Part shown: positions 1-64,000 of the stretch, in pieces | How the letters are laid out: the number at the start of each line of letters is the position of its first letter | How positions within the stretch are numbered: position 1 is the first letter of the stretch | From: Pseudooceanicola nanhaiensis DSM 18065 | Lineage (GTDB): Bacteria; Pseudomonadota; Alphaproteobacteria; Rhodobacterales; Rhodobacteraceae | NCBI RefSeq assembly: GCF_000688295.1 | Contig: NZ_JHZF01000011.1 | Location: forward strand, 1,396,288 to 1,460,287 | Reading direction: 5' to 3' | DNA: 64,000 nucleotides | Position numbers and translations under genes: made by a program | Notes under the pieces: model-generated | Told to the model about the DNA's origin: nothing | Databases searched by the model: none | The model's input: the letters and a program-made list of their open reading frames with translations, nothing else

Positions 1-224
1 ACCCCCCGCCCCTCGTAGCGCCGCCGGAGCGCCTGCACGGCCGCCGCGCCGTCGGCGCCATGCGGCATCCGGGCGTTCAGGTCGGCCACGGTCACGGGCT
101 CGGCGGAGGCGAAGAGGATGGCCTCGACCATGCGCTCCTGCTCGGCCTCGGGCGGCGCCTCGAAGAGCGTGTCGCGGATCGGGCCGTCGTCGTTCGCGGC
201 GTCGTTGTTCGGCGTCTCTGTCAC
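1..224 (-). CDS. scpB: Segregation and condensation protein B, N-terminal part (cut by window edge)
   Basis: ScpB is the winged-helix kleisin partner that bridges ScpA and SMC in the bacterial condensin complex. Only the first ~74 codons are inside the window. After a short acidic leader the reading frame gives QERMVEAILFASAEP, the typical first helix of ScpB winged-helix domain 1. It follows scpA on the same strand with a 55-bp gap. I chose a GTG start at 224; an in-frame ATG at the MVEAIL methionine would be too late because it cuts into the conserved helix. The frame stays open further upstream, so an earlier start cannot be excluded. Confidence 0.85.
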   Translation of the reverse strand, partial: MTETPNNDAANDDGPIRDTLFEAPPEAEQERMVEAILFASAEPVTVADLNARMPHGADGAAAVQALRRRYEGRG

Positions 225-279
225 GTCGGGTCCACGTCTGGTTTCTGGCTCTCTGGGCGGATCGCCCCGGATGCGCAAG

Positions 280-1074
280 TCATTCCTGCGGCCGGTCCTT
301 CCGGCGCAGCTCGATCGGCGCGTAGGTTTCGGACTGGCGGACCTCCACCAGCCCCTCCTTCGCAAGCTGGAGCGCCGCCGCGAAGGTCGCCGCATGGGCG
401 GATCGGCGGGCCATCCGGTCCACCGTCCAGCCCTCGGGCAGGTAGGTCGCGATGTCGGTCCACTTCCCCGCGAAGCCGATCAGCTTGCGCATCCGCTCGA
501 GCGATTGCTCCATCGTGTGGATATGCTCGCGGTCCATCACGAAGGGGCGGAATTCGTCCTTGGTGCGGATGCGGGCATAGCCCTGCATCAGATCGAGCAG
601 CGTCGCGGTATAGGTCACCTTGCGCACGCGGGTGACGTCCTCGGTGATCCCGCGCTTGAAGAAGTCGCGGCCGAGCTGGTCGCGCGCCATCAGCCGGGCC
701 GCCACGTCCCGCATCGCGGCGAGGCGTTCGAGCTGGAAGGCCAGATGCGCCGCCAGTTCCTCGCCCGACGGGCCCTCCTCCTCCGGGTCGGGGGGCAGCA
801 GCAGGCGCGACTTCAGAAAGGCGAGCCAGGCGGCCATGACGAGGTAATCGGCGGCGAGCTCGATCCGCAGCGCCCGGGCCTTCTCGACGAAGGTCAGGTA
901 TTGCTTGGCAAGCTCGAGGACGGAGACCTTCATCAGGTCGACCTTCTGCGTCCGCGCCATGGTCAGCAGCAGGTCGAGCGGCCCCTCGTAGCCCTCGACA
1001 TCGACGATCAGCGCCTCGGCGGCGAGGCGGTCGGCCACCGACAGCTTGTCTTCCTCGAAATCGTCGTCCGCCAT
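280..1074 (-). CDS. scpA: Segregation and condensation protein A (kleisin)
   Basis: This is the kleisin subunit of the SMC-ScpAB condensin, which compacts newly replicated origins so that they segregate. The 264-residue protein carries the family signature YEGPLDLLL at residues 29-37, followed by a helical N-terminal SMC-neck-binding region and the acidic, hydrophilic middle (PPDPEEEGPSGEE) usual for ScpA. The C-terminal winged-helix part ends in a basic tail. Length fits the family. It lies one base from nagZ upstream and 55 bp from scpB downstream, so the genes are almost certainly co-transcribed. This nagZ-scpA-scpB order is common in Rhodobacterales. Confidence 0.95.
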   Translation of the reverse strand: MADDDFEEDKLSVADRLAAEALIVDVEGYEGPLDLLLTMARTQKVDLMKVSVLELAKQYLTFVEKARALRIELAADYLVMAAWLAFLKSRLLLPPDPEEEGPSGEELAAHLAFQLERLAAMRDVAARLMARDQLGRDFFKRGITEDVTRVRKVTYTATLLDLMQGYARIRTKDEFRPFVMDREHIHTMEQSLERMRKLIGFAGKWTDIATYLPEGWTVDRMARRSAHAATFAAALQLAKEGLVEVRQSETYAPIELRRKDRPQE

Positions 1075-1075
1075 G

Positions 1076-2071
1076 TCACCCGCCGTTCAGAAGCGCCTCC
1101 AGCTTCGCGTCCAGGGCGTCGATGTCAATGGAATCGGGCGCGTGACGTGCGGCCATCGCCCGTTCGGCGCGGGTCTGGGCGGCTTCGGACATGCGGCCCG
1201 ACGCCTCGGCCACCGCCTCACGCGTGGCGAAATCGGCGTTGCAGAGCAGGACCACGTCGCAGCCCGCGGCAAGGCTTTCCCGCGCGATGTCGGCAGGCGC
1301 GCCCGAAAGCGCCTTCATCGAAATGTCGTCGGTCATCAGGAGCCCGTCGAAGCCAAGGTCCTTGCGGATCGCCTCGATCATGCCGGGATGCAGGGTGGCG
1401 GGTTTCTCGCCCCAGGCCGGGAAGGTGATGTGGGCGGTCATCCCGAGCGGCAGGTCGTTCAGTTCCCGGAAGGGCACCGCGTCGGAGGTCGCCCAGTCGA
1501 GGGGCGAGACGTTCACGACGGGCAGCTCCATGTGGCTGTCGCTGACCGCGCGGCCATGGCCGGGGATGTGCTTGACGACCGGCAAGACGCCGCCGTCGAG
1601 ATGGGCCTGCGCCACGGCGCGGCCGATGGCGGCGACCTCCTCGGGGTCGGTGCCGTAGCAGCGGTTGCGCAGGAAGGGGTGGGTTTCGTCGGTGGCGACA
1701 TCGACGAGCGGGGCGCAGTTGGCATCCACGCCGACGAGCCGCAGCTCTTCCGCGATGATGCGGTAGCGCAGGTACATCGCGGTCTCGGCCTTGGCCCCTG
1801 CCCGTTCGACGTGATCCAAGGGGGCCAGCCACTCGCGCCAGTGCGGCGCGCGGAGGCGCTGGACCCGGCCGCCCTCCTGGTCGATCAGGATCGGCACGTC
1901 GCGGCCGACGGCCTCGCGCATCTCGGACGTGAGCGCGCGGACCTGGTCCGGCGTGTCGATGTTGCGAGAGAAGAGGATGAAGCCGAAGGGATCGGCGTCA
2001 CGGAAGAGCGCCCTCTCGTCCGCGGTGAGCGCCAGGCCCTCCGCGTCGAGGATCGTGGCCCCGAACGCCAT
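1076..2071 (-). CDS. nagZ: Beta-N-acetylhexosaminidase, glycoside hydrolase family 3
   Basis: NagZ removes N-acetylglucosamine from anhydromuropeptides in the cytoplasm during peptidoglycan recycling. The 331-residue protein has the single-domain TIM-barrel GH3 architecture. Diagnostic motifs are IDQEGGRVQRL (about residues 63-73), KHIPGHG at 167-173 and DSH at 178-180, which supplies the Asp/His general acid-base dyad. LLMTDDISM near residue 250 contains the catalytic nucleophile Asp. No signal peptide is visible, as expected for the cytosolic enzyme. One base separates it from scpA and one from the SPOR gene, so these genes form a compact operon. The family can influence AmpC induction through muropeptide levels, but no ampC is seen here. 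Confidence 0.95.
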   Translation of the reverse strand: MAFGATILDAEGLALTADERALFRDADPFGFILFSRNIDTPDQVRALTSEMREAVGRDVPILIDQEGGRVQRLRAPHWREWLAPLDHVERAGAKAETAMYLRYRIIAEELRLVGVDANCAPLVDVATDETHPFLRNRCYGTDPEEVAAIGRAVAQAHLDGGVLPVVKHIPGHGRAVSDSHMELPVVNVSPLDWATSDAVPFRELNDLPLGMTAHITFPAWGEKPATLHPGMIEAIRKDLGFDGLLMTDDISMKALSGAPADIARESLAAGCDVVLLCNADFATREAVAEASGRMSEAAQTRAERAMAARHAPDSIDIDALDAKLEALLNGG

Positions 2072-2072
2072 C

Positions 2073-3059
2073 CTACCGCGTCACGACCGGGATGCATTCC
2101 GCATCCTGCGCCACGAAGGCCGCGCAGAAGCGGCGCGCGTCGGAGAGGTCGCTGAAGCCCATGGCGCGCAGGCGGTAGAAGGTCCGCCCGCCGGAGGAGG
2201 CCTTCTGGATCACGCGGTCCTTGCCCTCCATGTAATCCTCGAAATTCGCATTGAGGCGGAGCCAGTCCTTGCGGGCGTCCTCTTCGGAATCGTAGGCGCC
2301 GAGCTGCGCGAGGCGGGTGCCGGCCTGGATCGTGTTGGGATCGATGTCATTCACCTCGAAGGCCCCGCGGGTCGAGGTGATCGGACCGCCCTGCACGGCG
2401 GCAGCCGTCGGCAGACCGCCCGAGCTGATGCCGGCGAAGGCGGCCTTCAGCGCAGCGGGCCGCTGGCGCGGACGCAGCGGCTGCGCCCCGCTGTCCCCGG
2501 CGCGTGCCACGGCGGTCTCGGGCTGCGGCAGGTCCTCGTCCGTGGCCTCGGCGGTGAAGCTGCGCGCGCCCGAGGCAAGGCTCGCCGCCAGCGCACGGAT
2601 CCCGGCGTCGGTGGCGTTGCCCTCGTCGTCGACGGCAGGCTCCGCGGGCACCTCGTCCAGCGCGGGGGGCGCCTCGGCCACCTGCACCTCGGGTTCGGGC
2701 GGCGCTTTCAGGATCGCCTCGGCCACGTCCTCCTCGGTCAGGTCCGCCCCGCGCGGGGCGAGCGTCACCTGGTCGGGCACGCGGGCCGCGGTGCCCTCGG
2801 CTGCCACGGCGTTCACCGCAAGACCCTGGTGCGCGGCCGGGGTGCCGCCGGGCACCTCGGGCCGGACCCGCATCTCGCCGGCCGCAGCGCGGATCACCGG
2901 CACGCCGGACACGTCGCGCATGACGGTCCTGTAGCCCCAGACCCCCACGCCGACGAGCAGCGTCAGCGACAGCGCGGCTGCCGCCCCGTTGATCAGTCGT
3001 CCTACCGGGATCCCCATGTCCTCCGCCGCGTCGCGGTGGTCTGCCTGCATCTGTGCCAT
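2073..3059 (-). CDS. SPOR-domain inner membrane protein
   Basis: This 328-residue protein has a short cytoplasmic N-terminus, one membrane segment (about residues 25-45), a long Ala/Pro/Glu-rich periplasmic linker and a C-terminal SPOR domain of about 75 residues (from IQAGTRLAQLGAY to the end). SPOR domains bind glycan strands stripped of stem peptides at the division septum, so the protein probably acts in cell division or septal wall remodelling. It is the upstream partner of nagZ, and the gap to argS is about 80 bp. Homologues in this position are annotated only as SPOR proteins; I do not recognise a specific named role such as FtsN or DedD. Confidence 0.9.
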   Translation of the reverse strand: MAQMQADHRDAAEDMGIPVGRLINGAAAALSLTLLVGVGVWGYRTVMRDVSGVPVIRAAAGEMRVRPEVPGGTPAAHQGLAVNAVAAEGTAARVPDQVTLAPRGADLTEEDVAEAILKAPPEPEVQVAEAPPALDEVPAEPAVDDEGNATDAGIRALAASLASGARSFTAEATDEDLPQPETAVARAGDSGAQPLRPRQRPAALKAAFAGISSGGLPTAAAVQGGPITSTRGAFEVNDIDPNTIQAGTRLAQLGAYDSEEDARKDWLRLNANFEDYMEGKDRVIQKASSGGRTFYRLRAMGFSDLSDARRFCAAFVAQDAECIPVVTR

Positions 3060-3141
3060 GTCGCCTCGCTCGCCGGAGGGTCACCCCCGGATTCGGTTCG
3101 GTCTGTTTCTGACGTCCTGCTCCCCCCGGCGATGGCGCGAT

Positions 3142-4887
3142 TTATCGCATCTCTTGCGCCGGAGTGACCCCCAGAATACCAAGACCGGCCGAAATGACAA
3201 CGGCGGTCGCGCGCGGCAGGGCGATTTTCGCCAATGTGGCGGCGGCGTCGCCCTCCTGCAGGAAGCGCAGCTGCGTCTCCTCGTTCCCGCGATTCCAGAG
3301 CGCGTGGAAATCGCTGGCCAGCTCGTTGAGATAGAAGGCGATCCGGTGCGGTTCATGGGTCCGCGCGGCGATCTCGACCAGCCGTGGCCATTCGGCGAGC
3401 TTCTTCGCCAGGGTCAGCTCGGCCTCGTGGGTCAGCCCGCTCAGATCGGCGCCCTGAAGCGCCGCGTCGGAGGGCTCGATCCCCGCCTCCGCCGCCTTGC
3501 GCAGGACCGAGGCGACCCGGGCATGGGCATATTGCACGTAGAAGACCGGGTTCTCGCGGCTCTGCTCCATCACCTTGTCGAAATCGAAATCGAGCGGCGC
3601 GTCGTTCTTGCGGGTCAGCATGACGAAACGGGTCACGTCGGCGCCCACCTCGTCCACCACGTCGCGGAGCGTGATGAAGGTCCCGGCCCGCTTCGACATC
3701 TTGAAGGGCTCGCCGTTCTTGAAGAGCTTCACGAGCTGCGTGAGCTTGATGTCGAGCGGCACCCGGCCGCCCGAGAGCGCCGAAACGGCCGCCTTCATCC
3801 GCTTCACGTAGCCGCCGTGATCGGCGCCGAAGACGTCGATCAGCTGATCGAAGCCGCGGGTCACCTTGTCGTAGTGATAGGCGATGTCGGGGGCGAAATA
3901 GGTCCAGGCGCCGTCGGATTTCTTGACCGGCCGGTCGACGTCGTCGCCGTGCTCGGTGGATTTGAAGAGCGTCTGCTCCCGCGGTTCCCAATCCTCGGGG
4001 GTCTTGCCCTTCGGCGGCTCCAGCACGCCCTCGTAGATCAGGCCCTTCGCCTCGAGATCGGCCAGCGCCGCCTCGATCCGGCCGGTGCCGTAGAGCGATT
4101 TCTCGGAGAAGAAGACATCCATCCTCACGCCGAGCAGCGCCAGATCCTCGCGGATCAGCTCCATCATCTTCGCGGTGGCGAAGTCGCGGACGTCCGAAAG
4201 CCAGACCTCCTCGCCCTGGCCGAGATAGGCGTCGCCGACCTTCTCCTTCAGCGCCTCGCCGACCGCGATCAGGTAGTCGCCCGGATAGGTGCCGTCGGCG
4301 AACTCGACCTCCTTGCCATGCGCCTCGAGGTAACGGAGGTAGACCGACCGCGCCAGCACGTCGACCTGCGCGCCGCCGTCGTTGATGTAATATTCGCGGG
4401 TGACGTCATGGCCCGCGTAGTCCAGCAGGCTCGCCAGCGCGTCGCCGAAGACGGCGCCCCGGGTGTGGCCGACGTGGAGCGGGCCTGTCGGATTGGCCGA
4501 GACATACTCCACGTTCACCTTCTGCCCGGCGCCCATGTCCGACCGGCCGAAAGCCGCGCCCTCGCCGATGATCCGGGAGACGATCCCCTGCCAGACGGTG
4601 GCGGCGAGCCGCAGGTTGATGAAGCCGGGGCCGGCGACCTCGGCGGTCTCGATCCGCGGGTCCTCGGCCAGCCGGCGTGCAAGCGTCTCGGCGATGTCGC
4701 GCGGCTTCGCCCCGGCGGGTTTCGCCAGCACCATCGCGGCATTGGTGGCCATGTCGCCATGCAGCGCATCGCGGGGCGGCTCCACCGTCACATTGGCGGT
4801 GTCGAGGCCGGACGGCAGCTCGCCCGCGGCCTCCATGGCGGCCAGGGCGTCGACCACCAGGCTGCGGATCTCGGAAAAAAGGTTCAT
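3142..4887 (-). CDS. argS: Arginyl-tRNA synthetase
   Basis: This class I aminoacyl-tRNA synthetase attaches arginine to tRNA-Arg. The class I HIGH motif is present as HVGH (residues 138-141, in [15 protein letters not shown]), and the KMSK signature appears exactly in FKMSKRAGT. An ArgS N-terminal (Add-1) domain precedes the catalytic core and a DALR anticodon-binding domain closes the protein. I start the gene at the ATG giving MNLFSEIRS, which matches typical ArgS N-termini (581 residues). The frame is open about 19 codons further upstream, but those residues look non-coding. It lies downstream of dgt and upstream of the SPOR gene. Confidence 0.97.
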
Positions 4888-4984
4888 GTGCATTGGTCCT
4901 TGTCGGCCCGCGCGGTTTACCACTTCGCCCTGCAAGGTCAACAAGGCGCTCCATGGATGACGTTGCCGGGGGCGCTGCCCCCGC

Positions 4985-5033
4985 CGGGCCTGCGGCCCGA
5001 CTCCCCCGGGATATTTCCGGCAAGAGGAAGCAG
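4985..5033 (-). repeat. Dispersed intergenic repeat, copy 1 (conserved motif plus hairpin)
   Basis: Read on the minus strand, positions 5033-5001 contain GCTTCCTCTTGCCGGAAA followed by TATCCC, which is shared with two other intergenic sites in this window (39991 and 43483). One base later comes a 6-bp GC hairpin (4999-4985). It lies 3' of dgt and 5' of argS. Its function is unknown; it could be a transcript-end element or a REP-like repeat. Confidence 0.6.
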
Positions 5034-5062
5034 GCGACCGGTCCGGTCTTCCGCCTGCCGCC

Positions 5063-6262
5063 CTAGTCCAGCCGCGCGCGCCCCGGGCCGGACCCGCGCA
5101 GGGGGCCGAGCGCGTCGAAGCCCATCAGGCGACCGTGTTCCTGCAGCGCGAAGCGGTCGGTCATGCCGGAGATGTAATCGCAGACGATCCGGGCGAGCGC
5201 GGTCTCGTCGCCCGCGATGTCCTCCACGTCCTTGCGCCATTGCTTCGGCAGTTCCGCCGGGTGCGCCATGAAGAAGGGGAAGAGGTCGCGCACCACCTGG
5301 GTCACCTTCTCGCGCACCGCCACCACCTCGGGGGCGCGGTACATGCGGTGGAAGAGGAACTCGCGGATGATCTTCAGGTCCTTCCAGATGCCGGGCGAGA
5401 ACTGCACCATCATCCGGCCGGCGTGGCGCACATCCGTGACGCTTTTCGGATCGAGCGCTCGGAGATTGGCGCGGGAGACGTCGATCACGTCCGAGACCAG
5501 CACCCCGAAGAAGCGCCGGAGCGCCTCGTGCCGGCGGCGGTAATAGTTCAGGCCGGGATAGCGACGGTCGACCTCGGCGAAGCAGCGATCGAGGATCGGC
5601 AGCTCGGCCAGCTCGTCGGTCGAGAAGAGCTCGGCCCGGAGCCCGTCATGCAGGTCATGGTTGTTGTAGGCGATGTCGTCCGAGAGCGCGGCCACCTGCG
5701 CCTCGGCGGAGGCATGGGTGGAAAGCTCCAGATCGTGGCGCGCGTTGTATTCGGCCAGCGCATAGGGGACGGGCTCCGTCACCGGGCCGTTGTGCTTGGC
5801 GATGCCCTCGAGCGTTTCCCAGGTCAGGTTCAGCCCGTCCCATTCGGCGTAGTGACGCTCCAGACGGGTGACGATCCGGATCGCCTGCGCGTTGTGGTCG
5901 AACCCGCCGTAGGGCGCCATCAGCGCCTCGAGCGCGTCCTCGCCCGTATGACCGAAGGGCGGGTGGCCGAGGTCATGGGCCAGCGCCACGGCTTCGGTGA
6001 GTTCGAGGTCCAGCCCCAGGGCCCCCGCCACGGTCCGGGCCACCTGCCCCACCTCGATCGAATGGGTCAGCCGGGTGCGGTAGTAATCGCCCTCGTGTTC
6101 CACGAAGACCTGCGTCTTGTGCTTCAGCCGCCGGAAGGCGGAGGCGTGGATGATCCGGTCCCGGTCCCTCTGGAAGCAGGAGCGGAAGGTGCTTTCCTCT
6201 TCCGGCACCAGCCGTCCCCGCGCCTCTTCCGGCCGGCTTGCATAGGTCGCGCGCATCGTCAC
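5063..6262 (-). CDS. dgt: dGTPase-like HD-domain protein (type 2)
   Basis: This is a deoxyguanosinetriphosphate triphosphohydrolase-like enzyme that cleaves dNTPs to deoxynucleoside and tripolyphosphate, adjusting DNA precursor pools. The 399-residue protein carries the metal-binding HD motifs: H67 in RLTHSIEV, H96-D97 in [11 protein letters not shown], and a later [10 protein letters not shown] segment with the final Asp. The early block [26 protein letters not shown] is typical of the type 2 subfamily. The start could be either of two ATGs two codons apart (MTMRATY or MRATY). It is divergent from the iron-sulfur carrier gene, with about 100 bp between them, and is followed by argS. Confidence 0.93.
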
Positions 6263-6360
6263 ATCCCCGGGGGCTTCGCCGCCCCTCCTTGTCGCTCATT
6301 CGTGACGCTCTTATATTGCAGGTCCATGACATGCAAAGCGCCGCTTCAGGAGCCTGCCCG

Positions 6361-6684
6361 ATGAACCTGCCCCCCAACGTCACCCCGCGCGCCTTCGAAC
6401 GCCTGGCCGAGATCGGAGCGGGTGCGGATGGCAAGGCGCTCCGCGTGGCCGTCGAGGGCGGCGGCTGCTCGGGCTTCCAGTACGAGATCAAGCTCGACGA
6501 GGTGGCCGAGGACGATCTGGTGCTCGAGGGCGAGGGTCAGAAGGTGGTGGTGGACAGCGTCTCGCTGCCGTTCCTGGCCGGCGCGACCATCGACTTCACC
6601 GAGGAGCTGATCGGCGCGCGTTTCGTGATCGAGAACCCGAACGCCACCAGCTCCTGCGGTTGCGGCACCAGCTTTTCCATGTAG
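6361..6684 (+). CDS. erpA: A-type iron-sulfur cluster carrier (ErpA/IscA family)
   Basis: This 107-residue HesB-like protein binds a [2Fe-2S] or [4Fe-4S] cluster and passes it to apo-enzymes. The three invariant cysteines are present: C36 in GGGCSGF, and C99 and C101 in [10 protein letters not shown] start at the ATG giving [15 protein letters not shown]. The frame is open about 40 codons upstream, but that part overlaps the dgt promoter region and does not resemble the family. The GGGCSGFQY motif and [17 protein letters not shown] region favour ErpA-like proteins over IscA, but family members are hard to separate by sequence alone. It stands alone next to dgt, which is common in this order. 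Confidence 0.9.
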
Positions 6685-6689
6685 TATCC

Positions 6690-6703
6690 GCCCCTTGCGG
6701 GGC
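6690..6703 (+). terminator. Short GC hairpin after the erpA gene
   Basis: A 5-bp stem GCCCC/GGGGC with a TTGC loop begins 6 bases after the erpA stop codon. No T-run follows, so it is only a weak candidate for termination between the convergent erpA and EamA genes. Confidence 0.4.
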
Positions 6704-6726
6704 GATCCTCACGCATCACGCGAAGG

Positions 6727-7641
6727 TCATTCCGCCGGGATGACCGCGGGCCGCGTGACCCGCCGGTCGGCCGCGATACGCTCGTAGACGAGATAGGTGC
6801 CCGAGGCGATGACGATGGCGACGCCGAGGTAGATGTGCCCGCCCGGCACCTCTCCGAAGAAGACCGCGCCCAGGATCACCATCCAGACGAACTGCAGGTT
6901 CATCAGCGGCGTCACCGCGTAGGCCGCGAGCTTCGAGAGCGCGATCACGAGGATCCAGCGGCCCGCGAAGAGCACGCCCGCATAGGCCACGGCCCAGCCG
7001 AAATCGGTGAGCGGCATCGCTTTCCAGACGAAGGGCAGCGCCAGCCCCATGACGAGCGCGAGCGAGAGGTTCGGGTAGAAGACCTGCGCCAGCGTGTTCG
7101 CCTCGTGCCGCCCGATGTAGCGCGACACCACCATCGACAGCGTGCCCGTGGCGCTGGCCGCGAAGGCGATCGCGTGGCCGGTGCCGATCCCGTGCAGCCC
7201 TTCGGGGAAGAGGCACAGCACGCCGACGAAGCCCGCGCCGAGCGCGAACCAGGCCGGCGCGCGCACGTGTTCGCCGAGGATCGGGCCGGAGAGCAGGCCC
7301 GCGAGCAGCGGCACGAGGCCGATGAAGACGAAGACCTCCGCGAAGGGCAGAAGGCGGAAGGCGTAGAAATAGCAGGTGACCGAGACGACGGTCGCCACGG
7401 ACCGGACGGCCATCGCCCGCGGACAGCTGGTGCGGAGCCCCTGCCGGGGCCCGGATTTCACCCGGTCGGCGGTCAGCGCCATGCCGACGACGAGCAGGCC
7501 CGAGACGAAATAGAGCTGCGGCGCGGCGTATCCGCCGGCCAGCAGCTTGGTGATCGCATCCGCGGAAGAGATCAGCAGCGTGTAGACGAGCACCAGCAGG
7601 GTCCCGGTCAGCGCGGCGCTTCGGATCACGGCGGCCCTCAT
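6727..7641 (-). CDS. EamA/DMT-family membrane transporter
   Basis: This 304-residue, strongly hydrophobic protein has about ten membrane segments in two homologous EamA halves, the organisation of drug/metabolite exporters of the DMT superfamily. Features include an N-terminal helix with LVYTLLISSADAITK and a second-half start FAASATGTLSMVVSRYIG. The start ATG overlaps the stop of the upstream 360-residue gene (ATGA), so the two are translationally coupled. The first gene of the same transcript encodes the FSSGS-repeat peptide. The substrate is unknown. From context it may export a product made by this operon, but DMT proteins have very diverse substrates. Confidence 0.85.
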   Translation of the reverse strand: MRAAVIRSAALTGTLLVLVYTLLISSADAITKLLAGGYAAPQLYFVSGLLVVGMALTADRVKSGPRQGLRTSCPRAMAVRSVATVVSVTCYFYAFRLLPFAEVFVFIGLVPLLAGLLSGPILGEHVRAPAWFALGAGFVGVLCLFPEGLHGIGTGHAIAFAASATGTLSMVVSRYIGRHEANTLAQVFYPNLSLALVMGLALPFVWKAMPLTDFGWAVAYAGVLFAGRWILVIALSKLAAYAVTPLMNLQFVWMVILGAVFFGEVPGGHIYLGVAIVIASGTYLVYERIAADRRVTRPAVIPAE

Positions 7642-8720
7642 GCCGGCATCCTCAGCGGCATCGCCTGCCCGGCCCGGGCGAAGCCCGCGAAGAAGCCGTC
7701 GAAATCCGGGCAGGCCGCCTCGGCCTCCTGAAGGACGTCGCGCGCCTCCGCGTCGAGCGCATGTTCGACGGTGCCGCGCATGACGTGCCAGTCGCCCGAG
7801 CGCGCGTCGTCGAGATCGAGCATCAGCTGCGACATCTGGCGCAGCGGCGTGGCGCCGGGCCGGGCGGAATGGAAGCTCATGGGGCCGAAGGGCAGCGGCG
7901 CGGCGAAGCTCTCGGCTCCGGCAAGGGCGCGGGACCAGTTGCAGACGAGGAATTCGTGATAATCGTCGCGGGCGGGCGCCGCGCGGTCGCCTTCCGCGGT
8001 GACGAAACCCGCGGTGTGCCCGGACAGCCATTCGTCCCAGATCATCGGCACGGGGCATGCGGCGAAGCGCAGGGCCACGCAGATCTCGGCCAGCAGGTCG
8101 GCGTTGCGGTCGAGGTAGGCGAGCGTGCCGCCATAGGCCAGGCTGCGCGCGATCTCGGGCCCGAAATCGAAGGGCTGGCGGCCGTATTCGGTCAGGTAGA
8201 AGATCGTGTGGGTCAGCTCGTAGGCGGCCTTCTTGTTCGGCATCGCGAAGGTGGCGGGGCGGGCGATGAAGTGCAGCAGCCGGTCGGTCAGACCCGGGTC
8301 GGCCAGATCGCAGCCGCGGCGGCACATCAGGCGGCGGGCCTCGGCGCGCTGGAGGTCGGAGATCTCGGCCTCGGCCAGGCCCTGCTGCGACGCCCAGTGG
8401 ACGAGCGCCTCTCCCTTGTCGCCAGGCATTCCGAGGTCCTCGAGATCGAGCGTCATCGAGAGCAGGAAGCGGTAGTATTGCGGGAAGAAGGCGAGGCGTT
8501 TCTCGACCTTGTCGTAGAAGGCGGCATAGGCCGCGAGGGCCCGGTCGTCGGGCCCGGCGCCGGTGCTCTCGAAGATGTTCAGCAGCTCGGCGTTTTCCTT
8601 CAGCCAGAAGACATCGTCCTGGCTGCGGCGGTCGGCGGCGAAGCTCGCCGTCAGAGCGGCCAGGCGGTCGGCCCGGCCCCGGGCGCGGGAGGGGAAGGTC
8701 AGGTGAACAACGTTGGTCAT
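7638..8720 (-). CDS. Conserved helical protein of unknown function, partner of the FSSGS-repeat peptide
   Basis: This 360-residue soluble protein is mostly alpha-helical by composition, with no signal peptide or membrane segment. Striking blocks are C133-x3-C137 (LMCRRGCD), ELTHTIFYLTEYGR at 168-181, and DDYHEFLVCNW at 252-262. Further cysteines lie near 214, 222 and 260, and His, Asp and Trp residues are concentrated in these blocks. The LTHxIFYLTxxG pattern resembles helical toroid-type proteins of unknown function, which is a weak impression. It sits 63 bp after the repeat-peptide gene and overlaps the exporter gene by 4 bp. A role in modifying, binding or maturing the peptide is inference from operon order only. 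Confidence 0.75.
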   Translation of the reverse strand: MTNVVHLTFPSRARGRADRLAALTASFAADRRSQDDVFWLKENAELLNIFESTGAGPDDRALAAYAAFYDKVEKRLAFFPQYYRFLLSMTLDLEDLGMPGDKGEALVHWASQQGLAEAEISDLQRAEARRLMCRRGCDLADPGLTDRLLHFIARPATFAMPNKKAAYELTHTIFYLTEYGRQPFDFGPEIARSLAYGGTLAYLDRNADLLAEICVALRFAACPVPMIWDEWLSGHTAGFVTAEGDRAAPARDDYHEFLVCNWSRALAGAESFAAPLPFGPMSFHSARPGATPLRQMSQLMLDLDDARSGDWHVMRGTVEHALDAEARDVLQEAEAACPDFDGFFAGFARAGQAMPLRMPA

Positions 8721-8783
8721 CTCGGGTTTCTCCTTGAATACCGGGCGCTTGCCTGACCGCCCATCTCCGCACCTGGGATCGGC

Positions 8784-9191
8784 TTACGAGCCCGACGAGA
8801 ACATGTGGGTCGCGTCGCCCTCGATCTGCTCGCTCTTCGCCGGAGCGGAGCCCGAGGAGAACATCTCGACCGCATCGCCTGCGATGGAGGCGGTGGCCGT
8901 CGGGGCGCTGCCCGAGGAGAACATCTCGACCGCGTCACCTGCGATGGAGGCGGTGGCCCTCGGGGCGCTGCCCGAGGAGAACATCTCGACCGCATCACCC
9001 ACCAGGGAGGCCGAGGCGGCGGGGGCCGAGCCGGAGGAGAAGAGGCCGGTCACGTCGCCGGTCAGCAGCTCGCCCGATGCAACCGGGGCGGAGCCCGAGG
9101 AGAACATCTCGACCGCGTCGCCGTCGAGCAGGCTGGCCTCGGCCTTGGCGCGGTTTTCGGGGGTGAAGCGGGCTTTGCGAAGAGCAGTCAT
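8784..9191 (-). CDS. Short repeat peptide with six FSSGS modules
   Basis: The gene encodes 135 residues: a basic N-terminal leader of about 22 residues (MTALRKARFTPENRAKAEAS), then six near-identical modules of about 20 residues. Each has the core GDAVEMFSSGSAP. The Phe residues fall at 30, 51, 71, 91, 111 and 131, and the protein ends abruptly at FSSGS in the sixth module. There are no cysteines, signal peptide or membrane segments. The start is fixed by an AAGGA ribosome site upstream of the ATG at 9191; the longer frame to 9374 has no such support. It leads an operon with an unknown helical protein and an EamA exporter. The leader-plus-iterated-core layout is like multi-core modified-peptide precursors, but a structural or binding repeat is equally possible. 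Confidence 0.8.
   Translation of the reverse strand: MTALRKARFTPENRAKAEASLLDGDAVEMFSSGSAPVASGELLTGDVTGLFSSGSAPAASASLVGDAVEMFSSGSAPRATASIAGDAVEMFSSGSAPTATASIAGDAVEMFSSGSAPAKSEQIEGDATHMFSSGS
8787..9125 (-). repeat. Tandem coding repeat, period 60-63 bp, six units
   Basis: The six FSSGS modules are also repeated at DNA level. The first spacing is 63 bp and the next four are 60 bp. The invariant block (forward strand gaggagaacatctcgacc) recurs nearly unchanged, so the array probably grew by recent duplication and may vary in copy number. Confidence 0.9.
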
Positions 9192-9546
9192 TTCCGTGTC
9201 CTTCCAGGTTGCGTTGATGCCAAAACGCTGGCACGGAGCCCGCGGGCCACAAACGGGAATTATCGGTCGACCCTCCGGTTGATTTCGAAACGCCCGTGGC
9301 TCACGATGGGTAAACCACTGGAACTGCGGGGCTTTTCCGGTGTCCAAAAAATGTGTTAACGCGCTTGAAAACAACTCTTGCGCGAAGGATTTCTGACGCC
9401 ATAGCGATACGTCCCTCTCGCCCGCCTGACGCGGACCCGTGACTCGTGGCGAAAGATCGGGGTGCGGAAGCGCGTCAGGACGATTCTCCGGCTGCCCTTG
9501 TCTGTGCCGACGGATTCGGGGATGAGTCGGGGATCAGGAGGCGCCC
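9192..9546. other. Divergent intergenic region between the FSSGS-repeat operon and xthA
   Basis: This is about 355 bp without a credible gene. It should hold promoters for both the minus-strand repeat operon and plus-strand xthA. An AAGGA ribosome site lies just before the ATG at 9191. I see no convincing -35/-10 pair, operator palindrome or riboswitch-like fold. Confidence 0.6.
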
Positions 9547-10329
9547 ATGAAGATCGCGACATTCAACATCAACGGCATCAAGGCCCGGATCGAGGCTCTT
9601 CCGGCGTGGCTGGAAGAGGCGGAGCCCGATGTCGTGGTGCTGCAGGAGATCAAGTCGGTGGACGAGAATTTCCCGCGCGAGGTCTTCGAGGACCTGGGCT
9701 GGATCGTCGAGACGCATGGCCAGAAGAGCTTCAACGGGGTGGCGATCCTGTCGAAACTGCCGCTCGAGGACGTGACCCGCGGCCTGCCCGGCGACGACGA
9801 GGACGAACAGGCCCGCTGGATCGAGGCCACGGTCATGGGCGAACGGACGGCGGTGCGGGTCTGCGGGCTCTACCTGCCGAACGGGAACCCCGCGCCGGGC
9901 CCCAAATACGATTACAAGCTCGCGTGGATGGAGCGGCTCAGGGCGCGGGCCGAGGCGCTGCTGAAAGCCGAGGAACCGGCGCTGATGGCCGGGGATTACA
10001 ACGTCATCCCGCAGGCCGAGGACGCGGCGAAGCCCGAGGCCTGGGTCGAGGACGCGCTGTTCCTGCCGCAGACGCGCGAGGCGTTCCGCCGGATCCTGAA
10101 CCTCGGTTACACCGACGCCTTCCGCGTGCGGGTGCAGGGGCCGGGGCATTATTCCTTCTGGGATTACCAGCGCAATTCCTGGGAACGGAACAACGGCATC
10201 CGCATCGACCATTTCCTGCTGACGCCGCAATGCGCCGACCTGCTGGTCGAGTGCGGCATCGACAAGGAGGTGCGTGGCCGCGACAAGCCCTCGGACCACG
10301 TGCCGGTCTGGGTGGAGCTCGACGCGTGA
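9547..10329 (+). CDS. xthA: Exodeoxyribonuclease III
   Basis: This AP endonuclease / 3'-5' exonuclease takes part in base-excision repair. The 260-residue protein shows the endonuclease/exonuclease/phosphatase fold motifs in order: FNINGIKAR (metal-site Asn), LQEIKS (catalytic Glu at about residue 34), GDYNVIP (Asp/Asn pair), and the C-terminal SDHVPV with catalytic Asp-His. Trp-containing WDYQRNSWERNNGIRIDHFL is also characteristic. Length matches the family. Its stop overlaps the GTG start of the following nucleotidyltransferase gene, so the two are translated from one message. Confidence 0.96.
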   Translation: MKIATFNINGIKARIEALPAWLEEAEPDVVVLQEIKSVDENFPREVFEDLGWIVETHGQKSFNGVAILSKLPLEDVTRGLPGDDEDEQARWIEATVMGERTAVRVCGLYLPNGNPAPGPKYDYKLAWMERLRARAEALLKAEEPALMAGDYNVIPQAEDAAKPEAWVEDALFLPQTREAFRRILNLGYTDAFRVRVQGPGHYSFWDYQRNSWERNNGIRIDHFLLTPQCADLLVECGIDKEVRGRDKPSDHVPVWVELDA

Positions 10330-10913
10330 GCCTGGCGATCCTGATCCTCGGTGCGGGCGCCGCGTCGCGGATGCGCGGCGGCGACAAGCTCCTGGAAGAG
10401 GTCGGCGGCCAGCCGCTGCTGGCGCTTCAGGCCGCGCGGGCGCTGCGGACCGGGCAGCCGGTCGTGGTCACCCTGCCCCCCTTCCCCCATCCCCGCGGCT
10501 CGGTCCTGAAGGACATGCCGGTCGCCCGCGTCCAGGTGCGCGACGCCGCAGAGGGCATGGCCGCCTCGATCCGGGCGGGCGTCGCCGCGCTGGCTGCCGG
10601 CACCCGGGGCGTGATGATCCTGCCGGGCGACATGCCCGAGATCGACGGCGCCGACATCTCCGCGATGATCGCCCACTGGGAGCCGGGCGAGATCCTGCGC
10701 GGCGCGGCGGAGGATGGCACGCCCGGCCATCCGGTGATCTTCCCCGCCGATCTGTTCGAAGAGCTCTCGGGCCTTTCCGGCGATACCGGCGCGCGCGAGG
10801 TGCTGGTGCGCCATCGCGCGCGGATCCGGCTCTTTCCCCTGCCCGGCCGGCACGCGCTGACCGACCTCGACAGCCCCGAGGAATGGGCGGCCTGGCGCGA
10901 AGGGGCCGAGTGA
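10326..10913 (+). CDS. MobA-like molybdenum-cofactor-type nucleotidyltransferase
   Basis: This 195-residue Rossmann-like NTP transferase has the glycine-rich N-terminal signature LILGAGAASRMRGGDKL and the metal-binding GDMPEID motif in the middle. Related proteins (MocA/MobA type) attach CMP or GMP to molybdopterin. The acidic PGDMPEI and the late GHPVIFP segment resemble molybdenum cofactor cytidylyltransferases. A GTG start at 10326 overlaps the xthA stop; the long open frame upstream belongs to another gene's shadow. Which nucleotide it uses and whether it serves xanthine-dehydrogenase-type enzymes cannot be told from this window. Confidence 0.85.
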   Translation: MSLAILILGAGAASRMRGGDKLLEEVGGQPLLALQAARALRTGQPVVVTLPPFPHPRGSVLKDMPVARVQVRDAAEGMAASIRAGVAALAAGTRGVMILPGDMPEIDGADISAMIAHWEPGEILRGAAEDGTPGHPVIFPADLFEELSGLSGDTGAREVLVRHRARIRLFPLPGRHALTDLDSPEEWAAWREGAE

Positions 10914-10926
10914 CCCGCAGGGCGGC

Positions 10927-11241
10927 TCAGGCCGAGAGCTTCATCAGCACCAGCCCCGCAAGGATCAGCGCCGCGGCGGCCAGACGGGCCGGCGTGACCG
11001 GATCGCCCAGCACGACAATCCCCACGACAAACGCGCCGAGCGCGCCGATCCCCGTCCAGATCGCGTAGGCCGTGCCGAGCGGCAGGCGCTGCATCGCGAC
11101 GGAGAGCAGGGCGAAACTGCCGATCATGGTGAGGAAGGTGATGGCCGTGGGAAACAGCCGCGTGAACCCCTGCGATTGTTTCATGCTGAAGGCCCAGACG
11201 ATTTCGAGAAGACCGGCGAGAAGAAGACAGACCCAGGGCAT
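10927..11241 (-). CDS. gdx: Gdx/SugE-type guanidinium exporter (small multidrug resistance family)
   Basis: This four-helix SMR protein of 104 residues exports guanidinium in exchange for protons as an antiparallel dimer. The essential membrane Glu is E13 in LLAGLLEIVWAFSMK. The GTAYAIWTGIGALG block and the QSQGFTRLFP loop are typical of the SugE/Gdx branch rather than EmrE. I start at the ATG at 11241 (MPWVCLLL), which has a GGAG ribosome site 6 bases upstream; the frame extends further upstream but that part is the riboswitch. A two-hairpin guanidine-II riboswitch immediately precedes it, which supports the guanidinium assignment. Confidence 0.92.
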   Translation of the reverse strand: MPWVCLLLAGLLEIVWAFSMKQSQGFTRLFPTAITFLTMIGSFALLSVAMQRLPLGTAYAIWTGIGALGAFVVGIVVLGDPVTPARLAAAALILAGLVLMKLSA

Positions 11242-11261
11242 GACGCGCTCCGACGTGTATG

Positions 11262-11310
11262 TCAGGCCGTCCTGATCGTGCTGTACCCGGTGCGGGGGTG
11301 GTCGTCCACC
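11262..11310 (-). promoter_or_regulatory. Guanidine-II (mini-ykkC) riboswitch upstream of gdx
   Basis: On the minus strand two perfect 5-bp hairpins occur in tandem: GGTGG-ACGA-CCACC (11310-11297) and, after a 21-nt spacer, TCAGG-ACGG-CCTGA (11275-11262). Both have the ACGR tetraloop closed by GG/CC pairs that defines guanidine-II riboswitches. The second hairpin ends 20 nt before the gdx start and about 10 nt before its ribosome site, consistent with translational control. The regulated gene is the classic target of this class. Confidence 0.9.
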
Positions 11311-11365
11311 TCGGCCAGAGGTAGACCCGCACGCCGTGCCGGGCAAGCGTCCTGCCGAAATACAA

Positions 11366-11433
11366 TCAGGGCACGACCCGGCTGGATGCGGCCCGGACGC
11401 AAAGCGCCGGACCTGTTCCGGATCGTGCCCTGA
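11366..11433. repeat. Inverted repeat, 11-bp perfect arms around 46 bp
   Basis: The arms tcagggcacga (11366-11376) and tcgtgccctga (11423-11433) are perfect inverted copies. The enclosed segment has further GC-rich self-complementarity. It lies between the RTX gene end and the gdx riboswitch. It might be a transcript stem-loop or a short palindromic repeat; I cannot assign it. Confidence 0.55.
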
Positions 11434-11478
11434 AGGCTTGGCCAAGCTCAGCCCCCGCTAGTCTTGGCCGGGGGGTCC

Positions 11479-11500
11479 GCCGGGTCCGACAGGACCCGGC
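11479..11500 (-). terminator. Stem-loop after the RTX-Hint gene
   Basis: A 9-bp perfect stem (gccgggtcc/ggacccggc) with a GACA loop begins 9 bases past the RTX-Hint stop codon. A U-run is lacking, so termination may be partial or need Rho. Confidence 0.5.
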
Positions 11501-11509
11501 AGCGCTGCA

Positions 11510-14278
11510 TCACTCGGCCAGAAGCCGTGCTTCGTGTTTCTTCAGCGTCCGGCGTGCCGCGTGGTAGTCGCGGATGCCGTTCGAGGTCTTCAGCTCGGGG
11601 AAGAGTTCGTAGATCTCGTTCCGCTGCGCGTTGCCGACACCTTCCAGCGACAATTCGCCGGGCTGGAAGCTCTCGGTCCATGCGCCGTCCGACAGGACCA
11701 CTTCGTGGCGGTCGAACATGAAGTGGATGTAGGTGGTGTGCATCGCGTTCACCACGTCCACCCCCGGCAGGCCGGTCAGGTGCTTGGCGGCCACGAGAAC
11801 CTCGCGCTCCTCGAAGTAGAGCATCGTCTTCTCGTTGTTCACCAGGACCCGGTGGTTCGGCGAGACCAGCATGTCACGTTCGGGCAGACCGTGGCCGAGC
11901 GCACCCTTCTGGATCAGCACCGGCTTCAGGTGATCGTTCGCCGCCAGGACACGACCGTCGATCGGCTTCGCACCCATCCAGCGGATCTCCTGGATGCCGT
12001 TGTCGCGGGTGATGATCCGGTCGCCGACCGAGAGCTCCTCGACCTTGCGTTCGCCCTTGGGCGTCGCGATCAGCGAGCCGGGGGTGAAGCAGGGCACGAT
12101 CTGCTCGATGTTGTAGAAGTCGAGCGAGCCGGTGACCTTGCCCTCGCCGTCGAGGAATTCGACGGTGCCGTCGATCCCGTTCGACGGACGGTCGCCGTCG
12201 TCGTCGTCACGGACGTTGACCAGCCGGAAGTTGCCCTTGCCGACCGCGCTCAGGTCCAGCGTGTCCCAGTCGTCGCCGCCCGCGTTGCCGTGGACATAAT
12301 CGCCCGCGCCTTCCTCGGCGCTGCCGACGAGGAACAGGTCGCGGTCGTCGCCGCCTTCGAGGTGGTCGACACCGGCGCCGCCGTCGATCGTGTCGTTGCC
12401 CTCGTCGCCCTGGATGCTGTCGTGGCCTTCGCCGCCATACAGCTCGTCGGCGTCGAGACCGCCGTGCAGCTCGTCATTGCCCGCGTCGCCGTAGAGCGTG
12501 TCGGCATCGTCCTCGCCGAGGATCGTGTCGTTGCCGTCGCCGCCGTGCACGAGGTCGCGGCCGTTGTCGGGATGCGCCTCGGTGGCGTCGTCGCCATAGC
12601 CCCACTGAAGGTCCGGGTCGCCGGCGTTGATGTGGTCGTTGCCCGCGCCGCCGTGGATCGTGTCGGAGCCGTGGCCGCCGGTGATGACGTCGTCGCCCTC
12701 GCCGCCTTCGACGAGATCGTCGTCGATGCCCGCGTGGATCGTGTCGTTGCCGGTGCCGCCGTAGATCGTGTCGGCATCGTCGCCGGTCATGATGACGTCG
12801 TTGCCCGCGCCGCCGTCGACCCAGTCCTTGTTGTCGTCCTTGACCGGGTCCGAGCCGTAGCCGAGCCGCACCGCGTTCGGATCGTCGCCCTCGTAATCCG
12901 AGAAGACGTCGATGCCGGCGATGATGGTGTCGTTGCCCTCGCCGCCGTAGATCGTGTCGGAGCCCTGATCGTCGTTGATGTAATCGTTGCCGTCGCCCGC
13001 GTCGATCCAGTCGTCGTCGATGCCGCCGTTGATGCTGTCCTCGCCCGCGCCGCCGTAGATCGTGTCGCGGTCGTCGCCGGTGGTGATCGTGTCGTTGCCG
13101 GCGCCGCCGTCGACGTAGTCACGATCGTCTTCCTTGTCCGCGTCCTCGGTGAAGACGGGCAGCGGGTTGTCGAAGGCCGGGCTCTTGCCGGAGGTGTCGA
13201 TCTTGTCGTCGCCGTCGTCGCCGTGAACCGTATCGGACCCGTCTCCGCCGGTGATCGAATCGTCGCCACCGCCGCCATGGATGACGTCGTCACCCTCGCC
13301 GCCGTGCAGCGTGTCGTTGCCCGGGGTGGTGTCCTCGCCGTCGAAGACGGTCGGGGTGAAGTAGATGTCGGTGATGTTGACTTCGGAGATGTGCCAGCCG
13401 TTCTGCTCGTGCGTGATCGTGAAATACGCCACGTTCGCGGGCATGGTCACGAGCGCCGAGGTGGAGGCGGCGTCCTTGTCCAGATCGACGCGGCCGTTGG
13501 CTTCGAACATGACGTTGCCGTCCGCGCCGTTCACGTCGTGGCCGTTGATGTCCCCGCCGAGCTCGACGCAGATCTCGGTCGGCTGGCCGTCGGCATCGAA
13601 GGCATGGATCGTGATCTTCGAGTTCTGGTCGATGTCGTTGATGCGGAACGACACATCGGTGACCGGCTTGTCGAAGCTCCACTTGTAGGTGGCCTTCTCG
13701 TGGTCCTCGGTCATGCGGGATTCACCCGAGGACATCGTGTCGACCGGACCCAGGTTGCCGGCATCGATGCCGTCAACGTTCTGTTCGTCGGTGGCGAAGC
13801 GGGTCAGCGGGGTGTGCTTGGTCTCGATCGTCTCGAAGGTGACGTTCACATTGCCGGTGTCCTGCGAGAGCACGCCGCCCAGCGGGTCGTTGTTGTCGAT
13901 CGGATCGGCGCCGTTCGGGTCGGGCAGCTTGTCCCATTCGAAGACTTCGCGGGGCGCCTCGTCGGTCGTGCCCAGCGTGCCGTCGCCGTAGATGACGTCG
14001 TTCCCGGCGCCGCCGTCCACGCTGTCGTCGCCCGACCCGGCATAGACCGTGTCGTTGCCGTTCAGCGAATGGATCGTGTCGTCGCCCGCCCCGGCATCGA
14101 CCGTGTCGTCATCGCCGTCGGTGCCGTCGATCTGGTCGCCATCCTTGTCCACATAGCCCTGGCCCATCGTGTCGGCCCCGGTGGTGCCGGAGACAATGCC
14201 GTCGCTCACGGTCGGATCCTTGTCGTCAGGACCACAGTCGGAACCCTTGCCGAAGTACTTGCTGAAGTAGAACGTCAT
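11510..14278 (-). CDS. Large secreted RTX calcium-binding protein with C-terminal Hint domain
   Basis: This acidic protein of 922 residues has no N-terminal signal peptide. It contains a short RTX block (about residues 40-100), a beta-sandwich-like region rich in Asp/Asn (about 105-320), a long array of GGxGxDxx/GDDxDTIYGG nonapeptides (about 320-660) and a Hint (hedgehog/intein) domain from C730 (CFTPGSLIATPKG) with the internal SPNHRVLV His motif. RTX repeats bind calcium and fold after type I secretion, and Hint modules often sit at the C-terminus of such proteins in this order. I start at the ATG giving MTFYFSKYF. Hint auto-processing is possible but unproven. No type I secretion genes are nearby. 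Confidence 0.88.
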   Translation of the reverse strand: MTFYFSKYFGKGSDCGPDDKDPTVSDGIVSGTTGADTMGQGYVDKDGDQIDGTDGDDDTVDAGAGDDTIHSLNGNDTVYAGSGDDSVDGGAGNDVIYGDGTLGTTDEAPREVFEWDKLPDPNGADPIDNNDPLGGVLSQDTGNVNVTFETIETKHTPLTRFATDEQNVDGIDAGNLGPVDTMSSGESRMTEDHEKATYKWSFDKPVTDVSFRINDIDQNSKITIHAFDADGQPTEICVELGGDINGHDVNGADGNVMFEANGRVDLDKDAASTSALVTMPANVAYFTITHEQNGWHISEVNITDIYFTPTVFDGEDTTPGNDTLHGGEGDDVIHGGGGDDSITGGDGSDTVHGDDGDDKIDTSGKSPAFDNPLPVFTEDADKEDDRDYVDGGAGNDTITTGDDRDTIYGGAGEDSINGGIDDDWIDAGDGNDYINDDQGSDTIYGGEGNDTIIAGIDVFSDYEGDDPNAVRLGYGSDPVKDDNKDWVDGGAGNDVIMTGDDADTIYGGTGNDTIHAGIDDDLVEGGEGDDVITGGHGSDTIHGGAGNDHINAGDPDLQWGYGDDATEAHPDNGRDLVHGGDGNDTILGEDDADTLYGDAGNDELHGGLDADELYGGEGHDSIQGDEGNDTIDGGAGVDHLEGGDDRDLFLVGSAEEGAGDYVHGNAGGDDWDTLDLSAVGKGNFRLVNVRDDDDGDRPSNGIDGTVEFLDGEGKVTGSLDFYNIEQIVPCFTPGSLIATPKGERKVEELSVGDRIITRDNGIQEIRWMGAKPIDGRVLAANDHLKPVLIQKGALGHGLPERDMLVSPNHRVLVNNEKTMLYFEEREVLVAAKHLTGLPGVDVVNAMHTTYIHFMFDRHEVVLSDGAWTESFQPGELSLEGVGNAQRNEIYELFPELKTSNGIRDYHAARRTLKKHEARLLAE

Positions 14279-15184
14279 TTCAGTTACCCTTTGTGCCTTC
14301 AGAACCCGGCGGTTCCTTGGTTGTTGCGGCCCCGGCCCGCTTCCGCGACGCCGGATCGTTGTCTCCCAGGATGAGGTACCGTCGAGCGGCTCTGCGCGGC
14401 CGGGCCTTCGGGACACGGGGTCCTTCGGGCAATCGTGTTCAGGCCCGGTTCCGGCTGGAACAGGTCACCTGACCGATCGGCAGGTCTCGCATCGCTCCGG
14501 ATGCCTCATCTTCGGATGGCCGCCCCCGTGGCCAGCAGTCTTCGCCCCCCAGTCGGGCACCATCGGTTTACCGACGGAAATGCGGCAGACAAAGCGGAAA
14601 AAGACCAAAAGGTGGCAAAGTAAGGTCACGAGAGCGCATCATCTGCCACAATTCGGCCCCACTTCAACAACCTATGGATGAGGCAGGTTTCCTGTACGTG
14701 AACACTCGCATGGCGTGTGTGGCAGATATCGCCTTATTATATTGACCATTTGAAATGTTTTGACACCGAGGGCCGCCAAAGCAGTTTCGCCCAGGGAAAC
14801 GATGCCGCCCGATTTCGACGCGACACAATTGGGCGGGACAAATGTGAAGCGGCCGCAAACATCTGTTTTACGGCACGAACCAATCCCGCTTTTTTCCGGC
14901 AATGAGCGTTTTTCGAGAACAATGACGCGTCCTCCGCGCCCAATTCTGGCCGAATCAAGGCAGGTCAACTGACCTGAAACGGCCGCGCGTGATTCCGCCG
15001 AGCCTTGGGCCAATGCCGGCTGACCCCCGTTCAAATTTAATGACGTGAGAAAAGTTAACCTTGGAACAAGAAGGTAAACGACGGGTTTAGGCTGCATCCG
15101 GGGTCGATCAAATGGCCGTTACGCACCTGTGTGCAAGGCGGCTCTTGGATCATCCCTCAACGTTCCTGTCATGAGGAGGTGGGC
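14279..15184. other. Long intergenic region with AT-rich core
   Basis: This is about 900 bp with no reading frame that looks coding. It is less GC-rich than its surroundings, especially 14690-14770. A perfect TATAAT on the minus strand (14741-14736), with a poor -35, could be the RTX-Hint promoter with a leader of about 450 nt. The right end holds the candidate GGAAC-type promoter at 15063 and a strong GAGGAGG ribosome site before 15185. Confidence 0.5.
15063..15087 (+). promoter_or_regulatory. Candidate general-stress (EcfG-type) sigma promoter
   Basis: GGAAC (15063-15067), a 16-bp spacer and GGTT (15084-15087) form a one-mismatch version of the alphaproteobacterial general-stress promoter GGAAC-N16/17-CGTT. 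It lies about 100 bp before the envelope-stress trio. A similar element precedes the oxidoreductase gene at 27355. Confidence 0.4.
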
Positions 15185-15886
15185 ATGCCCGACCACAGAG
15201 AAGGCACTTCGGCCGCAGACGAGGCCCGAAAGGCCGCCGACGAGGCGAAATCCGCCGCATCCGAAGAGGCACAGAGCTTTCGCGATAACGTGGAAGAAGA
15301 GGTCTCCCGCCGCGCGGGCGACACACGCGACACGCTGGCCGGTGAGGTGGGCGAGTTCGGGGAAGCGCTTCGCAGCGCCTCGGGCAAACTCCGACGGGGG
15401 TCGCCCCAGGAACAGCTGGTGACCTCGGCCGCGAACGCGATGGAGGAATTCTCCAGCCATGTCCGGGGCCGCGACCTCGGCGAATTGCTGGAAGAGGTGA
15501 ATACATTCGGACGCCGCAACCCCGCCGCCTTCCTCGGCGGCGCGGCCCTTCTGGGCTTCGCGGGCATGCGGCTTGCGAAGGCCTCGCAGCGCCGGCGCCC
15601 GATCGAGCACGACGAAGGCCACGGCGCGCCTGATCCTGCGCCCGCCCCCGGTTCGACGGCCCGCGGCCCGGCAGGCACGCCGGCCGGCGCCGGCTCGACC
15701 GCACCGCGCCCGATGCCCACGTCCACCGCGCCCGGCACCCCGGGCCAGAGCCCGACGGGCGCGCCGACCGGCCCCGGCAGCACCCCCGGCGGGACCGCTG
15801 GCACCACGGCCGGCGGCACCGCTGGCACCACGCCCGGTACGTCCCCGACCCGTCCGGGCACCTCCACCGAAAGGACCAAGCCATGA
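15185..15886 (+). CDS. Small helical protein with one membrane segment and Pro/Thr/Gly-rich tail
   Basis: This 233-residue protein has three visible parts. The first is an Ala/Glu/Lys-rich helical region with coiled-coil character (about 1-110). The second is a membrane-like segment around NPAAFLGGAALLGFAGMRLAKASQRR (about 120-140). The third is a low-complexity tail of Pro, Thr, Gly and Ala repeats. It resembles the nutrient-deprivation/DUF-type proteins found beside holin-X-like and DUF3618 proteins in stress loci; I do not recognise a named family. The start was chosen at the ATG with GAGGAGGTGGGC directly upstream rather than the earlier in-frame ATG. The next gene overlaps its stop by 4 bp. 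Confidence 0.75.
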   Translation: MPDHREGTSAADEARKAADEAKSAASEEAQSFRDNVEEEVSRRAGDTRDTLAGEVGEFGEALRSASGKLRRGSPQEQLVTSAANAMEEFSSHVRGRDLGELLEEVNTFGRRNPAAFLGGAALLGFAGMRLAKASQRRRPIEHDEGHGAPDPAPAPGSTARGPAGTPAGAGSTAPRPMPTSTAPGTPGQSPTGAPTGPGSTPGGTAGTTAGGTAGTTPGTSPTRPGTSTERTKP

Positions 15887-16284
15887 GCGACGTGAATCCG
15901 AACTCCTCTCCCAAACTGCTGGGCGACCTGCTGCGGCACGCCACCTCGCTCGTGCGGCTCGAGATCGACCTCGCCCGCGCCGAGGTGGACCAGAACCTGC
16001 GCCGCGCCGGGACGGCCCTCGGGCTGATCGTGGTGGCCATCGTGCTGCTCATCACCGCGCTGAACGTGCTCGCCGCCGCCCTGGCCGCGGGTCTGACGGA
16101 ACTCGGGCTCGACCCCGCCTGGTCCGCCCTGATCGTCGGTGTCGGCTTTGCGCTCGTGGCCTGGGCCATGATGCACAAGGGCATTTCCGACCTGAAACTC
16201 TCGAGCCTGGCGCCCACCCGATCGGTGGAAAACGTGAAGCGCGACGCTGATGCCCTGAAAGGAGCTGCGACCCATGGCGAATGA
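15883..16284 (+). CDS. Phage-holin-like (holin-X) membrane protein
   Basis: This 133-residue protein has an amphipathic N-terminal helix (LLGDLLRHATSLVRLEIDLARAE) followed by two membrane helices (about residues 45-70 and 80-100), the pattern of the putative Actinobacterial holin-X / DUF1469-type family. Despite the name these proteins are usually chromosomal envelope components and not phage lysis holins. Its ATG overlaps the upstream stop and its own end overlaps the DUF3618 gene by 11 bp, so the three are one translational unit. A scaffold or membrane-stress role is inference. Confidence 0.8.
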   Translation: MSDVNPNSSPKLLGDLLRHATSLVRLEIDLARAEVDQNLRRAGTALGLIVVAIVLLITALNVLAAALAAGLTELGLDPAWSALIVGVGFALVAWAMMHKGISDLKLSSLAPTRSVENVKRDADALKGAATHGE

Positions 16285-17437
16285 TCACCGCACACCGAAC
16301 GAAATCGAGCGCGAGATCGAACGAGATCGCGCCGACCTCGTCCGCACGATCAACACGCTGCAGGACCGGTTCAGCCCGGAAACGCTCGTGGCCGAGGCGG
16401 TCCGCACCGCCCGCACCCACGGCGGCGACCTGGGCCATGCCGTCAGCGAATCCGCCAAGCAGAACCCGGTTGGCCTCGCCATCACGGGGATCGGCCTGGC
16501 CTGGATGATCTTCGGCCGCTCCTACGCCGATCGCCCCGCCACGTCGCGGGCACCGGCCGAGCCGGCGTTCCGGCGCCGTCCGACGCAGCCGCCCTCGGCT
16601 GCGGGCGCCTATCCCGACTGGTATATCGAGGAAGAGGAAGACGTCGCGGAATACTACGGCTATCCGATCGGCGCGCGGGCGAACGTGCCCGGCGGCGACG
16701 GCGATGCGGACGACGGCCCCTCCATGACGGACCGGGCGCGATCCGGTGCCAGCGCGGCGGCGGGCAGCGTCTCGTCGGGGGCCGGCAAGGTGGCCGGCGG
16801 CGTCTCGTCCGGGGCCGGCAAGGTGGCCGGCGGCGTGAGTGCGGCCGGGTCCAGTGTGGCCGATGGCGCGGCTTCGGTGCGTGACGGCGCCGCGGCGGCG
16901 GCGCATTCCGGAGCCGAGAGCGCGCGGCGCATGCGCGAGCGGCTGGCCCACGGGACGGAGGCGCTCGGCACCGAGGCGCGGGAGCGTGTGATCGCCGCCC
17001 GCCGCCGCGCGGTGCTGGCGCGCCAGAAGATGTCGGAAAGCGCCGGCCGCAACTGGAAGGCCGGCCGGGAGACCGCGGTCGGGATGTTCGAGGACAATCC
17101 CCTGATCGCCGGTGCGCTGGCGATCGCCGCGGGTGCGGCCCTGGCGGCTGCCCTGCCCTCCACCCGGAAGGAGGACGAACTGTTCGGCGGATATTCCGAC
17201 GACCTCATGGACGAGGCCGAACGGGTCTACCTCGAGGAACTCGACAAGGCCGAAAGGGTCGGCCGGGCCGCGCTCGACGAGACCCGCAAGATCGTCGAGG
17301 AGAAGGGCGCGGAGGCCGATGCGGCCGCGTCCGGTGTCGCCGATGCGGTGAAGGATGAAGTCTCCGAGGCCGGAAAGCGGATCAAGTCCGCGGCCGAGAA
17401 AGAGGCCAAGTCCAAACCCTCGGACCGCGACGCCTGA
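16274..17437 (+). CDS. DUF3618-domain membrane protein
   Basis: This is a 387-residue protein. The N-terminal DUF3618 segment (IEREIERDRADLVRTINTLQDRFSPETLV, then a helix NPVGLAITGIGLAWMIFG near residue 70) is followed by a disordered acidic part and an Ala/Gly/Ser repeat region with SSGAGKVAGGV twice in tandem. A second hydrophobic helix (NPLIAGALAIAAGAALAAAL) and a charged Lys/Glu/Ala helical tail complete it. DUF3618 proteins accompany holin-X-like proteins in many alphaproteobacteria and actinobacteria. Biochemical function is unknown. The arrangement, with stress genes downstream, suggests an envelope-protective role. Confidence 0.85.
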   Translation: MANDHRTPNEIEREIERDRADLVRTINTLQDRFSPETLVAEAVRTARTHGGDLGHAVSESAKQNPVGLAITGIGLAWMIFGRSYADRPATSRAPAEPAFRRRPTQPPSAAGAYPDWYIEEEEDVAEYYGYPIGARANVPGGDGDADDGPSMTDRARSGASAAAGSVSSGAGKVAGGVSSGAGKVAGGVSAAGSSVADGAASVRDGAAAAAHSGAESARRMRERLAHGTEALGTEARERVIAARRRAVLARQKMSESAGRNWKAGRETAVGMFEDNPLIAGALAIAAGAALAAALPSTRKEDELFGGYSDDLMDEAERVYLEELDKAERVGRAALDETRKIVEEKGAEADAAASGVADAVKDEVSEAGKRIKSAAEKEAKSKPSDRDA

Positions 17438-17660
17438 CCGGGGTTTCCCCGAACGACGTGATGGCAGGTCCGCCTGCCGACATCCCCCGCACGCCTGCCG
17501 ACAGCCGGCGTGCGGGACCTCCCGGCGGCTTGCCGACCGGGACCGCCGCCCGAAGTGCGGGGCACCTCGAGCCGCAGGTTGTGCGCCTCTGCCGCCCCAC
17601 CCCTGAGACGCCGCTCCACATTCCCCCTCCGGCCCCCGGTCGCGCAAGAGGTCACCCGAG

Positions 17661-19106
17661 ATGCATGCTGCCCTTCACCGAACCGCACCGGTTGCCGGTT
17701 TGGCCCTCGTCGGCGGCGGTCTGCCAGTTGCGGCGATCTGCGCGGGCGCCGCGCTGCTGGCGGCCCAGACGGTGGTCACGGGGCTGAACCTCTGGACCGT
17801 CGGCGCCATGCCGCTGCCGCCTGCGCCGCCCGTCCCTGGCGGCCGCGGCGGGCCTCCCTTCTTCTCGGTCCATGTCGCCACCCATGACGAGCCGCCGGAG
17901 CTGGTCTGCGACACGCTCGCGGCGCTGCGCGACCAGCGGGGCGCGCCCGGATTCGAGATCATCGTGCTCGACAACAACACCCCCGACCCCGCGGTCTGGA
18001 CGCCGGTCGCCGCGTGGTGCAAGGCCGCCGGGCCGCGGTTCCGGTTCCACCACCGGGAGGGCGTCACCGGCGCCAAGGCGGGGGCGCTGAACATCGCGCT
18101 CGGCCTGACCGATCCGCGTGCCACCCATGTCGTCGTGATCGACGCCGACTACCGCGCCGAGCCCGATTTCCTGGCCGCAGCGGCGCAGGCGCTCGGAGGC
18201 GCCGGGCCCGATTTCGTGCAGTTCCCGCAGGCCTATCGCGACGGAGAGGACGCCGGAGGCGTGGTCCTGGAGCTGTCGGATTACTTCACCCGCCATGCCC
18301 GGGCGGCCGACGGCGCCAACGCGATGCTGCTGACCGGCACGCTCAGCGTGATCGACCGGCAGGCGCTGGAACGTGTCGGCGGCTGGTCGGGCGCGACGCT
18401 GACCGAGGATGCCGAGCTTGGCCTGCGGCTGCGCGGCGCGGGCTTCAACGGACGGCTCGACACCCGCATCGGCGGGCGGGGCCTGCTGCCGCTGGATTTC
18501 GACGGTCTTTCCAAACAGCGCTATCGCTGGGCGGCGGGCAACGTCGCCTGCCTGCGCGCGCTCTCGGGCCTGCCCCGCCGCACGGCGCTGCACACGCTGG
18601 CGCAGCTGACGGCCTGGGGCAATTTCGGCCTGCCGGTCGCGGCGCTCATGACGGGCGGCTGGCTGCGCGGCCTCGTTGCGGGCCCCGATGCGGCCACCGG
18701 GCTCGCCATGGCCTTCTGCGGCCTCGCGCTCGGGCTGATCCTGCTCGGGGCGGTCCTGCCGCTCGCCATGCAGGCGGCGGCCGGGCCGGCGCGCCGGGGC
18801 GACACGCTTTCGGCCATCGCCACGCGGATCGCCCTGCTGCCCGCCTCGGCCCGCGGCACGCTGGACGGGCTGGCGCGCTGCGCCGGCGGCTTCCGGCGCA
18901 CTCCGAAGGCCGCCGGAACGCGGACCGCGCCCGCCTGGCTGCGCGCCGAACTGACGGTGCCGGGGGCGCTCGGCCTGCTGATGCTCCTGCACCCGGCCGG
19001 CCCGCCGCTCGCCCAGGCGGGGGCCGCGCTGCTGGCGCTGCCGCTCGCCTGTGCCCCCGCCCCGTGCCGGGCCCTCGCCACCTATCGTCAACGCGCCATC
19101 GGATAA
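17661..19106 (+). CDS. Membrane glycosyltransferase, GT2 family (cellulose-synthase-like)
   Basis: This processive-type glycosyltransferase of 481 residues has an N-terminal hydrophobic helix, a GT2 catalytic domain and several C-terminal membrane helices. The catalytic signature is complete: the first Asp in VLDNNTPD, DAD-type VIDADYRAEP, TEDAELGLRL (the general base Asp), and QRYRWAAG, which matches the QxxRW acceptor motif. These features link it to beta-glycan synthases. The polymer is not predictable. It begins a run of genes (to 26490) with short gaps or overlaps. A ribosome-site-like AAGAGG lies 9 bases upstream of the ATG. Confidence 0.88.
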   Translation: MHAALHRTAPVAGLALVGGGLPVAAICAGAALLAAQTVVTGLNLWTVGAMPLPPAPPVPGGRGGPPFFSVHVATHDEPPELVCDTLAALRDQRGAPGFEIIVLDNNTPDPAVWTPVAAWCKAAGPRFRFHHREGVTGAKAGALNIALGLTDPRATHVVVIDADYRAEPDFLAAAAQALGGAGPDFVQFPQAYRDGEDAGGVVLELSDYFTRHARAADGANAMLLTGTLSVIDRQALERVGGWSGATLTEDAELGLRLRGAGFNGRLDTRIGGRGLLPLDFDGLSKQRYRWAAGNVACLRALSGLPRRTALHTLAQLTAWGNFGLPVAALMTGGWLRGLVAGPDAATGLAMAFCGLALGLILLGAVLPLAMQAAAGPARRGDTLSAIATRIALLPASARGTLDGLARCAGGFRRTPKAAGTRTAPAWLRAELTVPGALGLLMLLHPAGPPLAQAGAALLALPLACAPAPCRALATYRQRAIG

Positions 19107-19115
19107 GGAACAGCC

Positions 19116-20021
19116 ATGCCGCCGAGCGTCACCATCGTCATCCCGACCTACAACCGGGCCCAGTGCATCGCGCAGGCCGTCGATGCCGCCCTCGGCCAGT
19201 CCCATGCCGACACCCATGTGCTGGTGGTCGACGACGCCTCGACCGACGCGACCCCTTCGGTGCTGGCGGGCTACGCGGATCACCCGCGGGTCTCCTGCCT
19301 CCGGCTGGGGCGCAACGTCGGCACGGCGCAGGCCAAGAACGTCGGGATCGCGCTCAGCCGGTCCGAGGCGGTGACCTTCCACGATTCCGACGACATCCCG
19401 CACCGCGACAAGGTCCTGCGTCAGGTCCGCGCGCTGACGCGCCACGACGTCGAGGCGCATCCCTGCCTGAACTGGTCCCTCGCGGGCCAGCGGCCGGGGA
19501 CGCGGCTGCAGGTCGGCGCGGTGCTGACCCATCACGAGCTCATCCTGCCCGACGGCGCCCGGGTCGAGATCCGGCGCAGCCTGTCGCTGGTCGACGACTT
19601 CTTCCCCAACCTCCAGATGTCCGCCGGGGTGCCGGGGGACTGGACGCATGTGAACTCGGGCCTCTTCCACCGGTCCGTATTCGACCGGCTGGGCGGCTTT
19701 GCGGATTGCATCGAGGAGGACCGCGAATTCCGCAACCGTCTGATCATGGCCGGAGAGGTCATCTGGCTGATCCCCGAGATCCTGCTGACCAAGATCGAGA
19801 CCGCGGATTCCCTGACGCTCGCGCAGGCAACGGATTACGACAGCCCGCGGCGCCGGTCCGACCGGGACCGCGTCTGGGGCACCGTCCAGCACTGGCTGGC
19901 CACGCGCGAGGTCGCCCCGGTGCCGATCGACCTCTCCGGGGTCGAGATCGCCGCGCTCACCAATCCCGGCCCGCTCGCCATTCCGTCGGAGCTCCTGCCC
20001 CGGCCGGAGGCCGCCGCATGA
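19116..20021 (+). CDS. Glycosyltransferase family 2
   Basis: This 301-residue soluble GT-A enzyme opens with VTIVIPTYNRAQCI, the standard nucleotide-sugar-binding start, then VVDDASTDAT and the metal-binding DSDD (HDSDDIPHRDK). The late EEDREFRNRL segment corresponds to the acceptor-side catalytic acid region. There are no membrane helices. It starts 9 bases after the membrane GT2 gene and overlaps the next glycosyltransferase gene by 4 bp. Donor and acceptor sugars are unknown. Confidence 0.9.
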   Translation: MPPSVTIVIPTYNRAQCIAQAVDAALGQSHADTHVLVVDDASTDATPSVLAGYADHPRVSCLRLGRNVGTAQAKNVGIALSRSEAVTFHDSDDIPHRDKVLRQVRALTRHDVEAHPCLNWSLAGQRPGTRLQVGAVLTHHELILPDGARVEIRRSLSLVDDFFPNLQMSAGVPGDWTHVNSGLFHRSVFDRLGGFADCIEEDREFRNRLIMAGEVIWLIPEILLTKIETADSLTLAQATDYDSPRRRSDRDRVWGTVQHWLATREVAPVPIDLSGVEIAALTNPGPLAIPSELLPRPEAAA

Positions 20022-21037
20022 GCGCCGCGACCGCCATCGTCGACCCGCTGGCCCCGCACGCCTACTCGGGCCGCAGCGAGAGCCTCGCCGGGCTGGGCGG
20101 GACCGAGGCGACCGTTGTGCGCGTGGCCGAGGGGCTGGGCGGCGTGACGGTCTTCCAATGCGCCCGGCGCGCCCCGTCCGTGGTCAACGGCGTGCGCTAC
20201 ATGCCCGTCGTGCCGCGCGACGGCCTGCCGGGGGCGCCCGGGACGATCCTCGTCATCAACGCGTGGAAGGTGGCGCTGATCCTGCGCCGCCGCCATCCCG
20301 GTGCGCGCATCCTGCTGTGGCTGCACGTGGTGCCCGGCCGGCACAATCGCGGCATGGCGGGCGCCCTGCACGCGGCCGGGATCGAGGTCGTCTGCGTCTC
20401 GGCCAGCCATGCACGGCAGCTCCGCGCCTTCCTGCCGCATCCGCAGCCCGTCATCCGGCACGTGGCCAACCCGATCGACCCGGCGCTGCGCCCGGACGAC
20501 ACCCCGCGCGACCCGAACCTGCTGCTCTTCGCCTCGTCGCCGCACAAGGGGCTGGACGAGGTCTATCGCGCCTTTTCGGCCCTGCGCGCGCGGATCCCCG
20601 GCCTGCGGCTGGCGGTGGCCGACCCGGGCTACCTGCGCTGGAACGCCGGGCCGCCGCCGCCGGGCGTGCTGCACCTCGGCCGGCTCGCGCCCGAGGCGCT
20701 GCACCAGCGGATGCGGCGGGCGCTCTGCCTCTTCTACCCGCAGACCCGCTTCGTCGAGACCTTCGGCCTGGTGATCGCCGAGGCGAACGCCCTCGGCTGC
20801 CCCGCCCTGCTGCACCGCGGGCTCGGCGCCAACGACGAGGTGGCGAGCGATCCCGGGCAATTGATCGACGCGACCGACCCGCGGCAGATCGCGGGCCGCA
20901 TCGCGCGCTGGCGGCTCCGGCCGCCGCCTGTCGCGGGCCGCGCCGAATTCCGCGCCGACGCCGTCATCGCGGCCTGGCGCGACCTGCTTTCCGACACTGC
21001 AACCCATGCCACCCCCGACATGCGTCGGGCCAGCTGA
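20018..21037 (+). CDS. Glycosyltransferase family 4-like (GT-B)
   Basis: This is a 339-residue retaining GT-B type enzyme. The N-terminal half begins with GGTEATVVRVAEGL, and the C-terminal half has LLFASSPHKGLDEVYRAF and the characteristic ETFGLVIAEANALGCPALLH, where the Glu-rich E-x7-E motif binds the nucleotide-sugar. The final Ser/Thr-rich tail precedes the catalase gene by 15 bp. ATGA overlap with the preceding GT2 gene shows translational coupling. It probably acts in the same glycan pathway. Confidence 0.87.
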   Translation: MSAATAIVDPLAPHAYSGRSESLAGLGGTEATVVRVAEGLGGVTVFQCARRAPSVVNGVRYMPVVPRDGLPGAPGTILVINAWKVALILRRRHPGARILLWLHVVPGRHNRGMAGALHAAGIEVVCVSASHARQLRAFLPHPQPVIRHVANPIDPALRPDDTPRDPNLLLFASSPHKGLDEVYRAFSALRARIPGLRLAVADPGYLRWNAGPPPPGVLHLGRLAPEALHQRMRRALCLFYPQTRFVETFGLVIAEANALGCPALLHRGLGANDEVASDPGQLIDATDPRQIAGRIARWRLRPPPVAGRAEFRADAVIAAWRDLLSDTATHATPDMRRAS

Positions 21038-21052
21038 CAGGAGGAACGACCC

Positions 21053-23110
21053 ATGGCCAAGGACGACACCCGCACCGACCACGGAACCGGCGGAGAGACC
21101 CACCAGACCGCGGGCGGCCCGCACGAGACGATGACGACGCAGGTCGGCATGCCCGTCTCGGACGATCAGAACACCCTGAAGGTCGGCGACCGGGGGCCGC
21201 ATCTTCTGGAGGATCAGGTCTTCCGCGAGAAGATCTTCCATTTCGACCACGAGCGCATCCCCGAGCGGGTCGTGCATGCCCGCGGCTACGGCGCACGCGG
21301 CTATTTCGAGCTGACGGACCCGCTCTCGGACCTGACCCGCGCGGACCTCTTCCAGCGCAAGGGCGAGAAGACCGAGGTCTTCGTCCGCTTCTCGACCGTG
21401 GCGGGCAACAAGGGCTCGGCCGACCTGGCCCGCGACGTGCGCGGCTTCGCGGTGAAGTTCTACACCAAGGAGGGCAACTGGGACCTCGTCGGCAACAACA
21501 TCCCGGTCTTCTTCATCCAGGACGCGATGAAGTTTCCCGACCTGATCCACGCCGCCAAGCAGGAGCCCGACCGCGGCTTCCCGCAGGCGCAGACGGCGCA
21601 TGACAATTTCTGGGACTTCATCTCGCTGATGCCCGAATCGATGCACATGGTGATGTGGATCATGTCCGACCGCACCATCCCCCGCAGCTTCCGCTTCATG
21701 GAAGGCTTCGGCGTGCACACCTTCCGGCTGGTGGACGGCGCGGGGAAATCGACCTTCGTGAAGTTCCACTGGAAGCCCAAGCTGGGCCTGCAATCGGTGC
21801 TCTGGGACGAGGCCGTCAAGATCAACGGCGCCGATCCCGATTTCCACCGCCGCGACCTCTGGGACGCGATCCAGATGGGCGACTTCCCGGAGTGGGAGCT
21901 GGGCGTCCAGGTCTTCGACGACGCCTTCGCCGACAGCTTCCCCTTCGACGTGCTCGATGCGACCAAGCTGATCCCCGAAGAGGACGTCCCGGTCCGGATC
22001 GTCGGGCGGCTGGTGCTCGACCGGGTGGTCGACAACTTCTTCGCCGAGACCGAACAGGTCGCCTTCCAGACCGGCAACATCGTCCCCGGGATCGACCATT
22101 CCAACGATCCCCTGCTGCAGGGGCGGAACTTCTCCTACCTCGACACGCAGCTCAAGCGGCTCGGCGGGCCCAACTTCAACCACATCCCCGTCAACGCGCC
22201 GCGCTGCCCGTTCCATCACTTCCAGCAGGACGGGCACATGGCGATGCACAACCCGGTCGGGCGGGCGAATTACGAGCCGAACAGCCACGGGCTCGGCCCG
22301 CGGGAGAACCCCGAGACGGGCTTCACCTCCTACCCGGCGGAAGAGGGCGGCGCCAAGCGGCGCATCCGGGCCGAGAGCTTCGCCGATCACTACAGCCAGG
22401 CGCGGCAGTTCTACATCAGCCAGACGGCGATCGAGCAGGCCAATATCGCCAACGCGCTCGTCTTCGAGCTGTCGAAATGCGAGATCCCCGAGATCCGGGC
22501 GCGTGTCGTGTCGCACCTGCTGAACATCGACGCGGGTCTGGCCGAGGAGGTCGCGACCGGGCTCGGCCTCACCGACATGCCCGAGGCCGCCACTCCCGCG
22601 AAACCGGTGGTGGAGACCGAACCATCGCCCGCGCTCAGCATCCTTGCGCAGCCGCCCGGGACGTTCGAGGGCCGGAAGCTCGGCATTCTCGTCACGGACG
22701 GCATCGACGGGAAGCATTTCGACGCGCTGAAGAAGGCCGCCACGGAGGCTGGCGCACAGGTCGTCGTGATCGCCAAGGCGGTCGGCGGGGTCGAGACCAA
22801 CCGCGGTCGCCGGATCGAGGCGGACGAGAAGATCGACGGCGCGCCCTCGGTCCTCTACGACGCGGTGGCGGTGCTCGCGAGCGAGGACGGCGCGGCGATG
22901 CTGGCCGGGATGCACCCGGCGCGGACCTTCCTTGCCGACGCCTTCGCGCATGGCAAGTTCATCGCCCTGACCGCGCCTGCGGCCGCGGCGTTCTGGCCGA
23001 AGGCGGTGCCGGAAGAGCCCGATGGCGGGGTCTTCTCGCTGGACGACAGCGGTGCGGCGTCCTTCGTCGAGGCCTGCGCCGGGCTGCGCTTCTGGGACCG
23101 GCTGGCATGA
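21053..23110 (+). CDS. katE: Large-subunit (clade 2) catalase, HPII type
   Basis: This haem catalase disproportionates hydrogen peroxide. At 685 residues it is of the large class. A disordered N-terminal extension is followed by the catalase core and a C-terminal class-I glutamine-amidotransferase-like domain (from [14 protein letters not shown] to the end). Distal haem-pocket His lies in [13 protein letters not shown], the Asn in [11 protein letters not shown], and the proximal Tyr in [34 protein letters not shown] is the catalase signature. It sits inside the glycosyltransferase run, 15 bp after a GT4 gene, and its stop overlaps the next GT2 gene. KatE-type catalases are classic stationary-phase/general-stress proteins. 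Confidence 0.97.
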
Positions 23111-24141
23111 GCGGGACCGAGCGCTTCGATTTCGGCGGTCAGGGCGGCTGGCAGGCCGCCGTGACCATCCCGGCCCGGAACGAGGAGGACCGCATCCTCG
23201 CCTGCCTCGATGCGGCCGCCGCGGCAGTGTCCGGGCGCGGCGGCATCGTGCTGATCGTCAACGGCTCGCGCGATGCGACGCTACGGCTCGCGCGCGACTG
23301 GTTCGCGCGCGGCGACGTGCCGGGCCTGCTGCTGGACCATCCGGAACCGCCCGAGGGCGGGGTCGGCTGGGCCCGTCGGCAGGCGGCGCAGGCCGCGCTC
23401 TCGCGGGTCGCGCCGGACGGCATGATCGCGACGACGGATGCGGATTCGCGCGTGGCGCCGGACTGGATCAGCGCCAACCTGGCCGAGCTGCGCCGGGCCG
23501 ACCTGATCTGCGGCCTGGTCGAGCCCGACCCGGAAGAAGGCGCGCGCCTGCCCGAGATCATCGGCCGGCGCGGCGCGGTGGAGGGCGAATACGAGGCGCT
23601 CACCCGCCGGGCCATGGCGCTGCTCGATCCGGTCCCGCACGATCCCGCGCCCGCGCATCTGAACGCGGCGGGGGCGAGCCTCGCCTTCCGGCCCGCGCTC
23701 TACCGCGACGTGGGCGGCTTCCCGCCCCTGCCCTCGAGCGAGGACCGCGCCTTTGCCGCGCGGGCCGAGGCGCGGGGCTGGCGTGTCCGCCATGCGACGG
23801 CGCCCCGGGTCATCACCTCGTGCCGCATGACGGGCCGGGTGACGGGCGGCATGGCCGACACCCTTCGCAGTCGCACGACCGAGGCCGACCCGCTGGTCGA
23901 CGGTCTTTTCGAACCGGCGCGCGCCACGCTCCTGCGGGCGCGGATCCGGGGCCAGATCCGCAGCGCCTGCAGGCATGATCCCGCCGCCTTCGCCGCTGCG
24001 TGGCTCCGGGCCGAGGCGGCGGAGCCGCTTCTCGCCCGGCGCCGGATGCGCCTGTCCGAGCTGCAGGCCGAACTGCCGGCCCTGCATGCGGCGGTCGAGG
24101 CGCTGGAAAGCGCGACGACGCCCGGGATGGCGGCAGAATGA
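23107..24141 (+). CDS. Glycosyltransferase family 2
   Basis: This 344-residue protein has a GT-A N-terminal domain: [13 protein letters not shown] at the start, [10 protein letters not shown], and the metal-binding [34 protein letters not shown] and [16 protein letters not shown] supply the acceptor and catalytic acid regions. The C-terminal third is helical and has no membrane segments. Its ATG overlaps the catalase stop and its own stop overlaps the acyl-CoA-dehydrogenase-like gene. It belongs with the next three genes as a set recurring in alphaproteobacteria (GT2, acyl-CoA dehydrogenase-like, PIG-L, NodS-like); the product of that set is, to my knowledge, not defined. Confidence 0.85.
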
Positions 24142-25202
24142 CCCGGCTGGCCCAGATCACGCCCGACATGGACACCGAGGCGGTGATGGCGCGGATCGCC
24201 GCGCGCGCGGCCGAGGCCGACGCGGGACGCCGCGATCTCGCGGAGGACATGGCGGATCTGCGCGACACAGGCCACCTCGACGCCCTGTCGCGCCCCGACG
24301 CCCCCGTCGCCGCGGCCACCCTGCTGCGCCGCATCGGGCGCGCGAACCTCTCGGTCGGGCGGCTGGCCGAGGGGCACATGAACGCGCTCGCCCTGATCCG
24401 GCTCTACGGCACCGCGGAGCAGCGCGAACGGCATCGTGCCTCCGGCCCCCTGCTCGGCGTCTGGGGCGCGGATGGCGATCCCCCCGCCCGCATCGCCGAA
24501 CGGGACAGCGCCCGGTTCGTGCTGGCGGGCGGCAAGCGCTTCGCCTCGGGACTGGGGATCGTCGGCACCGCCATCGTCACCGTCCCTGCCGAGGGCGGCA
24601 CGCAGCTCGTGCTGATCGACGCCACCGACCCGGCGCGCGCCGATGCCTCGGGCTGGCAGACCAGCGGGATGCGGGCCACCGCCTCGGGCAGTTTCCGGCT
24701 GGACGGGCTGAGGGGCGACCCATTGGGCGCCCCCGGCGATTACGAGCGCGAGCCGCATTTCGAGGGCGGCGTCTGGCGCTATGCCGCGCTGCACGTCGGC
24801 GGTCTGGAGGCGATCGCCGAGGCGGTGCGGCAGGCGGCCATCGCGAAGGCAAGCGAGGCGCAGCTGCACCGGCTGGCCCGCCTCGTGGCCATGACACACG
24901 CCGCGCGGCTCATGGTCGAGGCCGCCGCCGAGGCCAGTGCCGCAACAGGCGCCGGAGAGACCGCCGTGGCGCTCTCCCTCGCCGCCCGCGAACAGGTGGA
25001 GGAGGCCTGCCTGCGCGGCATCGCGCTGGCCGACCGGGCGCTCGGCACGCGGTCCTTTGCCACGGGCGCCACGGTCGAACGGGTCCGCCGCGATCTGGGA
25101 TTCTTCCTGCGGCAGGCCAATCTGGACGGAAAGCTCGAACGGACCGGCCGCGCGATCTGCGACGCGCCCGCCCCGGTCGGCGAGATATGGGGGACGACAT
25201 GA
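24138..25202 (+). CDS. Acyl-CoA-dehydrogenase-like protein
   Basis: This 354-residue flavoprotein-fold protein is somewhat shorter than typical acyl-CoA dehydrogenases (about 380). The N-terminal helical domain has a poorly conserved substrate region. The middle beta domain (LLGVWGADGDPPARI...GGKRFASGLGIVGTAIV) resembles the FAD-binding part, and the C-terminal four-helix bundle contains ALGTRSFATGATVERVRRDLGFFLRQANLDGK. The usual active-site Glu in the C-terminal bundle is not obvious. It is coupled by ATGA overlaps to GT2 upstream and PIG-L downstream. It may act on a lipid intermediate or be a repurposed family member. Confidence 0.75.
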   Translation: MTRLAQITPDMDTEAVMARIAARAAEADAGRRDLAEDMADLRDTGHLDALSRPDAPVAAATLLRRIGRANLSVGRLAEGHMNALALIRLYGTAEQRERHRASGPLLGVWGADGDPPARIAERDSARFVLAGGKRFASGLGIVGTAIVTVPAEGGTQLVLIDATDPARADASGWQTSGMRATASGSFRLDGLRGDPLGAPGDYEREPHFEGGVWRYAALHVGGLEAIAEAVRQAAIAKASEAQLHRLARLVAMTHAARLMVEAAAEASAATGAGETAVALSLAAREQVEEACLRGIALADRALGTRSFATGATVERVRRDLGFFLRQANLDGKLERTGRAICDAPAPVGEIWGTT

Positions 25203-25924
25203 CGGCACTCGCGACGGCACGTTCGCCGCTGGTCACCGCAGGCGAAACCGCCCCCGAGGTGACGCTCGACGACATCGCGGGCCCCGGCGGCGTCCTCGTG
25301 CTGGCGCCGCATCCCGACGACGAGTCGCTGGCCTGCGGCGCCGCCATCGCCGCGGCGGCCGCCTCCGGGCGCGCCGTCAGCGTCGCGGTGGTGACGGACG
25401 GGTCCCGCTCGCACCGCGCCTCGGCCAGCCACCCGCCCGAACGGCTCGCGGCGCTGCGCCGCGCCGAGGTCGAGGCCGCGGTGGAGATCCTCACCGGGCG
25501 GGCGGATGCGATGACATGGCTGGGCTACACCGACCTCGCCGCGCCCGAGACCGAGGCGGACTTCGCCGCCGTCTCGGACCGGCTTGGCCCGCTCTCTGAA
25601 GTCACCGCGATCTGGACGACCTGGGGCGGCGACCCGCATCCCGACCACCTGAGAACCTGGGAGCTCGGCCGCTGGCTCTCCGCGCGGCACGGCATTGCGC
25701 TGTTCGGCTGCCCGGTCTGGGGCCGTGTGGAAACCCGCTGGCCCCTGCCCGACAGGCTCTGCCGCTTCCCCTCCGCGCCCTGGCGCGCCCTCAAGGCCCG
25801 GGCCGTGGCGGCGCATGTCTCGCAGATGACGCGGCTGATCGACGACGACCCCGAGGGGTTCATGATGGCGCCCGAGCTCGCGCGCCATTTCGTCGAGACC
25901 GACGAGATCTTCATCCCGACATGA
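25199..25924 (+). CDS. PIG-L family deacetylase
   Basis: This 241-residue zinc-dependent deacetylase belongs to the PIG-L/MshB family, which removes acetyl groups from N-acetylglucosamine-linked substrates. The metal-binding motif is APHPDDESLACG near residue 40, and the second histidine motif appears in GGDPHPDHLRTW. Its ATG overlaps the previous stop; another in-frame ATG lies four codons upstream (MGDDMTAL). In this operon it probably deacetylates a glycoconjugate built by the neighbouring GT2 enzyme. It overlaps the methyltransferase gene by 4 bp. Confidence 0.88.
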   Translation: MTALATARSPLVTAGETAPEVTLDDIAGPGGVLVLAPHPDDESLACGAAIAAAAASGRAVSVAVVTDGSRSHRASASHPPERLAALRRAEVEAAVEILTGRADAMTWLGYTDLAAPETEADFAAVSDRLGPLSEVTAIWTTWGGDPHPDHLRTWELGRWLSARHGIALFGCPVWGRVETRWPLPDRLCRFPSAPWRALKARAVAAHVSQMTRLIDDDPEGFMMAPELARHFVETDEIFIPT

Positions 25925-26490
25925 GCACCGATCCCCGCCATTTCGACCGGCTCTACGCCGACAGCCCCGACCCGTGGCACTACGAGACGAGCGGCTACGA
26001 GGCCGAGAAATACGCCGCCTGCCTCGCCCTGCTGCCCGAAGGACGCTTCGCCTCCGGGCTCGAGATCGGATGTTCGATCGGGGTTCTCAGCGCGATGCTG
26101 GCCGAGCGCTGCACGCGCTTCCTCGGGCTGGACGTGGCGGCGCAGGCGGTGGAACGCGCCCGCGCCCGCGACATTCCGAATGCGGAGTTCCGTGTCGCGC
26201 ACCTGCCCGGGGACTGGCCCGAGGGCACCTTCGACCTGATCGTGCTTTCCGAAGTGCTCTATTTCTTCGACGCGGATGCGCTGGACCGGCTGGCCCGCCG
26301 CGTGGCCGAAAGCCTTTCGCCCGGGGGCACGGTGCTGATGGCGAGCTATCTCGGCGAGACCGAGACCGAGCTGGACGGCGCCGAGGCGCAGGCGCATTTC
26401 GCCGGCGCGCTGGCCCGCCGCAGGCGCGCCCGCCCCCTGGGCGAACGCCGCGACCCGCGCTACGTGGCGCAGGTCTTCGAGCTGCCCTGA
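25921..26490 (+). CDS. SAM-dependent methyltransferase, NodS-like
   Basis: This 189-residue class I methyltransferase has the SAM-binding glycine loop LEIGCSIGVLSAMLA, then LGLDVAAQAVERAR, and LIVLSEVLYFF as motif IV. The N-terminal FDRLYADSPDPWHYETSGYEAEKY and overall length match NodS, the chitooligosaccharide N-methyltransferase of rhizobia. Together with the PIG-L deacetylase just before it, this implies deacetylation and then N-methylation of an amino sugar, by analogy with NodB-NodS. That pathway reading is inference. It is the last gene of the plus-strand run and converges on the oxidoreductase. Confidence 0.85.
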   Translation: MSTDPRHFDRLYADSPDPWHYETSGYEAEKYAACLALLPEGRFASGLEIGCSIGVLSAMLAERCTRFLGLDVAAQAVERARARDIPNAEFRVAHLPGDWPEGTFDLIVLSEVLYFFDADALDRLARRVAESLSPGGTVLMASYLGETETELDGAEAQAHFAGALARRRRARPLGERRDPRYVAQVFELP

Positions 26491-26506
26491 GGCCGCGACG
26501 GGCGGA

Positions 26507-27355
26507 TCAATCCGCCACCGCCGCGCCGCCGTCCGGGTGCAGCACGTGGCCGGTCATGAACGAGCTGTCGTCGCAGGCGAGAAACAGCAGCGACGGCGCG
26601 ACCTCGTTCGGCTGGCCGGGGCGCCCCATCGTGCTGCTCTTGCCGAAATCCTCGACCTTGTCGGGCGGGAACGACGCCGGGATCAGCGGCGTCCAGATCG
26701 GGCCCGGCGCGACTCCGTTCACCCGGATCCCCCGATCCGCCAGCTTGCTGGCCATGGCGCGCACGAAGGACAGGATCGCCCCCTTGGTGGCCGAGTAATC
26801 GATCAGCAGGTCCTGCCCGCGATAGGCCGTCACCGAGGTCACGCCGATGATCGCGGCCCCTTCCTTCAGATGCGGCAACGCGGCCTGCACCATGAACATC
26901 TGGCCGAAGATATTGGTGCGGAACGTGGCCTCCATCTGGTCCTCCGAGACATCCTCGAACCGGTCCTGCGCGTGCTGCTCGGCCGCGTTGTTGACCAGCA
27001 CGTCCAGCTTGCCGAACCGCTCCACCGTCTCGGCCACCGCGCTCAGGCAGAGGGCGCGGTCGCCGACGTCGCCGCGGATCGCGATCCCCTCGGACCCCTC
27101 GGCCCGGATTGCCTCGAGCGTGTCCTCCGCATCGCGGTCCTCGTCCTTGTAGAGGATCGCCACCCGCGCGCCCTCGCGCGCATAGAGCACCGCCGTCGCC
27201 CGCCCGATCCCGGAATCGCCGCCGGTGATGAGCGCGACCTTGCCCTCCATCCGGCCCGAACCGGGATAGCGCGGCGCATAGTCGGGCCTGGGGTCCATCT
27301 CGTGCTCCAGTCCGGGTTGCTGGTCCTGCACGCGGTCGTCTGAATACTGTGTCAT
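26507..27355 (-). CDS. SDR-family oxidoreductase (YghA/glucose-dehydrogenase-like)
   Basis: This 282-residue short-chain dehydrogenase has a charged N-terminal extension of about 37 residues rich in Gln/Pro/Asp, then the NAD(P)-binding TGGDSGIGRATA, the DVLVNNAAEQ motif and a catalytic YSATK (Tyr and Lys) preceded by the Ser in GVTSVTAYRG. The extension places it with the YghA-like group often seen in general-stress regulons. The substrate is unknown. It converges on the methyltransferase gene with a 16-bp gap. A GGAAC-N17-GGTT element about 70-90 bp upstream may be its promoter. Confidence 0.88.
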   Translation of the reverse strand: MTQYSDDRVQDQQPGLEHEMDPRPDYAPRYPGSGRMEGKVALITGGDSGIGRATAVLYAREGARVAILYKDEDRDAEDTLEAIRAEGSEGIAIRGDVGDRALCLSAVAETVERFGKLDVLVNNAAEQHAQDRFEDVSEDQMEATFRTNIFGQMFMVQAALPHLKEGAAIIGVTSVTAYRGQDLLIDYSATKGAILSFVRAMASKLADRGIRVNGVAPGPIWTPLIPASFPPDKVEDFGKSSTMGRPGQPNEVAPSLLFLACDDSSFMTGHVLHPDGGAAVAD

Positions 27356-27421
27356 CGCTGGGTCCTTCGGTCTGGAAAAGGGATGCGGCGCGGCACGGCG
27401 CGCCAAGCTGTCTTTCCGCAA

Positions 27422-27447
27422 AACCGGACCGGCGGGGCGAATGTTCC
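27422..27447 (-). promoter_or_regulatory. Candidate general-stress promoter upstream of the SDR gene
   Basis: On the minus strand GGAAC (27447-27443), a 17-bp spacer and GGTT (27425-27422) form a one-mismatch match to the EcfG-type promoter GGAAC-N16/17-CGTT. It is the second such element at an edge of the 15-27 kb stress/envelope region. Confidence 0.4.
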
Positions 27448-27534
27448 TGCGATTGCGGAAAGTCTCCCCGCGCCGGGCGGGGCCGAGGGGCGTCCGGCAT
27501 CTGGCGAGCGGACGTCGCTATCGCTGGGAAGCCC

Positions 27535-27591
27535 TGGTACCCAAGGTCGGACTCGAACCGACAAGACCTCACGGCCGGGGGATTTTGAATC
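27535..27591 (-). repeat. att-like 57-bp duplicate of the tRNA-Leu 3' part
   Basis: These 57 bases are identical to 29260-29316, the 3' part of the intact tRNA-Leu(CAA) gene including the encoded CCA, the T arm, the variable arm and part of the anticodon stem-loop. The 5' half of a tRNA is absent, so this is not a functional tRNA. It marks the far end of an integrated element. Confidence 0.93.
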
Positions 27592-27799
27592 TCCGACCCC
27601 TAAAGTTACAGATTCCTTTATTTATATCGCGCCAAACGGGTATTTTCGCGGTCATCAGGTCACGCGAAAGCGACGCTTATCCTTCGAGTCATGAGTTTTC
27701 GCGGTCACTCGTCCTCCAATGCGGCGGCGCGGCGCGCCCGGTGGTCAGTCAAAACGAGACGGGCAGCGTCTCATGACTCCACCCGTCTTTTAATTGAGT

Positions 27800-28093
27800 T
27801 TAGCCCCGAGGGAGTTCCCGGATGGCGACGTGATCTGAAAGCCAGTTTACCGCGCTAGCAGAAGCGTTTCTCGTCGCCCAAGATGGAAAAGGCCAAATCT
27901 GGAAGACTTCGACAGTGTCGTCTCCGTCCAGTAGGTTGCTAACCCAATCCCGAATGCTGACGGGGGACGCGTCAATCGTCAAACCCCATACACTTTCCGC
28001 TAGGCGCACGCCGCCGCAGGCATCCATCGCTAAGTAGAGTTGTTGGTAGTCACGCTGTCGATGCGCATCATAGGTAATGTAGCAAGTAGCCAT
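27800..28093 (-). CDS. Cas2/SinR-like small ferredoxin-fold protein (solitary)
   Basis: This 97-residue protein begins ATCYITYDAHRQRDYQQLYLAMDA, the beta-strand plus conserved Asp start of the Cas2/VapD/SinR-like ferredoxin fold, followed by GGVRLAESVWGLT and SPVSIRDWVSNLLDGDDTVEVFQI. This order matches solitary SinR-like relatives more than Cas2 from CRISPR loci. No cas1 or CRISPR array is nearby, so CRISPR adaptation is unlikely. A GAGG ribosome site precedes the ATG. It lies within the tRNA-Leu island and may be a toxin-like or RNA-binding cargo gene; the family assignment is from pattern resemblance only. Confidence 0.55.
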   Translation of the reverse strand: MATCYITYDAHRQRDYQQLYLAMDACGGVRLAESVWGLTIDASPVSIRDWVSNLLDGDDTVEVFQIWPFPSWATRNASASAVNWLSDHVAIRELPRG

Positions 28094-28480
28094 TTAGGCG
28101 ACCTCTTTTCTTGAGAGCGATAGACCGCCTTGACTTGCCGTTTCCGAAAACCCTAAGGTCCGGATATACAAACCGACCTTCCGCAGACGGCCCATCCAGA
28201 TGGGTTGCGGATATACGGAGCGTCCGCGCCGCCTTGGGTACCAGCCTTGGCGGCGCATCCGCGCCATACGTCATGCAATCATCATCGGTATCTGGAATTG
28301 CTCAGTCAAGATATGGGCGAGGCGAAAACCACGAAAAGTTGTGGACGTCCGCAGCATATAGTTCAGCCGGGTCAAGCTGCCCCAAGCCGTTCTCTCCGTC
28401 AATCGTGTTCTTCGTTATCCTTCGTCCTCCGCGTCAGCCGCTCTGAGGGCCTTTTGGTCAGGTACTGAAAGGGGGCCGGG
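28094..28480. other. Gene-free stretch inside the tRNA-Leu element
   Basis: I find no convincing reading frame here. An inverted pairing of cttgg-type segments occurs near 28230-28260 but is not strong. This is probably residue of the degraded element between its small gene and the integrase stub. Confidence 0.5.
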
Positions 28481-28618
28481 ATTCCCATCCTCAAACTGTC
28501 GAAGCTGCTAGGGCATCACTCCCCGTCCTTCACGATGGACGTGTACGCCCACTTCTTCGACACCGACGATGACGCGCCGATCGATCTGACAGCACTGGCG
28601 CTGAACCGGGCGATATAG
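28469..28618 (+). pseudogene. Tyrosine recombinase (integrase) C-terminal remnant
   Basis: The frame ending at the TAG at 28616 encodes about 49 residues with LSKLLGHHSPSFTMDVYAHFF. This corresponds to the last catalytic block of phage-type tyrosine recombinases: the His-containing LGH, and the Tyr nucleophile in VYAHF. A stop codon lies immediately upstream (28466-28468) and no other integrase blocks precede it, so the gene is a fragment. It fits the tRNA-Leu att duplication. Confidence 0.8.
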
Positions 28619-28714
28619 CCGCGACAGCACAGCCAAATCGTAGAGGGAGTTTCCAGTTTGCCGTCAGGGTGAACCACGTGCAAAGTCTCGGTAGATTAAG
28701 CGGGAGCGTCACCA

Positions 28715-29098
28715 GTGAAACGTCTTGTCGTGTCCAGCATCGTATTCGGAACACTGGCGATTGCCATTGCTCCTCACACCGCCAGTGCAGCCGATGGCAT
28801 GGAATTCCAACGCTGGTGCAGCGACAACGACCGCGGGTTTGACGGGCTTTGCATGGGCTACATGCTTGCGGCGATGGATGCCATGTCCGCAAACGGGTAC
28901 AGCGAAGACATGATGGCGCTCTACATTGGTGCCGAAGGTGATTTCATCACTGCCCGCTCCTGCACAAGCGAGAACGTGACGAACGGGCAGCTATTTGCTG
29001 TCGCAAAGAATTACGTCAACGCCCATCCGGAAGAGTGGCACATGAACGCCATGGGGATTATCGCGCGGGCGTGGGCCGAAGCCTTCCCCTGCGAGTGA
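28715..29098 (+). CDS. Rap1a/Tai-like secreted protein (orphan)
   Basis: This 127-residue protein has a clear Sec signal peptide: basic start MKRL, a hydrophobic core and a cleavage-like TASA near residue 25. The mature part has four cysteines (in QRWCSDND, GLCMGYM, ARSCTSEN and the C-terminal AFPCE) and the YVNAHPEEWHMNAMGIIARAWAEAFPC ending. This pattern matches the Rap1a/Tai family, known as periplasmic immunity proteins against type VI amidase effectors. No effector or secretion gene is near, so it may be an orphan immunity gene or a relative with another role. The start is GTG with a GGAG site 8 bases upstream. Confidence 0.65.
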   Translation: MKRLVVSSIVFGTLAIAIAPHTASAADGMEFQRWCSDNDRGFDGLCMGYMLAAMDAMSANGYSEDMMALYIGAEGDFITARSCTSENVTNGQLFAVAKNYVNAHPEEWHMNAMGIIARAWAEAFPCE

Positions 29099-29259
29099 CA
29101 GACCTCCTTTTCGTCGGAAACGAGTCACGCGAACGTCCGATTTTGCCCCGAAATCACGCGAAAAATGTCCGAAAATGTCATCTGACGTGACCTACTCGTC
29201 TTTATGACGAGTCTGCCAAAACGGCACCTAAACCACTTTGAAAACATTGCGGAAAATCT

Positions 29260-29345
29260 TGGTACCCAAGGTCGGACTCGAACCGACAAGACCTCACGGC
29301 CGGGGGATTTTGAATCCCCTGCGTCTACCATTCCGCCACTTGGGC
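29260..29345 (-). tRNA. tRNA-Leu (anticodon CAA)
   Basis: This 86-nt class II tRNA has a 7-bp acceptor stem (first pair G-U), D arm, anticodon loop TTCAAAA with anticodon CAA, a long variable arm, T arm GGTTCGAGTCC and an encoded CCA. It decodes UUG. It is the attachment target of the adjacent element, whose other end carries a 57-bp copy of its 3' part. Integration left this copy intact. Confidence 0.95.
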
Positions 29346-29465
29346 AACCGCGGGAAGCATTACCCAATCGGCCCCGGCGGTGAAAGGGGGAATCGCCTGT
29401 GCGCAGCGCTTGACCTCGGACCGCGAAGCGCCGCACAAGGCGGGCACGAGGCGGGACGGACGGGC

Positions 29466-30044
29466 ATGCTGCACAGACTCTACGACTGGACGATGCGGAT
29501 GGCAGACCATCCGCGCGCGCTTTGGGTGCTGGCGCTCGTGGCCTTCGTCGAGAGCTCCTTCTTCCCGATCCCGCCGGACGTGATGATGGTGCCGATGATC
29601 CTCGCCCGGCCCACGCGCGCCTGGCTGATCGCCCTGGTTGCGACGGTGGCCTCGGTGCTCGGCGGGCTGCTCGGCTATGCCATCGGCATGTTCGCCTTCG
29701 AGACGATCGGCCTGCCGATCCTGCAGTCGCTCGGCAAGGAGGCCGCGATGGCCGAATTCGCCGTTCGCTTCAACGACGCGGGCTTCTGGGCGGTGCTGGG
29801 CGCGGGCGTCACGCCCTTCCCGTTCAAGGTCATCACGATCATGTCGGGCGTCACCGCGATGCCGCTTCCGCTTTTCGTTCTGACGGCGGTGCTGGCGCGG
29901 GCGCTGCGGTTCTTCGTGGTGGCGGCGCTGCTCTACCAGTTCGGCGCACCCATTCGTGACTTCATCGAGAGGCGGCTCGGTCTTGTCACCCTCGTCTTCT
30001 TCGTGCTCCTTCTCGGGGGCTTCTACCTGGCGAGGTTCCTGTGA
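29466..30044 (+). CDS. YqaA-family (DedA/SNARE-associated) membrane protein
   Basis: This 192-residue integral membrane protein has about five hydrophobic segments. The VAFVESSFFPIPPDVMMVPM region and GAGVTPFPFKVITIMSG correspond to the conserved re-entrant motifs of the VTT/DedA superfamily, which is linked to lipid flipping and membrane homeostasis. I start at the ATG giving MLHRLYDWTMR. The long frame before it runs through the tRNA gene and is not coding. Its stop overlaps the GTG of dsbB. Confidence 0.87.
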   Translation: MLHRLYDWTMRMADHPRALWVLALVAFVESSFFPIPPDVMMVPMILARPTRAWLIALVATVASVLGGLLGYAIGMFAFETIGLPILQSLGKEAAMAEFAVRFNDAGFWAVLGAGVTPFPFKVITIMSGVTAMPLPLFVLTAVLARALRFFVVAALLYQFGAPIRDFIERRLGLVTLVFFVLLLGGFYLARFL

Positions 30045-30505
30045 GTTACCGTTCCCATGTCCTGATCGCCGCCGGCGGTTCCGCGGCCCTGCTGCTCGGC
30101 GCGCTGGCGTTCCAGTATCTGGGCGGCCTGGCCCCCTGCAAGCTGTGCTACTGGCAGCGCTATCCGCATGCGCTGGCGGTGGCGATCGGTGTCCTCGCGC
30201 TCTGGCTGGGCGGGCGGACGCTGGCCTGGCTGGGCGCGCTCGCGGCGCTGGCGACGGCGGGTGTGGGGCTCTACCACACGGGCGTCGAACGTGGATGGTG
30301 GGAGGGCCCGACCTCCTGTAGCGGCGCCGGCCCGGGTCTGGGCGGACTGAAAGGCTCGGACCTGCTGTCGACCGACGGGCCGGTGAACGTCGTGATGTGC
30401 GACGAGGTGGCGTGGCAGATGCTGGGCCTCTCGATGGCGAGCTGGAACATGGTGGCCTCGCTGGTGCTGGTCGGCTTCTGGATCGCGGCGGCCCGGCGGG
30501 GGTGA
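30041..30505 (+). CDS. dsbB: Disulfide bond formation protein B
   Basis: DsbB reoxidises periplasmic DsbA and passes electrons to quinone. The 154-residue protein has four membrane helices. The first periplasmic loop carries the redox pair in APCKLCYWQRYPH (CxxC), and the second loop carries cysteines in TSCSG and VVMCDEV. A GTG start overlaps the TGA of the YqaA-like gene. A GC-rich stem-loop follows about 8 bp after the stop. Confidence 0.93.
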   Translation: MSYRSHVLIAAGGSAALLLGALAFQYLGGLAPCKLCYWQRYPHALAVAIGVLALWLGGRTLAWLGALAALATAGVGLYHTGVERGWWEGPTSCSGAGPGLGGLKGSDLLSTDGPVNVVMCDEVAWQMLGLSMASWNMVASLVLVGFWIAAARRG

Positions 30506-30512
30506 GGGTCAA

Positions 30513-30530
30513 GCCGGGCTCAAGCCCGGC
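30513..30530 (+). terminator. Stem-loop downstream of dsbB
   Basis: A 7-bp perfect stem GCCGGGC/GCCCGGC with a TCAA loop lies 8 bp after the dsbB stop. It has no U-run, so it may only slow or protect the transcript end. Confidence 0.5.
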
Positions 30531-30582
30531 CTACGGCCCGGACCGGCGGAGTTCACCCCGCGTACCGGGATCGCGCCTCAGG

Positions 30583-30610
30583 AAAAAAAGGGGGCGCCTC
30601 TCGGCGCCCC
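30583..30610 (-). terminator. Intrinsic terminator of nrdJ
   Basis: On the minus strand a perfect 8-bp stem GGGGCGCC/GGCGCCCC with a GAGA loop is followed by seven T residues. This is a textbook Rho-independent terminator about 100 bp past the nrdJ stop. Confidence 0.88.
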
Positions 30611-30713
30611 TCCAGTCTCGAACCGGACCCGTCGTTCCATCGCTGCCCGGGTTTCCGCCTGCGGCCCGATCCGTATTGCCGGGGGGCGAGGCTGCCGCCC
30701 CCCGCGACCTCTG

Positions 30714-33700
30714 TCAGCTGCAGCCGCTCGTCGCGCCGCAGGTGTTGCACTTCATGCAGGTGCCGTTCCGCACCAGGGTGAAGTTGCCGCAATCGCCGCA
30801 GCTTTCGCCCTCGTAGCCCTGCATCTTCGCCTTGACCCGCGCGTCCATCCCGACGGTGCCCGAGGCCATCGCCGTGGACGACCCGCCGCCGGATTTCACC
30901 ACCTGGGGCACCAATGTCTGCAGCGCCGCCACCGGGTCCGACCCGCCGAGCGCCACCGCGCCCGCCGACTGGCCGCCCTGCAGCACCACCAGCTCCTGCG
31001 GCAGCCGCTTGCGCAGATACCCGGTCGAGCTGATCTGCTTCAGCACGTCCAGCGAGGCGCGGGCCGCGCTGTCGCTCAGCTCCGACACGTTCGAGACACC
31101 CTCGGCCGCATCCCCCTGCCCGATCGAGTCGAAGGAGGCCCCCTCCGGCTTCACATGCGCGAGGTCCGTCCGGTCGAGGTAGGACACGGCGAGTTCGCGG
31201 AAGATGTAGTCGAGGATCGAGGTCGCGTTCTTGATCGAGTCGTTCCCCTGCACCATCCCGGCGGGTTCGAACTTGGTGAAGGTGAAGGCGTCGACGAATT
31301 CCTCAAGCGGCACCCCGTACTGAAGCCCGACCGAGACCGCGATGGCGAAGTTGTTCATCATCGCCCGGAAGCCTGCGCCTTCCTTGTGCATGTCGATGAA
31401 GATCTCGCCGAGCGTCCCGTCCGAGTATTCGCCGGTCCGCAGGTAGACCTTGTGGCCGCCGACCATCGCCTTCTGGGTATAACCCTTCCGGCGCTCCGGC
31501 ATCTTCTCGCGGTGCGAGCGGACCATTTCCTTCACGACGATCTTCTCGACGATCTTCTCGGCCAGCACCGCCGCCTTCTCGTGGCTGGTGCCGCTTTCGA
31601 GGATCTCGGCCGCCTCGTCGTCATCCTCGACCAGCGCCGCGGCGAGTGGCTGCGAAAGCTTCGAGCCGTCCCGGTAGAGCGCGTTGGCCTTCACGCCCAT
31701 CTTCCAGGAGCGTTCATAGGCCGCCTGGCAATCCTCGATCGTGGCGTCGTTCGGCATGTTGATCGTCTTCGAGATCGCGCCCGAGATGAAGCTCTGGGCC
31801 GCCGCCATCATGTCGATATGCGCGTTGACCGAGAGGTAGCGCTTGCCCTTCTTCCCGCAGGGGTTGGCGCAGTCGAAGACCTTCAGGTGCTCGTCCCTGA
31901 GATGCGGCGCGCCTTCGAGCGTCATCGTCCCGCAGACGTAATCGTTGGCCGCCTCCACGTCGCGCTTCGAGAAGCCGAGATGTTTCAGCAGGTCGAAGGT
32001 CGGGTCGTTCAGCTTGGCCGCCGGGATGCCGAGGGTCCTGGTGCAGAATTCCTCGCCCAGCGTCCACTGGTTGAAGACGAAGCGGATGTCGAAGGCCGAG
32101 GCGAGCGCGCCTTCCACCTTCTCCAGTTCCGCCGCTCCGAAGCCGTGACCGACGAGGGCCGCGTGGTTCAGGCCCGGCGCGTCGGCCAGCGTGCCATGGC
32201 CGACCGCGTAGGCGATGATGTCGTCGATCTGGGTCGAGCCATAGCCGAGGTTCTCGAGCGCCGCGGGCACGGAGCGGTTGATGATCTTCCAGTAGCCGCC
32301 GCCGGCGAGCTTCTTGAATTTCACCAGCGCGAAGTCCGGCTCGATCCCGGTGGTGTCGCAATCCATGACGAGGCCGATGGTCCCGGTCGGCGCGATCACG
32401 GTCGACTGCGCGTTGCGGTAGCCGTGCTTCTCGCCGAGCGCCAGCGCCTCGTCCCAGGCGGACATGGCGAGCTGCACCAGCGTCTCGTCCGGGCAGTTGC
32501 CGTGATCGAGCGGCACCGGGGTGATCGCGAGCTTCTCGTAGCCCTCCGCGTTGCCATAGGCCGCGTTGCGGTGGTTCCGCATCACCCGCAGCATGTGCTC
32601 GGCATTGCGTGCATAGCCCGAGAAGGCGCCCAGCTCACCGGCCATCTCGGCCGAGGTGGCGTAGGAGACGCCGGTCATGATCGCCGTCAGCGCACCGCAG
32701 AGGGCGCGGCCCTCGGGCGAGTCGTAGCCGTAGCCCATGTTCATCAGCAGCCCGCCGATGTTCGCATAGCCAAGGCCCAGCGTCCGGAAGTCGTAGGAGA
32801 GCTGCGCGATCTCCTTCGAGGGGAACTGCGCCATGGTCACGCTGATCTCGAGCGTCACGGTCCAGAGACGGGTGGCGTGGATGTAGTCCTCGGCCTGGAA
32901 GACGCCGTCCTTCAGGAAGGTCAGCAGGTTCATCGAGGCGAGGTTGCAGGCCGTGTCGTCGAGGAACATGTATTCCGAGCAGGGGTTCGAGCCCCGGATC
33001 GCGCCGTCTTCCGGGCAGGTGTGCCAGGCGTTGACGGTGTCGTGGTACTGGATCCCCGGATCGGCACAGGCCCAGGCGGCATGGCCGATCTTCTCCCACA
33101 ATTCGCGGGCCGAGACGGTCCGGGCGACCTTGCCGTCGGTCCGGCGGATCAGTTCCCAGGGGGCGTCATCCTCGACGGCCTTCAGGAAGGCGTCGGTGAC
33201 GCGGACCGAGTTGTTCGAGTTCTGGCCCGAGACGGTGGCATAGGCCTCCGAATCCCAGTCGGTGTCATAGGTCGGGAACTCGATCGAGGCATAGCCCTGC
33301 TTCGCGTAATCCAGCACCCGCTTGATGTAGGTCTCGGGGATCGCGCATTTCTTCGCGTCCCGCACGGCCTTCTTGAGGCCCGGGTTCTCGGCGGGGTCGT
33401 AGGCGCCCTCCTCCGAGCCGTCGAAGGCGCGGATCGCCGCGAAGATCTCGTTCAGCTGCCGCTCGTGCATCTTGGAGCCGGCGACGATGGAGGCGACCTT
33501 CTGTTCCTCCTTCACCTTCCAATTGATGTATTCCTCGATGTCGGGGTGGTCGGCGTCCACGATCACCATCTTTGCGGCCCGCCGGGTCGTCCCGCCCGAC
33601 TTGATCGCGCCCGCCGCCCTGTCGCCGATCTTCAGGAAGCCCATCAGACCGGACGACTTGCCGCCGCCCGACAGCTTCTCGCCCTCCGCACGGAGCGACG

Positions 33701-34385
33701 AAAAGTTGGTGCCGGTGCCGGACCCGTACTTGAAGAGCCGCGCCTCGCGCACCCAGAGATCCATGATGCCGCCATCACCCACCAGGTCGTCGGCGACCGA
33801 CTGGATGAAGCAGGCATGGGGCTGGGGGTGCTCGTAGGCCGAGGCCGACTTGGTCAGTTCACCGGTCTTGAAATCCACGTAGTAGTGACCCTGGGAGGGG
33901 CCGTCGATGCCGTAGGCCCAGTGCAGGCCGGTGTTGAACCACTGAGGGCTGTTCGGCGCGCCCTTCTGGGTCGCCAGCATGAAGCGCATCTCGTCGTAAT
34001 AGGCGCGGGCGTCTTCCTCGGTGGTGAAGTAGCCGCCCTTCCAGCCCCAGTAGGCCCAGGCACCCGCCAGCCGGTCGAAGACCTGCTTGGAAGAGGTCTC
34101 GCCTGCCGTCTCGGTGGTCCTGGACGCCGGGACCGAGCGCCACAGGAATTCCGGCACGTCCTTCTCGCGGACCTTCTTCAGTTTCACCGGCACGCCGGCC
34201 TTGCGGAAGTATTTCTGCGCGATCACGTCGGAGGCCACCTGGCTCCACTTCGCCGGGACCTCCACGGAGTCGTTGCGGAAGACGATCGTGCCGTCGGGGT
34301 TCCGGATCTCGGAGACCGTGGTGATGAAGTCCAGGTCCGCGTAGGCGTCCTGCCCGGCCTTGGTGAATTTACGTTCGATCTTCAT
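30714..34385 (-). CDS. nrdJ: Adenosylcobalamin-dependent (class II) ribonucleoside-diphosphate reductase
   Basis: This oxygen-independent reductase makes deoxyribonucleotides using coenzyme B12. The 1223-residue chain starts at [20 protein letters not shown]; the earlier frame lies in the promoter region. The catalytic barrel contains [22 protein letters not shown] (active-site Cys and Glu) and [11 protein letters not shown]. The very C-terminus has two CxxC pairs (GESCGDCGN and [10 protein letters not shown]), a zinc-ribbon-like tail with redox cysteines. It is monocistronic, with NrdR-like boxes upstream and an intrinsic terminator downstream. Use of NrdJ is usual in Rhodobacterales. Confidence 0.97.
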
Positions 34386-34582
34386 TTCGAAACAGCCTCT
34401 GATCCCGTGGTCGCTTTTGTCTCCGGCCCGCCGCCTGTCCCGGCGGTTGGCCGGGCCGGATGTTCGTTCGTGCCGACGCGGGGCAGACAGGGGGTATCCG
34501 CGGCGTGAAGGATGCCGCCGCCGGCCGGTTGTCCCGGACCTGAGGTATTGGTCTTGGTACTGTCCCTGCCGCGTATTATTGG

Positions 34583-34670
34583 CCACTACATTTGGTGTGC
34601 GCCCCGTCGGCCCGTACTAATGAAGGCTAAATCCGCCCTTCGGTCAACATGATCAAACTACATTTTGTGG
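34583..34670 (-). promoter_or_regulatory. Two NrdR-like boxes upstream of nrdJ
   Basis: Two 16-bp elements, ccactacatttggtgt (34583-34598) and aaactacattttgtgg (34655-34670), share ACTACATTT and resemble the NrdR box (acaCwAtATaTwGtgt). NrdR is the ATP-cone repressor of ribonucleotide reductase genes. Their starts are 72 bp apart, roughly seven helical turns. A TTGACC hexamer lies between them as a possible -35. Confidence 0.5.
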
Positions 34671-35048
34671 TGTTTTTTGACTTGACGCTAACGTTGGGGA
34701 ATCGGTGGGCAACCCGGCCTGCGCCAATCGCCTGTTTTTCTTGGGAAGGAGGCGCCTCTGTGGCGCGGGGCGGAGTGTGGCTGAGGTGACACAAGCATCA
34801 CCGCCGGCCGCGAAGACGCCGATCCCCGCTCGGATTTCCGGCCGAAGACCGGGCGCTTTCATCAACAGGATGTGGATAAAACCGCCATGAACACTACATC
34901 TAGCGGAAAACAGCCGAATCAAACACAAGACCAACGGCAGGCTCGGCCGCGGCCCGAGGACCGCCCTGCCCCCTCGGCCGTGGACGCCAGCCCGTCAGAG
35001 CCCGCCCCGCGCCGCCTGCGGGCGTGCCTCGTCGGAGATGTCGGAAAG
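34671..35048. other. Gene-free stretch upstream of nrdJ
   Basis: This is about 380 bp between the NrdR-like boxes and tRNA-Pro with no convincing gene. A third NrdR-box-like sequence, acactacatctagcgg, is at 34891-34906, too far from the others for classic cooperative pairing. Otherwise I see nothing distinct. Confidence 0.5.
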
Positions 35049-35125
35049 TGGTCGGGGCGGCGAGATTCGAACTCACGACCCCCTGTACCCAAAACAGGTG
35101 CGCTACCAGACTGCGCTACGCCCCG
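35049..35125 (-). tRNA. tRNA-Pro (anticodon TGG)
   Basis: This 77-nt tRNA has acceptor stem CGGGGCG/CGCCCCG, a D arm with AGCGCAGTCTGG, anticodon loop TTTGGGT (anticodon TGG), T arm GAGTTCGAATCTC and an encoded CCA. It reads CCA and by wobble other proline codons. It sits just before the DUF192 gene region on the same strand. Confidence 0.95.
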
Positions 35126-35168
35126 GACCGATGCGCTGCTTACTCCGCAGCGCGCCGATTGAAAAGCA

Positions 35169-35636
35169 CTAACAGCCCCAGGCGGCCTTGTCCGGGTCGA
35201 TCGCCGGGTGGCGCAGCACCGTGCCCGGCCCGATGCCCAGGTCGCGGGCGATGCCGCCGTTGACCTCGAGCACGTATTGAATGCCCTCGCCGCCGTCGAG
35301 CAGGGTCTCGTCATGGGGCTGCGCCATCACCTGGACCTTCTGCACGGTCCCCGTCTCGTCCATGAAGACCATGTCGAGCGGGATGAGCGTGTTCTTCATC
35401 CAGAACCCCACGCGCGGCTGCGGACGCTCGTAGACGAAGAGCATCCCCGCCCCCGGTGCCATCTCCTCGACGAACATCAGGCCGCGGGCGCGCGCCTCGG
35501 GCGTCTCGGCCAGATCGACCCTGAACCGGGCCGACCCCCAGTCGCCCTTCAGTTCCACCGCGTCGGCGCGGCAGGCCGCCTGGACCGGCAGCCCGGCGAG
35601 CGACAGGAGCAGCGCTGCGACAAGCCCGATCCTCAC
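35169..35636 (-). CDS. DUF192 family secreted protein
   Basis: This 155-residue protein has a Sec signal peptide (RIGLVAALLLSLAGLPVQAACRA) and a DUF192 domain with the blocks ARGLMFVEEMAPGAGMLFVYE, VGFWMKNTLIPLDMVFMDE and YVLEVNGGIA. DUF192 is a small barrel found as periplasmic or secreted proteins, and its function is not settled. The GTG start at 35636 overlaps the stop of the cold-shock gene, so the two are translated together. tRNA-Pro lies 43 bp downstream on the same strand. Confidence 0.88.
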   Translation of the reverse strand: MRIGLVAALLLSLAGLPVQAACRADAVELKGDWGSARFRVDLAETPEARARGLMFVEEMAPGAGMLFVYERPQPRVGFWMKNTLIPLDMVFMDETGTVQKVQVMAQPHDETLLDGGEGIQYVLEVNGGIARDLGIGPGTVLRHPAIDPDKAAWGC

Positions 35637-36178
35637 GACATCCGCACCGCGCTCTCGTCGGACAGCGCCTGGTCCCAGTGCCGGATCTCGGCCGCCATGA
35701 GCCCGCGCCGTCCCTTGATCGCACGCAGCGACACCGCCTCGCCCGACACGAGGTCGGCCAGGCCGGAGGCGCGCAGCACCTCGATATGGACGAAGACATC
35801 CTCTTCCCAGCCGAAGACATTCGCGAAACCGAAGCCCTTGGCCTTGTCGAACCACTTCACCCGCGCCGGGCGCAGCGGGGTATTGCGCAGTTCCTCCTGG
35901 TCGACGCTCTCGAAATCCTCGAGCAGCGCCCCGTCGGTCGGTGCGGGCGGCTGGATCGAAAACACCTCGATGGCCTGCACCCCGCGTTCGGTGCGCTGGA
36001 TGGCGATCTCCACGCGCGCGCCGTCGGCCACGGTGCTCTGTCCGTAATTCCTCAGCACATTGCCGTGCAACAAGATGTCCGGTCCGCCGTCGTCCGACAC
36101 GACGAACCCGAAGGCCCGGGCCGGATCGAACCATTTGACGATTCCGTTCACCCTTTCTGCGCTCTGCCTGTTCAGCAC
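35633..36178 (-). CDS. Protein with two cold-shock domains
   Basis: This protein of about 181 residues carries two RNA-binding cold-shock domains. The first is GIVKWFDPARAFGFVVSDDGGPDILLHG, somewhat diverged in RNP1. The second is ARVKWFDKAKGFGFANVF...DVFVHIEVL, with both RNP motifs intact. Such tandem CSD proteins are common in Rhodobacterales and act as RNA chaperones or antiterminators. The start is uncertain: GTG at 36178 lies 10 bases after AAGGAAG, and TTG at 36184 only 4 bases after it. The DUF192 gene overlaps its end. Confidence 0.88.
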   Translation of the reverse strand: MLNRQSAERVNGIVKWFDPARAFGFVVSDDGGPDILLHGNVLRNYGQSTVADGARVEIAIQRTERGVQAIEVFSIQPPAPTDGALLEDFESVDQEELRNTPLRPARVKWFDKAKGFGFANVFGWEEDVFVHIEVLRASGLADLVSGEAVSLRAIKGRRGLMAAEIRHWDQALSDESAVRMS

Positions 36179-36309
36179 GATCAAAAAACTTCCTTAATCC
36201 AATGGCCGGCCGCCGCAAATGGACCATCCTAGGGAACCGAATGGTGGTCAAGCTCAATACGCTTATCGCCCACAAGCTTAAACCGCCCGGGGCCGGAATT
36301 ATGTCCCCA

Positions 36310-36915
36310 TCATGGATTCAATCTCGTGACTGTCCAGTCCGAAGTTTCGCTCTCGCGCGTCCAGCGGAACCGGTCGTGCAGCCGGAAGGCGCCATCCGCC
36401 CAGAATTCCAGCTCGACCGGGCGCAGCCGGAATCCGCCCCAGAACGGCGGCCTGGGCGGGTTCGGACCCTTCGCCGCGGTGACCTTGGCCACCTCGGCCA
36501 TCAGGGCCGTGCGCGAGGCGAGAGGCTGCGACTGGTCCGAGGCCCAGGCCCCGAGCCGCGACTTCAGCGAGCGCGAGGCGTAATAGGCATCGGCCTTCTC
36601 GCCCTCTTCCCGGGTGACGATCCCGCGGACGCGGATCTGCCGGCGCAGGCTCTTCCAGTGCATGACGAAGGCCGCCTTGCCGCCCTGGGTGATCTCCTGC
36701 GCCTTCACGCTGCCGTAGTTGGTGTAGAAGACGAAGGCATCGTCCTCGATCTCCTTCAGCAGCACCATGCGGGCATTCGGCAGCCCGTCGGCGTCGACCG
36801 TGGCCAGCGCGATGGCGTTCGGGTCGTTGAGTTCCGACTTCTCCGCCTCCGCCAGCCAGTGCCGCGCGATCGCGAACGGGTCGTCGCCCGCGAATATCCC
36901 GTCCCGGTCGGCCAT
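36310..36915 (-). CDS. pdxH: Pyridoxamine 5'-phosphate oxidase
   Basis: This FMN enzyme produces pyridoxal 5'-phosphate in vitamin B6 synthesis and salvage. The 201-residue protein starts at [14 protein letters not shown]. Typical blocks include [53 protein letters not shown] and the C-terminal [17 protein letters not shown]...RFRWTR that binds the phosphate and the flavin. Length is usual. It is divergent from fabI with 88 bp between start codons. Confidence 0.95.
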
Positions 36916-37003
36916 GTCGTCCCTTTCCGCCCTGCCCTTGATGCCCCTCGGCCAATCGCCTAAAGGATTTGAACGGACAGGAAGATCAGGCGGAGTGCGC
37001 GAG

Positions 37004-37822
37004 ATGTCAAACAACCTTCTGGCAGGCAAACGCGGGCTCATCATGGGCGTCGCCAACGACAAGTCCATTGCCTGGGGAATCGCGCAGGCCTGCGCCGACG
37101 CGGGCGCCGAGCTCGCCTTCTCCTACATGGGCGACAATTTCAAGAAACGGGTCGAACCGCTGGCCGCGAGCCTGGGCGTGACCCAGCTCTTCGACTGCGA
37201 CGTGGGCTCGGAAGAGAGCATCGACGCCTGCTTCAAGGGTGTCGAGGAAGCCTGGGGCCGGCTCGATTTCCTCGTCCACGCGATCGGCTTCTCCGACAAG
37301 AACGAGCTGCGCGGCCGCTACGTCGACACCTCGCGCGACAATTTCAAGATGACCATGGACGTCTCGGTCTATTCCTTCACGGCCGTCGCGCAGCGGGCCG
37401 AGAAGCTGATGACCGACGGCGGCTCCATGCTGACGCTGACCTATTACGGCGCCGAGCAGGTGATGCCGCATTACAACGTCATGGGCGTCGCCAAGGCCGC
37501 CCTCGAGGCCTCGGTCATGTACCTCGCCGAGGATCTCGGCAAGGACAACATCCGGGTCAACGCGATCTCGGCCGGGCCGATCAAGACGCTGGCCGCCTCG
37601 GGCATCGGCGATTTCCGCTACATCCTGAAGTGGAACGAGCTGAACTCCCCGCTGCGCCGCAACGTGACGCAGGAAGAGGTCGGCAAGGCCGCGCTGTTCC
37701 TGCTCTCCGATCTCGGCTCGGGCACCACGGGCGAGACGCTGCATGTCGACAGCGGCTACCACGTCGTCGGCATGAAGGCCGTCGACGCGCCGGACATCCA
37801 CAAGGGCGGCAGCGGGGAGTAA
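37004..37822 (+). CDS. fabI: Enoyl-[acyl-carrier-protein] reductase (NADH)
   Basis: FabI catalyses the last step of each fatty-acid elongation cycle. The 272-residue SDR-type enzyme has the N-terminal [13 protein letters not shown] nucleotide motif, [13 protein letters not shown], and the catalytic [12 protein letters not shown] where Tyr and Lys are six residues apart as in Fab[13 protein letters not shown] is the mobile loop. The ATG at 37004 is preceded by GGAG; the longer frame begins inside pdxH and is not used. The LysE-like gene starts 25 bp downstream. Confidence 0.96.
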
Positions 37823-37847
37823 CCGCCCGCGCCCCCTCTCCGGCCCG

Positions 37848-38462
37848 ATGACCCTCGCCGCATTCCTCTCCATCGTCGCCATCCACCTCGCCGCCGCGGC
37901 GAGCCCAGGCCCCTCCTTCGTCGTCTGCCTGCGCGTCGCCGCCCGCGACGGATTCCGTGCGGCCGTGGCGCTGGCCCTCGGCTTCGGCACCGGCGCCGCG
38001 CTCTGGGCCCTCGCCGCGCTCGCCGGCCTCGCGCTGCTCTTCCAGCTCGTCCCGGCGCTCTTTCTCGGGCTGAAGCTCGTCGGCGCCGCCTTCCTCATCT
38101 GGATCGCCATCGCCATGTGGCGCCATGCGAAGGAGCCGCTCGAAGGCCCGGACACCGACACGCCGCCGATGCGCTTCGCCCAGGCCTACCGCTTCGGCGT
38201 GCTGACCTTCGCCACCAACCCCAAGACCGCCGTCTTCTTCGGCGCGATCTTCGCCGGGCTGGTGCCGCCGGGCACGCCGCTGCTCTGGCTGGCGGCCATC
38301 GTCGCCGCCGTCTTCGTCAACGAGACGCTGTGGTATATCCTCGTCGCACGCCTGTTCTCGACCGAGCGGGCGCGGCGCGGCTATGCCCGTCTCAAATCCG
38401 CCGTGGACCGGGGCTTTGCCGGGCTCCTCACGCTCTTCGGCCTCAAGATCGCACTGGGATAG
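37848..38462 (+). CDS. LysE/RhtB family amino-acid exporter
   Basis: This 204-residue membrane protein has about six hydrophobic helices. The N-terminal [26 protein letters not shown] is the LysE-family signature (SPGP), and [26 protein letters not shown] is the central conserved loop. The family exports basic or neutral amino acids and homoserine lactones; the actual substrate cannot be told. It lies between fabI and gpt on the same strand with short gaps. Confidence 0.87.
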
Positions 38463-38466
38463 ACAG

Positions 38467-38970
38467 ATGACCGACCGACTTCCCCACGAAAAGGGCTTCC
38501 ACATCTCCTGGGACCAGATCCACCGCGACAGCCGCGCGCTGGCCTGGCGGCTGGACGGGCACGGCCCCGACGACGGCGCATGGCGCGCGGTGGTCGCGGT
38601 GACCCGCGGCGGCATGGCCCCCGCGATGATCGTCGCGCGCGAGCTCGACATCCGCGTGGTCGATACGATCTCGGTGAAGAGCTACAACCACCAGGCGCAG
38701 ATGGACGCGCAGGTTCTCAAGGCGCCGGACCAGGAGATGATGGGCGACGGCACCGGCATCCTGATCGTCGACGACCTCGTCGACAGCGGAAAGACGCTGG
38801 AGCTGATCCGCGCGCATTACCCGAAGGCCCATTTCGCCACCGTCTACGCCAAGCCGCAGGGCCGCCCGCAGGTCGACACCTTCATCACCGAGGTAAGCCA
38901 GGACACCTGGATCTTCTTCCCCTGGGACATGGCGATGCAATACGTGAAGCCCTACCGCGGCTCGGATTGA
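38467..38970 (+). CDS. gpt: Xanthine phosphoribosyltransferase
   Basis: This 167-residue purine salvage enzyme adds phosphoribose from PRPP to xanthine and guanine. The PRPP-binding loop is [16 protein letters not shown], the classic two-acidic plus SGKT motif. [16 protein letters not shown] and SYNHQAQ are further family blocks. [16 protein letters not shown] closes the protein as in Gpt. The start is the ATG giving [14 protein letters not shown], just after the LysE stop. Confidence 0.93.
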
Positions 38971-39007
38971 GGCTTGGGCCGCGCCACCGGCCCGGCCCAG
39001 GCCTTGC

Positions 39008-39463
39008 TCAGGACGGGCGCGGGCCGGCGGCCAGCGCCGCGAGATTGTCGAGCGCGGCGGACCATCCCCCGCGATAATCGTCGAACAGATCCGCCCCCGC
39101 GAGGCTCGTGATCTGGAGCGTGACCCGCAGCCGGCTCCCCGCCCCGCTCTCCGCGATCTCGTGGCTGCAGAGCGCGATGGACATCGTCCGGCCGCCGACG
39201 ACCAGCGTCTCGGTGAAGGACAGGAACCCGGGCGTCACGACGTGGAAGACGCCGACCGTGTTGAACTCCGGCGCCTCCTTCGGCCCGCAGCGGGTCTCCT
39301 CACGCCCCCCGGGCCGGCAATCGAACGTATCGATGATGACGACGCTCTCGTCATCCGGCGCCGACCATGCCTGCCGCAGGTCGCGGTCGGTCATGACGTG
39401 GAAAAGACGCTCGGGCGCGCAGGCGATGTCGCGCTCCAGGGTCACGGTCTCGTACTCAGCCAT
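39008..39463 (-). CDS. SRPBCC (AHSA1-like) ligand-binding protein
   Basis: This 151-residue helix-grip protein of the START/AHSA1 superfamily has the N-terminal VTLERDIACAPERLFHVMTDRDLRQAWSAPD block and the C-terminal long helix GGWSAALDNLAALA. Such proteins bind hydrophobic ligands or act with an ArsR-like repressor. Here the ArsR-type gene lies directly upstream and overlaps it by 8 bp. Start at MAEYETVTLERD; the longer frame lies in the ArsR gene. Confidence 0.85.
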   Translation of the reverse strand: MAEYETVTLERDIACAPERLFHVMTDRDLRQAWSAPDDESVVIIDTFDCRPGGREETRCGPKEAPEFNTVGVFHVVTPGFLSFTETLVVGGRTMSIALCSHEIAESGAGSRLRVTLQITSLAGADLFDDYRGGWSAALDNLAALAAGPRPS

Positions 39464-39791
39464 TCCTGTCTTCCCTTTCCATGGTTTCGGCAAGAGCGGA
39501 CAGCCGGTCGAGCCGTCCCTCCCAGATGCGGCGCTGCTGCTTCAGCCAGGCCTCGGCCTCGGAGATCGCGACCGCCTCGATATGCACCGTCCTGACGCGG
39601 CCCGCCTTCTCGGACCGGATCAGCCCGGCGGATTCGAGCTTGCCGAGATGCTTGAGGAAGGACGGCAGCGACATGTCGTGTGGCGCGTGAAGTTCCGAGA
39701 CAGGCGCGGGTCCGGTCATGAGCCGCGCCACGACGGCACGCCGGGTGGGATCGGACAGGGCGGCGTAATATCGGTCGAGATTGCTAGCCAT
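39456..39791 (-). CDS. ArsR-family transcriptional regulator
   Basis: This 111-residue winged-helix protein is of the ArsR/SmtB superfamily. ALSDPTRRAVVARLM starts the DNA-binding domain, and HDMSLPSFLKHLGKLESAGLIRSEKAGRVRTVHI is the recognition helix plus wing. No metal-binding Cys motif is visible, so it probably does not sense metals. ArsR-SRPBCC pairs are common; the regulator likely controls its own operon. Confidence 0.9.
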   Translation of the reverse strand: MASNLDRYYAALSDPTRRAVVARLMTGPAPVSELHAPHDMSLPSFLKHLGKLESAGLIRSEKAGRVRTVHIEAVAISEAEAWLKQQRRIWEGRLDRLSALAETMEREDRNG

Positions 39792-40224
39792 ACAGCTAAC
39801 TATCCCGGACGGGAGCCGACCGTCAACGAAAAGTTAGCCATTCGGTTAGGTATCCCCTCCCGGCGCGCCGTGGCCGCAGGACACGCAGGCCCCACCCATC
39901 CTGTCCGGCGCCCTGACCGACATCGCCCCGTCCGCCAAGCTTGCCCACCCCATCGCCACCCCGGGTCACCGACCGACGCGCAGCTCCCCTGCTTCCTCTT
40001 GCCGAAAATATCCCCGCCGGAGGCAAGCCCCTGTCCGGGCTCGATGCCCGGACAGGGGCTCACCAGCGCGACGGGCCCGGCCCGGCGCCCCCCCCGCCCC
40101 GGGCCGCCGCCCCTGCGCGCCCGACGCCGTCCCTTCGGACCCTCTCCCCGACGCGCCCCCTTTGCACCGCCGCCATACCCACGTAATACCGAGGCGACAT
40201 AGACACCCGACGCCCGGAGCAACG
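39792..40224. other. Intergenic region before the aminotransferase
   Basis: About 430 bp separate the divergent ArsR and aminotransferase genes. The left end should hold the ArsR operon promoter and operator: tagctgtatggctagcaa-like dyads near 39785-39800 and gttagc/gttagg repeats at 39830-39850 are plausible sites. The middle holds dispersed repeat copy 2 with its hairpin. No gene is seen. Confidence 0.5.
39991..40060 (+). repeat. Dispersed intergenic repeat, copy 2, with 15-bp hairpin
   Basis: The motif GCTTCCTCTTGCCGAAAA, then TATCCCCGCCGGAGGCA (39991-40024), is shared with copies at 5001 and 43483. It is followed by a perfect 15-bp inverted repeat (40026-40040 with 40046-40060, loop tcgat). 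The hairpin sequence differs from the other copies while the motif is conserved. Confidence 0.65.
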
Positions 40225-41397
40225 ATGACCAGCCGCACCGCGACCACCTTCCCGCCGCCCGTGATGGAGGCCCGCCGCTGGCTCGAGGGCGTCACCTTCT
40301 CCGCCGACCGCCCGCTGATCAACGTCTCCCAGGCCGCGCCGGTGGACCCGCCGCCCGAACCGCTGCGGCAGGAGATGGCCCGCCTCGTCATGGAGGTACC
40401 CCAGGCCCATCTCTACGGACCCGTCCTCGGCCTGCCCGAGCTGCGCGCCGAGATCGCCGCGCAATGGTCCGCCGCCTACCACGGCGCGGTGCGCGCCGAA
40501 CAGGTCGCCATCACCTCCGGCTGCAACGAGGCCTTCTGCGCGGCGATCGAGACGCTCACCGCCGAGGGCGACGAGGTCATGCTGCCGACGCCGTGGTACT
40601 TCAACCACAAGATGTGGCTCGACATGGCCGGCGCCGTGGCGGTCCCGCTGCCCGCGGGTCCCGGCCTGATCCCCGACGCCGCCACCGCCGCGGCCCTGCT
40701 GACGCCGCGCACCCGCGCCATCGTGCTGGTCTCGCCCAACAACCCCGGCGGGGTGGAATACCCGCCCGAGACCATCGCCGCCTTCTACGCGCTCTGCCGC
40801 GATGCCGGCATCGCGCTGATCCTCGACGAGACCTACCGCGATTTCCATTCCTCCGACCGGGCGCCGCATGACCTCTTCACCCGCCCCGGCTGGGAGGAGA
40901 CGCTGATCCAGCTCTATTCCTTCTCCAAGGCCTACCGCCTGACCGGCCACCGCGTCGGCGCCATGGTCACCGGCCGCGACCGCCTGGCCGAGGTCGAGAA
41001 GTTCCTCGACACCGTCACCATCTGCCCCGCCCAGCTCGGCCAGTTCGCCGCCCTCTGGGGGATGCGCCACCTCGGCCCGTGGCTGGCCGGCGAACGGGCC
41101 GAGATCCTCGCCCGCCGCGCCGCCATCGAGACGGGCTTCGCCCCGCTCGCGGCGCAGGGCTGGAAGCTCCTCGGCTGCGGCGCCTATTTCGCCTATCTCG
41201 AGCACCCGTTGGACCTCCCCTCCGACGCGCTCGCGCAGCGCCTGGTGTCGGAGGCCGGCGTGCTGGTGCTGCCCGGCACGATGTTTACCCCGCCCGACGA
41301 TCCCGCCGGCCGCCGCCAGCTTCGCGTCGCCTTCGCCAACGTGGACGCGACCGGCATCCGGACGCTGATCGCCCGGCTCGCGGCGGTCTCCGCCTGA
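40225..41397 (+). CDS. PLP-dependent aminotransferase, class I/II
   Basis: This 390-residue fold-type I aminotransferase has the substrate region VSQAAPVDPPPEPL, the cofactor site SPNNPGGVEYPPETI, DETYRDFH and the Schiff-base Lys in YSFSKAYRLTGHRVG. The overall pattern fits aspartate/aromatic-type subgroup enzymes, but the substrate is not identifiable. Start at MTSRTATTFPPPV; the longer frame is in the repeat region. It is not obviously in an operon with its neighbours. Confidence 0.88.
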   Translation: MTSRTATTFPPPVMEARRWLEGVTFSADRPLINVSQAAPVDPPPEPLRQEMARLVMEVPQAHLYGPVLGLPELRAEIAAQWSAAYHGAVRAEQVAITSGCNEAFCAAIETLTAEGDEVMLPTPWYFNHKMWLDMAGAVAVPLPAGPGLIPDAATAAALLTPRTRAIVLVSPNNPGGVEYPPETIAAFYALCRDAGIALILDETYRDFHSSDRAPHDLFTRPGWEETLIQLYSFSKAYRLTGHRVGAMVTGRDRLAEVEKFLDTVTICPAQLGQFAALWGMRHLGPWLAGERAEILARRAAIETGFAPLAAQGWKLLGCGAYFAYLEHPLDLPSDALAQRLVSEAGVLVLPGTMFTPPDDPAGRRQLRVAFANVDATGIRTLIARLAAVSA

Positions 41398-41544
41398 CCC
41401 GCGCCTGACGCGCCCGCGCACCGGGCATGCCCCCCGCGGGCGCTCACGCGATTGTCCCGCCCCGCCCCTTGTCGCAGGCCCCCTGGCGCATTAGACATCG
41501 CCAACCGGCAGACAAGCACAGCGCACAACCACGGGGGAGCAGGC

Positions 41545-43410
41545 ATGGCGGCGGACAAGGAGCCGAAAAAGAAGGGCAAGACGGCGGGCCAGATGGCGAT
41601 CTGGGTGATCCTGCTGCTGCTCATTCTCGGGCTGGGCGGCTTCGGCGTGACCAATTTCTCGGGCTCGGTGCAGAACGTCGGCGCGGTCGGGACCAAGGAC
41701 ATCCCGGTCGAGACCTACGCCCGCGCGCTGCAGGAACAGATCCGCGCGATCGAGGCGCAGACCGGCCAGTCGCTCTCCTTCGACCAGGCCCAGAGCCTGG
41801 GGCTCGTGGACCAGACGCTCTCGCAGGTCATCACCGCCCGGGCCTTCGACCACGAGACCGACGAGCTCGGCATCTCGGTGGGCGACCAGACCGTCGCCGA
41901 GCAGATCCGCGACATCCCCGCCTTCCAGGGCATGAACGGCAGTTTCGACCGCGAGGCCTACAAGTTCGCGCTGGACCGCGCCGGCCTGACCGAGGCCCGG
42001 TTCGAGACCAGCCTGCGCGAAGAGACCGCCCGCTCGATCCTGCAGGGTGCCGTCGCCTCCGGCAATGCGGTGCCCGACACCTATGCCGACACGCTGCTCG
42101 ACTACCTCGGTGAGCGCCGCCGGATCACCTGGGCGCGGCTCGATGAATCGAACCTCGACGCCCCGATCCCCGACCCGTCCGAGGAGGAGCTGAAGACCTT
42201 CTACGACGAGAACATCGACCGCTACATGATCCCCGAGCGCAAGCGCATCACCTATGCCCTGCTGACCCCGGACATGCTGCTCGACACGATGGAGGTGGAC
42301 CAGGCGCTGCTGGACCAGACCTACGAGGATCGCCGCGACGAATTCGAACGTCCCGAGCGCCGGCTGGTCGAACGGCTGGTCTTCTCGGACGAGGACGCGG
42401 CCACGGCGGCGAGGGAGCGCATCGAGACCGGCGAGATCGACTTCGAGACGCTGGTCGAACAGCGCGGCCTCTCGCTGTCGGACATCGACATGGGCGACGT
42501 GACGCAATCCCAGCTGGGCCGCGCGGGCGAAGAGGTCTTCGGCGCCGCCAGCGGCGACGTCGTCGGCCCGCTGCCGACCGACCTCGGCCCCGCGCTCTTC
42601 CGCGTCAACGGCATCTTCCCGGCGCAGACCACCGACAAGGCCGACGCCATGGAGATCCTCCGCGAGGAGCTCGCCACCGGCCAGGCCCGCCGCGCCGTGG
42701 AAACCAGGATGGAGCCCGTCGAGGACATGCTGGCCGGGGGCGCGACGCTCGAGGAGCTGGCCGAGGACACCGAGATGGAGCTCGGCACGATCGACTGGTA
42801 CGAGGGCCTGAAGGAAGGCATCGCCGCCTATGACGGTTTCGACGCCACCGCCGAGGCGCTGGCCGAGGGCGATTACCCCGAGCTCGAGATGCTCGACGAC
42901 GGCGGCATCTTCGCGATGCGCCTCGAAGGCACCGAACCCGCCGAGCCCGCCCCGTTCGAGGACGTCCGCAGCCGGGTCCGGGCAAGCTGGGAAACGCAGG
43001 AGACGCTGGCGGTGCTGCGCGCCAGGGCCGAGACCTACCGCGACCAGCTGGCCGAATCCGCGACATTCGAAAGCCTCGGCCTGGACACGAAGACCGAGGA
43101 TGGCGTGACCCGGAGCGGCAACGTGCTGGGCACCGGCGGCGATTTCGTCGAACGGGTCTTCGGGATGGACAAGGGCGAGCTGCTGGTGACCGAGGGCTTC
43201 GGCGCGGTCCAGATCGTCCGGCTCGACGACATCCTCGCGCCCGATCTCGACGACCCGGCCACCGCGGAGCTGCGCGAAGGCCTGAAGGACTCCGTCGCCC
43301 AGAACGTCGGCCAGGACCTCTTCAACGCCTTCGCCACCGACATCCGCAACCGCGCGGGCGTGCGCCTCGACCAATCGGCGATCAACGCGGTCCACGCGAA
43401 CTTCCGGTAA
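41545..43410 (+). CDS. SurA/PpiD-type membrane-anchored peptidyl-prolyl isomerase
   Basis: This 621-residue protein has a short basic cytoplasmic start (MAADKEPKKKGKTAGQM), a membrane helix (AIWVILLLLILGLGGFGV) and a long periplasmic part. The periplasmic region contains a SurA_N-like helical domain and a parvulin-like PPIase domain around residues 230-360 (ERKRITYALLTPDML...VGPLPTDLGPALFRVNGI). The parvulin active-site residues look degenerate. Such PpiD proteins assist folding of exported proteins. It starts 148 bp after the aminotransferase and ends before a GC hairpin terminator. Confidence 0.88.
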   Translation: MAADKEPKKKGKTAGQMAIWVILLLLILGLGGFGVTNFSGSVQNVGAVGTKDIPVETYARALQEQIRAIEAQTGQSLSFDQAQSLGLVDQTLSQVITARAFDHETDELGISVGDQTVAEQIRDIPAFQGMNGSFDREAYKFALDRAGLTEARFETSLREETARSILQGAVASGNAVPDTYADTLLDYLGERRRITWARLDESNLDAPIPDPSEEELKTFYDENIDRYMIPERKRITYALLTPDMLLDTMEVDQALLDQTYEDRRDEFERPERRLVERLVFSDEDAATAARERIETGEIDFETLVEQRGLSLSDIDMGDVTQSQLGRAGEEVFGAASGDVVGPLPTDLGPALFRVNGIFPAQTTDKADAMEILREELATGQARRAVETRMEPVEDMLAGGATLEELAEDTEMELGTIDWYEGLKEGIAAYDGFDATAEALAEGDYPELEMLDDGGIFAMRLEGTEPAEPAPFEDVRSRVRASWETQETLAVLRARAETYRDQLAESATFESLGLDTKTEDGVTRSGNVLGTGGDFVERVFGMDKGELLVTEGFGAVQIVRLDDILAPDLDDPATAELREGLKDSVAQNVGQDLFNAFATDIRNRAGVRLDQSAINAVHANFR

Positions 43411-43438
43411 GCCCTTCGCGGCACACTGGAAACGGACA

Positions 43439-43466
43439 GGGGGGCGCGGTGATCCGCGCCCCCCTT
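43439..43466 (+). terminator. Stem-loop downstream of the PpiD-type gene
   Basis: An 8-bp stem ggggcgcg/cgcgcccc with a gtgatc loop (43441-43462) lies about 30 bp after the stop, followed by cctt. It is a plausible terminator with a weak U tract. Confidence 0.6.
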
Positions 43467-43482
43467 GGCATTCCCCCGGCCC

Positions 43483-43545
43483 GCTTCCTCTTGCCGGAAA
43501 TATCCCCGCCGGAGGCAGCCGCGATCCGGCCCCCGGCCGGATCGC
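43483..43545 (+). repeat. Dispersed intergenic repeat, copy 3, with 11-bp hairpin
   Basis: The motif GCTTCCTCTTGCCGGAAA, then TATCCCCGCCGGAGGCA (43483-43517), is followed by an 11-bp inverted repeat gcgatccggcc/ggccggatcgc (43521-43545, loop ccc). It lies just past the PpiD-type gene terminator and convergent to the polysaccharide-deacetylase gene. Confidence 0.65.
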
Positions 43546-43605
43546 AAGACATCTCGTGCGGCCCGCAGGGCCGCTCCGCTGGATCGGACCCGTGCGGCAG
43601 AGCGG

Positions 43606-45339
43606 TCAGCCCCCCGCCTGCCCCGCCAGCAGCAGGGCCGAGACCGGCGCCAGGGCGACCTGCCCGGCGCGATCCTGCAGCCCCCAGGAGGCCAGCGCCT
43701 GCACCGTCTCGGGCCGCAGCCGTCCGACCATGATGACCCCGTCCGACTGGCGCGCGCGGAAGGCGGCATGGTCGAGGAAGCGGCGGATGACCGCCTCGTC
43801 CTGACCCTCGGCATCGAAATCGCGGAACACCGTCGCGGCCGGAACGCCTGCCTTGGCGGCCAGCTTGCGCGCCGTGTCGAAGCCGTTCGGGAACAGCACC
43901 AGCCCCTGCCCCGTCGCGGACAGCATCGGGCCGAGGTGTTCGGCCACCGCCTTGCTCTCCTGCAGGCCGAGACCCGGCGTCTCCATCACCGCCACCGCCT
44001 CGGGCAGGGTCGTGCGCCAGCTCTCGTAGGCGGTTTCCAGATCGCGCGCCTCGGCCCCGGCGCCGAGCCCGGCCAGCAGCATCACCTCGAGCCCCGCGTC
44101 ACGGTAGGTGCGCATCGCCTCGGCCGCGCCGGGCCGCGCGGGGTCGAGCGCGATCGTCACCGGGAAGGGAAATTCGGTGAGGCTCTCGCGTGGGACCGAC
44201 CCCGCGCCGGCGTCCATCAGAACGATGGACATCAGCGGCCGGCCCTCGGGGTTCTCGAAGGGCGCGGCATAGCGCCTGATCGGCGGAAGGTCCGCATCCT
44301 CGGCGGGTGAAGACGCCTCCGCCTCCGCCGCGGCAGTCGCCGCACTCCCGGTCTGCGATCCGATGCCGGGCAGACGCCGCCCCCCGTCGCGCCCCCCGTC
44401 GCGCCCACCGTCGCGCTCGGTCAGCGTGCCGGCCTGCCGCCCGGGCAGCGCGCTCGCCTCTTCCTCCGCGGGCGCCGCGGTGGCGGCCGTCTCGGTCCCG
44501 GCCTCGGGGGCCACCGGGTTGCCCGGGGCGGCGGGCGGGTCCGCCTCCTCCGCGGGCGCCTCGGCCCGGTCGGCCGCGGCCGCGTCGGGGGCGGCGGTCT
44601 CGGGCGCGGGCGTCTCCGGCATGGCCTCGTCGGCCTCGGCGCGCGGGGCGGCGGGTGCCTCCGGCGCCTCGGGCCGGACCGAGCCGGTGTCGGTCGCGGG
44701 CAAGCCGCCCCGCTCGGCGGCGGCGGGCACCTGCACCGCCGCATCCGGCCCGGGCGGCCGCGGGCGCGGCGCCTCGGCGGCGGCCATCAGGTCCTGCGAG
44801 GGGAAGCCGCCCGCCGCGCCGCTCTCGTCCTCGGGCGCCTCCGGCGCGGCGACGGCGGCCACCTCGGGCGCGGGCGGCGCGGCGGGGCGGGTGGCGGGAT
44901 CGGGCAGCGCCTCGGTCCCCGGCGCGGCCGGCACCGGATCGGCGGGGCCGGTCGTCACCGGCGCGCTGTCGGCGCCACCCGCCGCGGGCGCGTCCGAGGC
45001 CGCGGCCTCGGGCGGCGTGGCGACGAGCGTGCTTTCCGGGCCGCCGGTCTCGGGCCGTGCGGCGGGCGTGGTGGCCGCGCTGTCGATCGTGTCGAGCCCG
45101 TCGGCGTCCGGCGCGGCGAGGCTGGCCGCCTCGGGCACCTTGGTGGCCTCGGACCGGCCCGGCAGAACCGCGGGCGCATCCTCGCGGGCGCCGTTGAACT
45201 GGGACCCCGCGGGCACCTCGGCCGAGCCCGCCTCGGGCGGGATGTTGCCCGGCAGGCGGCCGTTCAGCGACACCACCGCGATCAGGAGGAAGGTGATGAC
45301 CAGCCCCCAGAATATGCCCGTAAAGAATCCCCTGCTCAC
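43606..45339 (-). CDS. Divergent polysaccharide deacetylase (YibQ-like) with long disordered linker
   Basis: This 577-residue protein has an N-terminal membrane helix ([20 protein letters not shown]), an Ala/Pro/Glu-rich low-complexity linker of about 320 residues (with [12 protein letters not shown] tandem Gly-Arg-Asp) and a C-terminal domain of about 210 residues. The C-terminal domain resembles the divergent polysaccharide deacetylase family (COG2861, YibQ): [22 protein letters not shown] and [16 protein letters not shown]. The first two metal-binding residues of classical deacetylases are not evident, so activity is uncertain. A GTG start at 45339 (MSRGFFTGI) is favoured because an AGG-rich site precedes it. 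Confidence 0.82.
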
Positions 45340-45570
45340 GCCTCGTGCCTCGTCTTTCTGTACCGGCTGCTCCCGGCCCGGTCCCTGATGACCCGCTTGC
45401 GCCCCGGACCGCCCTTGACGCAGGCGCGCCGCTCGGAGCATTTAGGACGCAGCCCACCGGGGCTTGCGCCGCGGGCGCAGCTTACCACAAGATGGGCCAC
45501 TGCACAGGGGCCTAGCACATTCGCACCCCACGCGGTGTCAAATCCGATCAGGAAGGATCAGAAAGCCGAC

Positions 45571-46593
45571 ATGAGCGATGCCATCAAGCCCCTGATCGCC
45601 GCCGCAGCCGACCGCCCGCTGACCCGGGACGAGGCCCGCGCGGCCTTCGACATCCTGTTCGAGGGCGCCGCGACCCCCAGCCAGATCGGCGGGCTGCTGA
45701 TGGCGCTGCGCACGCGGGGCGAGAGCGTCGACGAGATCGCCGCCGCCGCCGCCTCGATGCGGGCGCGCTGCAGGCGGGTGACGGCGCCCGCCGGCGCGAT
45801 GGACATCGTCGGCACCGGCGGCGACGGCAAGGGCACGCTGAACATCTCGACCGCCGCGGCCTTCGTCGTCGCGGGCGCGGGCGTCGCCGTGGCCAAGCAC
45901 GGCAACCGGAACCTGTCGTCGAAGAGCGGGGCCGCGGATGCGCTCTCTCAGCTCGGGATCAACGTGATGGTCGGGCCGAAGGTGGTCGAGGCGGCGCTGG
46001 CCGAGACCGGCATCGCCTTCATGATGGCGCCGATGCATCACCCCGCCATGGGCCACGTGATGCCCACCCGGACAGAGCTTGCGACGCGGACGATCTTCAA
46101 CATCCTCGGGCCCCTCACGAACCCCGCCGGGGTGAAGCGGCAGCTCACCGGCGCGTTCTCCCGCGCGATGATCCGGCCGATGGCCGAGACGCTGGGCCAG
46201 CTCGGCTCGGAACGGGCGTGGCTGGTGCACGGCTCGGACGGGACGGACGAGCTGACCATCACCGGGGTGAGCTGGGTGGCCGCGCTCGAGACCGACGGCA
46301 CCGTCCGCGAGGTCGAGGTCCATCCCGAGGATTTCGGCCTGCCGGAACATCCCTTCGATCAGATCGTCGGCGGCGCGCCCGAGCAGAACGCCCGCGCGCT
46401 TTCGGCGCTGCTGGACGGCGCGCCCGGCGCCTATCGCGACGCGGTGCTGCTGAACGCCGCCGCGGCGCTGGTGGTGGCCGACCGGGCGGGCGATCTGAAG
46501 GAAGGCGTGGCGCTGGCCGCCGAGAGCATCGACAGCGGCAGCGCGCGCGAGAAGGTGACGGCGCTGGCGCGGATCACCTCGGCCGCGGCCTGA
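45571..46593 (+). CDS. trpD: Anthranilate phosphoribosyltransferase
   Basis: TrpD joins anthranilate to PRPP in tryptophan synthesis. The 340-residue protein shows the PRPP motif [17 protein letters not shown], then [21 protein letters not shown] and the [31 protein letters not shown] anthranilate-binding block. The start is the ATG with AGGAAGGA upstream. It is followed 3 bp later by ung and then trpC, suggesting one transcript. No trpG or trpE is in the window. Confidence 0.95.
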
Positions 46594-46596
46594 GCG

Positions 46597-47268
46597 ATGG
46601 CCCCCGACGGCCTGCCCGACGCGCTCGGCGCATGGCGTGCGCTGCCCTTCTTCGACACCGACTGGCCCGCGATCCGCGACCGGCTCGCCGCCGAGGACCG
46701 GGTCATCCTGCCGCCGGACCACCTGCGGTTCGCGGCGCTCGAGGCGGCGCAGCCGGGCGCGGTGCGGGCGGTGATCCTCGGACAGGACCCCTACCCGACG
46801 CCGGGCCATGCGCACGGGCTGGCCTTCTCGGCCGAGGCGGATGTGCGCCCCCTGCCCCGGTCGCTGACGAACATCTACAAGGAGATGCAGGCCGACATCG
46901 GCGCCGCCCCGGACAGCGCCGACCTGCGCTTCTGGGCGCGGCAGGGGGTGCTGCTGCTGAACACCGCGCTCTCGGTTCCGGCGGGAAGTGCGGGGGGCCA
47001 TGCGAAGCTGGGCTGGGACCGGCTGACGCGGCAGGTGCTGGAGCGCCTGTCGGACCGGCCGCGGGCCTTCCTGCTCTGGGGCGGGCATGCGCAATCCTTC
47101 CGGCCGTGGATCACCGGGCCGGACCACCTCGTGCTCGCCAGCGCGCATCCCTCCCCGCTCTCGGCCCGTCGGGGGTTTTTCGGGTCGCGACCATTTTCAT
47201 CGGTGAACAAGTGGCTTACAGCAAGGGGGGAAGCGCCGATCCACTGGGCGCAAGCGGAGGCGACATGA
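46597..47268 (+). CDS. ung: Uracil-DNA glycosylase, family 1
   Basis: Ung removes uracil from DNA. The 223-residue protein contains [17 protein letters not shown] (catalytic Asp) and [10 protein letters not shown], and the C-terminal [24 protein letters not shown]-intercalation motif with the catalytic His. In most Ung the first motif reads GQDPYHGPG; here it is GQDPYPTPG, a small change at His-Gly. It sits between trpD and trpC and overlaps trpC by 4 bp (ATGA), an unusual place for a repair gene. Confidence 0.93.
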
Positions 47269-48092
47269 CCGAAACCGTTCTGGACCGCATCAAGGCCTAC
47301 AAGCTCGAGGAGGTCGCCGCGGACAAGCAGGCAAAGCCGCTCGAAGTGGTCGAGGAGGAGGCCCGCGCCGCGCCCGCCGTCCGCCCCTTCCGGCAGGCCC
47401 TGCACGAAGCCTCGATCCGGGGCTACGGGCTGATCGCCGAGGTCAAGAAGGCCTCTCCCTCCAAGGGGCTGATCCGCGAGGATTTCGACCCCGCGACGCT
47501 GGCCGCGGCCTATGCCGAGGGCGGCGCGGCCTGCCTGTCGGTGCTGACCGACACGCCGTCGTTCCAGGGGGCGAAGGAATTCCTGTCGCAGGCGCGCGAG
47601 GCCTGCGAGCTGCCGGTCCTGCGCAAGGATTTCATCTACGACCCCTACCAGGTCGCCGAGGCCCGCGCGCTCGGGGCCGATTGCATCCTGCTGATCATGG
47701 CCTCGCTCGATGACACCCAGGCGGCCGAGCTTGAGGCGGCGGCGATGGACTGGAACATGGACGTGCTGGTCGAGGTCCACGACGAGGCCGAGATGGAGCG
47801 CGCGGCCCAGCTGAAGAGCCACCTGCTGGGCATCAACAACCGCGACCTGCACACCTTCGAGACCTCGCTCGACGTGACTAAGCGGCTGGCCCGGATGGCG
47901 GCAGAGGACAAGATCATCGTCTCCGAGAGCGGGCTTTCGACTCCCGAGGATCTGGCCGACCTCGCCCGCTACGGCGCGCGCTGCTTCCTGATCGGCGAAA
48001 GCCTGATGCGGCAGGAGGACGTGGCGGCGGCGACCAAGGCGCTGCTCTCCGGCGTGGGCACGCAGCCCGGCATGGGCGGGGGCAGCTTCTGA
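47265..48092 (+). CDS. trpC: Indole-3-glycerol phosphate synthase
   Basis: TrpC closes the indole ring in tryptophan synthesis. The 275-residue TIM-barrel enzyme shows [19 protein letters not shown] (catalytic Lys), [38 protein letters not shown] and [16 protein letters not shown], and [14 protein letters not shown]. It overlaps ung upstream, and moaC starts at its last base. Co-transcription with trpD, moaC and moeA is very likely. Confidence 0.96.
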
Positions 48093-48571
48093 TGCCGCTG
48101 ACCCATTTCGACGGCAAGGGCGATGCGCACATGGTCGACGTCTCGGACAAGGACGTGACCGCGCGGGTGGCCGTGGCCGGGGGATGGGTGAAGATGGAGC
48201 GCGAGACGCTCGCGCTGATCGAGGACGGAAGGGCCAGGAAGGGCGACGTGCTGGGCGTGGCCCGGCTGGCGGGGATCATGGGGGCGAAGAAGACCCCGGA
48301 CCTGATCCCGCTCTGCCATCCGCTGCCGGTGACGAAGGTCGCCGTGGAGCTGACGCCCGACCCCGCCCTGCCCGGCGTCCGGATCGAGGCGACGGTGAAG
48401 ACCACCGGCCAGACCGGCGTCGAGATGGAGGCGCTGACCGCGGTCTCGACCGCCGCGCTCACGGTCTATGACATGTGCAAGGCGGCGGATCGCGCGATGG
48501 AGATCGGCGGGATCCGGGTGCTCGTGAAGGACGGCGGCAAGTCGGGCCGCTACGAGGCCGCCCCGCGATGA
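48092..48571 (+). CDS. moaC: Cyclic pyranopterin monophosphate synthase
   Basis: MoaC acts with MoaA in the first step of molybdenum cofactor synthesis. The 159-residue protein has [36 protein letters not shown] and [31 protein letters not shown], all standard MoaC blocks, and GGKSGRYEA at its end. The ATG shares a base with the trpC stop (TGATG), and moeA follows with a 4-bp overlap. Confidence 0.96.
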
Positions 48572-49740
48572 TCTCGGTCGAGGCGGCGCTTTCCGGGCTG
48601 TTCGGCCTCGTCTCGCCCCTCGGGACCGAACAGGTGGCGCTGACCCGGGCCAACGGGCGGGTGCTGGCCGAGGACGTGATCGCGCGCCGCGACCAGCCGC
48701 CCTTCGCCGGCTCGGCCATGGACGGGTATGCCGTGATCGCGGCCGAGGCGCGCCCCGGCGCGCGCTTCCGGGTGATCGGCGAGTCGGCCGCGGGCGCGCG
48801 GTTCGCGGGACGGGTCTCGCCCGGGGAGGCGGTCCGGATCTTCACCGGGGCGCCGGTGCCCGAGGGCGCGGACCGCGTGGTGATCCAGGAAGACGTCGAG
48901 GCCGCGGGCGACATGATCACCCTCACCGAGGGGCTCGACGAGGGGCCGCACATCCGCCCCGCGGGCGGCGATTTCCGCATCGGCGACCGGATCGCCGCGC
49001 CGCGGCGCCTGACGCCCGCGGACGTGGCGCTGGCGGCCTCGATGAACCACCCCGTGCTCACCGTCACGCGCCGTCCCGCGGTCGCCCTGATCTCGACCGG
49101 GGACGAGCTGGTGATGCCGGGAGAGACGCCGGGGCCGGACCAGATCGTCGCCTCGAACACCTTCGGGCTGAAGGCGCTGCTCGACGCCGAGGGGGCCGAG
49201 GCCCGCATCCTGCCCGCCGCGCGGGACACCGAGGCGAGCCTGCGCATGGCCTTCGAACTGGCCGGGAGCGCGGACCTGATCGTCACCATCGGCGGCGCCT
49301 CGGTGGGCGATCACGACCTAGTCGGCAAGGTGGCCGCCGACCTCGGGCTCGACCGTGCCTTCTGGAAGGTCGCGATGCGGCCGGGCAAGCCGCTGATGGC
49401 CGGCAAGCTCGGCGGCGTGCCGATGATCGGCCTGCCGGGCAACCCCGTCTCGGCCATGGTCTGCGGCCATGTCTTCCTGCGCCCGGTCATCCGGGCCATG
49501 CTGGGCCTGCCCGCCCGCGCGCTCGAGACCGCCTCCGCCCGGCTGGCCGCGCCCCTGGCCGCGAACGGGCCGCGCACCCACTACATGCGCGCCGAGATGA
49601 CGCCCGAGGGGATCCGCCCCTTCTCGTCCCAGGACAGCGCGCTCCTGTCGGTCCTGTCCCGTGCGGACACCTTCCTCGTGCGCCCGCCGGACGCGCCCGC
49701 CGCCGCGGCGGGCGAGACCGTCGCCTGCCTGCACATCTGA
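48568..49740 (+). CDS. moeA: Molybdopterin molybdenumtransferase
   Basis: MoeA inserts molybdate into adenylylated molybdopterin. The 390-residue protein contains [70 protein letters not shown], and [14 protein letters not shown] (the MPT-binding GGASVGD). [17 protein letters not shown] and the C-terminal beta-barrel complete the family pattern. ATG at 48568 overlaps the moaC stop. The convergent trkH gene ends 4 bp downstream. Confidence 0.96.
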
Positions 49741-49744
49741 GCGC

Positions 49745-51163
49745 TCAGGCCCAGGCGCGCCAGAAGGCCGGGGTGAAGAGGACGAAGACCGTCATCAGCT
49801 CGAGCCGCCCGACATACATGCCGAAGGCGAGAAGCCATTTCGCGCCCTCCGGCAGGGTCGCGAAATTGCCCGCGGGTCCGATGATCGTGCCGACGCCCGG
49901 GCCCACGTTCGTCACCGCGGTCAGCGCGCCGCTGAAGGCGGTGTCGGTGTCGAGCCCGTAGAAGGCCAGCAGCACCGCCAGCACCGCGATGGTCAGCACG
50001 TAGAGCGTGAAGAACACGATCACCCCGTCGACCACGTCGGGCGCGACGGTGCGCCCCTCGTAGCGGATGGCCCTGAGCGAATGCGGCATGAAGATGCGCT
50101 GCACATAGGCCCGGAGCGCCAGCCAGAAGATGATCCAGCGCATCGTCTTCGCCCCGCCCGCGGTCGAGCCGGTGCAGCCCCCCGCGATGGTCAGCGTGAC
50201 GAAGACGGCGATCGCGAAGCCGCCCCAGGTGGTGTAGTCGGTGGTCGCGAAGCCGGTCGTGGTGACCACCGAGATCACGTTAAAGGCCACGAGGGTGAGC
50301 GCCCGGAACGGCGCCATGCCGTCGGTCAGCACCAGCCAGAAGGTCAGCAGGAGGATCACGGCGACGAGGAACGTGAGGAGCGTGCGGACCTGCTCGCTCC
50401 GGACCCGGCCGCCGCGCAGGACCCGGATGTACCAGGCGAAGGGCAGCCCCCCCGCGAGCATGAAGAGCGTGCCGGCCCATTGCAGGTAGTAGCTCTCGAA
50501 ATGGCCGAACGAGGCGTCCGAGGTCGAATATCCCCCGGTCGACAGGGTGGTGAGCGCATGCGCGATGGCCTCGAACGGGGTCATGCCGCCGCCCAGGTAG
50601 GCCAGCGCGCAGATCGCCGTCAGCCCGAGGTAGACCCAGAAGGTCGCAACGGCGAAACGGGCGGCGCTCGCCATCTCCTTGTCGCCCGTGTCCGAGCTTT
50701 CGGTGCGGAAGAGCTGCATCCCCCCGACCCGCAGCATCGGCAGGAAGGCGATCCCCGTCACCACGAAGCCGACCCCGCCGATCCATTGCAGCAGCGCCCG
50801 CCACAGCAGGATCCCGTGCGCCGTGGTGTCGAGCCCGGCCATCACGGTCGAGCCGGTGGTGGTGATCCCCGACATCGCCTCGAAGAAGGCGTCGGTGAAC
50901 GTGAGCTGCCACAGCCAGAGCGGCAGCGCCCCCACGCTCGCCCCGGTGATCCAGACGGTGGCGGTCAGCAGGAAGGTGTGCAGACGATGCACCGGGAAGA
51001 GCCGGTTCACCTGGGTCAGGCAGACCATGGCCCCGAGCGGGATCGCCACGAAGGCGGATTCGAGAAAGATCGTGCGCGTGTCCGCGAAGAGCACGGCGAC
51101 AAGCAGCATGACCGCCCCCATCACCGAGACCACAGCGCCGTTGATAAAGACGACGAAGTTCAA
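49745..51163 (-). CDS. trkH: TrkH-family potassium uptake protein
   Basis: This is the membrane subunit of the Trk potassium channel/transporter. The 472-residue protein has about ten helices organised as four M1-P-M2 repeats. The selectivity-filter Gly residues occur in GITTTGSTVM, TLSTGGYSTS, VTTTGFATTD and TNVGPGVGTI. The TrkA-type regulatory subunit is not nearby. It converges on moeA and is divergent from lexA (about 155 bp between starts). Confidence 0.93.
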   Translation of the reverse strand: MNFVVFINGAVVSVMGAVMLLVAVLFADTRTIFLESAFVAIPLGAMVCLTQVNRLFPVHRLHTFLLTATVWITGASVGALPLWLWQLTFTDAFFEAMSGITTTGSTVMAGLDTTAHGILLWRALLQWIGGVGFVVTGIAFLPMLRVGGMQLFRTESSDTGDKEMASAARFAVATFWVYLGLTAICALAYLGGGMTPFEAIAHALTTLSTGGYSTSDASFGHFESYYLQWAGTLFMLAGGLPFAWYIRVLRGGRVRSEQVRTLLTFLVAVILLLTFWLVLTDGMAPFRALTLVAFNVISVVTTTGFATTDYTTWGGFAIAVFVTLTIAGGCTGSTAGGAKTMRWIIFWLALRAYVQRIFMPHSLRAIRYEGRTVAPDVVDGVIVFFTLYVLTIAVLAVLLAFYGLDTDTAFSGALTAVTNVGPGVGTIIGPAGNFATLPEGAKWLLAFGMYVGRLELMTVFVLFTPAFWRAWA

Positions 51164-51256
51164 GAAACGCCTCCCGGGCCGGATGCCCTGCGCGCGACTC
51201 CTATGCGCCTAAACCGTGGCAATGACCAGTGGTCGCACGCGGGGGCGGCGGCGACG

Positions 51257-51285
51257 TTGACACAAATCGGGAACATGTGTAGAAC
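51257..51285 (+). promoter_or_regulatory. lexA promoter with SOS box
   Basis: TTGACA (51257-51262) is a perfect -35. After 17 bp, TAGAAC (51280-51285) is a possible -10. The alphaproteobacterial LexA operator GAAC-N7-GAAC sits at 51271-51285, overlapping the -10, which would give autorepression of lexA as expected. Confidence 0.88.
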
Positions 51286-51318
51286 AAAACAAAATGGACA
51301 AAATGTGGGACGCCGGCC

Positions 51319-52017
51319 ATGCTGACCAAGAAGCAGCTAGATCTACTTGAATTCATTCATAAACGGGTGCAGCGCGACGGCGTGCCGCCGTCCTTCGACG
51401 AGATGAAGGAGGCGCTGGACCTGCGCTCCAAGTCCGGCATCCACCGGCTGATCACGGCGCTCGAGGAACGCGGCTTCATCCGCCGTCTGGCGCACCGCGC
51501 CCGCGCGATCGAGATCGTGAAACTGCCCGAAAGCCTGGGCGGCGACGCCGCCGTGCACACCGCCCGGGTGATCGAGGGCGGCGCCCCCGATCCGGCGGAC
51601 CGCCCCGGCCGCGCGCAGGGTGTCGCGGTCGATGCGATGGAGCTGCCGGTGATGGGCCGGATCGCCGCCGGTGTCCCGATCGAGGCGATCGCCCAGGTCT
51701 CGCATCACGTGGCGGTGCCGGGCTCGATGCTCTCGGGACGCGGCGAGCATTACGCGCTCGAAGTGCGCGGCGATTCGATGATCGACGCCGGGATCAACGA
51801 CGGCGACGTCGTGGTGGTGCGTGAAACCTCGACCGCCGACAACGGCGACATCGTCGTGGCGCTGGTGCAGGACCAGGAGGCGACGCTGAAACGCTTCTTC
51901 CGGCGCGGCGACAAGATCGAGCTGGTCGCCGCGAACCCGGCCTACGAAACGCGGGTGCTGCCCTCTCACATGGTCAAGGTGCAGGGCCGGCTCGTCGGGC
52001 TGATCCGCACCTACTGA
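51319..52017 (+). CDS. lexA: SOS-response repressor LexA
   Basis: LexA represses DNA-damage genes and self-cleaves upon RecA activation. The 232-residue protein begins [29 protein letters not shown], the winged-helix DNA-binding domain. [13 protein letters not shown] contains the Ala-Gly cleavage bond. The catalytic dyad is Ser in [11 protein letters not shown] and Lys in EATLKRFF. An SOS box lies in its promoter. Its 3' end overlaps comEC, which is convergent, by 7 bp. Confidence 0.97.
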
Positions 52018-54053
52018 CCGGACGCCGCATCGTCCGAAAGTCCAGGGGCCGCTCCCGACCAGGGGCGGCCCCGTCCGCTTGGCGCGGTGCCGAACAGGCC
52101 CCAAACCTTGCCGTCGGTCTTCATCGCCAGCGCGCCCGAGCGTGCCAGCCGGTCGCTGTCGAGGACGAGGCAACCGTCGAGCTCGGGCGCCGGGGCGTTG
52201 GTGACCAGCAGCGCGGCACCCTCGCAGGATGTCAGGCCCGCCACCGTCTTCCGCCCCGTCACATGGCGGACGAGGTCCGGCGGCACCAGCTGCCAGCGCG
52301 CGGCCGCGACCTCCTGCGGGACCGGGTCGCCGTCGTTCTCGAGCCATTGGTCCGCGATGAAGCCCGCGCCGCGCGCGCGGGACAGCGCCCGCCCCTCCGC
52401 CGTCATCACGCCCACGAGCCCGCCGGTTTCGGCCACCAGCACCCTCGGCCGCTCGGCGCCGTGCCAGAGGACGAGCGCCACGGCGAGCGGTCCGATGCCC
52501 GCCAGCCGCAGCCGCCCCTGCCAGAGGCAGAGCATCAGCCCCCCGAAGGCCATCATCGGCAGCACCTCGGGCGGCGGCGCGGGAATGTAGCTGAGGGCCA
52601 GCGGGCTCTCCGCCACCCGGGAGGCGACGAAGAGGATCCAGTCGAGCCCCAGCCCCATCACCGTCAGCGCGATCGCCTCCAGCCCGAGCGGCATCAGCAG
52701 CGCCGCGACCACCGCCGCGGGCATGACGAGCACGCCCATCACCGGCACGGCTGTCAGGTTCGCGATCAGCCCCAGCCGGGCGTGGATGTTGAAATGCGCC
52801 GCCGCCACCGGCGCCGTGGCCGCCCCCGCCACGGCCGAGGAGATCACCACCGCCAGCACCGGGGCGAGCCAGCGCGGCGCCCGCCTGCCCTCGCGCTCCC
52901 GGAGCGCGCCGAAGACCGCGACCAGCGCGACCGTCGCCGCGAAGGACATCTGGAATCCCGGACCCAGCAAGGCCTCGGGCCGCAGTGCCAGCACGATCAG
53001 CGCGGCCAGCGCCACGGCCCGCAGGCTCAGCGCCCGGCGGTCGGCCAGCAACGCGGCGAGCGCCACGGCGACCATGACGAAGGCCCGTTCCGTCGCGACA
53101 TTGCCGCCCGAGAGCGCGAGATAGGCCCCCGCCGCCCCGAGCGCCGCGAGGGCGGCGATCTTGTGCAGCGGCCAGCGCAGCGCCGCCCAGGGCCAGAGCG
53201 CCAGCAACAGCCGGACGGCGCCGAAGACGAAGCCGGCCAGAAGCCCCATGTGCAGCCCCGAGATCGCCAGCAGATGCGCGAGGTTCGAGGCGCGCAGGCG
53301 GGCCGAGACCTCCTCTCCGATGCCGGACCTGTCGCCGGTCATCAGGGCGGCGGCGAAATCGCCGGTCTGTCCCGGCAGGGCGGCGCGGACGCGGTCGGCC
53401 ACCGCCATCCGGGCGCGGAAGAGCCGGGTCTCTCCGGGCGTGGGCGGGGCCAGGTCCAGCACCGGCACGCGGGTGTAGCCGACGGCGCCGAGCTTCAGGA
53501 ACCAGGCGTGGCGGCGGAAGTCGAAGCCGCCGGGCTCGACCGGTCCGCCCGGCGGCGAGAGATGCGCGGTGGCGATCACCGTGGCGCCGGGGCGCGGGTC
53601 GATCCAGCGCTGGTCCCCGTGCAGCGCGATCCGCACGCGGCGCGGCGTGTCCTCAGGCGCGACCTCGGCCAGCCGCACCCGGTCCAGCGTCAGCCGCGGC
53701 ACGTCCGAGGCCGAGCGGTCGATCCCCACGATCCGCCCCTCGACCGGCCCGTAATAGCGCCAGCCCTGCACCGGCCCCGCCACCAGCGCCGTGCGCCCGG
53801 CCCCGGCCAGGACGCCGAGCGACGCGAGCGCGAGCGCCCAGAGGACGGGCTGCACCAGGCCCCGGACCCTCAGCGCCAGCAGGGTGGCGAGGACGAACAC
53901 GCCGCCGAGCGCGGCCAGCATCCCGGCCCGGGGCTCCGACGGCAGCCAGAAATAGACCCCGATCCCGATGCCGAAGGCGACCGGAGCCCAGGGGAAGAGA
54001 TGCCCCCTCTGCGCCGCCAGCACGGCGGCCATGGCCCCGGCCAGGCGCAGCAC
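52011..54053 (-). CDS. comEC: ComEC/Rec2-family competence membrane protein
   Basis: ComEC forms the inner-membrane channel for DNA uptake. The 680-residue protein has an N-terminal OB-like DUF4131 region (about 80-200), the competence domain with [15 protein letters not shown] and many helices, and a C-terminal part where a metallo-beta-lactamase-like domain would be. Here that part ([22 protein letters not shown]...) lacks the usual HxHxDH motif, as in many alphaproteobacteria. The start codon is GTG at 54053; an ATG seven codons later is possible. It is convergent with lexA. Confidence 0.92.
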
Positions 54054-54183
54054 TTGTCACCCCCTCAAGGCGTCGATAGACAGGCGCCGACGCTAGCCCG
54101 CGCGTGGTTAGCAACTGGTTAATCGAGATAGTCAAACCGGGGCGGCGCGGGGCCCGCGCCCTCCGGAGGTCCGGAGTCCGCGC

Positions 54184-55587
54184 ATGAGCGAACAGATCGT
54201 CACCCGCTTCGCCCCGTCCCCCACGGGATACCTGCACATCGGCGGCGCGCGCACGGCGCTCTTCAACTGGCTCTTCGCCCGTGGCCGCGGGGGGCGGTTC
54301 CTGCTGCGGATCGAGGACACGGACAAGGCGCGCTCCACGCCCGAGGCGACGCAGGCGATCCTCGACGGGATGGCATGGCTGGGGCTCGACCATGACGGCG
54401 ACGTGGTGAGCCAGGCGGCCGGCGCAGAGCGTCACCACGCGGTGGCGATGGAGATGCTGGCGAAGGGCCACGCCTACAAGTGCTTCTCGACGCAGGAGGA
54501 GATCGCGGCCTTCCGCGATCAGGCCAAGGCCGAGGGCCGGTCGACCCTCTTCCGCTCGCCCTGGCGCGAGGCCGATCCCGCCACCTACCCCGACGCGCCT
54601 TTCGTGATCCGCCTGAAGGCCCCGCAGGAGGGCGCCACGGTGATCGCCGACCGGGTGCAGGGCGACGTGACGATCCGCAACGACCAGCTCGACGACATGG
54701 TGCTGCTGCGCTCGGACGGCTCGCCGGTCTACATGCTGGCGGTGGTGGTGGACGATCACGACATGGGCGTGACCCACGTGATCCGGGGCGACGACCATCT
54801 GAACAATGCCGCGCGGCAGATGCAGATCTACCACGCCATGGGCTGGGACGTGCCGGTCTGGGCGCATATCCCGCTGATCCACGGGCCGGACGGCAAGAAG
54901 CTCTCGAAACGCCACGGGGCGCTCGGGGTCGAGGAATACCGCGCCATGGGCTACCCGGCGGCCGGTATGCGCAACTACCTCGCACGGCTCGGCTGGAGCC
55001 ACGGGGACGACGAATTCTTCACCGACGCGCAGGCGCAGGAATGGTTCGGGCTGGAGGGAATCGGGAAATCCGCCGCCCGCTTCGATTTCAAGAAACTCGA
55101 GAACCTCTGCGGCCAGCACATCGCCGCCAGCGACGACGCCGCACTGCTGCACGAACTCGACGGCTTCCTCGCCGTCACGGATCAGCCGGCGCTGGAGGGT
55201 GTCGCGCGGGAGCGTGTCTCGGCCGCGATGCCGTTTCTCAAGGAACGCGCGAAGACGTTCCCGGAACTGCTTGAAAAGGCGCATTTCGCCACTGCGGAGC
55301 GGCCCATCGAACCGGACGAGAAATCGGCGAAATCGCTCGACGATCAAACGCGTGCTTTGTTCATGGAATTGACGCCGCACCTGCAAAATGCTAGCTGGTC
55401 GCGTGATGAACTGGAGGGCGTTCTGAATGGGTTTGCCGAAGCGCGGGAAACCAAATTCGGCAAGCTGGCAGCGCCGTTGCGCGCCGCGCTCGCGGGACGT
55501 TCCGCAACTCCAAGCGTATTCGACATGATGATCGTCCTGGGCCGGGAGGAAACGCTGGCCCGGATCACCGAGGCCGCGGAAGCCTGA
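54184..55587 (+). CDS. gltX: Glutamyl-tRNA synthetase
   Basis: This class I synthetase charges tRNA-Glu (and possibly tRNA-Gln before amidation). The 467-residue protein begins [24 protein letters not shown], containing the HIGH motif as HIGG, and has the KMSKS loop as KKLSKRHGA. There is no zinc-binding Cys cluster, consistent with many alphaproteobacterial enzymes. The last third is the helical anticodon-binding domain. It starts 130 bp from the divergent comEC start and is followed by gltA on the same strand. Confidence 0.95.
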
Positions 55588-55680
55588 GCCGCCGCGCCCG
55601 AGATTAACCGCCTCGCAAGACGCGGTCACATATGGAAAGGCGCCAGCCCCGGCCGGCGCGGGAACAGAGGAAGGTACGAC

Positions 55681-56976
55681 ATGGCAGACACGAACAAAAA
55701 GGCAACGCTCTCCATCGGGAACGAGAGCTACGACCTGCCGATCCTTTCGCCGACCGAAGGCCCCGACGTCGTCGACGTGCGCAAGCTCTATGGCCAGGCC
55801 GACGTCTTCACCTATGACCCCGGCTTCACGTCCACGGCGTCCTGCGACAGCGCGATCACCTATATCGACGGCGAGGAAGGCATCCTGCTGCACCGCGGCT
55901 ACCCGATTGACCAGCTGGCCGAGAAATCGCACTTCCTCGAGGTCTGCTACCTGCTGCTCTACGGGGAACTGCCGACCGCGGCCCAGCTCGAGGATTTCGA
56001 GAGCCGGGTGACCAACCACACCATGGTGCACGAGCAGATGCACCGGTTCTTCACCGGCTTCCGCCGGGACGCGCACCCGATGGCGATCATGACCGGCGTG
56101 GTCGGCGCGATGTCGGCCTTCTACCACGATTCGACCGACATCCATGATCCCTGGCACCGCGAGGTCGCCTCGATCCGCCTGATCGCGAAGATGCCGACGA
56201 TCGCGGCGATGGCCTACAAGTACTCGATCGGCCAGCCCTTCGTGTATCCGCGCAACGATCTGGACTTCGCGGGCAACTTCCTGCGGATGTGCTTCAGCGT
56301 GCCGGCCGAGGATTACCAGGTGAACCCGATCCTCTCGCGCGCGATGGACCGGATCTTCACCCTGCATGCCGATCACGAGCAGAACGCCTCCACCTCCACG
56401 GTGCGGCTGGCCTCCTCCTCGGGCGCGAACCCCTTTGCCTGCATCGCGGCCGGCATCGCCTGCCTCTGGGGCCCGGCGCATGGTGGCGCGAACCAGGCGG
56501 CGCTCGAAAGCCTGAAGGAAATCGGCACCCCGGACCGCATCCCCGAGATGCTGGCCCGTGCCAAGGACAAGGACGATCCGTTCCGCCTGATGGGCTTCGG
56601 CCACCGGGTCTACAAGAACTTCGACCCGCGCGCGAAGGTGATGAAGCAATCCGCGGACGAGGTGCTCGACCTGCTGGGGGTGGAGAACAACCCGATCCTC
56701 GCCGTGGCCAAGGAAGTCGAGAAGCAGGCGCTGGCAGACGATTACTTCGTCGACCGCAAGCTCTTCCCGAACGTGGACTTCTATTCGGGCATCATCCTCG
56801 AGGCCATGGGCTTCCCGACCTCGATGTTCACCCCGATCTTCGCGGTGTCCCGCACCGTCGGCTGGGTCAGCCAGTGGAAAGAGATGATCGAGGATCCGGC
56901 GATGAAGATCGGCCGTCCGCGCCAGCTCTACACCGGCCCGTCGCAGCGCGACTACGTGGACGTGGAAAACCGCTGA
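55681..56976 (+). CDS. gltA: Citrate synthase, type II
   Basis: This enzyme condenses oxaloacetate with acetyl-CoA, the entry step of the TCA cycle. The 431-residue protein has the N-terminal beta-rich extension of gram-negative hexameric enzymes. The catalytic residues lie in [26 protein letters not shown] (first His region), [12 protein letters not shown] (His), and [16 protein letters not shown]. Asp lies in [13 protein letters not shown]. An AGGAAGG-type ribosome site precedes the ATG. A strong stem-loop follows the stop. Confidence 0.97.
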
Positions 56977-57003
56977 GGCGTCCGGACAGGACCGAGGGAC
57001 CGA

Positions 57004-57032
57004 AAGGGGGCGCCAGTGGCGCCCCCTTCTTC
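57004..57032 (+). terminator. Intrinsic terminator of gltA
   Basis: A 9-bp perfect stem gggggcgcc/ggcgccccc with loop agt (57006-57026) is followed by ttcttcatt. This is a likely Rho-independent terminator 29 bp after the gltA stop. Confidence 0.8.
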
Positions 57033-57186
57033 ATTCGATCCGCAGGGGCGTTCCGACAGCGGCGACAATCCGGCGCGCACGCGGCCCTTGTCGCATGGAG
57101 CTGAACGCTCGCTCGGCAGGGCTTGCAGGGTCGATTGCCTCCGCTAGAGTGCCGCCATTGCCGATTTCGACTCCCGGGATTTCCGA

Positions 57187-57579
57187 ATGCTCATTGCCCT
57201 TTTCGCGCTCATTGCGCTCGCTTCCGTCGTGACGTTCGACGTGACCGACGCGACAGGGGCGGAAGGCGCGGAGCCGTCGACGGCCCGGCCGGAGGACCCG
57301 GGGCCCACGATGCCCGCCCGGCTTGCGGCCCTGTGCAGGCGGAGCGCACCGGCCGGGGACCATGTCGTGGTCACCGATCTCGAACGGACCCGCCGGGAGG
57401 GCGACATGCTGGTGCTGGAATACGACCGCGCCCTGCCCGTTCCGGACCTGCGGCTGGAACATGCCCCGGGCCGGAGCACGCTCTTCGCCAACGACCGCCT
57501 CGTGCTCGAGGTCCGCGGCCGCGGATCGCGCCTCAGCCTCTCCGAGATCGGCCTGCGGGGGGTCGTCCCGCACGCATGA
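57187..57579 (+). CDS. Small hypothetical exported or anchored protein
   Basis: This 130-residue protein has an N-terminal hydrophobic helix (LIALFALIALASVV) that could be a signal peptide or membrane anchor, an acidic/Pro-rich middle and a basic, Arg/Leu-rich C-terminal half with beta-strand character (HVVVTDLERTRREGDMLVLEY). I do not recognise a family; the DVTDATGAEGAEP segment is only loosely reminiscent of other Rhodobacterales exported proteins. The stop codon falls inside the first unit of a 39-bp tandem repeat. It stands between gltA and a crotonase gene. Confidence 0.5.
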   Translation: MLIALFALIALASVVTFDVTDATGAEGAEPSTARPEDPGPTMPARLAALCRRSAPAGDHVVVTDLERTRREGDMLVLEYDRALPVPDLRLEHAPGRSTLFANDRLVLEVRGRGSRLSLSEIGLRGVVPHA

Positions 57580-57660
57580 GCGTGCCGGGCGCATCTTGAG
57601 GCCGTCCCGCACGCATAAGCGTGCCGGGCGCATCTTGAGGCCGTCCCGCACGCGTGAGCG
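57564..57660. repeat. 39-bp tandem repeat, two full units plus a partial third
   Basis: Units start at 57564, 57603 and 57642, and differ by only one or two bases. Each contains a palindromic gcacgcatgagcgtgc hairpin. The first unit includes the last codons and stop of the small hypothetical gene. The array lies between two convergent genes and could serve as a bidirectional terminator or vary in copy number. Confidence 0.85.
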
Positions 57661-57687
57661 GGCGGGGGCGGTCTTCCGGTCCCGCCC

Positions 57688-58464
57688 TCAGCGGCCCTCG
57701 AACCTGGCGGGGCGTTTCTCCATGAAGGCGACCACGCCCTCCTGGAAATCGCGGCTCTGGCCGCAGGCCCCCTGCGACTTGCCTTCGAGGTTGAGCTGGC
57801 TTTCGAAATCGTTGTCCCAGGAGGCGCGAATTGCCTCCTTCGCGAGACGGTAGGCCTGGGTCGGCCCGCCGGCGAGGTGGGCGGCGCGGGCCTTCCATGT
57901 CGCTTCGAAATCGGAGTCGGGCACCGCTTCCCAGATCATGCCCCAATCATCCGCCTGCCGCGCGGTGATCTTGTCGGCGAAGAGCGCGGCGCCAAGCGCC
58001 TTGGCCATGCCCATGGTGCGCGGCAGGGTCCAGGTGCCGCCGGCGTCGGGGATCAGGCCGATGCGCGCGAAGGCCTGCAGGAAGTACGCGCTTTCCGCGG
58101 CGATCACCACGTCGGCGGCCAGCGCGAGGTTGGCGCCCGCGCCGGCCGCGGCCCCGTTCACGGCGCTGATCGTCGGCACCGGGCAGTTCGCGATCGCGCG
58201 CAGCATCGGCAGGTATTCGTCGCGCAGCGTGCGTTCGAGGTCGGGGTTGGCGACCGAGGCGCGGTCGCTCAGGTCCTGTCCCGAGCAGAAGGCGCGGCCC
58301 GAGCCGGTGATCACGACGACGCGCGCGTTCTGCCCGGCCTCGGTCACGGCGTGGGTGATCTCGGCCCGCATCTGGCCGTTGAGCGCGTTCATCACCTCGC
58401 CCCGGTTCAGCGTCACGGTTGCGATGCCCTCGGCGCTCTCCAGCGTGATGGTCTGGTATTCCAT
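57688..58464 (-). CDS. Enoyl-CoA hydratase/isomerase family (crotonase)
   Basis: This 258-residue crotonase-fold protein contains GSGRAFCSGQDLSDRA, SAVNGAAAGAGANLALAADVVIAAE (oxyanion-hole Gly residues) and FARIGLIPDAGGTWTLPRTMG. The AFARIGLIPDAGGTW block, with Asp in the active site, resembles PaaG-type isomerases (2-(1,2-epoxy-dihydrophenyl)acetyl-CoA isomerase), but the Glu positions of classic hydratases are not clear. The start is MEYQTITLESAEG. No other phenylacetate-degradation genes are near. ccmH lies 75 bp upstream on the same strand. Confidence 0.88.
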   Translation of the reverse strand: MEYQTITLESAEGIATVTLNRGEVMNALNGQMRAEITHAVTEAGQNARVVVITGSGRAFCSGQDLSDRASVANPDLERTLRDEYLPMLRAIANCPVPTISAVNGAAAGAGANLALAADVVIAAESAYFLQAFARIGLIPDAGGTWTLPRTMGMAKALGAALFADKITARQADDWGMIWEAVPDSDFEATWKARAAHLAGGPTQAYRLAKEAIRASWDNDFESQLNLEGKSQGACGQSRDFQEGVVAFMEKRPARFEGR

Positions 58465-58539
58465 GTCGAACTCCCTGCGGATGGCGTGTTGCCGCGCAGT
58501 CAAACCGCTTTTGCGGGGGACGGAAAGCGAAACCCTCCG

Positions 58540-59043
58540 TCAGTCCTTCAGGATTTCGTCGAGCCGCGCCTGCTCTTCCGGAGACAGCGCGCCCTCGGCC
58601 GCGACGCTCGCCCGGCCGCGGCGGCGGATGTAGACGATGGCCAGCCCCGCGCCGCCGAGCAGCAGCAGGGGACCGGCGGCCCAGAGCAGCCAGTTCGCCC
58701 CGCCGGTGAGGGGTTTCAGCAGGACGTATTCGCCGTAGCGCTCGGTGATGTAATCCACCACCTCGGCATCGCTGTCCCCCGCCGAAAGCCGTTCGCGGAC
58801 CAGCAGCCGCAGGTCGCGCGCGAGGTCGGCGTTGCTGTCGTCGATGTTCTCGTTCCGGCAGACGAGGCAGCGGAGCCCCTTGGAGATCTCCCGCGCCCGC
58901 GCCTCGAGCGCCGGGTCCTGCATGATCTCGTCGGGCTGGACCGCCACGGCCGGCGTCGTCACCGCCGCGACGGCCAGGCACAGCACCAGGATCCACGCGC
59001 GCGGCTGAATGGCCCCACGCACCCTGGCCCGGAGCCCCCTCAT
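58540..59043 (-). CDS. ccmH: Cytochrome c-type biogenesis protein CcmH
   Basis: CcmH is a membrane-anchored periplasmic thioredoxin-like reductant of apocytochrome c haem-binding Cys residues. The 167-residue protein has a signal/anchor helix, the redox motif GLRCLVCRNENIDDSNADLARDLR (CxxC), and a second membrane helix near the C-terminus (LLWAAGPLLLLGGAGLAIVYIRRR). ATG at 59043 overlaps the ccmF stop by 4 bp. It is the last gene of the ccmF-ccmH pair. Confidence 0.94.
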   Translation of the reverse strand: MRGLRARVRGAIQPRAWILVLCLAVAAVTTPAVAVQPDEIMQDPALEARAREISKGLRCLVCRNENIDDSNADLARDLRLLVRERLSAGDSDAEVVDYITERYGEYVLLKPLTGGANWLLWAAGPLLLLGGAGLAIVYIRRRGRASVAAEGALSPEEQARLDEILKD

Positions 59044-61079
59044 TCCGCCGGCACCCCGGCCACGGGCGCCTTCCGTGCCCCGGCCGCCACCCGGAAGCGG
59101 CGGTCCGACAGGCTCAGCGCGCCGCCGAGCGCCATGAGGATGGCGCCGCCCCAGATCCAGTTGGCGAGCGGCTTGTAATAGCTCCGCATCGCCCAGCCCC
59201 CGCCGTCCTGCGGATCGCCGATCACGACGTAGATGTCGCGCAGGAACCCGTTGTCGAGCGCGGCCTCGGTCGTCGGCATCCGCGCCACCGGGTAGAACCG
59301 CTTCTCGGGCCGCATCTGCGCGATCTCGTCTCCGTCCTTGGACAGCGTCACCTCGCCCACGGTGGAACGATAGTTCGGCCCCTCCACCTCGCTCACGCCG
59401 TCGAGCGTCACGGTGTAGCCGGCCAGTTCGAAACTGTCGCCCTCCTGCACCACGAGGATGTCCTCGACCTGCCACGCCGTCATCGCCGCGATCCCGGCCA
59501 TGGTGATGCCGAGCCCCGCATGGGCCGTGGCCTTGCCCCAATCCGCCCGCGGCAGCCGCCGGAGCCGGCCAAGCCGGCCGGTCCCGCGGCCCGTGCGCGA
59601 CCACAGGTCCCGCACCGCGCCAGCGACGAGCCAGGTGCCCAGCCCAAGCCCCACGGGCCCGAGCGCGGAGCGGCCCGTCTGCATCGCCCAGGCCAGCAGC
59701 AGGACCGCCAGCGCGAGCGCCGCTGCGGGCCAGAGCTGGCGCAGGATCCGCCCCAGCTTGGCGCGTTTCCACGGCAGCATGGCGCCGATCGGCAGCACGA
59801 GGGCCAGGATCACCATGAAGGGCGTGAAGGCGAGGTCGAAGAACGGCGCCCCGACCGAAAGCTTGCGCGGCTGGTCGAAGAGCCCGACCGCGTAGAACGG
59901 GTTCGGTATCGTGAAGAGCGTCAGGTCCCAGGTGGCGTTGTCCGAGGCGAGCTCGATCACCAGCGGCCAGACCGTGCCGATGAAGACCACGAAGGCCGCG
60001 ACCGCCAGGAGCAGGTTGTTCAGCACCAGCGCGGATTCCCGGCTCACCAGCGAGAAGACCCCGCGGGAGGCGAGCGACTCGGCCCGGAAGGTGAAGAGCG
60101 TCAGCGCGCCGCCCATGAAGACCGCGAGGATCAGCAGCAGGAAGACCCCGCGCTCGGGATCGTTCGCGAAGGCATGCACGCTGGTGATGATGCCCGATCG
60201 GGTGATGAAGGCCCCGGTCAGCGAGAAGCCGAAGGCGATGATGGCGAGCAGGATCGTCCAGGCCTTCAGGGCCTCGCGCTTCTCGACCACGATCGCCGAA
60301 TGCAGGAGCGCCGCCGCGATGAGCCAGGGCATGAAGGAGGCGTTCTCGACCGGGTCCCAGAACCAGAAGCCGCCCCAGCCGAGCTCGTAATAGGCCCACC
60401 AGGAGCCGAGCGCGATGCCGACGGTCAGGAACATCCAGGCGGCCAGCGTCCAGGGGCGGACCCAGCGACCCCAGGCGGCGTCGACGCGGCCTTCGATCAG
60501 GGCGGCGACGGCGAAGGAGAAGGACATCGAGAGCCCGACGTAGCCGAGATAGAGGAACGGCGGGTGGAAGGCGAGCCCGGGGTCCTGCAGCAGCGGGTTC
60601 AGGTCGTTGCCGTCGAGCGGCGGCACCGCGAGGCGCAGGAAGGGGTTCGAGGTGAAGAGCAGGAAGGCCAGGAAGGCCGCGCCGATCATCCCCTGCACCG
60701 CGATCACGCGGGCCTTCAGCGTCTCGGGAAGCTGGTGTCCGAACCACGCCACCGCCGCTCCGAAGAGGGCCACGATCAGCGACCAGAGCAGCATGGAGCC
60801 CTCGTGGTTCCCCCAGACCCCGGTGATCTTGTAGAGGAGCGGCTTCAGCGAATGGGAATTGCCGGTCACCAGGCTCAGCGAGAAGTCCGAGGTGATGAAG
60901 GCATGCATGAGCGCCGCGAAGGAGAAGGCGATCAGCAGGAATTGCGCATTGGCCGCGGGCTCGGCCAGCGCCATGAGTCCCGCGTTGCGTTTCGCGGCCC
61001 CGTAGAGCGGCACGACGGCCTGGAGGATCGCGACGGCGAAGGCCAGGATGAGGGCGAAATGTCCGAGTTCGGCAAACAT
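59040..61079 (-). CDS. ccmF: Haem lyase subunit CcmF
   Basis: CcmF ligates haem to apocytochrome c in system I. The 679-residue protein has about 14-15 membrane helices. The tryptophan-rich WWD motif is ELGWGGFWFWDPVENASFMPWL, preceded by His-containing loops GVWGNHEGSMLLW. The C-terminal soluble part has the pattern of CcmF (VVIGDPQDGGGWAMR). I start at MFAELGHFAL. It is separated from ccmE by the holin/muramidase pair, which breaks the usual ccmE-ccmF-ccmH order. Confidence 0.95.
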   Translation of the reverse strand: MFAELGHFALILAFAVAILQAVVPLYGAAKRNAGLMALAEPAANAQFLLIAFSFAALMHAFITSDFSLSLVTGNSHSLKPLLYKITGVWGNHEGSMLLWSLIVALFGAAVAWFGHQLPETLKARVIAVQGMIGAAFLAFLLFTSNPFLRLAVPPLDGNDLNPLLQDPGLAFHPPFLYLGYVGLSMSFSFAVAALIEGRVDAAWGRWVRPWTLAAWMFLTVGIALGSWWAYYELGWGGFWFWDPVENASFMPWLIAAALLHSAIVVEKREALKAWTILLAIIAFGFSLTGAFITRSGIITSVHAFANDPERGVFLLLILAVFMGGALTLFTFRAESLASRGVFSLVSRESALVLNNLLLAVAAFVVFIGTVWPLVIELASDNATWDLTLFTIPNPFYAVGLFDQPRKLSVGAPFFDLAFTPFMVILALVLPIGAMLPWKRAKLGRILRQLWPAAALALAVLLLAWAMQTGRSALGPVGLGLGTWLVAGAVRDLWSRTGRGTGRLGRLRRLPRADWGKATAHAGLGITMAGIAAMTAWQVEDILVVQEGDSFELAGYTVTLDGVSEVEGPNYRSTVGEVTLSKDGDEIAQMRPEKRFYPVARMPTTEAALDNGFLRDIYVVIGDPQDGGGWAMRSYYKPLANWIWGGAILMALGGALSLSDRRFRVAAGARKAPVAGVPAE

Positions 61080-61274
61080 GGGCCGGTTATAGTTGGTGGG
61101 GCCGGGTGCTCCAATCGAAAAGCCGTGCGGGGGCGGATCACATTGTCGCGGAGGGGGGCGCTTTCGGGCTGTGCGGACCGGGGCGCTGCCCGTCGCCATC
61201 GGCGCTCGGACCGATGGCGCACCGACGGCGACCCCGGGATACCCTGACCGGAGGAAAGCAGAGGCGCCGGCGCT

Positions 61275-61805
61275 TCAGCGGGAGAAACGCCAGTCATCGA
61301 GCGCCGGGTTCGGCTCGGCCTCCGAATGGGCCTCCGAATGGGCCTCCGAGCGGGCCTCGAGGCCGGGCGCCGGTTCCGCAGCCGGGCTGCGCGCCAGGGT
61401 CTCGGCGATCTCGCGCTGGAACTGCTGGCCCTTCAGCTGGTGGCGGGCGCCGAAGTAGAAGCTGACCACCGCACCCATCAGCCACCAGAGCGCCTCGGGC
61501 ACGAGGGCGAGGCCCATCATCCGCTCGCCGAACCACACCGGATCCACCATGGCCGAGACCATCAGCCCGATCGTCCCGAGCGCCAGCAGCGGCCGCGGCA
61601 GGCGGTTCAGCCCGTCGATCAGCGCGTCGAAGAGACCGCGGCGGGGCTGGAACTCGGCTGCGAATTGCCGCAGCGCCGCCGACTGCCGGTCGAGGTCGCG
61701 CACCGCGCCCGCCTCGGCATTCTCGCGGAACACCTCGGCCGTCTCGCGGATCAGGTTGCGGCCGTCGCCGAAGATGGCGCTCAGGAGACCTGCGATCATC
61801 CCCAT
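61275..61805 (-). CDS. GTA-type holin, three membrane segments
   Basis: This 176-residue protein of the GTA_holin_3TM type has an N-terminal MGMIAGLLSAIFGDGRNLIRETAEVF amphipathic start and two further hydrophobic segments (LLALGTIGLMVSAMV and LWWLMGAVVSFYFGARHQLKGQQFQREI). The C-terminal tail contains SEAHSEAHSEA, encoded by a 12-bp tandem repeat. The gene overlaps the muramidase gene upstream by 10 bp. In Rhodobacter capsulatus an equivalent pair releases gene transfer agent particles by lysis; a similar function is likely but unproven here. Confidence 0.85.
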   Translation of the reverse strand: MGMIAGLLSAIFGDGRNLIRETAEVFRENAEAGAVRDLDRQSAALRQFAAEFQPRRGLFDALIDGLNRLPRPLLALGTIGLMVSAMVDPVWFGERMMGLALVPEALWWLMGAVVSFYFGARHQLKGQQFQREIAETLARSPAAEPAPGLEARSEAHSEAHSEAEPNPALDDWRFSR

Positions 61806-62410
61806 GCCGACACCCGCTCGGCGAAGGCGGCCGCGGAGAGGTGGTAGCGCGGCGAGATGAACTCCTCGGCCCGCGTGATCCAGCCCCCCTTCCCGCCCGC
61901 GCGGCTCCGCGCATATTTGCGGCTGGCCGGCCGACGGTCGGCGAGCTCGAAGTAGTAGTTCCGCCGGGCGATCCCGTAGGCATCGGCAAGATGCGCGGGC
62001 GCCGCCCCGGCGGCGGCCTGCGCGGCGCGGATCGTCTGCGGGCCGATGGCGCCGTCGACGCCGACCGGAAACCCCATCCGGCCGAGCAGCCGCTGGAGGA
62101 TCTTCACCGCATTGCCGCCGGCGTTGACGTACATGTCGAAGACCGAGGCCTGCAGCGCGTCGGGCAGCTCCGCGACCCTCGGGCGGTGGTAGTAATGCTC
62201 GAGGAAGATCGACAGCGCCTGTTCCCGCGTCAGGCGCCGCACGTCGGCCGCATCCACGTCACCGTCGCCGTCGAGGTCGAGCCCCAGCCGCCGCATCGTG
62301 TGCACCGTGACGCCGAAATTCGTGGCGCCGCCCGGATCGCCCGGGTCGTTCACGTATCCGCCTTCCCGGCGCAGGATGTCTTCGGCAATCTGCCTGACGT
62401 TCTGGGACAT
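61796..62410 (-). CDS. Holin-associated N-acetylmuramidase (GTA endolysin type, GH108)
   Basis: This 204-residue peptidoglycan hydrolase of glycoside hydrolase family 108 has the catalytic Glu in ILRREGGYVNDPGDPGGATNFGVT. The C-terminal part contains GPQTIRAAQAA, a predicted peptidoglycan-binding fold. It also holds DLDGDGDVDAADV, an EF-hand-like (dockerin-like) calcium loop in the middle, which is unusual. No signal peptide is visible, so release depends on the adjacent holin. It overlaps the holin gene by 10 bp. Other GTA structural genes are not in the window. Confidence 0.88.
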   Translation of the reverse strand: MSQNVRQIAEDILRREGGYVNDPGDPGGATNFGVTVHTMRRLGLDLDGDGDVDAADVRRLTREQALSIFLEHYYHRPRVAELPDALQASVFDMYVNAGGNAVKILQRLLGRMGFPVGVDGAIGPQTIRAAQAAAGAAPAHLADAYGIARRNYYFELADRRPASRKYARSRAGGKGGWITRAEEFISPRYHLSAAAFAERVSAWG

Positions 62411-62460
62411 GGCCCGGCCCTCCTGTTCGATGGGCCAAGCGTCCTCTCCCAGGGTTAACG

Positions 62461-62922
62461 TCAGCTGTCCTCGCCGTCCGGTGCCTGGTAGACGCCCTGT
62501 TCCTTCAGCGCGTCGACCACCTCTTTCGGCATGTAGGTCTCGTCGTGCTTGGCAAGGATTTCAGAGGCTTCGAAGGTGCCGTTCACGTAGCGGCCGGTGC
62601 CCACCATGCCCTGGTTCTCCTCGAAGAGATCGGGCAGGACGCCGCGATAGCTCACCGGCACGACCGCGCCGCCATCGGTCACGTTGAAGCGCACCGTCTC
62701 GCCCTGTCCCCGCACGAGGGAGCCCTCCTCGACCAGCCCGCCGATGCGGAAGACCTCGGCCTCGGACGGCGGTGCGGCCAGCACCTGGGTGGGCGAGCGG
62801 AAGAAGTTGATCCCGTCGCGCATCGCGTAGCCCACGAGCGCCGTCGACACGACCAGCGCCACCGCGGCGATCGCGATGATCTGGATGCGGCGCTTCTTCT
62901 TCAGTCCCTTCATGCCGGCCAA
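62461..62922 (-). CDS. ccmE: Cytochrome c-type biogenesis haem chaperone CcmE
   Basis: CcmE carries haem covalently to CcmF. The protein of about 153 residues has a membrane helix (IIAIAAVALVVSTALVGY) and a beta-barrel periplasmic part. The haem-linked His and Tyr lie in ILAKHDETYMPKE (His126, Tyr130 with the TTG start). A TTG at 62922 has a GGAG site 7 bases upstream, while the ATG three codons later is 16 bases from it, so TTG is preferred. It is separated from ccmF by the holin/muramidase pair. Confidence 0.93.
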   Translation of the reverse strand: MAGMKGLKKKRRIQIIAIAAVALVVSTALVGYAMRDGINFFRSPTQVLAAPPSEAEVFRIGGLVEEGSLVRGQGETVRFNVTDGGAVVPVSYRGVLPDLFEENQGMVGTGRYVNGTFEASEILAKHDETYMPKEVVDALKEQGVYQAPDGEDS

Positions 62923-62985
62923 GTCGATTCTCCCTTCGGGCGCAGATTAGCACCCTAGATAGGCAACGCCTTGATCCAGATCCAT

Positions 62986-63801
62986 TCAGGCTGGCGCGAA
63001 GGTGATCTTTCGCCGCAGGAACTGGGTCGCCCTCTGCGAGACGCGGGCCGGATCGCCGGTGGTCAGGAACATCGACCCGGTCTCGGCCCCCAACATCGCG
63101 GGGTGACGCTTGAGGTAATCGTCGAGCGAGGCGGCGACGAGGTTCGCCTGCGAATAGACGGTGACGTCCGGACCGAGCGCATCCTGGAAGATGTCCTGCA
63201 ACAGCGGATAATGGGTGCAGCCCAGCACCGCCGCCTGGGGCTTGGGCATCTTGCGCTTCAGCGCGTCGACATGGGAGCGGACGAGTGCCTCGGCGAGGAT
63301 CATGTCCCCCTCCTCGATCGCGTCGACCACGCCGCCGCAGGCCTGCGCCTCCACGTCCACGCCGATGGCGCGGAACGCCAGTTCGCGCTGGAAGGCGCGG
63401 GAGGCGACGGTGGCCGGAGTGGCGAAGAGCGCGACATGTTCGACGGCCACCTCGCGCGGCGGGGAATTGTCGCCCCACTGGCGTTCGGTCATCGCCTCGA
63501 TCAGCGGGACGAAGACGCCGAGCACGCGCTTGCCCTGCGGCACCCAGCCCTCCTGCATCCGGCGGAGCGCGGCGGCCGAGGCGGTGTTGCAGGCGATGAT
63601 GACCAGGTCGCAGCCGTGGTCGAACATCTTCGCGACGGCGGCCGTGGTCAGCTCGTAGATGTCGTCGGCATCGCGCACGCCGTAGGGCGCATGCGCGTTG
63701 TCGCCGAAATAGACCAGCGGCAGGTCGGGCATCCGTTTTGCCACCGCGTCCAGAACGGTCAGCCCGCCGATGCCGCTGTCGAAGATACCAACTGCCATCA
63801 C
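62986..63801 (-). CDS. murI: Glutamate racemase
   Basis: MurI makes D-glutamate for peptidoglycan. The 271-residue protein begins [20 protein letters not shown], with Asp-Ser in the first motif, and carries the two catalytic cysteines in [13 protein letters not shown] (C71) and [11 protein letters not shown]. Either of two adjacent ATGs may start it. It is followed by ccmE on the same strand (about 60 bp) and preceded by a partial gene 18 bp upstream. Confidence 0.95.
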
Positions 63802-63819
63802 TGCCTCCGGCTCTCCCGC

Positions 63820-64000
63820 TCAGGTGCGGGTTATCCGGTGCTTTTCCTCGAATTCGAAGCCGTGATCCAGCGATTTCAGCGGTTCCGGCGACAGCGCGTA
63901 GGTGGAGCGGCGGAGAAACTCCATCAATGCCCGCGGGTCGCGCTGCCGCGCCTCGATCTCCGCCCGCGGGACGGGATCGCCGATCACGACCCCGACGGGG
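63820..64000 (-). CDS. C-terminal end of a probable lysophospholipid acyltransferase-like protein (cut by window edge)
   Basis: Only the last ~60 residues are inside the window. They include VVIGDPVPRAEIEARQRD, then ALMEFLRRSTYALSPEP and a basic ending. The IGDPVP and LMEFLRxxTYxL pattern resembles the tail of PlsC-type acyltransferases and putative-haemolysin acyltransferases, but the catalytic HX4D motif is outside the window, so the assignment is tentative. It is on the same strand as murI, 18 bp upstream. Confidence 0.5.
   Translation of the reverse strand, partial: PVGVVIGDPVPRAEIEARQRDPRALMEFLRRSTYALSPEPLKSLDHGFEFEEKHRITRT

What the first reader, a model, noticed from the sequence alone, without database searches (positions are those of the whole stretch)
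6727..9191. Three-gene operon: six-repeat FSSGS peptide, unknown helical protein and EamA exporter
A 135-residue protein with a basic leader and six near-identical modules of about 20 residues (core GDAVEMFSSGSAP) is followed by a 360-residue conserved-looking protein with Cys/His/Trp blocks, then a DMT-family exporter overlapping it by 4 bp. This architecture (leader with iterated core, possible modifying protein, exporter) is that of a multi-core modified-peptide pathway, yet the 360-residue protein matches none of the maturases I know (no radical SAM, YcaO, LanM or similar signature). Alternative readings are a structural/scaffold repeat or a binding protein.
Basis: partly seen in the sequence, partly recalled or inferred. 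Interest (0 to 1): 0.75.

Follow-up and report, generated by a model that had tools for sequence, protein, structure and literature searches.

The report
Roseobacter multi-copy peptide and modifying enzyme
Marine Roseobacter-group bacteria carry a gene encoding many copies of one five-residue peptide beside a gene for a probable peptide-modifying enzyme; the five-residue word differs between species but is almost always the same in every copy, as expected for an unrecognised family of ribosomally made modified peptides, possibly signals.

Summary
The operon is real, on the minus strand: a 135-residue precursor with six FSSGS modules (8784-9191), a 360-residue protein (7638-8720) and an EamA transporter (6727-7641). 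The 360-residue protein is Pfam DUF6902 and also passes the DUF6895 cut-off; one DUF6895 member is, by a paper's title only, a lasso-peptide epimerase. Among 295 family genomes DUF6902 occurs in 82 and the precursor profile in 76, all inside those 82. Of the six others, three have a divergent short precursor by eye, one lies at a contig edge, and two have none; those two are also the only ones of 98 aligned enzymes without histidine H171. The core takes 40 forms among 140 precursors, yet 112 of 114 precursors scanned without using core letters carry one core throughout (773 modules). The exporter is optional (63 of 78 loci). The predicted structure is a confident all-helical fold of the alpha/alpha-toroid kind. 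Best reading: a multi-core RiPP-type system in which DUF6902 modifies each core, most likely by epimerisation (inferred), giving one pentapeptide per genome. No chemistry, product or activity has been shown.

The parts
8784..9191 (-). multi-core precursor gene, 135 aa, basic leader then six modules G[DE]xxxx-FSSGS-AP, ending at the last core
   Evidence: homologues beside DUF6902 in 20 of 20 genus loci and 80 of 80 named loci
9126..9191 (-). leader-like stretch, residues 1-22 (begins MTALRK; M-x-A-x-x-K is common to the aligned precursors)
   Evidence: 17 precursors aligned; boundary is my inference
9090..9104 (-). core 1, FSSGS, residues 30-34
9027..9041 (-). core 2, FSSGS, residues 51-55
8967..8981 (-). 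core 3, FSSGS, residues 71-75
8907..8921 (-). core 4, FSSGS, residues 91-95
8847..8861 (-). core 5, FSSGS, residues 111-115
8787..8801 (-). core 6, FSSGS, residues 131-135, ends at the stop codon
7638..8720 (-). DUF6902 protein, 360 aa, proposed core-modifying enzyme (epimerase inferred)
8208..8210 (-). codon of His171 in the ELTH motif, present in 96 of 98 aligned DUF6902 proteins and aligned with the invariant His of DUF6895
7956..7958 (-). codon of His255 in the DDYH motif, present in 97 of 98 aligned DUF6902 proteins and aligned with the invariant His of DUF6895
6727..7641 (-). EamA/DMT-family transporter, overlaps DUF6902 by 4 bp; optional in relatives

Best explanation
The locus is a minimal multi-core RiPP-type system. 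The precursor is a cytoplasmic peptide with a short basic leader and several copies of one pentapeptide core (here FSSGS) set in a constant framework (G-D/E-x-x-x-x before, A/G-P after). DUF6902, an all-helical alpha/alpha-toroid protein, acts on the core in each module; by kinship with DUF6895, and from two conserved histidines and D/E residues, the most likely reaction is cofactor-light acid/base epimerisation of a core residue to the D form. The modified precursor is then cut by an unlinked protease into several copies of the same pentapeptide, which EamA, or another transporter where EamA is missing, exports. Shown: the genes, the co-occurrence, the uniform core within a gene and its switching between species, the homology DUF6902-DUF6895, the predicted fold. 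Inferred: that DUF6902 is an enzyme acting on the core, the epimerisation, the cleavage, the export and any outside role.
For: Co-occurrence: DUF6902 in 82 of 295 family genomes and precursor profile in 76 of the same 295, 76 of 76 inside the 82, Fisher p 5e-64; class-wide the same three genomes of 289 carry both. The two loci without a precursor are the only two of 98 aligned enzymes without H171. Core uniform within a gene: 112 of 114 precursors in a scan that did not use core letters, core positions identical in 99.6-100% of module pairs against 36-84% between precursors, while linkers agree in 33-41%. Synonymous divergence shows this is kept by selection and not only by recent copying: core pS 0.52, pN 0.051, pN/pS 0.10; linkers 0.84. 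40 core forms among 140 precursors; at least 50 core changes on a 95-row DUF6902 tree. 106 of 144 precursors end exactly at the last core residue. DUF6902-DUF6895 homology: Pfam 83 bits, profile comparison probability 96.6, E 5.9e-10. A DUF6895 family epimerase in lasso peptide modification is cited by title. A DUF6895 gene lies about 2.2 kb from a lantibiotic dehydratase in Cupriavidus, and short ORFs lie upstream of DUF6895 in the five loci opened.
Against: No modification, cleavage, product or activity has been seen. The epimerase paper itself could not be read, so the residue, mechanism and closeness to DUF6902 are unknown to me. No protease is linked: between HesB and xth there are only these genes. 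EamA is missing in 15 of 78 loci. Some precursors mix cores (L073, L086, L087, L088, L139, L189). No attenuator hairpin between precursor and enzyme. A scan for enzyme positions that change with the core gave no usable result. An alpha/alpha toroid is a common fold and shows no function.
Confidence: 0.55

Rival explanations
1. Same substrate-enzyme pair, other chemistry: DUF6902 modifies the S/T/C-rich core by something other than epimerisation (for example dehydration, acylation, oxidation or cross-linking), DUF6895 and DUF6902 having diverged in reaction.
For: Only part of the two families aligns (DUF6902 residues 74-263), and DUF6902 has many invariant residues of its own. Core position 3 is S, T or C in 138 of 140 precursors, a residue class often modified in RiPPs (recalled).
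Against: The histidine and D/E motifs that the two families share are the best conserved part of both, which favours a common type of catalysis.
Confidence: 0.25
2. The repeat protein is a structural or scaffold protein and DUF6902 is a non-catalytic partner that binds the repeats.
For: Multivalent repeats are typical of scaffolds; no product is known; no protease is linked.
Against: Only the five core residues are held identical within a gene while linkers drift, and the core changes in all modules together between species; a scaffold would not need this. The kin family is reported, by title, as an enzyme. The two decayed DUF6902 proteins lost the putative catalytic His first.
Confidence: 0.12
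3. The peptide is a carrier on which a small molecule is built or altered at the core, and EamA exports that small molecule (pearlin-like logic, recalled).
For: EamA/DMT proteins generally move small metabolites (recalled), and EamA is adjacent in 63 of 78 loci.
Against: The whole pentapeptide, not one residue, is kept within genes and varied between species; no ligase-like gene is linked.
Confidence: 0.08

Closest known systems
DUF6895 family (Pfam PF21836), with a reported lasso-peptide epimerase (Shi et al., ACS Catal. 2026; title seen in the reference list of PMC13352647, paper not held)
   Same: Homologous to DUF6902: window protein scores 83 bits against a cut-off of 23.8; shared Y-x-x-TH-x-x-F, D/E-x-G, DL-x-x-E and H motifs.
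   Different: DUF6902 is longer, forms its own Pfam family, has no lasso genes beside it, and its partner is a repeat precursor. In 289 class genomes, DUF6902 over its cut-off was found only in the window's family.
MslH, epimerase of lasso peptide MS-271 (PMC10406935, abstract seen)
   Same: A RiPP epimerase; its abstract describes two His/Asp pairs in acid/base catalysis, and DUF6902 also has two conserved His and conserved Asp/Glu.
   Different: MslH has a calcineurin-like fold with Ca(II); DUF6902 is predicted all-helical. No homology indicated; any likeness would be convergent.
Multi-core RiPP precursors such as microviridin AMdnA (PMC5934393, abstract seen)
   Same: One precursor with several cores treated by one enzyme.
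   Different: AMdnC is an ATP-grasp ligase acting on three cores; here 3 to 20 pentapeptide modules and an unrelated protein.
Kex2-processed repeat proteins of fungi, including alpha-factor-type pheromones (PMC7329392, abstract seen)
   Same: Tandem repeats with a repeated core that is highly diverse between species; a subset is accompanied by a DUF-family modifying protein.
   Different: Fungal precursors have a secretory signal peptide and Kex2 sites; this precursor has neither by inspection. Bacterial, no homology.
EamA / DMT transporters (Pfam PF00892)
   Same: Window protein scores 52.5 bits against a cut-off of 28.2.
   Different: Substrate unknown; not an obligate part of the locus.

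Membership tests
DUF6902 (PF21843) | score above the curated cut-off over the full model | tested here: met
   500.5 bits against 27, residues 1-350
DUF6895 (PF21836) | score above the curated cut-off | tested here: met
DUF6895 (PF21836) | invariant motif residues of the family | tested here: met
   Y, TH, F, D/E, G, DL-x-x-E and H align with window Y167, T170-H171, F174, E178, G180, D208-L209, E212 and H255 (six DUF6895 proteins); DUF6895 D271 has no clear counterpart
peptide epimerase | L-to-D conversion of a peptide residue | not testable with these tools
   needs chiral analysis; the reported DUF6895 epimerase was seen as a title only
RiPP, multi-core | ribosomal precursor with leader and repeated cores | tested here: met
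   (leader boundary inferred)
RiPP, multi-core | dedicated modifying enzyme linked to the precursor | tested here: inconclusive
   DUF6902 is linked and co-occurs, but that it is an enzyme acting on the peptide is inferred
RiPP, multi-core | post-translational modification and release of the core | not testable with these tools
   needs mass spectrometry
lasso peptide cluster | linked leader peptidase and lasso cyclase genes | tested here: not met
   in the window only precursor, DUF6902 and EamA lie between the Fe-S_biosyn gene and the exonuclease gene
MslH-type epimerase | calcineurin-like fold | tested here: not met
   predicted structure is nearly all helix, pLDDT 93.1
Kex2-processed repeat proteins | secretory signal and dibasic sites between repeats | tested here: not met
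   no hydrophobic N-terminal stretch and no dibasic pair between cores, by reading the sequence
LanC-type or other toroid RiPP enzymes | structural match to such an enzyme | tested here: inconclusive
   none among the 50 rows shown; that does not exclude them
EamA transporter | score above the Pfam cut-off | tested here: met
   52.5 bits against 28.2

The most novel reading that the evidence does not exclude
Roseobacter-group bacteria make species-specific pentapeptide signals ('pherotypes'), delivered in 3 to 20 identical copies per precursor, as yeast alpha-factor or animal neuropeptide precursors do, and made protease-resistant by a toroid-fold epimerase, DUF6902, that installs a D residue in every core. 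The repeated switching of the whole set of cores between species would be the trace of selection for private communication or for self/non-self recognition.
Probability: 0.22. Interest if true: 0.92.

Novelty: new variant of a known kind. Interest (0 to 1): 0.78.

Why it matters
If right, it gives a function to two domains of unknown function, adds a RiPP family with an uncommon architecture (2 or 3 genes, up to about 20 identical pentapeptide cores), and offers a natural series of about 40 core sequences with cognate enzymes for studying specificity. It would also point to a widespread, so far unnoticed small-peptide product of marine Roseobacter-group bacteria: DUF6902 was found in 82 of 295 family genomes. 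The literature search for DUF6902 or DUF6895 returned one paper, with DUF6895 only in a reference title, so no published work on DUF6902 was found in the held library.

Tried and rejected
Chance repeat: rejected, see co-occurrence. Recent tandem copying as the only cause of uniform cores: rejected as sufficient, because synonymous sites in the core differ between modules as much as in linkers (pS 0.52 against 0.58). That first count picked modules by likeness to the commonest core, which favours uniformity; I repeated it with a scan that used only the framework. The framework scan needs at least three modules of the form G-x5-F-x5-P and so left out 30 of the 144 distinct precursors. Eight loci were dropped before these counts: L080 (a DUF6895 locus), L093, L110 (no precursor), L111 (contig edge), L088, L099, L103, L109 (the automatic core finder failed or gave a false core; precursors seen by eye). 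Mixed-core precursors exist (L073, L086, L087, L088, L139, L189).

Attenuator hairpin between precursor and enzyme: not supported (window z -0.39; 79 named loci, mean z -0.59, 10% under -2). Positions of the enzyme that change with the core: 3255 tests ran but my sorting did not use a valid p-value and few independent pairs were available, so nothing is concluded. Solved structures by sequence: no match better than E 0.25 for the protein and 0.52 for the profile. PHROGs: one weak match of the repeat peptide (E 0.006), taken as low-complexity chance. PADLOC: none. NCBIfam: none for the precursor or DUF6902. LanC-like or other RiPP toroid enzymes were not among the 50 fold rows shown. Literature: no paper with FSSGS and RiPP; searches for lasso epimerases, Rhodobacteraceae or Roseobacter RiPPs and multi-core precursors gave listings only, in which I saw no description of this system.

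Limits: the genome search scored at most 16 or 17 first-look candidates per genome for the peptide profile, so a weak precursor in a genome without DUF6902 could be missed. The 80 named loci are the best 80 of 343 and hence close relatives. The tree has 36 of 92 inner branches open, so the count of 50 core changes is rough, and no shuffled control was printed. Of the five plasmid records with DUF6895 I opened four.

Full report
What is there. On the minus strand, between an Fe-S biosynthesis (HesB-like) gene at 6361-6684 and an exonuclease III-like gene at 9547-10329, lie three genes in the order precursor (8784-9191), DUF6902 (7638-8720), EamA (6727-7641), the last two overlapping by 4 bp. 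The precursor begins MTALRKARFTPENRAKAEASLLD and carries six FSSGS cores; the protein ends at the sixth core. The genus is probably Pseudooceanicola: contigs of two unnamed same-genus genomes have the same lengths as the named contigs of Oceanicola sp. 22II-s10i and Pseudooceanicola spongiae (inferred).

The precursor and DUF6902 go together. DUF6902 is in 20 of 22 genus genomes, and each of these 20 loci has a repeat precursor. In 295 genomes of the family, DUF6902 is in 82 and a 17-sequence precursor profile is in 76; the 76 are all among the 82, and none of the 213 genomes without DUF6902 has a hit (Fisher p 5e-64). Of the six DUF6902 genomes without a profile hit, three have short divergent precursors seen by eye (YIAGL, MMSCS and LSPSC types), one lies at a contig edge (L111), and two, L093 and L110, have none that I could find. 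These two are the only ones of 98 aligned DUF6902 proteins without His171; L110 has also lost His255, Asp208 and Glu212, L093 Asp208. Class-wide, DUF6902 above cut-off and the precursor profile are found in the same three of 289 genomes. In the 80 named loci kept by a DUF6902 search (of 343), all 80 have a repeat precursor about 40 to 350 nt upstream.

The core is one word per genome. Among 140 distinct precursors with at least three modules (median 8, range 3 to 20) there are 40 core forms, such as FSSGS (34), FTSGS (25), FTSWS (12), FTSGL (11) and FASGS (6). Position 1 is nearly always F, position 3 S, T or C in 138 of 140; positions 2, 4 and 5 vary. In a scan that looked only at the framework G-x5-F-x5-P, 112 of 114 precursors carry one core in all their modules, 773 modules in all; core positions 2 to 5 agree in 99.6 to 100% of within-gene module pairs, against 36, 84, 45 and 59% between precursors; linkers agree within genes in 33 to 41%. 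Core codons differ freely at synonymous sites (pS 0.52) but not at others (pN 0.051, ratio 0.10); linkers have a ratio of 0.84. So the copies are held alike by selection, while the word itself has been exchanged many times: at least 50 changes on a 95-row DUF6902 tree with many weak forks. Exceptions with mixed cores exist (L073, L086, L087, L088, L139, L189). In 106 of 144 precursors the protein ends exactly at the last core residue; Trp-type cores mostly have a short tail after it. This pattern fits a released product of about five residues better than a scaffold.

The enzyme. The 360-residue protein is DUF6902 (500.5 bits) and passes the cut-off of DUF6895 (83 bits against 23.8). Profile comparison of 56 DUF6902 with 6 DUF6895 proteins gives probability 96.6 and E 5.9e-10 over residues 74-263, aligning Y167, T170-H171, F174, E178, G180, D208-L209, E212 and H255 with residues invariant in the six DUF6895 proteins, apart from a D/E exchange at E178. 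[quoted passage not shown] the paper is not held, so I rely on its title. DUF6895 genes that I opened lie near short ORFs in five of five loci (Streptomyces fungicidicus, Kitasatospora fiedleri, Cupriavidus oxalaticus, Pseudalkalibacillus hwajinpoensis, and one unnamed alphaproteobacterium), directly upstream in two and one gene further in three; in Cupriavidus a lantibiotic dehydratase (Lant_dehydr_N, 2.4e-136) and a cupin lie about 2 kb away on the other strand. That the short ORFs are precursors is inferred, and there is no control for how often short ORFs occur there.

The exporter. An EamA homologue follows DUF6902 in 63 of 80 named loci; two of the others end at a contig edge, so 63 of 78. 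In Marivita cryptomonadis L144 DUF6902 is followed directly by the HesB-like gene. The exporter is thus common but optional.

Mechanism. Most likely: the leader or framework brings the precursor to DUF6902, which epimerises or otherwise modifies each core; a protease that is not linked cuts the modules; the pentapeptide leaves through EamA or another transporter. The pair precursor-DUF6902 is well supported (my estimate 0.8); that DUF6902 is a core-modifying enzyme about 0.7; epimerisation about 0.4. The role outside the cell is open; species-specific words in many copies recall pheromone and neuropeptide precursors.

Novelty. RiPPs, multi-core precursors and RiPP epimerases are known kinds. 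New here are the DUF6902-repeat pairing, the set of 40 core words, and the gene-wide uniformity of the core. I rate it a new variant of a known kind.

Noticed in passing
window 11510-14416, minus strand: 968-residue protein with RTX calcium-binding nonapeptide repeats and a C-terminal Hint_2 domain.
   Followed up: no
window 10927-11442, minus strand: Small multidrug resistance (SMR) family protein, Pfam Multi_Drug_Res 1.7e-26; the ORF seems to start too far upstream.
   Followed up: no
L226 (Cupriavidus oxalaticus plasmid NZ_CP038636.1), 1-6789: DUF6895 gene near a lantibiotic dehydratase, a cupin-like protein and a 125-residue ORF with a Cys-containing C-terminal part: a possible unrecognised RiPP cluster.
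   Followed up: partly
L112 5611-5799 and L227 4950-5156: Short ORFs at the head of two actinobacterial DUF6895 operons look alike by eye at the C-terminal side (GG...LLLSP), and both operons have a serine hydrolase downstream.
   Followed up: no
L228 5587-5847 and the 78-residue ORF upstream of DUF6895 in L080: Short ORFs upstream of DUF6895 in a Bacillota plasmid and in an alphaproteobacterium look related by eye in their N-terminal halves.
   Followed up: no
L132 4001-5062: The DUF6902 stretch of an uncultured Shimia contains a stop codon although a repeat precursor is still present upstream.
   Followed up: no
L093 and L110: DUF6902 open frames without His171 and without a repeat precursor: decayed or repurposed copies.
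   Followed up: partly
L073, L086, L087, L088, L139, L189: Precursors that mix two core words, perhaps intermediates in a switch of core type.
   Followed up: no
window 9259-9288, minus strand: One sigma-70-like promoter match upstream of the precursor, 0.1 expected in shuffles.
   Followed up: no

What the first reader, a model, noticed from the sequence alone, without database searches (positions are those of the whole stretch)
6727..9191. Three-gene operon: six-repeat FSSGS peptide, unknown helical protein and EamA exporter
A 135-residue protein with a basic leader and six near-identical modules of about 20 residues (core GDAVEMFSSGSAP) is followed by a 360-residue conserved-looking protein with Cys/His/Trp blocks, then a DMT-family exporter overlapping it by 4 bp. 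This architecture (leader with iterated core, possible modifying protein, exporter) is that of a multi-core modified-peptide pathway, yet the 360-residue protein matches none of the maturases I know (no radical SAM, YcaO, LanM or similar signature). Alternative readings are a structural/scaffold repeat or a binding protein.
Basis: partly seen in the sequence, partly recalled or inferred. Interest (0 to 1): 0.75.

Follow-up and report, generated by a model that had tools for sequence, protein, structure and literature searches.

The report
Multi-copy peptide and its epimerase-like enzyme
Marine roseobacter-type bacteria carry a two-gene cassette, a small protein made of many identical copies of a short peptide plus an enzyme-like partner distantly related to a reported peptide epimerase, which looks like an undescribed route to modified small peptides whose sequence differs from lineage to lineage.

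Summary
A 135-residue repeat peptide (six copies), a 360-residue protein and an EamA transporter overlapping it by 4 bp lie as described. The 360-residue protein is Pfam DUF6902, distantly related to DUF6895; [quoted passage not shown] Of 151 distinct DUF6902 loci, 148 have a repeat upstream, two do not, one is masked. The two without are the only ones whose protein lost H171, Y175 and D208. In 40 relatives, both genes occur in the same 21 genomes. The core varies between lineages (44 labels in 142 genes) but is uniform within 125 of 134 genes. Four of ten DUF6895 loci examined also have a short upstream peptide. Both families keep the same Y/H/D/E/H set and resemble alpha/alpha toroids. EamA is an accessory (117 of 151). 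DnaA boxes lie in the promoter region of 98 of 142 cassette loci, against 1 of 28 loci without the cassette; the window has none. Best reading: multi-core precursor plus a backbone-acting enzyme, most likely an epimerase. Chemistry and role are inferred.

The parts
8784..9191 (-). multi-core precursor peptide, 135 aa, stop included
   Evidence: repeat upstream of DUF6902 in 148 of 151 loci
9123..9191 (-). leader, residues 1-23 (MTALRK...LLD), no hydrophobic signal seen by eye
   Evidence: similar M(T/S/N)A-x-(R/K)K starts in many homologues read by eye
9060..9122 (-). module 1, GDAVEMFSSGSAP + spacer
9000..9059 (-). module 2, GDVTGLFSSGSAP + spacer
8940..8999 (-). module 3
8880..8939 (-). module 4
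8820..8879 (-). module 5
8784..8819 (-). module 6, GDATHMFSSGS then stop: the protein ends at the last core residue
   Evidence: 102 of 142 homologous peptides also end at the last core residue
7638..8720 (-). DUF6902 protein, 360 aa, candidate peptide-modifying enzyme; positions shared with DUF6895: Y167, H171, Y175, D208, E212, H255
6727..7641 (-). EamA/DMT transporter, 304 aa, 4-bp overlap; accessory
   Evidence: found downstream on the same strand in 117 of 151 loci
9192..9546 (.). intergenic region towards divergent xthA; in other lineages it carries DnaA boxes, here none with up to 1 mismatch

Best explanation
A two-gene RiPP-like cassette. The peptide is a precursor: a short basic leader recruits the DUF6902 enzyme, which works along the repeats. 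The enzyme, a predicted alpha/alpha toroid with conserved Tyr, His, Asp/Glu and His, removes and returns the alpha proton of one or more residues of each FSSGS core, giving a D-amino acid (acid/base epimerisation). Proteases not encoded here release many copies of one short peptide, which EamA may help to export in lineages that have it. Because the copies in a gene are kept identical while the core changes between lineages, the product is most likely one defined, lineage-specific small peptide, for instance a signal. Shown by computation: precursor architecture, tight linkage, joint loss of conserved residues and peptide in two loci, selection on the core, distant kinship to DUF6895, predicted fold. 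Inferred: catalysis, epimerisation, cleavage, export, role.
Confidence: 0.5

Rival explanations
1. Same precursor-enzyme pair, but another modification: a side-chain change at the nearly constant Ser/Thr/Cys of core position 3, a bond formation, or peptide cleavage by DUF6902 itself.
Against: DUF6895-associated peptides go with the same conserved residues but lack that Ser/Thr position. The only functional label in the superfamily that I found is epimerase. DUF6902 has no Pfam match besides DUF6902 and DUF6895 and no NCBIfam match.
Confidence: 0.25
2. DUF6902 is not an enzyme but a binding protein, chaperone or immunity partner of the repeat peptide.
For: All-helical toroids often bind ligands (transcobalamin and C3-type domains are among the matches). 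Tight co-occurrence fits a binder as well as an enzyme.
Against: 29 positions are unchanged in 147 proteins, among them H171, Y175, D208, E212 and H255, and H171, Y175 and D208 are lost exactly where the peptide is lost; the same set is kept in DUF6895, whose peptides are different.
Confidence: 0.13
3. The repeat protein acts whole, as a structural, scaffold or surface repeat, and DUF6902 helps it to fold or assemble.
For: Long homogeneous repeats, up to 20 exact copies.
Against: Copy number runs from 2 to 20; spacers evolve almost freely (pN/pS 0.77) while a 5-residue core is held; short two-copy peptides occur; no signal sequence seen by eye.
Confidence: 0.07
4. The locus mainly matters as a DNA element: DnaA-box arrays that bind the replication initiator, with the genes as passengers.
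For: 98 of 142 cassette loci carry a box near xthA against 1 of 28 loci without the cassette, at preferred spacings of 22, 53 and 76 bp.
Against: 44 of 142 cassettes, this window included, have no box; selection holds the protein core.
Confidence: 0.03

Closest known systems
DUF6895 family (PF21836), incl. the reported lasso peptide epimerase (Shi et al. 2026, ACS Catal; title only, in the reference list of PMC13352647)
   Same: Distant homology over the central helices, the same conserved Y/H/D/E/H set, similar predicted fold, upstream short peptide in four of ten loci examined
   Different: No lasso genes seen here, F-x-S/T-x-x cores in tandem arrays, own Pfam family DUF6902
MslH, lasso peptide epimerase of MS-271 (PMC10406935, abstract read)
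   Same: Acid/base epimerisation with two His/Asp pairs is the kind of chemistry proposed here
   Different: MslH has a calcineurin-like fold, Ca(II), and acts on a C-terminal Trp; DUF6902 is predicted all-alpha
Multi-core graspetides (microviridin type; PMC5934393 and PMC8939145, abstract starts in the listing)
   Same: One precursor with several cores handled by one enzyme
   Different: Those use ATP-grasp ligases; none among the window proteins scanned
Fungal repeat precursors cut by Kex2 (PMC7329392, abstract start in the listing; yeast alpha-factor recalled)
   Same: Many peptide copies in one precursor
   Different: Secretory-pathway processing; no signal sequence seen here by eye

Membership tests
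Pfam DUF6902 (PF21843) | score over the curated cut-off | tested here: met
   500.5 bits against cut-off 27
DUF6895 superfamily (PF21836) | score over the cut-off and the conserved Y/H/D/E/H | tested here: met
   83 bits against 23.8; residues kept; hhalign 96.9%
Peptide epimerase | L-to-D conversion in a peptide | not testable with these tools
   needs D2O labelling or chiral analysis
RiPP pathway | gene-encoded precursor with leader and core(s) | tested here: met
   by sequence pattern only
RiPP pathway | dedicated partner gene linked to the precursor | tested here: met
   148 of 151 loci; same 21 of 40 relatives
RiPP pathway | post-translational modification of the core | not testable with these tools
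   no mass spectrometry
Lasso peptide | cyclase (asparagine-synthetase-like) and leader peptidase genes at the locus | tested here: not met
   none among nine window proteins between 3.1 and 11.2 kb that were scanned; the rest of the genome was not searched
MslH-type epimerase | calcineurin-like fold | tested here: not met
   DUF6902 model is helical, pLDDT 94.7
Farnesyltransferase beta / class II terpene cyclase | common ancestry beyond a shared toroid | tested here: inconclusive
Graspetide | ATP-grasp ligase at the locus | tested here: not met
   none among nine window proteins scanned

The most novel reading that the evidence does not exclude
A large, undescribed class of bacterial peptide signals: a toroid epimerase converts every copy of a lineage-specific pentapeptide-like core, so that one short gene yields many copies of one D-residue peptide; the core switches as a whole between lineages, as mating-type or quorum peptides do, and in most lineages its expression is tied to DnaA and so to the replication cycle.
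Probability: 0.25. Interest if true: 0.92.

Novelty: new variant of a known kind. Interest (0 to 1): 0.8.

Why it matters
DUF6902 is in 82 of 295 Rhodobacteraceae genomes sampled at about one per genus, yet no paper in the searched open-access library names it and its peptide has no family model in Pfam or NCBIfam. If right, it gives a two-gene, perhaps cofactor-free route to D-residue peptides, a natural library of about 40 cores for studying enzyme specificity, and a candidate lineage-specific chemical signal in marine bacteria. It is directly testable in E. coli with two genes.

Tried and rejected
Literature: no paper with DUF6902; DUF6895 only in one reference list; searches for FSSGS/FASGS/FTSGS (103 papers, the 20 listed are on skin grafts), RiPP + Rhodobacteraceae terms (48 papers, 20 listed) and RiPP epimerase + DUF + multicore (11 listed) listed nothing on this system by title and abstract start. 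Held open-access papers only.

Sequence search of solved structures with the joint profile: best E 0.033. Foldseek: no match at E<=1e-3.

Exporter as a defining part: rejected; in 34 of 151 loci no EamA was found right behind DUF6902 (tblastn with the window's EamA, so a divergent one can be missed; at least four loci are cut there). Of 24 of these 34 that I listed, 16 show the erpA-like gene next.

oriC as the reason for the DnaA boxes: not supported; in two one-contig genomes with cassette and boxes the best parB lies 1.6 Mb or more away (G121: 130 kb against 2.58 Mb; G568: 4.21 against 2.57 Mb), and PMC6699656 placed Rhodobacteraceae oriC partly by nearness to parAB (passages read).

Not resolved: which residue would be changed; no model coordinates were at hand, so the closeness of H171, D208, E212 and H255 was not measured.

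Rows dropped or unread: 199 DUF6902 hits became 151 by identical first 230 residues; fragments L109 and L110 and the short hit L045 are not in the 151. Of the 151 I read the peptides by eye in the loci; those of the 80 named loci (L131-L210) only through counts. Core figures use 142 genes; among the 44 labels RRACS (L081) is a wrong frame and FVSTG, FSWSE, VEAIM and SSTCL are other registers. Of the 28 loci without cassette used as DnaA-box control, DUF6902 had been sought in part of the genomes by PF21843 or the protein and in the rest only by PF21836; tblastn found no DUF6902 in the 29 fetched xthA loci. Under-cut-off DUF6895 hits were not examined. One Pfam scan (window 10298-10816) was in the wrong frame; repeated in frame it is MobA-like.

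Full report
Observation. The three genes are as described. The peptide (8784-9191, minus) has a 23-residue basic leader and six modules; the sixth stops right after FSSGS. DUF6902 follows after 63 bp, EamA overlaps it by 4 bp. Upstream lies a divergent exonuclease gene (xthA-like, 9547-10329), then a MobA-like gene and a small multidrug resistance-type gene; downstream come an erpA/IscA-like gene, a dGTPase-like HD protein and argS (gene names beyond the Pfam names are mine).

Identity of the 360-residue protein. It is Pfam DUF6902 (E 2.9e-150) and also passes the DUF6895 cut-off (E 3.1e-23). Alignments of the two families are related at 96.9% probability over 147 columns. In a joint alignment of 71 proteins the invariant columns are Y167, H171, Y175, D208, E212 and H255; in 22 DUF6895 rows they are the equivalent Y, H, D, E and H. 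The AlphaFold2 model is almost wholly helical (pLDDT 94.7, pTM 0.92), as is the DUF6895 model (pLDDT 90.0, pTM 0.90). Both resemble alpha/alpha toroids, but Foldseek gives nothing significant for DUF6902. Matches include sugar 2-epimerases, and also hydrolases, cyclases and ligand binders, so the fold alone does not tell function. [quoted passage not shown] I read neither that paper nor its abstract.

Linkage. DUF6902 occurs in 82 of 295 family genomes. I collected 151 distinct loci. In 142 an upstream ORF holds an identical 4-mer at least three times (control: 25 of 442 sites). Reading the other nine by eye: six have two-copy repeats (L083, L115, L118, L120, L127, L130), L076 is masked by N, L078 and L114 have none. 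Among 40 relatives, the peptide search and the DUF6902 search ring in the same 21 genomes and miss the same 19. The gap from peptide stop to enzyme start is 50-75 bp in 104 of 142.

Natural knock-outs. L078 and L114, the only loci with readable upstream DNA and no repeat, are also the only ones of 151 without H171, Y175 and D208. L078 keeps 47% identity to the window's protein, and keeps E212 and H255, but lost 7 of the 29 positions that are unchanged in 147 others; L114 (25% identity) lost 17. L130, with a two-copy peptide, has F at 167. This links the conserved residues to the peptide; two events only, so suggestive, not proof.

The core. Its sequence varies: FSSGS 33, FTSGS 24, FTSWS 11, FTSGL 11, FASGS 6 and 39 more labels in 142 genes (five labels are frame or register shifts), with rarer forms such as MMSCS or LSPSC. 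Within a gene the copies agree. With units found by the flank G-[DEAG]-x4-F alone, 938 of 950 units carry the gene's majority pentamer and 125 of 134 genes have only one; of the nine others some are mixed (L157, L097), some are stray matches. A looser count had 66 of 138 with one pentamer, and 0.80 identity within against 0.44 between genes for the four residues after F. Exact core copies run from 2 to 20, median 7. Synonymous sites between copies of a gene are far diverged (pS 0.52 in the core), so the agreement is held by selection and not by recent duplication alone: pN/pS 0.07 core, 0.41 flank, 0.77 spacer (the choice of units flatters the first figure). On the enzyme tree the 42 labels need at least 58 changes (shuffled mean 99.1; 140 rows): the core follows lineages but switches often, mostly in all copies. 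102 of 142 proteins end exactly at the last core residue, which suggests a product ending there; in S-W-S types a few residues follow.

Beyond the family. A gammaproteobacterial DUF6902 (L225, E 2.3e-102) has a 73-residue upstream peptide with three G-x-G-[TS]-E-L-x-G-C-Y-T repeats. Four DUF6895 genes (L111, L112, L113, L224) have upstream peptides with an A-G-I-like leader part and W/F/Y-rich cores, two modules each in L112 and L113; five of six peptide pairs score above all 500 shuffles, L111-L113 does not (69 of 500 as high). Six other DUF6895 hits (L227-L232, 35-52 bits) have no such peptide that I saw. L226, DUF6902-like, is cut before the place where a peptide would lie.

Transporter. 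EamA follows DUF6902 in 117 of 151 loci; it is missing in named Marivita loci and in many divergent ones, where the erpA-like gene is often next (16 of 24 listed). It is an accessory.

Promoter region. The DnaA box TTATCCACA (so named in PMC6699656), allowing one mismatch, occurs within 400 bp of xthA in 98 of 142 cassette loci, in 1 of 28 family loci without the cassette (none of the 29 fetched has DUF6902), and in a mean of 9.1, at most 14, of 142 dinucleotide shuffles. 204 of the 274 boxes in 1229 kb of loci lie in this region. Commonest spacings are 76, 53 and 22 bp. The window itself and 43 other loci, the two without peptide among them, have none. This suggests DnaA control in many lineages, not here; other proteins could bind the same motif.

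Mechanism. I commit to: leader-guided, iterative, backbone-directed modification of each core by DUF6902, most likely epimerisation, then release by host proteases. Reasons: kinship to a family with a reported epimerase, an acid/base-looking residue set, and unrelated core side chains in the two families. MslH shows that two His/Asp pairs, with Ca(II), can do this chemistry (abstract), in another fold. The role as a lineage-specific signal rests only on the pattern of variation.

Verdict. A real, widespread and apparently undescribed precursor-partner cassette; the modification is a good hypothesis, the product unknown.

Noticed in passing
intergenic region between xthA and the peptide gene in related loci (e.g. 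L084, L048, L025); absent in window 9192-9546: DnaA boxes (TTATCCACA), 1-4 per locus, with preferred spacings of 22, 53 and 76 bp, accompany the cassette in 98 of 142 loci and lie in 1 of 28 loci without it.
   Followed up: partly
same region in related loci: A second shared motif (TGCAAGCGT in 33, GATGTTGAA in 29 of 135 upstream regions).
   Followed up: no
L118, about 125 and 500 bp upstream of DUF6902: Two repeat-peptide genes in one locus with different cores (LFGSSC and FTSGS).
   Followed up: no
L227-L232: Proteins with DUF6895 matches of 35-52 bits in other gene contexts, without a seen peptide; may be another branch of the superfamily.
   Followed up: no
window 6358-6684, 5063-6262, 9547-10329: The cassette sits in a fixed slot: xthA-like gene in 142 and erpA-like gene in 133 of 151 loci; in 21 of 28 family loci without the cassette the erpA-like gene lies within 1.5 kb of xthA.
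   Followed up: partly
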